Of a stretch of 21,478 bases of DNA, positions 1 to 21,478 are shown piece after piece. Position numbers and translations under genes: made by a program. This DNA is from a virus. The notes below the pieces were generated by a model, which worked only from the letters and a program-made list of their open reading frames with translations, ran no database searches and was not told where the DNA came from. The DNA lies in IMG/VR virus record IMGVR_UViG_3300012920_010783, positions 1 to 21,478 of that record. The stretch is one strand, 5' to 3'. Numbering within the stretch: the stretch's first letter is position 1; each line of letters begins with the position of its first letter.

Positions 1-176
1 ACCCAGAAACCCCAAAAAAATCATGGATACATAAGTTGCCTTGGATTTTAGTAGGCGTTTTCGCCTTAACTGCACTAGCTTTTTATTTATTCAGTATTTA
101 TAGTACCGAAGAAGAAATTGATGAAAATTTTGATTGGGATAAAAAATTTCAAAACGAAATAAATAATTATCGTTAA
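1..176 (+). CDS. C-terminal end of a single-pass membrane protein (partial)
   Basis: An open frame enters from the left edge (codons in phase with position 3) and ends at TAA 174-176. The visible 57 residues hold one hydrophobic helix (WILVGVFALTALAFYLF, roughly residues 15-31) flanked by Lys/His on one side and a very acidic tail (EEEIDENFDWD) on the other, so the tail is probably on one face of the inner membrane. I do not recognise the family. Its stop overlaps the stop of the leftward gene at 173-298 by 4 bp, a tail-to-tail convergence. The start and true length lie outside the window. Helix composition and the tight convergence are the only support. Confidence 0.6.
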   Translation, partial: PETPKKSWIHKLPWILVGVFALTALAFYLFSIYSTEEEIDENFDWDKKFQNEINNYR

Positions 177-298
177 GATTTCTTTTTCCAATTGATTTTC
201 TCGTAATTTTTTTTAAACTGCACAGAGAGATTCCTAGGGGAATCTCCTTTGCCATTAGTGGGTTTTTGTTTAGTTTTAGCTTTCTTTTTTTCAGACAT
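173..298 (-). CDS. Small Lys-rich phage protein, 41 aa
   Basis: ATG at 298 overlaps the TGA of the upstream APS-kinase/adenylyltransferase gene in a TGATG junction, so translation is probably coupled. The 41-residue product is strongly basic (begins MSEKKKAKTKQK, ends KINWKKKS) with no hydrophobic segment and no motif I recognise. The junction and the clean stop at 173-175 argue for a real gene rather than chance. It is the last gene of the leftward unit; function unknown, possibly a nucleic-acid or ribosome-associated peptide, but that is only inferred from charge. Confidence 0.6.
   Translation of the reverse strand: MSEKKKAKTKQKPTNGKGDSPRNLSVQFKKNYEKINWKKKS
227..246. repeat. Perfect 8-bp inverted repeat with 4-nt loop
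   Basis: GAGATTCC (227-234) pairs exactly with GGAATCTC (239-246) around TAGG. It lies inside the 41-residue leftward gene and about 50 bp beyond the stop of the rightward partial gene. It could terminate the rightward transcript, but only three T residues (248-250) follow it, so it is a weak intrinsic terminator at best. Confidence 0.45.
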
Positions 299-1140
299 CA
301 TGTTTGTACGCCATCTCCTGTAAAGGGATTTTTCCCTCCAGTATTTTTTAATTTATTACCTTTTTGGTCAATTTCTCCCTTGCGAATTTTTGTAGCAGAA
401 ACTTCTTGCAACTCTTTTGAGAGTTCAAGTTGTTCAATATTATAGCCTACTCCTCGTCCGTAAAATACATCGGTAATATTTGGCAATTCAATAACTTTAA
501 TTTTATTCCCAAATTCGGGGCAAGCCGCGTGAATTTCTTCTTTTACTCTTTCAAAGTCATACGGATTTGAATCATCTATGCCTCCAACGTCGCGGAGAGC
601 TATACAACATTGTCCTGTACGTTTTATAGATTCCGCAACTAGGGTCTTATGTCCAACGTGAAATGGCTGATATCTGCCTATCAGTAATGCGGTTGGCGCC
701 TGATTGTTCCACATTTGACTGTTTAATGATGTCATTACTGCGTCCAGCCATTCTTGTGGTGTTCCAGAGCTTAGTCTGACATCATAATCTACTGGAGGCT
801 CAAACATTTTGTTGGTATCCTCAAATCTACCTTCTTCAATCCGATCAACCCAAATGGTAAAATCTGCATTGAAAAGTTCTCTTGCTTTTTTTGTTGGGCA
901 TACAAAATCTGCCACCGCAAAGCTACCATATTTACAACTAAATTCACAGAGTTTACCAAGCCTTCTTGCATGCTCTAATCTGTCTTCTTCAGAAAAGCCT
1001 AGGTCTTTATGAATCTCCGTGCGAACTGCATCTGCGTTAAACCATACTGCCTCCAAGCGGGGTACTAGCAATTCAGCTAAAGTAGTTTTCCCACTTCCGG
1101 GCAAGCCCATGATTAAAATTTTTCTCTTGAGTTTATCCAT
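298..1140 (-). CDS. Bifunctional APS-kinase-like / NadM-like adenylyltransferase
   Basis: A two-domain 280-residue protein. Residues 1-140 resemble adenylylsulfate kinase (CysC): Walker A GLPGSGKT at 12-19, NADAVR at 35-40 in place of the usual GDNVR, and DLGFSEEDR at 46-54, a CysC hallmark. Residues 148-255 resemble the nucleotidyltransferase (cytidylyltransferase-like) fold: GRYQPFHVGH at 155-164 with the HxGH nucleotide-binding motif, and VSATKIR at 247-253 matching the family ISxTxxR motif. The second domain looks most like archaeal/phage NMN adenylyltransferase (NadM) and is far too short for ATP sulfurylase. Expected chemistry is ATP-dependent phosphoryl transfer plus adenylyl transfer; the natural substrates are not settled. 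The start is preceded by a TGTAAT box, 7 nt upstream of the ATG, and no Shine-Dalgarno. The following small gene is coupled by TGATG. Confidence 0.8.
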   Translation of the reverse strand: MDKLKRKILIMGLPGSGKTTLAELLVPRLEAVWFNADAVRTEIHKDLGFSEEDRLEHARRLGKLCEFSCKYGSFAVADFVCPTKKARELFNADFTIWVDRIEEGRFEDTNKMFEPPVDYDVRLSSGTPQEWLDAVMTSLNSQMWNNQAPTALLIGRYQPFHVGHKTLVAESIKRTGQCCIALRDVGGIDDSNPYDFERVKEEIHAACPEFGNKIKVIELPNITDVFYGRGVGYNIEQLELSKELQEVSATKIRKGEIDQKGNKLKNTGGKNPFTGDGVQT

Positions 1141-1147
1141 GCATTGA

Positions 1148-1154
1148 ATTACAG
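1148..1154 (-). promoter_or_regulatory. TGTAAT box 7 nt before a start codon
   Basis: Read on the minus strand this is CTGTAAT, then TCAATGC, then the ATG at 1140. Five other unit-leading genes have the same arrangement. It resembles a -10 hexamer (TATAAT with one change) at the distance expected if transcription starts at the ATG. No convincing -35 element was found upstream. Confidence 0.5.
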
Positions 1155-1170
1155 TAAAAAAACCATTTTT

Positions 1171-1341
1171 CTACTTCCATTTGCAATAATTTGGGTCTTT
1201 TTCTCTTTTTCTTCTCATATAATCGCGTTTTTGAGCTTTTCTTCGCTCAGGGTCTGCCTCATCATATTTTTCGCGGGCTTTTTGCTGGGCAGCCTTGCCT
1301 TTTTCTGTTTTTAAATATTTTTTGTTATATTTTTTATTCAT
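1171..1341 (-). CDS. Small basic phage protein, 56 aa
   Basis: ATG at 1341 overlaps the TGA of the PAP2 gene in an ATGA junction, indicating translational coupling. The 56-residue product begins MNKKYNKKYL, is dominated by Lys and Arg, and carries the patch DPERRKAQKRDYMRRKREKD before ending in NYCKWK. This composition is predicted helical and nucleic-acid-binding-like, and it resembles short basic proteins scattered through phage genomes, but I cannot name a family. The gene is followed by 30 bp and then the TGTAAT-led adenylyltransferase gene, so it is probably the last gene of its unit. Confidence 0.7.
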   Translation of the reverse strand: MNKKYNKKYLKTEKGKAAQQKAREKYDEADPERRKAQKRDYMRRKREKDPNYCKWK

Positions 1342-2051
1342 TTTTCTTCTCTGTCATAAGCTTTCAAGAATGCTGGCATTAAGGCGTTATCAACTAGAAA
1401 TACAGAAAAATCATTGTCACTTTTAAAGTGAACTCCTTCGTATATTCTTGAGTCAGCAACCATTCTTGCCCTTTTCATTAATGAAGGCTTTAAATTTGGC
1501 TCTATAAGACTTATCACGTTGGCTGAAAAATAAGCAGATAATGTATGACCACTAGGATAGGAAGGAGTGTTGGCAGAATTATTTTGAATAGAGCGATTGT
1601 AATCTAAATCAATTCCGTAATGTTTTGCTAATTGATAAGGTCTTGGTCTATTATAGTGCATTTTCAACTTCATGGCTAGAACTTCAACATCTCCATCTGA
1701 TATAAATTTAAAAATATCATTAGGAATATTTTTGCCACTAATTTTTTTATAATGATTAATGATAAATAGAGCAGGGTCTTCATTCATTTCTTTAAGATTT
1801 GATTTGAATTCTTCGGAATGCTCGGACTCCATAAAGCTCTTTATTTGCATTAATTCTTTTTTAGTTTCAGGACTTGAGTTTTTTGGTGGGGGAAAATTTA
1901 AAAGTGGGGACACGCTGATATCCATATATTTAAAATCACTATCCGCAGTTTCAAGAAAAGCTTTTGGGGTTTGGGTATACGTCAAACCATTCAAATTGTT
2001 TGCTTTGATTTTTTCCGTAAAATCTATTTCGATATAATCTTGATTTTCCAT
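1338..2051 (-). CDS. PAP2-family acid phosphatase, apparently soluble
   Basis: The three PAP2/haloperoxidase-type phosphatase motifs are intact in a 237-residue protein: K128-x6-R135-P136, PSGH at 166-169, and S201-R202-x5-H208-x3-D212. H208 is the expected phosphohistidine nucleophile and H169 the expected acid/base. The family removes phosphate from lipids, nucleotides or small phosphoesters. No signal peptide or transmembrane helix is visible, so it looks cytoplasmic and closer to soluble non-specific acid phosphatases than to lipid phosphatases. The start overlaps the stop of the upstream lipoprotein gene (TAATG) and the end overlaps the next gene (ATGA), so it is embedded in an operon. 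The substrate is unknown; release of phosphate or of a nucleotide product during infection is an inference. Confidence 0.87.
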   Translation of the reverse strand: MENQDYIEIDFTEKIKANNLNGLTYTQTPKAFLETADSDFKYMDISVSPLLNFPPPKNSSPETKKELMQIKSFMESEHSEEFKSNLKEMNEDPALFIINHYKKISGKNIPNDIFKFISDGDVEVLAMKLKMHYNRPRPYQLAKHYGIDLDYNRSIQNNSANTPSYPSGHTLSAYFSANVISLIEPNLKPSLMKRARMVADSRIYEGVHFKSDNDFSVFLVDNALMPAFLKAYDREEK

Positions 2052-2365
2052 TAATACTTTACTTTTAATCCGCCTTTAAAGTAATTCGGATGCTTTTTAA
2101 GCTCTTCTGGAATTTCTAGACGCTCAACCTTTACATATTCTTGGAAGTAGAATTCAAAGGCTTCTTGGTCATTATTTTCTTGAGCGATTCTGATTTGCTC
2201 CAAGTATTCAAGCTCTAGCTCTTTGTTTACTCGGTCTTGAGTAAGTAAGTGGTCTATTTCTGCGTCAATATTAGTTTCAGGCGCAACAAGATCTTCGGGA
2301 GTAGTGTCTGCGATATGTGTGCATGAGAATGTGCAAATTAGTGCAGTAATTAATAAATATTTCAT
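2051..2365 (-). CDS. Small predicted lipoprotein, 104 aa
   Basis: The N-terminus MKYLLITALICTFSC is a short lipoprotein signal peptide: Lys at position 2, a hydrophobic core, and a lipobox with Cys15 as the expected lipidated residue. The mature part (about 90 residues) is acidic and probably helical or coiled, with Glu- and Gln-rich stretches, and ends in GGLKVKY. It overlaps the upstream gene by 4 bp and the PAP2 start by 1 bp. Phage lipoproteins often act in superinfection exclusion or lysis (Rz1), but the mature domain lacks the Pro-rich character of Rz1 and no lysis genes adjoin it. Function unknown. Confidence 0.75.
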   Translation of the reverse strand: MKYLLITALICTFSCTHIADTTPEDLVAPETNIDAEIDHLLTQDRVNKELELEYLEQIRIAQENNDQEAFEFYFQEYVKVERLEIPEELKKHPNYFKGGLKVKY

Positions 2366-2814
2366 TTTCTACTTTTAACTACTTTATTATAGTAATCTTC
2401 ATCCCAAAATCTATAATAATCTGTATTTTCTAGCTTATCTGAATATTTATTTAACTCAGATAGTCCCTGTATAAACAAAATTGCATATTCATCGTTATTT
2501 GTTTTAATGCCATTAATTTTATTAATTTGATCTGGGTGATCCCAAATCAACCATAAATCTCTAGAGTTTGCCAAATCTTGATATTGATTGCAGAAATTTT
2601 CAAGCCAATTTTTAGTAAATTTTTCTTTATCTCCGTAAATTAACCATAGCATTGGTCTGTGTTCGGAATCTAGGCAGTTTTTTGCGTCTATAAAAAAATC
2701 AGTTGATTCAATTATTTCCATTTTGCTGAGAAAGGCTTTTGCAAATGGGCAAATCGCATGACCTCCAAGCTCTTTGCGTTTCATAGAAACGTAATCTATA
2801 TAATCTCTAATCAT
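2362..2814 (-). CDS. Unknown protein with CPFAK motif, 150 aa
   Basis: A 150-residue soluble protein I cannot assign. Near the N-terminus it has GGHAICPFAK (residues 17-26), whose CPFA core recalls the motif that begins DUF1415-type proteins, though length and remainder do not clearly match. The middle is rich in Trp (LWLIYGDKEK, LWLIWDHP). It overlaps the transferase-like gene upstream by 8 bp and the lipoprotein gene downstream by 4 bp, so it is co-translated with the SpeD/transferase pair and may act in the same pathway. The conserved Cys, Pro and His could be catalytic or metal-binding; that is inference. Confidence 0.7.
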   Translation of the reverse strand: MIRDYIDYVSMKRKELGGHAICPFAKAFLSKMEIIESTDFFIDAKNCLDSEHRPMLWLIYGDKEKFTKNWLENFCNQYQDLANSRDLWLIWDHPDQINKINGIKTNNDEYAILFIQGLSELNKYSDKLENTDYYRFWDEDYYNKVVKSRK

Positions 2815-3589
2815 TTATAAAAAAATTTTTATCATCATGCTTCTTTATTTTATCTAGATCTTTAGTTTTTTCGACCTTCGAGTCTCGATCACAAAGCCAG
2901 CGATAGTGATCTGCGTCATCTGACCATTCTTCTCCTGTCCAAAACTCAAATCCTGCGTAATCTGCTTTGTATGCGCAACAATTTTCATATCCTGCTCCTA
3001 CATACATATATTCTTTATTATTTTCAATGCAATAATCTATTTCTGCTAGGTTAGCATATTTGCCGAGGTATAGTTTGGGATTTGCGTAATTCCAAGCGAA
3101 TTGAGTGGAAAATACGCTATTACTCCCTACATCTCTCATGTATGTAAATGCTATTGGGTCGTGCCAACCACCTTCTTCTGAGGGAGAATAGTATATTATA
3201 AAAAATTTACGATCTACTTCTAGTTCGATTAATGGTTCGAGTTTCCAAGGTTTAAAATTTCTATACTTTATATATTTGTCAAAAATAGAATTCAAAATAC
3301 CCATATCTATATCTTGGGCTCTAATTACTTTAGTTAATATGTTTCTGCATTTTTTTCTTGTCTTTTTATTGCTTTTACTGTCTAAGAATTTACTCAAGCA
3401 TATTCTTGTTTGTCTGGCTTGATACCAATGCGATTTCTTATCATTTTTAGGGTTAAAATAGTCATCTGGTAGCCAGCCCTCAACTAATGCTTTATCCTCA
3501 TCTTCCTTAGGAACTCGAGCCATACAGTCAAAAAAAAGGTAATCATATTCCATGATTGCTCCAGAATAATGTCTGAAGTATATTTCCAT
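2807..3589 (-). CDS. Arginyl/leucyl-tRNA-protein transferase-like (ATE/Bpt fold) protein
   Basis: This 260-residue protein resembles ATE1/Bpt transferases, which move an amino acid from aminoacyl-tRNA to a protein N-terminus using a GNAT-like fold. The clearest match is residues 173-222: YLGKYANLAEIDYC, then YMYVGAGY, then CCAYKADYAGFEFWTGEEW, matching the family pattern SLGxYxxLxxI / YLYLGYxI / YKAxFxPxE...W. An upstream stretch (residues 58-82, Arg/Lys-rich after GWLPDDYF) fits the family's VRVxxFxxSxSQRR region. The N-terminal Cys cluster of true ATE/Bpt enzymes is not obvious, so the acceptor may differ. Start choice: ATG 3589 has AAGGAGG 12 nt upstream, while an internal ATG at 3553 has GGAG at better spacing. 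It directly follows the SpeD gene, 1 bp away. Confidence 0.7.
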   Translation of the reverse strand: MEIYFRHYSGAIMEYDYLFFDCMARVPKEDEDKALVEGWLPDDYFNPKNDKKSHWYQARQTRICLSKFLDSKSNKKTRKKCRNILTKVIRAQDIDMGILNSIFDKYIKYRNFKPWKLEPLIELEVDRKFFIIYYSPSEEGGWHDPIAFTYMRDVGSNSVFSTQFAWNYANPKLYLGKYANLAEIDYCIENNKEYMYVGAGYENCCAYKADYAGFEFWTGEEWSDDADHYRWLCDRDSKVEKTKDLDKIKKHDDKNFFIND

Positions 3590-3590
3590 G

Positions 3591-3980
3591 TTAAAAAAGT
3601 TCCTCCTTCCCCATTTCCCATCCTCGTGTGGCCGAAATGCCTCGATTTATAAATCTGCATCCCACCCTTATAGGATCAAATTTACGCATTTCATCTATAA
3701 TTAGTTCTTGAGAAAAATCTTTACAGCTATATACGTCAAACTGAACTAGATTGGGGTCGGATTGCTCCCAAGAATGTAGGCAGATATGGCTTGTGGTAAT
3801 CATACAAAATGCTGTTATTCCTTCATTGCCTTTATCAAAACACCTAATTGCTTTGGCCGGATATAAGATTTCCATATCAATTTTTTCGACAATTTGTTCC
3901 AGCCAACGCTCGGTAAAATCTTCGTCTTTGAATGGAGTCTCTTTATATGTGCAGTTTACGAGAAGATGTTTGTGATCCAT
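3591..3980 (-). CDS. speD: SpeD-type pyruvoyl-dependent decarboxylase (AdoMetDC family)
   Basis: At 129 residues this matches the length of prokaryotic class 1B S-adenosylmethionine decarboxylase. The self-cleavage and active-site signature is present: TTSHICLHSW with S64 as the predicted pyruvoyl-forming serine, H69 in the position of the processing His, and C86 (FDVYSC) in the position of the catalytic Cys. The residue before the scissile bond is Thr, not the usual Glu. Family members decarboxylate AdoMet for spermidine synthesis, but some homologues, including phage ones, are reported to act on ornithine or arginine instead, so substrate is open. The gene is preceded by a TGTAAC box 7 nt before ATG and sits 1 bp upstream of an ATE-like transferase. 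No spermidine synthase is in the window. Confidence 0.85.
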   Translation of the reverse strand: MDHKHLLVNCTYKETPFKDEDFTERWLEQIVEKIDMEILYPAKAIRCFDKGNEGITAFCMITTSHICLHSWEQSDPNLVQFDVYSCKDFSQELIIDEMRKFDPIRVGCRFINRGISATRGWEMGKEELF

Positions 3981-3987
3981 AGATTGA

Positions 3988-3994
3988 GTTACAC
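3988..3994 (-). promoter_or_regulatory. TGTAAC box 7 nt before speD start
   Basis: On the minus strand: GTGTAAC, TCAATCT, ATG. The seven bases after the box differ from those before the adenylyltransferase gene (TCAATGC) at only two positions, suggesting one promoter class. No -35 hexamer at 16-18 nt is apparent. Confidence 0.5.
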
Positions 3995-4000
3995 TGAAGA

Positions 4001-4204
4001 TTACTCTAAATCTATATCCATTTCACCATTTCCAACCTCAAGCAATTCTTGAATTTTTTCTTGCAAGGCTCCGACCATGACAAAAGTATTTATATCAAAT
4101 TCATCAATATATCTATAAACCAAGTTATCTAAATCGAAGCGAAAGGCATCTGTCTGCTCGTCATAATCCCTAGGGCCGCTTATTTCAAAATCATCATCTG
4201 TCAT
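4001..4204 (-). CDS. Small acidic phage protein, 67 aa
   Basis: A 67-residue acidic protein. It has an acidic N-terminus (MTDDDFEISGPRDYDEQ) and a helical centre (LDNLVYRYIDEFD, then VGALQEKIQELLE). That pattern is familiar from small uncharacterised proteins in marine phages, where LDxLVxRYxxEFD is followed by a helix. It is the first gene after the tandem terminator hairpins and has a TGTAAT box 8 nt before its ATG, so it begins a transcription unit that continues into speD 20 bp later (which has its own box). No catalytic motif; role unknown, perhaps a regulator or protein-protein adaptor. Confidence 0.7.
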   Translation of the reverse strand: MTDDDFEISGPRDYDEQTDAFRFDLDNLVYRYIDEFDINTFVMVGALQEKIQELLEVGNGEMDIDLE

Positions 4205-4212
4205 TATATATA

Positions 4213-4219
4213 ATTACAC
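4213..4219 (-). promoter_or_regulatory. TGTAAT box just downstream of a terminator
   Basis: On the minus strand: GTGTAAT, TATATATA, ATG at 4204. It sits about 10 bp past the T-tract of the intrinsic terminator, which is where a fresh promoter would be needed to transcribe the SpeD cluster. Confidence 0.55.
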
Positions 4220-4227
4220 TTGAATGC

Positions 4228-4256
4228 AAAAAAAGGGGTGCCATGACGGCACCCCT
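4228..4256 (-). terminator. Rho-independent terminator
   Basis: A 9-bp stem (4234-4242 with 4248-4256, core GGGGTGCC/GGCACCCC, loop 4243-4247) is followed on the minus strand by seven T residues (4234-4228). This is the clearest intrinsic terminator in the window and ends the leftward unit that contains the outer-membrane and small membrane protein genes. Confidence 0.92.
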
Positions 4257-4260
4257 AAAT

Positions 4261-4279
4261 AGAGCATATTTTATGCTCT
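4261..4279 (-). repeat. Second hairpin between stop codon and terminator
   Basis: AGAGCATA (4261-4268) pairs with TATGCTCT (4272-4279) across a 3-nt loop. It begins at the stop codon of the 80-residue membrane protein gene and has no T-tract of its own. With the adjacent terminator it forms a tandem hairpin that could stabilise the 3' end of the mRNA or add termination strength. Confidence 0.7.
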
Positions 4280-4521
4280 TACTTATTGCTTGTGAAGTGC
4301 TTTTGAATCAATCCGACAATCAACAAGAGAGTGATTAGACCGGCAAGGCTCGCACCTTCTCCAACAAATCCGTTAACAATGTTTTGCAGGTTTGCAATTA
4401 CATTCATACCGGCCTCTTCTCCAAACACCACTTGGGCGAGAATCAAGAGTCCGATAACTGACGTTAATAGGGTGAATAAGCCTCCAATGGAAGACTTTAC
4501 TGTATTTACTATATTATCCAT
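4279..4521 (-). CDS. Small two-helix membrane protein (holin-like size), 80 aa
   Basis: Eighty residues with two hydrophobic segments: about 13-33 (GGLFTLLTSVIGLLILAQVVF) and about 57-73 (ASLAGLITLLLIVGLIQ), joined by a loop GEEAGMNVIANLQNIVNGFVGEG. The last residues are basic (QKHFTSNK). Size and topology fit a holin, yet no endolysin adjoins it. It lies 17 bp downstream of an outer-membrane protein gene and is followed at once by tandem hairpins including a strong terminator, so it may be highly expressed. A structural or envelope-remodelling role is equally possible. No Shine-Dalgarno is seen. Confidence 0.75.
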   Translation of the reverse strand: MDNIVNTVKSSIGGLFTLLTSVIGLLILAQVVFGEEAGMNVIANLQNIVNGFVGEGASLAGLITLLLIVGLIQKHFTSNK

Positions 4522-4538
4522 ATTTATTTTGGGTTTAA

Positions 4539-5198
4539 TTAGAAATTAAGAACGACGGCTGCCCCCACAACCCATTCATCGTCGATGTTATCTGCATCAA
4601 CGAAATCTGCAGACAAAACAACCGAAGCATTATCTGAAATGTCTTTTGAAGCGTCTACGCCAACAGAGTAGTAGTCTACGTCAACTGAATCAGACAATTC
4701 AGTATTACCGACTACCGCATTTAAGCTAAGTCCTGCGAGATCTGTATCGATCTGATGAGAAACTCCGACTTCATATGTATACAAAGATTCATCTAAATTT
4801 CTATATACAGACAATGTTGGAGACAGATTCGTATTACCTGTCAATTTTAGCTCTAATTCAGACAAAGCTTCTCCGGGAACTTCTTCGAAGTGATTGACTC
4901 CGCCGTAAACTACGAGCAATTCATCCATCAAAGATGTGCCTAGTCCCGCTCCCATATGATAGCTATCGTTACCAGAGTTGACCGCTTGATTTGAGCAGAC
5001 ATGTGCGCTTGCCGAAAGACCATTTAAAGATGCCCCCAAGCGCAATGACGTTTGTAGAGACTCTTCGGCTTTCTGGGCGCCTCGATAAAAATAATCTGAT
5101 GCGTAACCAATCTTGGCAGAGTTTCCCGCAAAAGCGGCGTTAGTGAGTGCTAGTCCTGCAACGGCAGCTAGCGCAATTATTTTATTCTTTAGTTTCAT
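4539..5198 (-). CDS. Outer-membrane beta-barrel protein with signal peptide
   Basis: The first 24 residues are a Sec signal peptide (MKLKNKIIALAAVAGLALTNAAFA, cleavage after AFA). The 195-residue mature part alternates hydrophobic and polar residues in repeated beta-strand-like stretches and ends in VVLNF, a terminal Phe typical of the BAM recognition signal. Just after cleavage it has YASDYFYRG, which resembles the start of the proteobacterial Gcw_chp (TIGR02001) outer-membrane family. It is therefore probably exported by the host and inserted in the outer membrane during infection or lysogeny. It follows the coiled-coil nuclease gene by 9 bp and precedes the small membrane protein by 17 bp. 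Two Cys positions are not obvious; one Cys (HVCSNQ) is present. Role unknown: receptor masking or superinfection exclusion are inferences. Confidence 0.82.
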   Translation of the reverse strand: MKLKNKIIALAAVAGLALTNAAFAGNSAKIGYASDYFYRGAQKAEESLQTSLRLGASLNGLSASAHVCSNQAVNSGNDSYHMGAGLGTSLMDELLVVYGGVNHFEEVPGEALSELELKLTGNTNLSPTLSVYRNLDESLYTYEVGVSHQIDTDLAGLSLNAVVGNTELSDSVDVDYYSVGVDASKDISDNASVVLSADFVDADNIDDEWVVGAAVVLNF

Positions 5199-5207
5199 AA
5201 TAAAAAA

Positions 5208-5795
5208 TTATTTAATTCTGATTTCTTTCCATTCAACGCATTTGTTCTTTACTAAGTCTCTGATATGTCTTTGTCGAGAATTTAATTGGCTGTTTCCGCT
5301 TTTAACTTCTATGAAGGTTATCTCTTCTTCCCCAAAAGACACATAATCTATTGGCTTTCCTAAAAATGTGCAAGATTCGGGGTCAAATTCGAATTGGTCT
5401 AAGAATGGAGCAAGCGTTTCTGCTATGTGCCCCAGACGAACTTCACTACTTTTTTTCTGGGAAAGAAGTTTTTTTCTGTTTTCTGTTTCTTCTTGTAAGT
5501 TTTTTTCTAAGACTAAGATTTGTTCGGTTAATTTTTTTTCTTCGGTTTTTAAGTCTAATTCTTTTTGTTTTAGGAAAACCGATTCTTCTTTTATGCTTTG
5601 TTTTAAATGATTAACTGTATTTGAAAAATCTAATCTTTGGGTTTCAATGTATTGCTTGTCTTTAAGAGAGCTTTCTGTTAGGTTAGCAACTTCTTGTTTG
5701 AGAGACTCAATACTAGCGTTAAGTTTTTTTTTGTTTGATTTATAAAAATATGCCGTCCACGATAGACATAATATAATAATAATTAATTCGTTCAT
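5208..5795 (-). CDS. Membrane-anchored Holliday-junction-resolvase-like endonuclease
   Basis: Three parts in 195 residues: an N-terminal transmembrane helix (2-17), a long Lys/Glu-rich coiled coil (about 21-115), and a C-terminal nuclease-like domain (116-195). The last part carries SSEVRLGHIAETLAPF, then LGKPIDYVSF with D150, then ITFIEVKSG with E163 and K165, then SRQRHIRD. These match the family described as endonuclease related to archaeal Holliday junction resolvase (PF10107), which has a PD-(D/E)xK core. Expected role is cleavage of branched or flap DNA, here tethered to the membrane. TATAAT ends 2 nt before the ATG with TTGAAA 16 nt further up, too close for normal leaderless initiation at this ATG. 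Confidence 0.82.
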   Translation of the reverse strand: MNELIIIILCLSWTAYFYKSNKKKLNASIESLKQEVANLTESSLKDKQYIETQRLDFSNTVNHLKQSIKEESVFLKQKELDLKTEEKKLTEQILVLEKNLQEETENRKKLLSQKKSSEVRLGHIAETLAPFLDQFEFDPESCTFLGKPIDYVSFGEEEITFIEVKSGNSQLNSRQRHIRDLVKNKCVEWKEIRIK

Positions 5796-5821
5796 ATATT
5801 ATATGATAAAAGTCTAATTTT

Positions 5822-6367
5822 TCAATAATAATTTTTTGTATAAAAACAAACGTCCCTCGCAATACCGCCATAAACATTTTCTTTTTTCAAAATAGCTTCT
5901 TGGTATACTCCAAAAAATCTTGCCGCTGGGCCCAGTGCCATTTTTTTTGCTAAAAGATTTGATGCGCGAGAGACCCCTCTGAGCTTTTTGAATTTAAAAT
6001 ACTTTTGATACGTATCGCACATCCAAAAAAATTGCTTCATAGGAATTATTGAGAAAGGCTTTTTAATGCTATTGAGGACACCATAGCTCATTATATTTGA
6101 GTTGCCATAAAAAAAATAAAACCACATATAGCAGACTTTGCCTTCAAAGCTAACTTTCCAGCCCTGTATATCTCTTTCTTTTAGCAATTGTAACTTAAAA
6201 CTATCTTCGGTTTCTTCATCTGAAAATTGTATTGACCAATTCCTTTCCTTGCAAGCAGAAATTATTTCTGATGCACAAAATTTTGCCGAGGTCAGACTAA
6301 AGCCCGTCATAATTTTTGAATTTTGGGCCTCCACTAATATTGGGCAAGCCCTCAGGTCGGGGCTCAC
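5822..6367 (-). CDS. Unknown protein, 181 aa, GTG start
   Basis: A GTG at 6367 overlaps the TGA of the preceding small gene (GTGA), the same overlap geometry used by its neighbours, which supports this start; an in-frame ATG at residue 20 is the alternative. The protein is soluble, rich in aromatics in the middle (VCYMWFYFFYGNSN), and later basic (YFKFKKLRGVSRASNLLAKK). I find no catalytic motif I trust and cannot name a family. The mixture of a beta-rich centre and a basic helix would fit a GNAT-like or nucleic-acid-binding protein, but this is a guess. It is separated by 26 bp from the downstream membrane-anchored nuclease gene. Confidence 0.6.
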   Translation of the reverse strand: MSPDLRACPILVEAQNSKIMTGFSLTSAKFCASEIISACKERNWSIQFSDEETEDSFKLQLLKERDIQGWKVSFEGKVCYMWFYFFYGNSNIMSYGVLNSIKKPFSIIPMKQFFWMCDTYQKYFKFKKLRGVSRASNLLAKKMALGPAARFFGVYQEAILKKENVYGGIARDVCFYTKNYY

Positions 6368-6552
6368 TTTATTTTTTCGGGAGACTTAGTCCTTCTAATT
6401 TTTAAGCGTTTTACATCTGGGTCTTTCCAGCGTTTGAGTGTTGCTTTTAGCTTATTAAGCCTTTCCTCTGCTTCCATTTTTGTATAATAATTGCGTTCTT
6501 CTATTCGCCGACCATTTCTAGTGACGACATACCATTTTATATCTTCTTCCAT
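6364..6552 (-). CDS. Small basic phage protein, 62 aa
   Basis: Sixty-two residues beginning MEEDIKWYVVTRNGRRIE and continuing with a charged helix (KMEAEERLNKLKATLKRW) and a basic tail. The layout, a short beta hairpin reading WYVVTRNGRRIEERNYYT then an amphipathic helix with Ala/Glu/Lys, is common in small conserved phage proteins of unknown role. It starts 1 bp after the stop of the membrane peptide gene upstream and overlaps the next gene through GTGA, so it belongs to one translationally linked chain. Confidence 0.7.
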   Translation of the reverse strand: MEEDIKWYVVTRNGRRIEERNYYTKMEAEERLNKLKATLKRWKDPDVKRLKIRRTKSPEKIK

Positions 6553-6553
6553 T

Positions 6554-6718
6554 TTATTGTAGTATTTTAGATCTAATTGAACTTAAAACCCTAGAGGTCT
6601 CAAGTTGTTTGTTTCGATAATATACGCTAATCGGTAAAGACAGCGAAAATCCAATTGATAAAATTATGCATATTGTTCCTAGAAAGGCCCAAACTGAGCT
6701 TAATGCAATTTCAAGCAT
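6554..6718 (-). CDS. Small single-pass membrane peptide, 54 aa
   Basis: ATG at 6718 lies 8 bp inside the end of the preceding nuclease-like gene, and the TAA at 6554-6556 is followed one base later by the next ATG. The 54-residue product has one long hydrophobic helix at about 3-33 (SSVWAFLGTICIILSIGF and onward) then a charged C-terminal part containing YYRNKQLETSRVL. It could be a holin-like, toxin-like or scaffold peptide; sequence alone does not decide. The tight packing on both sides supports a real gene. Confidence 0.62.
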   Translation of the reverse strand: MLEIALSSVWAFLGTICIILSIGFSLSLPISVYYRNKQLETSRVLSSIRSKILQ

Positions 6719-7205
6719 TTGATGTGGGTTTTTGCCAGACTTGGGCAGACTTTAGCTTAAGCAAATCATGGGTCTGTATTTGAGTCAACTTTTCTCGTGT
6801 ATTTGGCCTGCGAAATACTCTATATTTAGCTTTCCAAGGATCGGTCACGAAAGGAAGGTCAAATCTTGCTAAATTTTTTGCAGAAAGGTATTCCACTAAT
6901 TCTTTTCTATTTACTAATATATATGAGTCTGAGGTTTCAAACGCAATAAAGGCAGCTCTTCCGTATATCCATCCCTCGCCACCTCTTTTATTGGTGAACT
7001 CAATCCAAATCCACTTGTCAAAAGATTTATTCTTAAATTTTTTCTTTGTTTTTAAGTCTACCTCGATACCCTTTCGCGATGGAGTATCGAAAATAAACTG
7101 AACATTTTCTTTTTTAAGAAGAGATGTGGCTCTTTTAGGTCTGTAGCCTTTTTGTATAGCAATATCTTTAAACATATCGAATGTATTTGGTCTTTTTTCT
7201 GTCAT
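6711..7205 (-). CDS. Unknown protein with PD-(D/E)xK-nuclease-like pattern, 164 aa
   Basis: A 164-residue basic protein. The segment GIEVDLKTKKK (46-56) followed by WIWIEFTN (66-73), GGEGWIYGRAAFIAFE and ILVNRKELVEYL is the arrangement seen in several phage proteins with a restriction-endonuclease-like core: an acidic residue on one strand, E-x-D-x-K, then a hydrophobic strand with an acidic residue. I infer a possible nuclease or nuclease-derived DNA-binding role. The start has AGGG 5 nt upstream as a modest ribosome-binding site. Its 3' end overlaps the membrane peptide gene by 8 bp. The family name is unknown to me. Confidence 0.68.
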   Translation of the reverse strand: MTEKRPNTFDMFKDIAIQKGYRPKRATSLLKKENVQFIFDTPSRKGIEVDLKTKKKFKNKSFDKWIWIEFTNKRGGEGWIYGRAAFIAFETSDSYILVNRKELVEYLSAKNLARFDLPFVTDPWKAKYRVFRRPNTREKLTQIQTHDLLKLKSAQVWQKPTSNA

Positions 7206-7212
7206 TTTAACC

Positions 7213-7632
7213 CTAAAAACGTATAAAGGGATCAGTGGATTGATCGCTTTGAAAATCTGAGGGTCTATTTATATTTGAGTTAATATAATCTATAATATTC
7301 ATTGAATTTGGTAATTCTACTGTGCCTCCTTGGATTTCTTGTTGATAGCGTACTTCAGCCATATCATATTCATATATATGTGGGGGCTGAGACCAGTTTT
7401 CCCTCATCGCAAGACGATTTGGGCGAACCAGTGGCATATGATACAGTTTTACATGTATTGGCACTTTCTTGACCGCAGAAGAAATATGTTTATTTGCTTG
7501 ATCTACAACAGGAATTACTTCTTGCCTAGTGATTGTTCCATCGTTTGATCTTTGTACCTTGGTTGGGACTAATGGAACTGTCGAAAGACAGCCTGTGAAA
7601 AATGTAGTAGTTAAGAGAAAAATATATTTCAT
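7213..7632 (-). CDS. Predicted lipoprotein, 139 aa
   Basis: From the ATG at 7632 the protein starts MKYIFLLTTTFFTGC, a lipoprotein signal peptide with lipobox FTGC and Cys15 lipidated. In-frame ATGs at 7638 and 7650 would add MV or MCRFMV in front; the signal-peptide architecture favours 7632. The mature part has no transmembrane segment, contains VPIHVKLYHMPLVRPN and a Ser/Asp/Gln-rich tail, and matches no family I know. Its first four residues match those of the second lipoprotein in the window (MKY plus Leu/Ile), but the mature domains look unrelated. Role unknown; envelope location is the main inference. No Shine-Dalgarno is seen. Confidence 0.73.
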   Translation of the reverse strand: MKYIFLLTTTFFTGCLSTVPLVPTKVQRSNDGTITRQEVIPVVDQANKHISSAVKKVPIHVKLYHMPLVRPNRLAMRENWSQPPHIYEYDMAEVRYQQEIQGGTVELPNSMNIIDYINSNINRPSDFQSDQSTDPFIRF

Positions 7633-7670
7633 TACCATAAATCTACACATTAATGTTAATCTTAAGCACT

Positions 7671-7880
7671 TTATGATTTACTCTTTTGAGTAACTCGATC
7701 AATTTGTTCCTGAGTATAGACATCAAAACCCAACTGATCTAACCAAGACTTATGCACGGGGACGATGGTTTCTGATCCGACAAATCTTCCTAACTCTTTA
7801 TAAGTTAAATGCGTAAATGAGGTGGAACCTTTCTTTCTTCCACGCTTAGAGTTATTCTGAACTTCTTTTCTAACTTTCAT
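7671..7880 (-). CDS. Small basic protein with AT-hook-like motif, 69 aa
   Basis: Sixty-nine residues. The N-terminus is basic and includes KRGRKKGSTSF (residues 12-22), whose RGRKKG core is AT-hook-like, followed by THLTYKELGRFVGSETIVPVHKSW, a compact alpha/beta segment. Many marine phages carry small proteins of the form KRGRPKGSTSF then a short domain, of unknown role. DNA binding is an inference from the basic motif. The ATG is only 6 nt from a well-formed -10, so the mRNA is probably leaderless. The lipoprotein gene lies 20 bp downstream. Confidence 0.73.
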   Translation of the reverse strand: MKVRKEVQNNSKRGRKKGSTSFTHLTYKELGRFVGSETIVPVHKSWLDQLGFDVYTQEQIDRVTQKSKS

Positions 7881-7886
7881 TTATAT

Positions 7887-7915
7887 ATTATATATCGAAA
7901 TACTTAAAAAGTCAA
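7887..7915 (-). promoter_or_regulatory. Sigma70-like promoter, leaderless configuration
   Basis: On the minus strand TTGACT (7915-7910) and TATAAT (7892-7887) are separated by exactly 17 nt. Only six bases (atataa) lie between the -10 and the ATG at 7880, so transcription should begin at or next to the start codon. Confidence 0.82.
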
Positions 7916-7939
7916 TAAAAATTATTTTTTATTTATAAT

Positions 7940-8110
7940 TTATGAAATTTCTAATAGATTTAAAAACTTTTCCCGTTCTGCAGGGCTTTTTTCTTTATAT
8001 TGTTTTTTTAGAGATTTAAAAATGAATTTTTCTGGCACGATCTCTCCTTCGTCCATTTTTTTAATTTTTTTAGCTAACTTCCGTAGTCTTTTAATTAATG
8101 ATCCGTTCAT
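7940..8110 (-). CDS. Small basic helical phage protein, 56 aa
   Basis: ATG at 8110 overlaps the TGA of the 348-residue unknown gene (ATGA), so it is translationally coupled. The 56 residues begin MNGSLIKRLRKLAKKIKKMD and continue to KSLKKQYKEKSPAEREKFLN, two amphipathic Lys-rich helices. No cysteine, no membrane segment. Short proteins of this kind are common in phage accessory blocks and can be nucleic-acid-binding or adaptor peptides; I cannot name a family. The next gene starts 60 bp later from its own promoter. Confidence 0.68.
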   Translation of the reverse strand: MNGSLIKRLRKLAKKIKKMDEGEIVPEKFIFKSLKKQYKEKSPAEREKFLNLLEIS

Positions 8111-9153
8111 AATATATTTGATAAAAAGGCTATATTTGAAAATTCTACACCAACATCGTGTGCGATATTTAAGTTTGGGTGTGTGACGCTTAGGAAATAA
8201 TTATTGGGATACATTGCTGCAAGATCGTCATAGTTTTTATGATATTCTGCGTTATATAAAGGTAACAAGAAAACCGAATCTAATATGGAGAAATCCAACG
8301 CATTCGGCGCTGACTCATCGACGAAGTTATTAAATTTTATTTTATCTAACGAAAGCTTACTGTCAGCAACTACCTTTTCAATTTTAGACAAACATTCTTC
8401 AATTCTGCCATCCAATTCTTTGTCATCAAAAAAAGAATAAATTAATTGCGGATTATCTGTTACAATGTATTTCTCGTCACCGTAATTAATTGGTGCTACA
8501 GAATCTAAAGACCTAAAATATCTAGAAATATTCGTTTGGTTATCGGGTGCCGAAAATGTCACAACATTTTCAAAATTGAAAAATTTTTTTAGATCTTCAA
8601 CGACTGATGGATTTTTGTCTTCTAAAGCTTTTGAAATAAGTATAAAATTATCACACACGCAAAATTCATTAAAAGACAGATTGTGCGGGGTTTGTACATA
8701 CATAGTCGCATTGTCGAGGTCTGGAAGACTGCTTCTTAATTGATCTAGGCCTTTGTCTATAAAGCTTGAGGCTTCTTTGCATTCAAATTTTGTTAATTGA
8801 ATACCTTCTGTGCTAAATAAAAATTGCCTTGGGCTAGGGTTGCCATGCTTTACTTTAATTGAGCTATCTAAAATAAAAATTTCATTTTGCTCTACTTCAA
8901 TGTTTTTTAGTGTTAAGTCAAAATGTTTAGATTCTGTTATTATTTTTATTTTGTAAAATATTCTGAACGTTTTTACTAAATGATTAAAAAGTGATATATA
9001 ATTATTTAATTTATTTTCATCTTCTATCCTTAGAGAGTACGGGCTAACCATACAGATGGCTTTCCCTGAATTTTCCCAACCCGAATGATTGTGTACATTT
9101 TCGTCTCTAGCGAAAATGTTTGATCTAATTTTTGTAAAATCTATACTATGCAC
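8107..9153 (-). CDS. Unknown 348-aa protein, faint agmatine-deiminase-like C-terminus
   Basis: A 348-residue soluble protein starting at GTG 9153 (no ATG is available nearby). I do not firmly recognise it. The C-terminal 70 residues, with LDFSILDSVFLLPLYN, then an AxxYPNNYFLSV strand and a His-Asp-x-Gly segment, recall the end of agmatine deiminase, where YxNFLIxNxxVLVPxY is followed by a FPGxxVVGI strand and a GxxHC catalytic motif. Here the final His-Cys pair is absent (GVEFSN instead). A middle segment (FCVCDNFILISKA) could be the equivalent strand of another repeat. If the link is right it is a non-catalytic pentein-fold relative. TATAAT ends 4 nt upstream of the GTG. The downstream peptide gene is coupled by ATGA. 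Confidence 0.62.
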   Translation of the reverse strand: MHSIDFTKIRSNIFARDENVHNHSGWENSGKAICMVSPYSLRIEDENKLNNYISLFNHLVKTFRIFYKIKIITESKHFDLTLKNIEVEQNEIFILDSSIKVKHGNPSPRQFLFSTEGIQLTKFECKEASSFIDKGLDQLRSSLPDLDNATMYVQTPHNLSFNEFCVCDNFILISKALEDKNPSVVEDLKKFFNFENVVTFSAPDNQTNISRYFRSLDSVAPINYGDEKYIVTDNPQLIYSFFDDKELDGRIEECLSKIEKVVADSKLSLDKIKFNNFVDESAPNALDFSILDSVFLLPLYNAEYHKNYDDLAAMYPNNYFLSVTHPNLNIAHDVGVEFSNIAFLSNIL

Positions 9154-9186
9154 GTCTATTATAAATAATTATTTAATTTATTCTAG

Positions 9187-9651
9187 TTAATTCAATATCT
9201 CTGTTAAGATGTTGGCTTTGTTGAGTAGGTCTATTCCCTCTGAGTTTCTGTAAAGTTTGCCGTATACTACTCTTGATATCTCTGATTGTATGATAAGTTT
9301 GGCGCACTCTATACATGGTGAGATGGTTACATACATGGTGGCTCCCACACTTGATTGCGTTGATTTCGCTAATTTTGTAATAGCATTGCTTTCTGCATGT
9401 AGAACTTCAGGTTTAGTTATTAAGGCGTTTGAAGGGTGATTGCTTAAGCTTTTTGGAGCTATAGACTCTGGCATAATACTCGTTTCACAAGTGTTGTCAA
9501 AGCCTCTTGGGGTACCGTTATAACCATCTGATATAATCGCTCCATCTTTAACAATTAGACATCCTACTTTTTTGCGATTTGCTTTTGATAACTTGCCCCA
9601 TCTCTGGGCCATATCTATATAAGCTCTGTCTAGGCTCAACTGATCTGCCAT
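9187..9651 (-). CDS. dCMP deaminase (ComEB family)
   Basis: A 154-residue zinc-dependent cytidine/deoxycytidylate deaminase. Motifs: VGCLIVKDGAIISDGYNGTPRG at the N-terminus (split here: VGCLIVKD, DGYNGTPRG), H85-A-E87 (zinc ligand and proton shuttle), and SPCIEC at 111-116 with C113 and C116 as the other zinc ligands. It converts dCMP to dUMP, feeding dTMP synthesis, a common phage function. It begins one base after the stop of the UvdE-like gene, so both are on one message. The segment between the GYNGTPRG and HAE motifs is long, as in phage T4-type enzymes. Confidence 0.93.
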   Translation of the reverse strand: MADQLSLDRAYIDMAQRWGKLSKANRKKVGCLIVKDGAIISDGYNGTPRGFDNTCETSIMPESIAPKSLSNHPSNALITKPEVLHAESNAITKLAKSTQSSVGATMYVTISPCIECAKLIIQSEISRVVYGKLYRNSEGIDLLNKANILTEILN

Positions 9652-10755
9652 TTAAAAACCGTAAATTGCATTAAAGTCTTTGCCACCTTTTGATTTAATG
9701 GCTCTTTTAATGGTTTTATGAGCTAGGTCAATTTCGCTTTCCTCAAGATCATCTTCATTTATATCTACATCTACAGATAAGAATTCATCAAACGTACTGA
9801 TATCTAATGTGGATTCTTCTACCGTATCCCCTCTCATAGATAGAATATTTTTATCACTTTCTGCTCCCATGCAAATCCAGTTTAAGGGCATGCCAAAATC
9901 ATCTGCTTCTTCTGAAAAAGCAGACTCACTTGGCTCTTCATCCCAGATGAAAAAGGGTCTCATTCCCTCTGACCAAGTGTGAGCAAACGCCTGAACGTTT
10001 TGCATGTCGGTAACTTGCTCTCCGCCTACTTCAGACGGATTAAGTTTATGGTTTAAAATATTATAAGAGAGCGAGAAAAATTTTCCATACTCCCCTCCGC
10101 TATACAGGTGGAACCATTTAAATAAATTACCGCAATTCCAGCAACCAGTTTTCTCATTTGTGATAACTATTCTATTTTGTGCGGTCTCTGAGATTTCTTC
10201 GAAAGCATCGTAAAATGTATCCACAACATTTTTTAATTTAATTTCTTCACTTTCGTTTACGGAATTATTTACTTGAATAATAATTGGAGAGCTGAGGTCT
10301 GGAGAGAGTTCAAATAAGTCAAAAATTGTCGACCATAAATTGATTTTCGCAGCGGATTTTTTCATAGTGGCAGTTGTTCCACAAAGATGAGTAACTTTTG
10401 AAAGATCAACCGAGATATCAATATTATATTTTCTAGCTAATATTCCAATTTTCTTTAATTCACGAATGATATTCTCATGGTTAGGCAGGTCTTTAATCGA
10501 ACAGGGAATTGCTTCGTCATGCAAAAGTGGAATCAAGTCATGGTATATGGAATAATGCTTTATTCCATTCGCGTGGCAGTATTTTATAGTTTTCTGTGCA
10601 ACTGCTGCATTGTGCTCGATTATTTTGCCTAAATCTTCTGCTGATTCTTCTACTGATTTGGAGGTAAAACTTTTTTTAGAAAAGTTTCTGAAAACACAAT
10701 TACTATCATTTTTTGATAGCAGGGAGCTTGAATGCAACAATCCGTAATTATTCAT
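9652..10755 (-). CDS. UvdE-like TIM-barrel protein with altered metal site
   Basis: The 367-residue product resembles UV damage endonuclease UvdE: near residues 40-75 EHNAAVAQKTIKYC then GIKHYSIYHDLIPLLH match the family pattern (ILxYNxxHGIKxFRxSSDLxPL), and later parts follow the same barrel strands (IGILARKYNIDISVD; NRIVITNE; LNHKLN; HTWSEGM). Yet most metal-ligand positions of UvdE appear replaced: MHPGQF reads VDLSKV, IHVGG reads IQVNN, LENDD reads ITNEK, and KIHYS reads FFIWD. It is thus probably not a standard UvdE nuclease. I chose ATG 10755, with a TGTAAT box 7 nt upstream, over a TTG at 10773. The next gene, dCMP deaminase, abuts its stop. Confidence 0.72.
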   Translation of the reverse strand: MNNYGLLHSSSLLSKNDSNCVFRNFSKKSFTSKSVEESAEDLGKIIEHNAAVAQKTIKYCHANGIKHYSIYHDLIPLLHDEAIPCSIKDLPNHENIIRELKKIGILARKYNIDISVDLSKVTHLCGTTATMKKSAAKINLWSTIFDLFELSPDLSSPIIIQVNNSVNESEEIKLKNVVDTFYDAFEEISETAQNRIVITNEKTGCWNCGNLFKWFHLYSGGEYGKFFSLSYNILNHKLNPSEVGGEQVTDMQNVQAFAHTWSEGMRPFFIWDEEPSESAFSEEADDFGMPLNWICMGAESDKNILSMRGDTVEESTLDISTFDEFLSVDVDINEDDLEESEIDLAHKTIKRAIKSKGGKDFNAIYGF

Positions 10756-10762
10756 ACTATCA

Positions 10763-10769
10763 ATTACAC
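10763..10769 (-). promoter_or_regulatory. TGTAAT box 7 nt before UvdE-like gene
   Basis: On the minus strand: GTGTAAT, TGATAGT, ATG at 10755. A TTGATT lies 16 nt further upstream (10790-10785), making this the one box with a fair -35 partner. Confidence 0.58.
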
Positions 10770-10786
10770 TCAAGCCCCCCTACTAA

Positions 10787-11089
10787 TCAAAATAATTCTT
10801 CGGGAACTTCAGAAGCGAGGGCTGGCTCTGCTTGCTCGACTTTAACCTCGGGGGCATTATTCGATTGCATATCCTTCGACTTATAGATAATTAAGTCTGG
10901 CGCTCTTTCGTTTTCTCCCTTGTGTTTGTTGGCAAAAATTACAACCTTGTGAACAACTTCTTGACCAAGCTCCTTGGTCTTAAAGTGTCCGGTGAGGTAA
11001 TCTGTACTGCCGCGTTTTCTCCACAGTGCTCCCATCTCTCGATCAGACCATTCTGTATTCTTCTTAGTATTACTATTTTCTTCAGTCAT
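10787..11089 (-). CDS. DUF736-like small phage protein, 100 aa
   Basis: From ATG 11089 the product begins MTEENSNTKKNTEWSDREMG. The core, GALWRKRGSTDYLTGHF then VVIFANKHKGENERAPDLIIYKS, resembles the DUF736 pattern of phage and plasmid proteins (a strand with GxL/Wxx...YLxG, then VxxFxNKxK...PDYxVY). That family is small, beta-rich and of unknown role, sometimes near replication genes. The C-terminal third is acidic and Ala/Pro/Glu-rich (ending SEVPEELF), reminiscent of the acidic tails of ssDNA-binding proteins. An in-frame upstream ATG at 11125 lies within the promoter -35 and is unlikely to be used. The gene begins the leftward block. Confidence 0.75.
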   Translation of the reverse strand: MTEENSNTKKNTEWSDREMGALWRKRGSTDYLTGHFKTKELGQEVVHKVVIFANKHKGENERAPDLIIYKSKDMQSNNAPEVKVEQAEPALASEVPEELF

Positions 11090-11096
11090 GCCATAT

Positions 11097-11125
11097 ATAT
11101 TATCATAGTATATATAGTTTGTCAA
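11097..11125 (-). promoter_or_regulatory. Strong sigma70-like promoter, leaderless configuration
   Basis: On the minus strand a perfect TTGACA (11125-11120), a 17-nt spacer, and TAATAT (11102-11097) preceded by TGA, an extended -10. Seven bases (atatggc) separate the -10 from ATG 11089, so the message probably starts at the ATG. It drives the leftward accessory block. Confidence 0.87.
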
Positions 11126-11133
11126 GCTTTTTT

Positions 11134-11140
11134 GTGTAAA
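11134..11140 (+). promoter_or_regulatory. TGTAAA box 7 nt before first rightward gene
   Basis: Plus strand: GTGTAAA, AAATAAT, ATG at 11148. It lies back-to-back with the leftward promoter at 11097-11125, forming a divergent control region. No -35 at the normal distance. Confidence 0.5.
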
Positions 11141-11147
11141 AAATAAT

Positions 11148-11462
11148 ATGGATTTAATAATTCATGGCAGTTTAACTACTCCTCCTAGCCAAATATATTG
11201 TTTTAGGGACATAAGTCTTTATGCTAAATGTTTTTTAAAAAGTGAAGTATACGTTGAGTGTCATAAAGATAAAATTGATGAATATTGGTATTGGCTAAAA
11301 GAAAATAATGCGTACGATTTTGTGGATGGAATAATTAAAACGAATGAAATATATGGATTTAAGGTCGGGCCAAAGAGTAAAAGTAATTTAAAGATAAAAT
11401 CTATAGACTATTTCAATCAACCGTTCATACTCAAGATACTTTCTAAAACATTTGGAATATAG
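11148..11462 (+). CDS. Unknown protein, 104 aa
   Basis: The first rightward gene after the divergent region. The product begins MDLIIHGSLTTPPSQIYCFRD and has no signal peptide or membrane helix. It includes YVECHKDKIDEYWYWLKENN and GFKVGPKSKSNLKIKS. A loose resemblance to small HAD-like phage proteins (a WLKENN helix followed by a short strand) is not strong enough to name. Support comes from the preceding TGTAAA box, the clean start and its position 46 bp ahead of the tail-tip operon. Confidence 0.58.
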   Translation: MDLIIHGSLTTPPSQIYCFRDISLYAKCFLKSEVYVECHKDKIDEYWYWLKENNAYDFVDGIIKTNEIYGFKVGPKSKSNLKIKSIDYFNQPFILKILSKTFGI

Positions 11463-11493
11463 TGTGTGATTGATTATAATATTTGCAACTATA

Positions 11494-11500
11494 GTGTAAA
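11494..11500 (+). promoter_or_regulatory. TGTAAA box 8 nt before the tail-tip operon
   Basis: Plus strand: GTGTAAA, TATATTAT, ATG at 11509. It is the only promoter-like signal found for the roughly 8.7-kb tail-tip operon. A second TATAAT at 11475-11480 could start a transcript with a short leader instead. Confidence 0.5.
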
Positions 11501-11508
11501 TATATTAT

Positions 11509-12798
11509 ATGGCATTAGAAGAATATGAGCATTCCGCTAGGAATATGGAAGAGAGTTTTGGGCTCGCCCCCACTGCGCTCATATCTTTGTACGAAATCTA
11601 CCATATTTACGGCAGGCAAGACGTAGACGACTGGAGAAATCGAGAATATGCATTAAGATTTTGCTCTGCAGACAATCTCGCGGGGCTGACAAGCCAAACG
11701 TTAAATAGAAGATCTCTTGAGCAAAAGGGGCTTAAATGGGCGGGGTATTATTATGTTCCAATTGGCATTCAGTCTAATTCTTTCGCAACCGCATCGCAAG
11801 GATTACCGAGACCAACTTTGGTTATATCTAACAAAGGGATTTCCTCGCAAGTCGCATCTGATGACTATGGTTCAATGTTTCCTGTTTTTGATTCAATATC
11901 TCAATATAATTTATATTATAATGATTTAAATAACGCAAGAGTAGTCAGAAGAAGGGTATTTGCAAAATTTTTAGATGGAGAAAATTTTCCACATAATAAC
12001 AATATAAATCCTTGGGGCACAAGAGGGACACAGGTTCGTGGAGATGGAATCACGAATGGATCTGGTGAAGTAGTAGGAAACAAAAGCGAAGTTTTCGAAT
12101 TTTCAAAAGAGCTATATTTTATATCTAAAAAGGTAAATGAAACAAAAGAAAAAATAGAATATGAGTTAACAACTTCAATTGATTCAGAGAATGTTATGAT
12201 ACCAAATAGGACAATATTAGCTAATCATTGTTCATGGTGTTATCGGGGCGAGGGATGTTCTTATTCTGGGCCGCCTGTGGCAACAGATCTAGATGACGAA
12301 AGCTTTATGTTGAACACCGAAAGTGGATATGACGACAGTAGTGGTAGCGGACTGCAGCGTCTTGATAGCAAGCGCATATCTTCTACCCAAAGAAGAGTGC
12401 GCTCCAGCGGATATTCTGCAGAAATTGGAGAATCTGATTGGACCGTTTCAATATCTACATGGTCAAGAGGAAAAAAATATTTAAGAGGAGATGTAGTCCG
12501 CACACCATCAATAACTTCTGAAGGATTCACTGACGGCACTAAAACTACCAAATTAAGTTCTTCAGGAGAAATTGTTATTCAAAATGACATAACAGTTTGG
12601 GTCTGTTTAATAGAGCACACGAGCTCCAACAACACATCTCCCGAAAGTAAAAGCGGGCATTGGGTGGCTGACCAATGCTCAAAAACAATTAAGGGATGTA
12701 AACTAAGGTTTCAAAATAAAAACAATTATACAAACAATAAATCATTGAGATTCGGGGGTTTTCCCGCTACATTTGATTTTGATACAGGAGGAGAATGA
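11509..12798 (+). CDS. Minor tail protein L (tail-tip, Fe-S type) with inserted module
   Basis: The gpL family builds part of the siphovirus tail tip. Here the middle reads RRRVFAKFLDGEN (147-159) and EYELTTSIDSENVMIPNRTIL (217-237, split as EYELTTS, IPNRTIL), as in lambda gpL, followed by C241-SWC-YRGEGC250-SYSGPP and, 140 residues later, DQC390-SKTIKGC397-K. C241, C250, C390 and C397 fit the four Cys of lambda gpL that hold an iron-sulfur cluster. Lambda gpL is 232 residues; this one has 429, largely because of an insertion between the two Cys pairs (about 256-388). That insertion ends in a module with W318-x5-Y324-x2-GDVV, C366-x3-H370, P378 and W385, like a CBM5/12 carbohydrate-binding domain. 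No Shine-Dalgarno precedes the ATG. Confidence 0.9.
   Translation: MALEEYEHSARNMEESFGLAPTALISLYEIYHIYGRQDVDDWRNREYALRFCSADNLAGLTSQTLNRRSLEQKGLKWAGYYYVPIGIQSNSFATASQGLPRPTLVISNKGISSQVASDDYGSMFPVFDSISQYNLYYNDLNNARVVRRRVFAKFLDGENFPHNNNINPWGTRGTQVRGDGITNGSGEVVGNKSEVFEFSKELYFISKKVNETKEKIEYELTTSIDSENVMIPNRTILANHCSWCYRGEGCSYSGPPVATDLDDESFMLNTESGYDDSSGSGLQRLDSKRISSTQRRVRSSGYSAEIGESDWTVSISTWSRGKKYLRGDVVRTPSITSEGFTDGTKTTKLSSSGEIVIQNDITVWVCLIEHTSSNNTSPESKSGHWVADQCSKTIKGCKLRFQNKNNYTNNKSLRFGGFPATFDFDTGGE
12786..12791 (+). promoter_or_regulatory. Shine-Dalgarno AGGAGG deciding the JAB gene start
   Basis: AGGAGG lies 8 nt upstream of the ATG at 12800, inside the end of gene L. It argues for that ATG over the in-frame ATG at 12773. 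It also shows that the host ribosome uses Shine-Dalgarno pairing, making its absence at unit-leading genes more notable. Confidence 0.85.
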
Positions 12799-12799
12799 T

Positions 12800-13171
12800 A
12801 TGCATCCTTTGAAAAAAGATATTAAAACCCACGCCCTTAGCAAATCTAGAGAAGAAGTCTGCGGATTTATTGTGGAAAATAAAGGCAAACTAGAAGTAGT
12901 TAGATGTCAAAACGCATCTTCTACCCCAGAAAAAAGATTTGAAATACATCCTGAAACATATTTACAAGTAAAACTGCAAAACGAACTAGTTGCAATATAT
13001 CATAGCCATCCAGAAAAAGCGCCTTTTTCTAGAGACGATATCCTCGCCGCCGAGTCTTATGCATTGCCCTGTATATTATATATAAACCCTTCTAAAGAAT
13101 TTGATGCATATTATCCTAAATATGCCGAGACTAAACACATTAAAGATATTAAGGAGGTTATGAATGACTGA
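12800..13171 (+). CDS. JAB/MPN-type tail assembly peptidase (gpK N-domain homologue)
   Basis: A 123-residue JAMM/MPN+ domain protein in the position of lambda gene K. Motifs: REEVCGF near residues 17-23 with the catalytic-type Glu, then IYHSHPEKAPFSRDD with the HxH and S-x2-D zinc site. The spacing between the second His and the Ser is six residues, one shorter than the usual seven. Lambda gpK has a second NlpC/P60 cell-wall hydrolase domain that is missing here. It begins right after gene L (TGA-T-ATG), and the next gene starts inside its 3' end (8 bp overlap). The expected role is tail-tip assembly or proteolytic maturation, possibly of gpI or gpJ. Confidence 0.88.
   Translation: MHPLKKDIKTHALSKSREEVCGFIVENKGKLEVVRCQNASSTPEKRFEIHPETYLQVKLQNELVAIYHSHPEKAPFSRDDILAAESYALPCILYINPSKEFDAYYPKYAETKHIKDIKEVMND
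13151..13157 (+). promoter_or_regulatory. Shine-Dalgarno AAGGAGG for first gpI copy
   Basis: AAGGAGG is 6 nt upstream of ATG 13164, within the JAB gene. An ATG at 13160 belongs to the JAB frame (its penultimate codons) and is not the start. Confidence 0.83.
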
Positions 13172-13742
13172 AGTTTATCTGCACGGAATTTTAGCTAAAA
13201 AGTTTAAACAAAAATATACCTTTGACATATCTAAACCAGAAGATCTTATGGTGGCCATAGACTCTAATAGTCCTAATTTCTTAATATTTTTAAGAAACAA
13301 TTTTGATACTCTGAGCATGTCTGTATTGGTTGATAAAAAAGTAATGTCTCCAGACGTTTCTTCTTTTAAAAGGGGCTTTTCCCCTAAAAGAATAGATTTA
13401 GTTCCTGCTTTATCTGGAGGGCTCGGATTTTTGGGATGGTTTATTATTGGACTATTCGCGAGCGCTACTATTGCTTACTTGTTTGCTGCTAATAGTGTGG
13501 CTCCTCCTGAGATGGACAACAATAGCGAGCAATCTGTAAAAACCAGATCTTTTGAATTTGCTGGAGAAGTCAATCTTGAAAAACAAGGCAAACCTGTTCC
13601 TGTAGGATACGGGAGGCTGAGGGTCGGAAGTTATGTAATTGGCTCCCAAGTTTGGAATCGCAACCTTTTTAACCAAGTTAAGTCTGCGGATGCTAGTAAA
13701 AGCGCCGCAAGTTCGTATGACGACGATGAAGATGATGATTGA
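13164..13742 (+). CDS. Tail assembly protein I, copy 1
   Basis: A 192-residue gpI/TAPI protein. An N-terminal beta-grasp-like domain (MTEVYLHGILAKKFKQKY, to about residue 80, ending RIDLVPALSGG) is followed by a hydrophobic segment (about 88-112), then the signature tail domain FEFAGEVNLEKQGKPVPVGYGRLRVGSYVIGS (split: NLEKQGKPVPVGYGRLRVGS), as in lambda gpI (xGPVNTxAQGxPVPVxYGRxxVGS). The C-terminus is NRNLFNQVKSADASKS followed by an acidic DDDEDDD tail. The family acts in assembly of the tail tip with gpK, L and J. A strong Shine-Dalgarno precedes the start. A second copy follows; its last 89 bp are almost identical. Confidence 0.88.
   Translation: MTEVYLHGILAKKFKQKYTFDISKPEDLMVAIDSNSPNFLIFLRNNFDTLSMSVLVDKKVMSPDVSSFKRGFSPKRIDLVPALSGGLGFLGWFIIGLFASATIAYLFAANSVAPPEMDNNSEQSVKTRSFEFAGEVNLEKQGKPVPVGYGRLRVGSYVIGSQVWNRNLFNQVKSADASKSAASSYDDDEDDD
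13652..13740 (+). repeat. Direct repeat, copy A (end of gpI copy 1)
   Basis: These 89 bp recur at 14239-14327 (offset 587) with a single visible mismatch (G13704 versus A14291). The upstream parts of the two genes have diverged much more, so the match is local to the 3' ends. Confidence 0.93.
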
Positions 13743-13756
13743 TTAAGAAAATAGTT

Positions 13757-14329
13757 ATGACAGAAGTATTTTTACATGGTATATTAGAAAAAAAGTTTCG
13801 TAAAAGTTACTCTTTTAGCCTTAATAGATTTGAAGAAGTAATGTCTGCGATAGATTCCTCTGAGCCTAAATTTAGGCATTTTTTAGCGCAAAACTTTGAT
13901 TCTATGGAATTTTCGATATTGTGCGACGGTAAAACTGTGAACATGAATTCTGATTGCTTAAAGAATAGTCCTTCTAGGATAGATCTAATTCCTGCAATGA
14001 AGGGGTCGTTGGAACCATTTACCATGTTTTTAATAATGCTCTTCATTAATGTTGGTATAGCTATTATACAGGCCTCTGCTTCTGTACCAAAACCTGAAAT
14101 GGATAACAATAGCACACAATCTGCAAAAACAAAATCATATGAATTTAATGGCGAGGCCAATGTCCAAAGGCAAGGAAAGCCAGTGCCTGTTGGCTATGGA
14201 AGGTTAAGGGTCGGTAGTTATGTAATTGGCGCCCAAACTTGGAATCGCAACCTTTTTAACCAAGTTAAGTCTGCGGATGCTAGTAAAAGCACCGCAAGTT
14301 CGTATGACGACGATGAAGATGATGATTAA
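13757..14329 (+). CDS. Tail assembly protein I, copy 2
   Basis: A second gpI/TAPI gene in tandem, 190 residues from the ATG at 13757. I chose that ATG over a TTG at 13739 because it aligns with copy 1 (MTEVFLHGILEKKF versus MTEVYLHGILAKKF). The beta-grasp domain is clearly related but diverged; a hydrophobic segment (about 92-112, FTMFLIMLFINVGIAII) follows; the tail domain NVQRQGKPVPVGYGRLRVGS and the acidic DDDEDDD end are nearly the same as copy 1. The TGA of copy 1 is 14 nt upstream and the start of gpJ overlaps this stop. Either both proteins are built into the tip, or they form a heteromeric chaperone pair; the sequence cannot tell. Confidence 0.88.
   Translation: MTEVFLHGILEKKFRKSYSFSLNRFEEVMSAIDSSEPKFRHFLAQNFDSMEFSILCDGKTVNMNSDCLKNSPSRIDLIPAMKGSLEPFTMFLIMLFINVGIAIIQASASVPKPEMDNNSTQSAKTKSYEFNGEANVQRQGKPVPVGYGRLRVGSYVIGAQTWNRNLFNQVKSADASKSTASSYDDDEDDD
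14239..14327 (+). repeat. Direct repeat, copy B (end of gpI copy 2)
   Basis: Partner of 13652-13740, identical at 88 of 89 positions by eye. In both copies it encodes the last 29 or so residues, including the acidic tail, and ends just before the stop codon. Confidence 0.93.
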
Positions 14330-17300
14330 TGATAATGAAAATGATTAATGTAAAATTTTATGGAATATTAAGAAAAACTTTAGGAAGAAGAAAGTATTAT
14401 TCCAAAGAAGAGTTATTGGCGTTTTTATCTGCGACCATTTACGAAACCAACATAAGTTACGATCAAAAAACCGATATCTATCATGTTTCTCCAAGGATTG
14501 CTGGTTCTGGTGGAGGAGGAAAGGGGTCTCCTCCCCCTGTACCTCTTCTGCAGCCCCCCACTGCCGGCCAGAATGTTTTACAAAGTTTTTCACAGATGGA
14601 AGTTGTCGACTTAATTTGCGAAGGGCCAATACAGGGATTCTGCGATGCAGATGGGAATGAAATAGACATAAAAAAGGTCTCAGACCCTGCAGCTACTATT
14701 GCACAGGGAGTATTTCTTAATAATACAATCGTACAAAACCCAAATAATACTTTTAACTTTAGAAGATTATCTTTAAATTCATCTGTAGGTGATGCTAATG
14801 GCATAAGTCGTATGGCATGGGCAAGGTCAAAAATATATCGGACAGTAGACATTAATAGAGCTTTAGTTGGGCCAAATATGAGAACAGACAGCGCAAGCAG
14901 TGTCGATGCTGGGGCAAAAAAATATAATATGGATGGTCAAACTGGAGCAAATTACCGAAATAATTTTGGTAATGCTATAGGCTGGTATTTAGGAGATGCA
15001 ACCTCTACCGAATTATCAAAAAAATATGGATATACTCACAGCTCTCTTCAGTATGGAAGCGACATTAGAACCAATACCGAAACTAGAGATTTTACAAGTT
15101 GGAGCCCCGGCCAAGCAAACTATAATGAGGGTGCGTTTCCGGTGACACATACAATTTCAAACTCAGAGGTGGATTATGCTTATGCAACAATTTCTGTAGA
15201 TGGATTAAGTGACACTGTAGATCATGGCTCTGGGGCGGGGAAATCTGGCAAAATATCTTCAGCAAAAGAGCATAGAGTTGGATTTGAAATACAAATTGGA
15301 GTAAATGGAATAACCGACGAGGAGGCTAAGTCTGAAGAATTTAGAGCTTGGCTATTAAAACACGGAGTTACTCAGGATGAAGACAAACCAAGGTTATCTG
15401 TGACGAGAAATTACTATATCGAAGGGCTTGTTCAGGGCGGGGCCTACTTAGTTGATGTAGGGCGTGCTCCATGGGGAACAGATTTTGGCCAATTTTCGGA
15501 TGGATATAAATTAAAAGATTTATCTGAGACTCCTGCCGACGGCAGCACGGAGAATTTGCCTGAGGCAGGCAGGGTAGAAGATGTGGCTGCTGGGTCAGCT
15601 GGGGACGCTACACAGTTTGATACTGATGCTGATTATAGCGGAGGTCACGGATTAAATAAATATAGACAATTTGGTTATAAGGGAGCAAATGATGCCTCAA
15701 TGAGAGATAATTTCGAGGATGCTTTGCAAACAGCTTATATTGATCCTAATGATAATTCTGCTAGCTCGGAATCTTCCGCAGTTGGTGCAGCTTCTTCTTA
15801 TGACTGTTTTGAGCTTCCTCCATGCGTTCAATCAACTAATTTTAAGACCAGATATATTAAAGTTACTAAGTTAGGGCGAGAGGTTATTTCGCCGTTATTG
15901 AATAACTCTATAACCTTAAAAAATGTAACAGAAATTATAGATGAAAAACTGAGCATGCCCTTTTCTGCAGTTATCCAACAAAGTTTTAATTCTAGGTATT
16001 TTAACGGCATACCAAGCAGAACCTATCACTTGAAATTAAAGAAAATACTGATTCCAAGTAATTACTTTCCTGAAAAGAGACTACCAAGCGCACCTAGGTC
16101 TAGCGCGAGCGATAAAACTTATAACGGAGATTGGGATGGAACATTTAAAGAAGCATGGAGTGATAATCCTGCATGGATATTTTATGATTTATTAATTAAT
16201 AATCGATATGGTCTGGGTAGTCATGTAGATGTTCATAAAATTGATAAATGGACGCTTTATAAAATTGGTCGATACTGTGATGCTGTTGATGAGGAAGGTT
16301 ATTTCGTGGGTGTTGACGATACTTATGGTAATAATCAAAAAGAACCTAGATATACATGCAATGTTATGATCACTAACGAGGAAGAATCTTATGAGTTGCT
16401 AAAAAGTATATCTGAGATATTTCATGGCATAGCTTTTTGGGACGGGCGAGGGGTTTCGGTCTCTATGGACGGGGGTAGTAGTAGTGTTGCATCTACAGTT
16501 TGGCAAACTAACCAAAGTTATGCGGTTGGTGATGTCGTAGAAAGTCCAGCAAATTCTTTTAACTTTTTTAAATGTAGAGTTGCTCATCAAAATATTAATC
16601 GAAAGCCGGGCATTGATAATAATTGGGAGGAATATTGGGATCGCACTCCGGGAATAGAGACCGAACCACCCTCTATGGCATTTACTAATACAAATGTTGA
16701 TGGCGGAGTTTTTTCTTATTCTAACGCTTCTAAGTCTTCTAGGTTTACTGTCGCTAGAGTTTCATATATGGACAAAAGGGATGATTTTAGAAAAAAATAT
16801 GAATATGTTGAAGATAAGCAAGGTATCAAAGAATTGGGTATTATAAAGAAAAATCTTGAACCTCTTGGCTGTACTTCGCGCGGCCAAGCTCATAGGATGG
16901 GTAGATGGTTCTTTTTAACATCAACTTTGAATACTGAAATAATAAGTTTCGCAACAGATTACAGAGCTTTATTTTTGCAGCCCGGAAATATAATTGAAGT
17001 AAATGATAAATTAAAAAATAAACAACAAAAAATAGGTAAAATTCTTGAAATTTCTCCAACAGATAATACGGTGCTTAAGTTAACTGAAGAAGTTGACATA
17101 AGAACCACTTTAATTGATAATGAAGACCCTGATGCAGGGTCTAAATTTGAGATAATACTGACCTCTTTAGACCCAAACTATTCTGTCGAATATATTAATA
17201 ATTCCTCAAACTTTAATCAAGGAAAAAGGTCTATGGCTGATATTGATAAATTAAATAATTCTCAAATATTAAGAGGTCAAATAGATTTTCCGCCAGCAGG

Positions 17301-20262
17301 CTTTGATTCAGATCATATAAGAATTAAAAATTTAGAAAATGGTGCATACTTTAAATTTACGAATAAATTGTCTTCTCAACAGGAGGATGAAAAAATTATT
17401 CCTCCGGGAACTGATTGGGCATTGGTAAAGCCAGATGACGGAGAACCTCATAAAGAAAGCTGGACATCGAGAGAGTATAAAGTACAAGGAATCTCAGAAG
17501 ATGAAGAAGGAAAATATACCGTAACAGCAGTATTTTTTGACAAAGAAAAAATAGGGTCTATGGATCAAAAATTTGCTGTGATTTCTCCTAAAATAGACAT
17601 GGATGTTGGATTCAGTTCATCCCCTATTGTGGACCTCTCCTCGCCAACAATATCTAGTGTAGAGCAAACAGAGAGCGACCCATCTAAGCCTATTAAAATA
17701 TCTGTTGAAGGCACCCATCCACCTGTCGCCGGATTCAGTCAAAGCTCTATGTCTACAGAATTATGCATTTACAATCCGGCTGGCACGAAGGTTTATACTC
17801 AAACAGTTTCTAGGGGTAGTAATGAGGCTTTCTCTATTCAATTTACTAGTAGCATAAACCTTAATGACGCTTCAGCGGAAGGAATTTGGTATGCTGAAGC
17901 GACAACTTCAGCCACAAACTCTACTACAAATAAAACGCAGATATCAGTTACAGCTTCCATGGGGGTTTCTGTGGGAAATTTTAGTTTTAGGGAGGGAGCG
18001 AAACCAGAAATACAAAATTTAACAGTTAATGGAGTTACCTTGTTTAATGATTTTGAAGTTCAGTCTGAAAGCGATAGATTTGTAATATCATGGGATATAT
18101 TAGATATAGATTCTGAATCAACATTAATAACTTCTGCTAGCGATTTAAATCTAAGCCCTTTTGCATCTGGTATAAAAGTTGGACTTGTAGCTTTAGACTC
18201 AGGTGGTAGCGAAGTTGGTGAGATCGCTTGGATTCACGGATTAAATTCACAGGGGGCGCAAAAGAGCATACTTAAGTCATTAGATTATACATTTATTTAT
18301 AGTGAACGATATAAAACTAAGACTGCTTCAGATCAAAATGAGTCATTTTTGTATCCAAATTTAGCAAACCATAGAGACATAAGAATCAAGTTGGTTCCTG
18401 AGGCTCGTGCGGGCGTAGATGCTAACGGTGAAACAGTTTATATTGAAGGTACTCAAAAGAATATAGACATTAAAAATAGCGCGATTACATACAGCGATAC
18501 TTCAACTGGGGGAACTTTAGAATTTGTATTTGAATTGCCATTTGATAGCGCAACATTCATGAACGGTACGAGTGGAGCACAAGTTAAGCCAGATGGCTGG
18601 AAGAAAATAAATTATCTTTACGAAAATGAAGATGGTGACATAGTACAAGCAGAAACCGATTTCAATGGGGCAATTCCTGAAGATGTAGACGGCGCAGAGG
18701 TGGCTTTTGACTATAGGGCAGAGATTGCAAAAAGCGATGTCATGATGGGATTATCTGGGGTAGATGGCGGTGGTAGAGTATTAAGTGGGTCGGCTGCAAT
18801 CAATATTTGGAGGACAATTAAAAATGGCACAAGGCGCTCTTTACAGACTTCTAACGCTAGTACTACTGCACCAGTATCTCATCCCAACGATGAAAATCCC
18901 GTAATTGGCCTTATACCGATTGATGATATGAGAGAAATCGCCGAAGCGGAGGGCTCTCCTTCTAGTAAAGGTGGTGTACATTTTTACAATTATCAATTAG
19001 TCATAGGTCAAATTGACGAAAACATAACTGATTCAGAAGTCGTCGAGCAGATGGGTAATTGGGAAACAAATACACGGACGATTTCTAATAACTTAGATAC
19101 ATTTACCGCATTGTATGATGCTGCATACGTGACGAGCGATAACCAAGGCATACTTGTAATGGATAGGTTAAGTATTGAGGTTGCCGGCGAATCGGGGAGA
19201 ACGCATGTTGGCTATATGACCGTCCATCTTTGCGCTGAAAAAAATGAAGTTCCAAGCGACGAAAATGAAGTATCGGGAACAACTGCTCCTAATATATCAA
19301 TTGGTTTCGATATTGATGGTATAACAGGGTTAAGTAATCAAGTGGAAAATGGTAAATATATTAAAGTAAGAGTATGGGACAAATTTAATTGGAATAAACA
19401 AATCGGAAAAACCATCGAAGAAAGAAAAGAGAGCGTCGTTCCTCAAACTATTCTCATAATGGAAGATTATCTTTTTTACATGGACGAGTCATCTAATTTT
19501 ACAGATTTATCAGAAGATGATGACAGTGGTGAAATAAGAGAGCTAAAATTAAATATGAATACTTATGGGGACGAAAGGGTAGTTGGTTACAAGCAATTTT
19601 ATAATGGAATGATCATTGGAGGAACTGAAGAAGTCAGATGGAGCGATGGAAGCAATATAGATTATAATGATCTTGATGCATTTACACAATACCCTGTTTA
19701 TAATGACGTCGTTAGTAAATCAAGGTCCAGCGCTCAAGAATTCAAGGGGTCTCCTGTTGGAATTGGTCAATTTGATATCAAAGGCCTAGAAGGAAAAGAG
19801 TTTCCTAATTTGATGGGTGATGGAAATTCTAATGATATCGAAGGGATGACCGTGGCTACTGACATTCGTGATCTAAAAGACTATCATGTATCTATTAAGG
19901 GCATGAATTTAACTTGTGAGGCTGGAGATCAAGGAAATTATAATGGATCAGGCGGCTTAATTTCTGGAGAAAAAATTCACTCTCCTTCATTCCGAGCAGG
20001 AGAATCTATAGTTGATCTAAACCAACTTCCGACTATAGAAAATAATAGTATTGCGTCTAAATTAACGGGCGAGGCTGAAATTGCTACTTTTGTTCAAAAT
20101 AAAATTCAGGAAAATGCGCTTCCATTGGACGGTTTAATTCAAACATCGTTTACATCAAATTTAACAATTAGTGGTGGAGCTAAAATAGGAATGAGTGGTT
20201 CTAATTTTATAATTCAAACTAACGATGGTACGATATATAAGATAACAGGTACTGTAATTTAA
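14329..20262 (+). CDS. Tail tip / host-specificity protein J
   Basis: A 1977-residue central tail-tip protein, longer than lambda gpJ (1132). Residues 5-57 (MINVKFYGILRK ... IYHVSPRIAGSG) resemble the gpI N-terminal domain, an apparent fusion. A Gly/Pro linker (60-77) leads to the typical gpJ start QMEVVDLICEGPIQGF. The core has TYNGDWDGTFKEAW, NPAWIFYDLLINNRYGLG, LYKIGRYCDAVD and RYTCNVMITNEEESYELLKS, as in COG4733/phage-tail-3 proteins. Residues 722-772 hold a CBM5/12-like insert (W725-x5-Y731-x2-GDVV, C749-x3-H753, P760, W766). Later parts look like FN3-type beta domains and a Ser/Asp-rich host-contact region, ending ISGGAKIGMSGSNF. ATGs at 14329, 14335 and 14341 are possible starts; 14341 aligns best with gpI. 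The 3' end overlaps the convergent guaC gene. Confidence 0.92.
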   Translation: MIMKMINVKFYGILRKTLGRRKYYSKEELLAFLSATIYETNISYDQKTDIYHVSPRIAGSGGGGKGSPPPVPLLQPPTAGQNVLQSFSQMEVVDLICEGPIQGFCDADGNEIDIKKVSDPAATIAQGVFLNNTIVQNPNNTFNFRRLSLNSSVGDANGISRMAWARSKIYRTVDINRALVGPNMRTDSASSVDAGAKKYNMDGQTGANYRNNFGNAIGWYLGDATSTELSKKYGYTHSSLQYGSDIRTNTETRDFTSWSPGQANYNEGAFPVTHTISNSEVDYAYATISVDGLSDTVDHGSGAGKSGKISSAKEHRVGFEIQIGVNGITDEEAKSEEFRAWLLKHGVTQDEDKPRLSVTRNYYIEGLVQGGAYLVDVGRAPWGTDFGQFSDGYKLKDLSETPADGSTENLPEAGRVEDVAAGSAGDATQFDTDADYSGGHGLNKYRQFGYKGANDASMRDNFEDALQTAYIDPNDNSASSESSAVGAASSYDCFELPPCVQSTNFKTRYIKVTKLGREVISPLLNNSITLKNVTEIIDEKLSMPFSAVIQQSFNSRYFNGIPSRTYHLKLKKILIPSNYFPEKRLPSAPRSSASDKTYNGDWDGTFKEAWSDNPAWIFYDLLINNRYGLGSHVDVHKIDKWTLYKIGRYCDAVDEEGYFVGVDDTYGNNQKEPRYTCNVMITNEEESYELLKSISEIFHGIAFWDGRGVSVSMDGGSSSVASTVWQTNQSYAVGDVVESPANSFNFFKCRVAHQNINRKPGIDNNWEEYWDRTPGIETEPPSMAFTNTNVDGGVFSYSNASKSSRFTVARVSYMDKRDDFRKKYEYVEDKQGIKELGIIKKNLEPLGCTSRGQAHRMGRWFFLTSTLNTEIISFATDYRALFLQPGNIIEVNDKLKNKQQKIGKILEISPTDNTVLKLTEEVDIRTTLIDNEDPDAGSKFEIILTSLDPNYSVEYINNSSNFNQGKRSMADIDKLNNSQILRGQIDFPPAGFDSDHIRIKNLENGAYFKFTNKLSSQQEDEKIIPPGTDWALVKPDDGEPHKESWTSREYKVQGISEDEEGKYTVTAVFFDKEKIGSMDQKFAVISPKIDMDVGFSSSPIVDLSSPTISSVEQTESDPSKPIKISVEGTHPPVAGFSQSSMSTELCIYNPAGTKVYTQTVSRGSNEAFSIQFTSSINLNDASAEGIWYAEATTSATNSTTNKTQISVTASMGVSVGNFSFREGAKPEIQNLTVNGVTLFNDFEVQSESDRFVISWDILDIDSESTLITSASDLNLSPFASGIKVGLVALDSGGSEVGEIAWIHGLNSQGAQKSILKSLDYTFIYSERYKTKTASDQNESFLYPNLANHRDIRIKLVPEARAGVDANGETVYIEGTQKNIDIKNSAITYSDTSTGGTLEFVFELPFDSATFMNGTSGAQVKPDGWKKINYLYENEDGDIVQAETDFNGAIPEDVDGAEVAFDYRAEIAKSDVMMGLSGVDGGGRVLSGSAAINIWRTIKNGTRRSLQTSNASTTAPVSHPNDENPVIGLIPIDDMREIAEAEGSPSSKGGVHFYNYQLVIGQIDENITDSEVVEQMGNWETNTRTISNNLDTFTALYDAAYVTSDNQGILVMDRLSIEVAGESGRTHVGYMTVHLCAEKNEVPSDENEVSGTTAPNISIGFDIDGITGLSNQVENGKYIKVRVWDKFNWNKQIGKTIEERKESVVPQTILIMEDYLFYMDESSNFTDLSEDDDSGEIRELKLNMNTYGDERVVGYKQFYNGMIIGGTEEVRWSDGSNIDYNDLDAFTQYPVYNDVVSKSRSSAQEFKGSPVGIGQFDIKGLEGKEFPNLMGDGNSNDIEGMTVATDIRDLKDYHVSIKGMNLTCEAGDQGNYNGSGGLISGEKIHSPSFRAGESIVDLNQLPTIENNSIASKLTGEAEIATFVQNKIQENALPLDGLIQTSFTSNLTISGGAKIGMSGSNFIIQTNDGTIYKITGTVI

Positions 20263-21239
20263 ACTTCAGCGTATTCTACTTCTTTTAAAGCGCTTAAGTC
20301 TTCGCCCCCCGCATAAGAAATGGAGCTCTGTAGGTCTTGCTTGATCTCGTTTAATTTTTGCTCATAGCTCATTCCGTTGGATGAAATATTCGTGAGCTTT
20401 CCTTCTATATTATTGTTATGACCTTTGTTTTCTGCGCTTGCTGAGCCAAAATAGGCTTTATGGAGCGTACCATTAACCGTACTGCAGATCGCAGGACTAT
20501 CTGTACAAGCTGCAAATAGTCCGCCTGCCATAACCATATCTGCCCCTGCCACAATAGCTTTTGCTATATCTCCATTACATTTGACTCCTCCATCTGCAAT
20601 TATTGAAATCTTTTTGCCTTCTTTTAAGAAATCGCCCGAATGGACGTTCGAGCAATTTTTTGTACAAGTAAACATTGGTAATGTAAATCCTGTCTTATCT
20701 TTAGTTGTGCAAGGCGAACCTTGACCAATGCCGACCTTAACTACGTCTGCGCCCCATGATGATAGATCTCTAACTGCAGTCGGTGTAGCTACATTTCCTG
20801 CAATGATTTTAGTTTCAGGCATAAATTTTTTCACACATTCAATTGCGATCTTCATTCTCTCACAGTGACCATGAGCAATATCGATTGTAATATAATCCAC
20901 TCTCTGTTTGTATTTTGCAAGGGCGACTATATCTTTCTTATCCTCCATTTTAACCCCCATACTAACTGAAATAGTTTTCCAGTTTTCATCATTCATTTGA
21001 GATACAATGTCCTTGAGGGGGTTATCGAATCTGTGCATTATATAGAAATAATCATGTTCGCTCATCCATTTCGCAGTCTGCATATCAATAACAGACTTCA
21101 TATTTGCCGGAATGATGGGTAGTCGAAACTTTTCTCCACAAAAATCTACACCAGTATCGCAGTCTGCCCTGCTATAGACTTCGCTGTAGTTTGGGACTAG
21201 AGCTATGTCTGAATATTTTAGGTATTTATTTTTGCTCAA
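20259..21239 (-). CDS. guaC: GMP reductase
   Basis: A 326-residue IMPDH/GMPR-family TIM barrel without CBS domains. Key segments: LVPNYSEVYSRADCDT, LPIIPANMKSVID, FYIMHRFD, YITIDIAHGH, KIIAGNVATP, and the active-site loop KVGIGQGSPCTTK with catalytic C177, then IIADGGVKCNGDIAKAI and GADMVMAGGLFA. The HRFD and DIAHGH motifs and the lack of CBS domains favour GMP reductase (GuaC, the short Bacillus type) over IMP dehydrogenase. It turns GMP into IMP with NADPH, allowing guanine nucleotides to be rebalanced toward adenine during replication of an AT-rich genome (inference). It overlaps the small upstream gene by 14 bp and ends 4 bp inside gpJ. Confidence 0.93.
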   Translation of the reverse strand: MSKNKYLKYSDIALVPNYSEVYSRADCDTGVDFCGEKFRLPIIPANMKSVIDMQTAKWMSEHDYFYIMHRFDNPLKDIVSQMNDENWKTISVSMGVKMEDKKDIVALAKYKQRVDYITIDIAHGHCERMKIAIECVKKFMPETKIIAGNVATPTAVRDLSSWGADVVKVGIGQGSPCTTKDKTGFTLPMFTCTKNCSNVHSGDFLKEGKKISIIADGGVKCNGDIAKAIVAGADMVMAGGLFAACTDSPAICSTVNGTLHKAYFGSASAENKGHNNNIEGKLTNISSNGMSYEQKLNEIKQDLQSSISYAGGEDLSALKEVEYAEV

Positions 21240-21462
21240 CTTCTTTGCCCTCGTCTTTGGGGGCTGTAAGGAACTTGCTCATGGTAGATGCAAGAGAATC
21301 ATATCTATCTACTTTTTCAAGTATTCTTTTAATCTCTTCTCCAACTTCTCCATGTTCTCCAATACCTGCGGCATTTTCAAGCAAGTTTGTGAGATCGGCG
21401 AGGCTTTGATCTCTTAGTCCTATATATTGATTATATATTGATCTTAAGTATAATTCTTTCAT
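21226..21462 (-). CDS. Small conserved phage-type protein, 78 aa
   Basis: I place the start at ATG 21462, which has AGGAA about 9 nt upstream, rather than at a TTG at 21468. The 78-residue product (MKELYLRSIYNQYIGLRDQS, then LENAAGIGEHGEVGEEIKRILEKVDRYD in two pieces: LENAAGIGEHGEVGEE, IKRILEKVDRY) is helical and resembles small phage proteins with GLRDQAxAxL followed by NxxGIGEHxxxxEE. Its function is unknown. It shares an operon with guaC, overlapping it by 14 bp. Confidence 0.78.
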   Translation of the reverse strand: MKELYLRSIYNQYIGLRDQSLADLTNLLENAAGIGEHGEVGEEIKRILEKVDRYDSLASTMSKFLTAPKDEGKEVEQK

Positions 21463-21478
21463 ATTCAAATTCCTGTTC

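Follow-up and report, generated by a model that had tools for sequence, protein, structure and literature searches.

The window analyzed here, an IMG/VR viral contig of 21,478 bases from a metagenomic virus, carries two adjacent, full-length gpI genes, and the account that we favor, at a probability of roughly two in three, is that of a K(JAB)-Ia-Ib-J operon in which an old gpI duplication was recently homogenized over its last 89 bp and both proteins would dock on gpJ. The preliminary description of this DNA had reported two tandem gpI genes with near-identical 3' ends, and both are confirmed as open frames on the + strand, gpI-a at 13164-13742 and gpI-b at 13757-14329; its count of 88 matching positions over the last 89 bp is exact. 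Its restriction of the resemblance to the 3' end holds for near-identity in nucleotides, but likeness of the proteins extends further, with 62% identity overall. In lambda-type tails, the gpI plug retains DNA and may enter the outer membrane at ejection; we know of no role for the ubiquitin-like N-terminal domain of gpI.

The lambda-type tail-tip operon spans 11.1-20.3 kb of the window on the + strand in the order short gene, L, K-like, gpI-a, gpI-b and J, which places both gpI genes between K (JAB) and J. The L gene matches phrog_18 and Phage_tail_L. The 126-aa gpK-like protein (12791-13171, + strand) matches Pfam PF14464 Prok-JAB (E 2.7e-11) as well as phrog_30 and phrog_2635, and its ORF consists of the JAB domain alone, the NlpC/P60 domain of lambda gpK being missing from it. 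Matches to the phrog_32 tail assembly protein were obtained for gpI-a (E 1.4e-18) and gpI-b (E 4e-23); the ORF caller started gpI-b at a TTG at 13739, but by homology the gene begins with the ATG at 13757. The central tail fiber or hub protein gpJ (14341-20262, + strand), recognized by phrog_31 (central tail fiber J) and by a phmmer match with lambda J (8iyk_J, E 2.4e-28), is the protein to which the C-terminus of gpI is expected to bind in the window.

Flanking the operon on the minus strand are genes for an IMP dehydrogenase/GMP reductase (IMPDH, 20259-21239) and a UvdE-type UV-endonuclease (9652-10773). Because these genes flank the tail operon likewise in an independent IMG/VR contig (L003) and in a 203-kb contig (L019), the arrangement suggests that the window is a fragment of a phage with a large genome. 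In the L019 record there is also a second, distant UvdE match and, at 1194-1940, a Cupin_8/JmjC-type gene within the tail module just before L, a gene that neither the window nor L003 has at this position. Elsewhere on the minus strand of the window, positions 2807-3589 give a weak match to ATE_C, the arginyl-tRNA-protein transferase C-terminal domain (E 1.7e-5), unexpected for a phage, and positions 298-1140 combine an APS-kinase/AAA_33-like N-terminal part with a weak cytidylyltransferase-like stretch and a match to the phrog_10255 kinase.

Both gpI copies share one domain order, namely an N-terminal ubiquitin-like domain, a hydrophobic segment, a plug/J-binding core (PEMDNNS..QGKPVPVGYGRLRVGSYVIG) and a C-terminal tail (WNRNLFNQVKS+ADASKS(A/T)ASSYDDDEDDD), and the gpI family profile matches lambda gpI (8iyk_I) with an E of 2.9e-12. 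AF2 modeled residues 1-83 of gpI-b as a beta-grasp, confident over residues 1-80 with pLDDT mostly 78-95 per block, and the nearest solved folds by Foldseek were the ubiquitin-like MoaD and Urm1 at a probability of 0.98-0.99, with E only 0.02-0.09. Hydropathy places the hydrophobic segment at residues 77-113 in gpI-a and 83-111 in gpI-b. The C-terminal half of gpI alone gave no confident AF2 model, which is what one would expect of a segment whose folding takes place on gpJ.

The homogenized tract lies at 13652-13740 in gpI-a, acidic tail included, and at 14239-14327 in gpI-b, both on the + strand at an offset of 587; 13704 is the sole mismatch, and the match runs into the stop codons as far as their second base. 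It encodes WNRNLFNQVKS and a lineage-specific tail ending in DDDEDDD. Among degenerate codons whose amino acid is identical in the two window copies, the longest run with the same codon is 33, a length reached in 0 of 20,000 shuffles (permutation p <= 5e-5), which makes the identity tract of the window long relative to shuffled columns. In the tail, dS between the copies is 0 over 15 silent sites, compared with 1.3 to 2.8 in other parts of the gene pair. Outside the tract, nucleotide identity is 56% for the N-terminal domain and 42% for the membrane segment; it reaches 77% for the PEMD..VIG core, where the protein is conserved between copies and the silent sites are not. For the L003 pair, the same permutation tests gave p 0.0016 for the nucleotide run and 0.47 for the same-codon run. 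The alignment of the gpI family profile with lambda gpI stops at residue 210 of 223, close to where the core ends, so that the tract corresponds to the last lambda gpI residues and beyond.

Both L003 gpI proteins (173 and 172 aa) form the same tandem pair, while L019 has a single gpI that ends in WNRNLFR. In a careful tree, window_a joined L003_a (97/87) and window_b joined L003_b (99/98), and these gene-by-gene clades show that the duplication predates the split between the window and L003. The single L019 gpI joins the gpI-b branch, and this phage may have lost one copy.

For gene conversion, the preliminary description had proposed asking whether copies from one genome resemble each other more than copies from different genomes, synonymous sites included, and this comparison bears conversion out in the two genomes, the window and L003, that carry this particular pair. 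In the N domain, nucleotide identity was higher for orthologues (67 and 75%) than for paralogues (56 and 54%), whereas in the last conserved 11 codons of the tail (WNRN..KS) paralogues (100 and 88%) exceeded orthologues (79 and 82%). Informative sites grouping by gene and by genome numbered 32:5 in the N domain and 20:2 in the membrane part (together 52:7), compared with 5:6 in the core and 0:4 in the tail; Fisher p against N domain plus membrane part was 5.5e-4 for the tail and 4.7e-5 for core plus tail. Four tail codons (AAC/AAT, GTT/GTA, AAG/AAA, TCT/TCA) are alike within a genome and different between genomes, and NQVKS varies at silent sites between genomes and not within. The genome-grouping signal in the tail comprises these four shared codons and one indel character, the 18-residue tail, in two genomes; window tail codons bear no consistent resemblance to L003 copy a or copy b. 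On these grounds, recent gene conversion is the best reading of the gpI 3' end.

The same sites bear on constraint alone, under which both C-termini bind the same gpJ groove and selection holds them identical, as the preliminary description had allowed for NRNLFNQVKSADASKS plus the acidic tail. Although all four proteins share a conserved core and WNRNLF, and the C-terminal part of lambda gpI contacts gpJ, silent changes are absent from the tract and near saturation beside it, and the terminal 18 residues, that is ADASKS and the rest of the acidic tail, are found in both window copies and in neither L003 copy nor the L019 gpI. Because silent sites group by genome and the tail is present or absent by genome, constraint as the sole cause cannot explain the matching ends, and we regard it as quite improbable. 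Selection at the nucleotide level, with the shared 3' ends providing the next gene with a signal for coupling or re-initiation, would fit the GGAGG-type sites seen by eye before K and Ia, the lack of a clear Shine-Dalgarno sequence before Ib or J, and the overlap of each L003 gpI stop with the next start (Ia/Ib/J) as ATGA. We consider it highly improbable, given that the sequence and length of the tract differ between the window and L003 and that the spacers after the two tract copies of the window are dissimilar and unequal in length.

An assembly artifact, in which one gpI gene was given the 3' end of the other by copying or a wrong join, is also unlikely. The window is a single metagenomic contig, and an exact 32-base piece of the tract matched no other viral contig, so this search provides no independent copy of the tract; yet the two ends differ by the private mismatch at 13704, in their stop codons and in the spacers that follow, both genes have open frames in their proper positions, and the pair recurs in the independent L003 contig, in which the two ends likewise have silent states in common. 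A different doubt is whether gpI-a is redundant or decaying and kept by chance, gpI-b alone being functional, in line with the faster evolution of gpI-a (orthologue N-domain dN 0.29 vs. 0.16 for gpI-b) and with the grouping of the single L019 gpI with gpI-b. This too seems unlikely: the gpI-a frame is open, its dN is low against saturated dS in both genomes, 20 N-domain and membrane positions are paralogue-specific across the window and L003, and tandem pairs recur in other lineages. Paralogue-specific residues kept across these two genomes number 13 in the N domain, 7 in the membrane part and 4 in the core. Purifying selection acts on both copies, dS being saturated for gpI-b also, from which it follows that both are probably in use.

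Loci fetched from IMG/VR viral contigs with the gpI family profile included six tandem groups (window/L003; L011/L012/L017/L047; L016; and the L057, L088 and L091 groups), every other fetched locus being single. One ancient duplication common to the window and L011 clades was rejected by an AU test, in which the L011-clade a copies were held with window_a and L003_a (p-AU 4e-116), a grouping named after the first tree was seen. Because the L011-clade pair is nested among single-gpI phages and the test rejects joining the a copies, tandem gpI has at least two independent origins. Near-identical 3' ends were found in none of the tandem pairs of the L011, L057, L088, L016 and L091 clades, so conversion is not general to tandem gpI. 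As a general rule, 3' homogenization was also rejected within L011/L012/L017/L047, where C-terminal parts are conserved (paralogue identity 73-94% per 20-codon block) and paralogues are generally no closer than orthologues, with a weak hint in the last L047 codons. In three cases (L016, 2044-3359; L057, 2638-3931; L088, 3501-4797) the linker of the second gpI, by hydropathy, is 77-78 residues compared with 52-55 in the first, about 24 longer, an asymmetry that hints at different membrane roles.

Among cultured phages, tblastn with six gpI queries, a search that could miss divergent second copies, placed gpI at one place per record in the records listed; for four of five queries there were two more places than records, for one there were none, the two-place records lying outside those listed, and the sixth query behaved alike. 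The bacterial genomes searched yielded only three gpI loci, all single, and a literature search that partly covered subscription journals found nothing on tandem or duplicated gpI. The preliminary statement that a single gpI is usual in lambda-type tails is consistent with the public phage records listed, which have one match each, and has to be tempered by the several viral-contig lineages in which pairs recur, so that tandem gpI is not unique to the window. What is new is a modest variant, a doubled gpI with converted ends, the gpI family itself being already known.

A further, small beta-grasp domain is predicted by AF2 at the start of J (residues 1-52, window 14341-14496), its best matches being protein L/G folds with a Z of about 5.5, and J starts in a like manner in L003 (from 5034) and L019 (from 3992). 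The J start MINVKFYGIL.K... resembles the gpI start MTEVxLHGILxKK; the gpI HMM was not significant alone against the J N-terminus, and a profile-profile comparison aligned only 18 residues, at 72% probability. It is as if, going by the model, J carried a third, truncated gpI-type domain. The JAB-only K-like gene adjoins two ubiquitin-like gpI genes, and in gpI-a a GG (SGGLG) ends the ubiquitin-like domain. JAB cleavage of gpI has been proposed at this place (PMC1779556).

According to PMC10721106 and PMC11101478, the tube of the lambda tail is plugged by a gpI trimer (three copies per tail) that passes through gpJ with its C-terminal part, by beta-augmentation, and whose hydrophobic helices may insert in the membrane. 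Under the old duplication with recent homogenization that we favor, gene conversion or template switching has very probably homogenized the last 89 bp, with protein-level constraint on the neighboring core acting beside it. As in lambda, gpI-a and gpI-b would dock the same C-terminal segment into gpJ, where they may compete for or share three sites, so that we infer a mixed trimer plug or two alternative plugs, i.e., a mixed or two-role tail plug. The common gpJ partner could tolerate or favor identical gpI ends, and the ubiquitin-like domains and membrane segments may have specialized; division of labor between the two proteins is possible, being compatible with purifying selection on both. 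More tentatively, and with less than even odds, the plug may be an obligate hetero-oligomer whose common gpJ-docking C-terminus is kept alike by repeated conversion while two different ubiquitin-like/membrane parts are maintained, with several independent origins and sometimes a pair of short and long linkers. Independent gpI duplications in which the J-binding end stays alike amid divergence of the ubiquitin-like and membrane parts can serve as a natural experiment on the functions of the different parts; they also suggest that the three-fold plug may be built from more than one protein. The conversion tract, in turn, is an example of a new C-terminal tail spreading between paralogues.

Compared with known systems, the window gpI pair resembles lambda gpI (PDB 8iyk chain I, 8iyl, 8k35, 8xcg) in full-length homology, in its N-terminal domain, hydrophobic segment and C-terminal plug/J-binding region, and in its position between K and J; unlike lambda with its one gpI, the window has two, with a homogenized 3' end, an acidic C-terminal tail and a JAB-only K neighbor. 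The TAPI ubiquitin-like proteins described beside JAB peptidases by Iyer, Burroughs and Aravind (2006), along with TAPI-TAPJ fusions (PMC1779556), likewise have a beta-grasp N-terminal domain ending in glycine, adjoin a JAB gene and precede J; the accessible parts of that paper describe no tandem TAPI, whereas the window has two, followed by a J that starts with a predicted beta-grasp domain. The other IMG/VR tandem pairs also place two adjacent full-length gpI genes before J, but differ in a separate origin, at least for the L011 clade, in ends that are not near-identical, and in the long second linker of L016, L057 and L088. Finally, as in concerted evolution of tandem paralogues by gene conversion, identity at silent sites is greater within than between genomes in one segment only; unlike concerted evolution in general, the window case affects no more than the final 89 bp of a phage tail gene, including its lineage-specific C-terminal tail.
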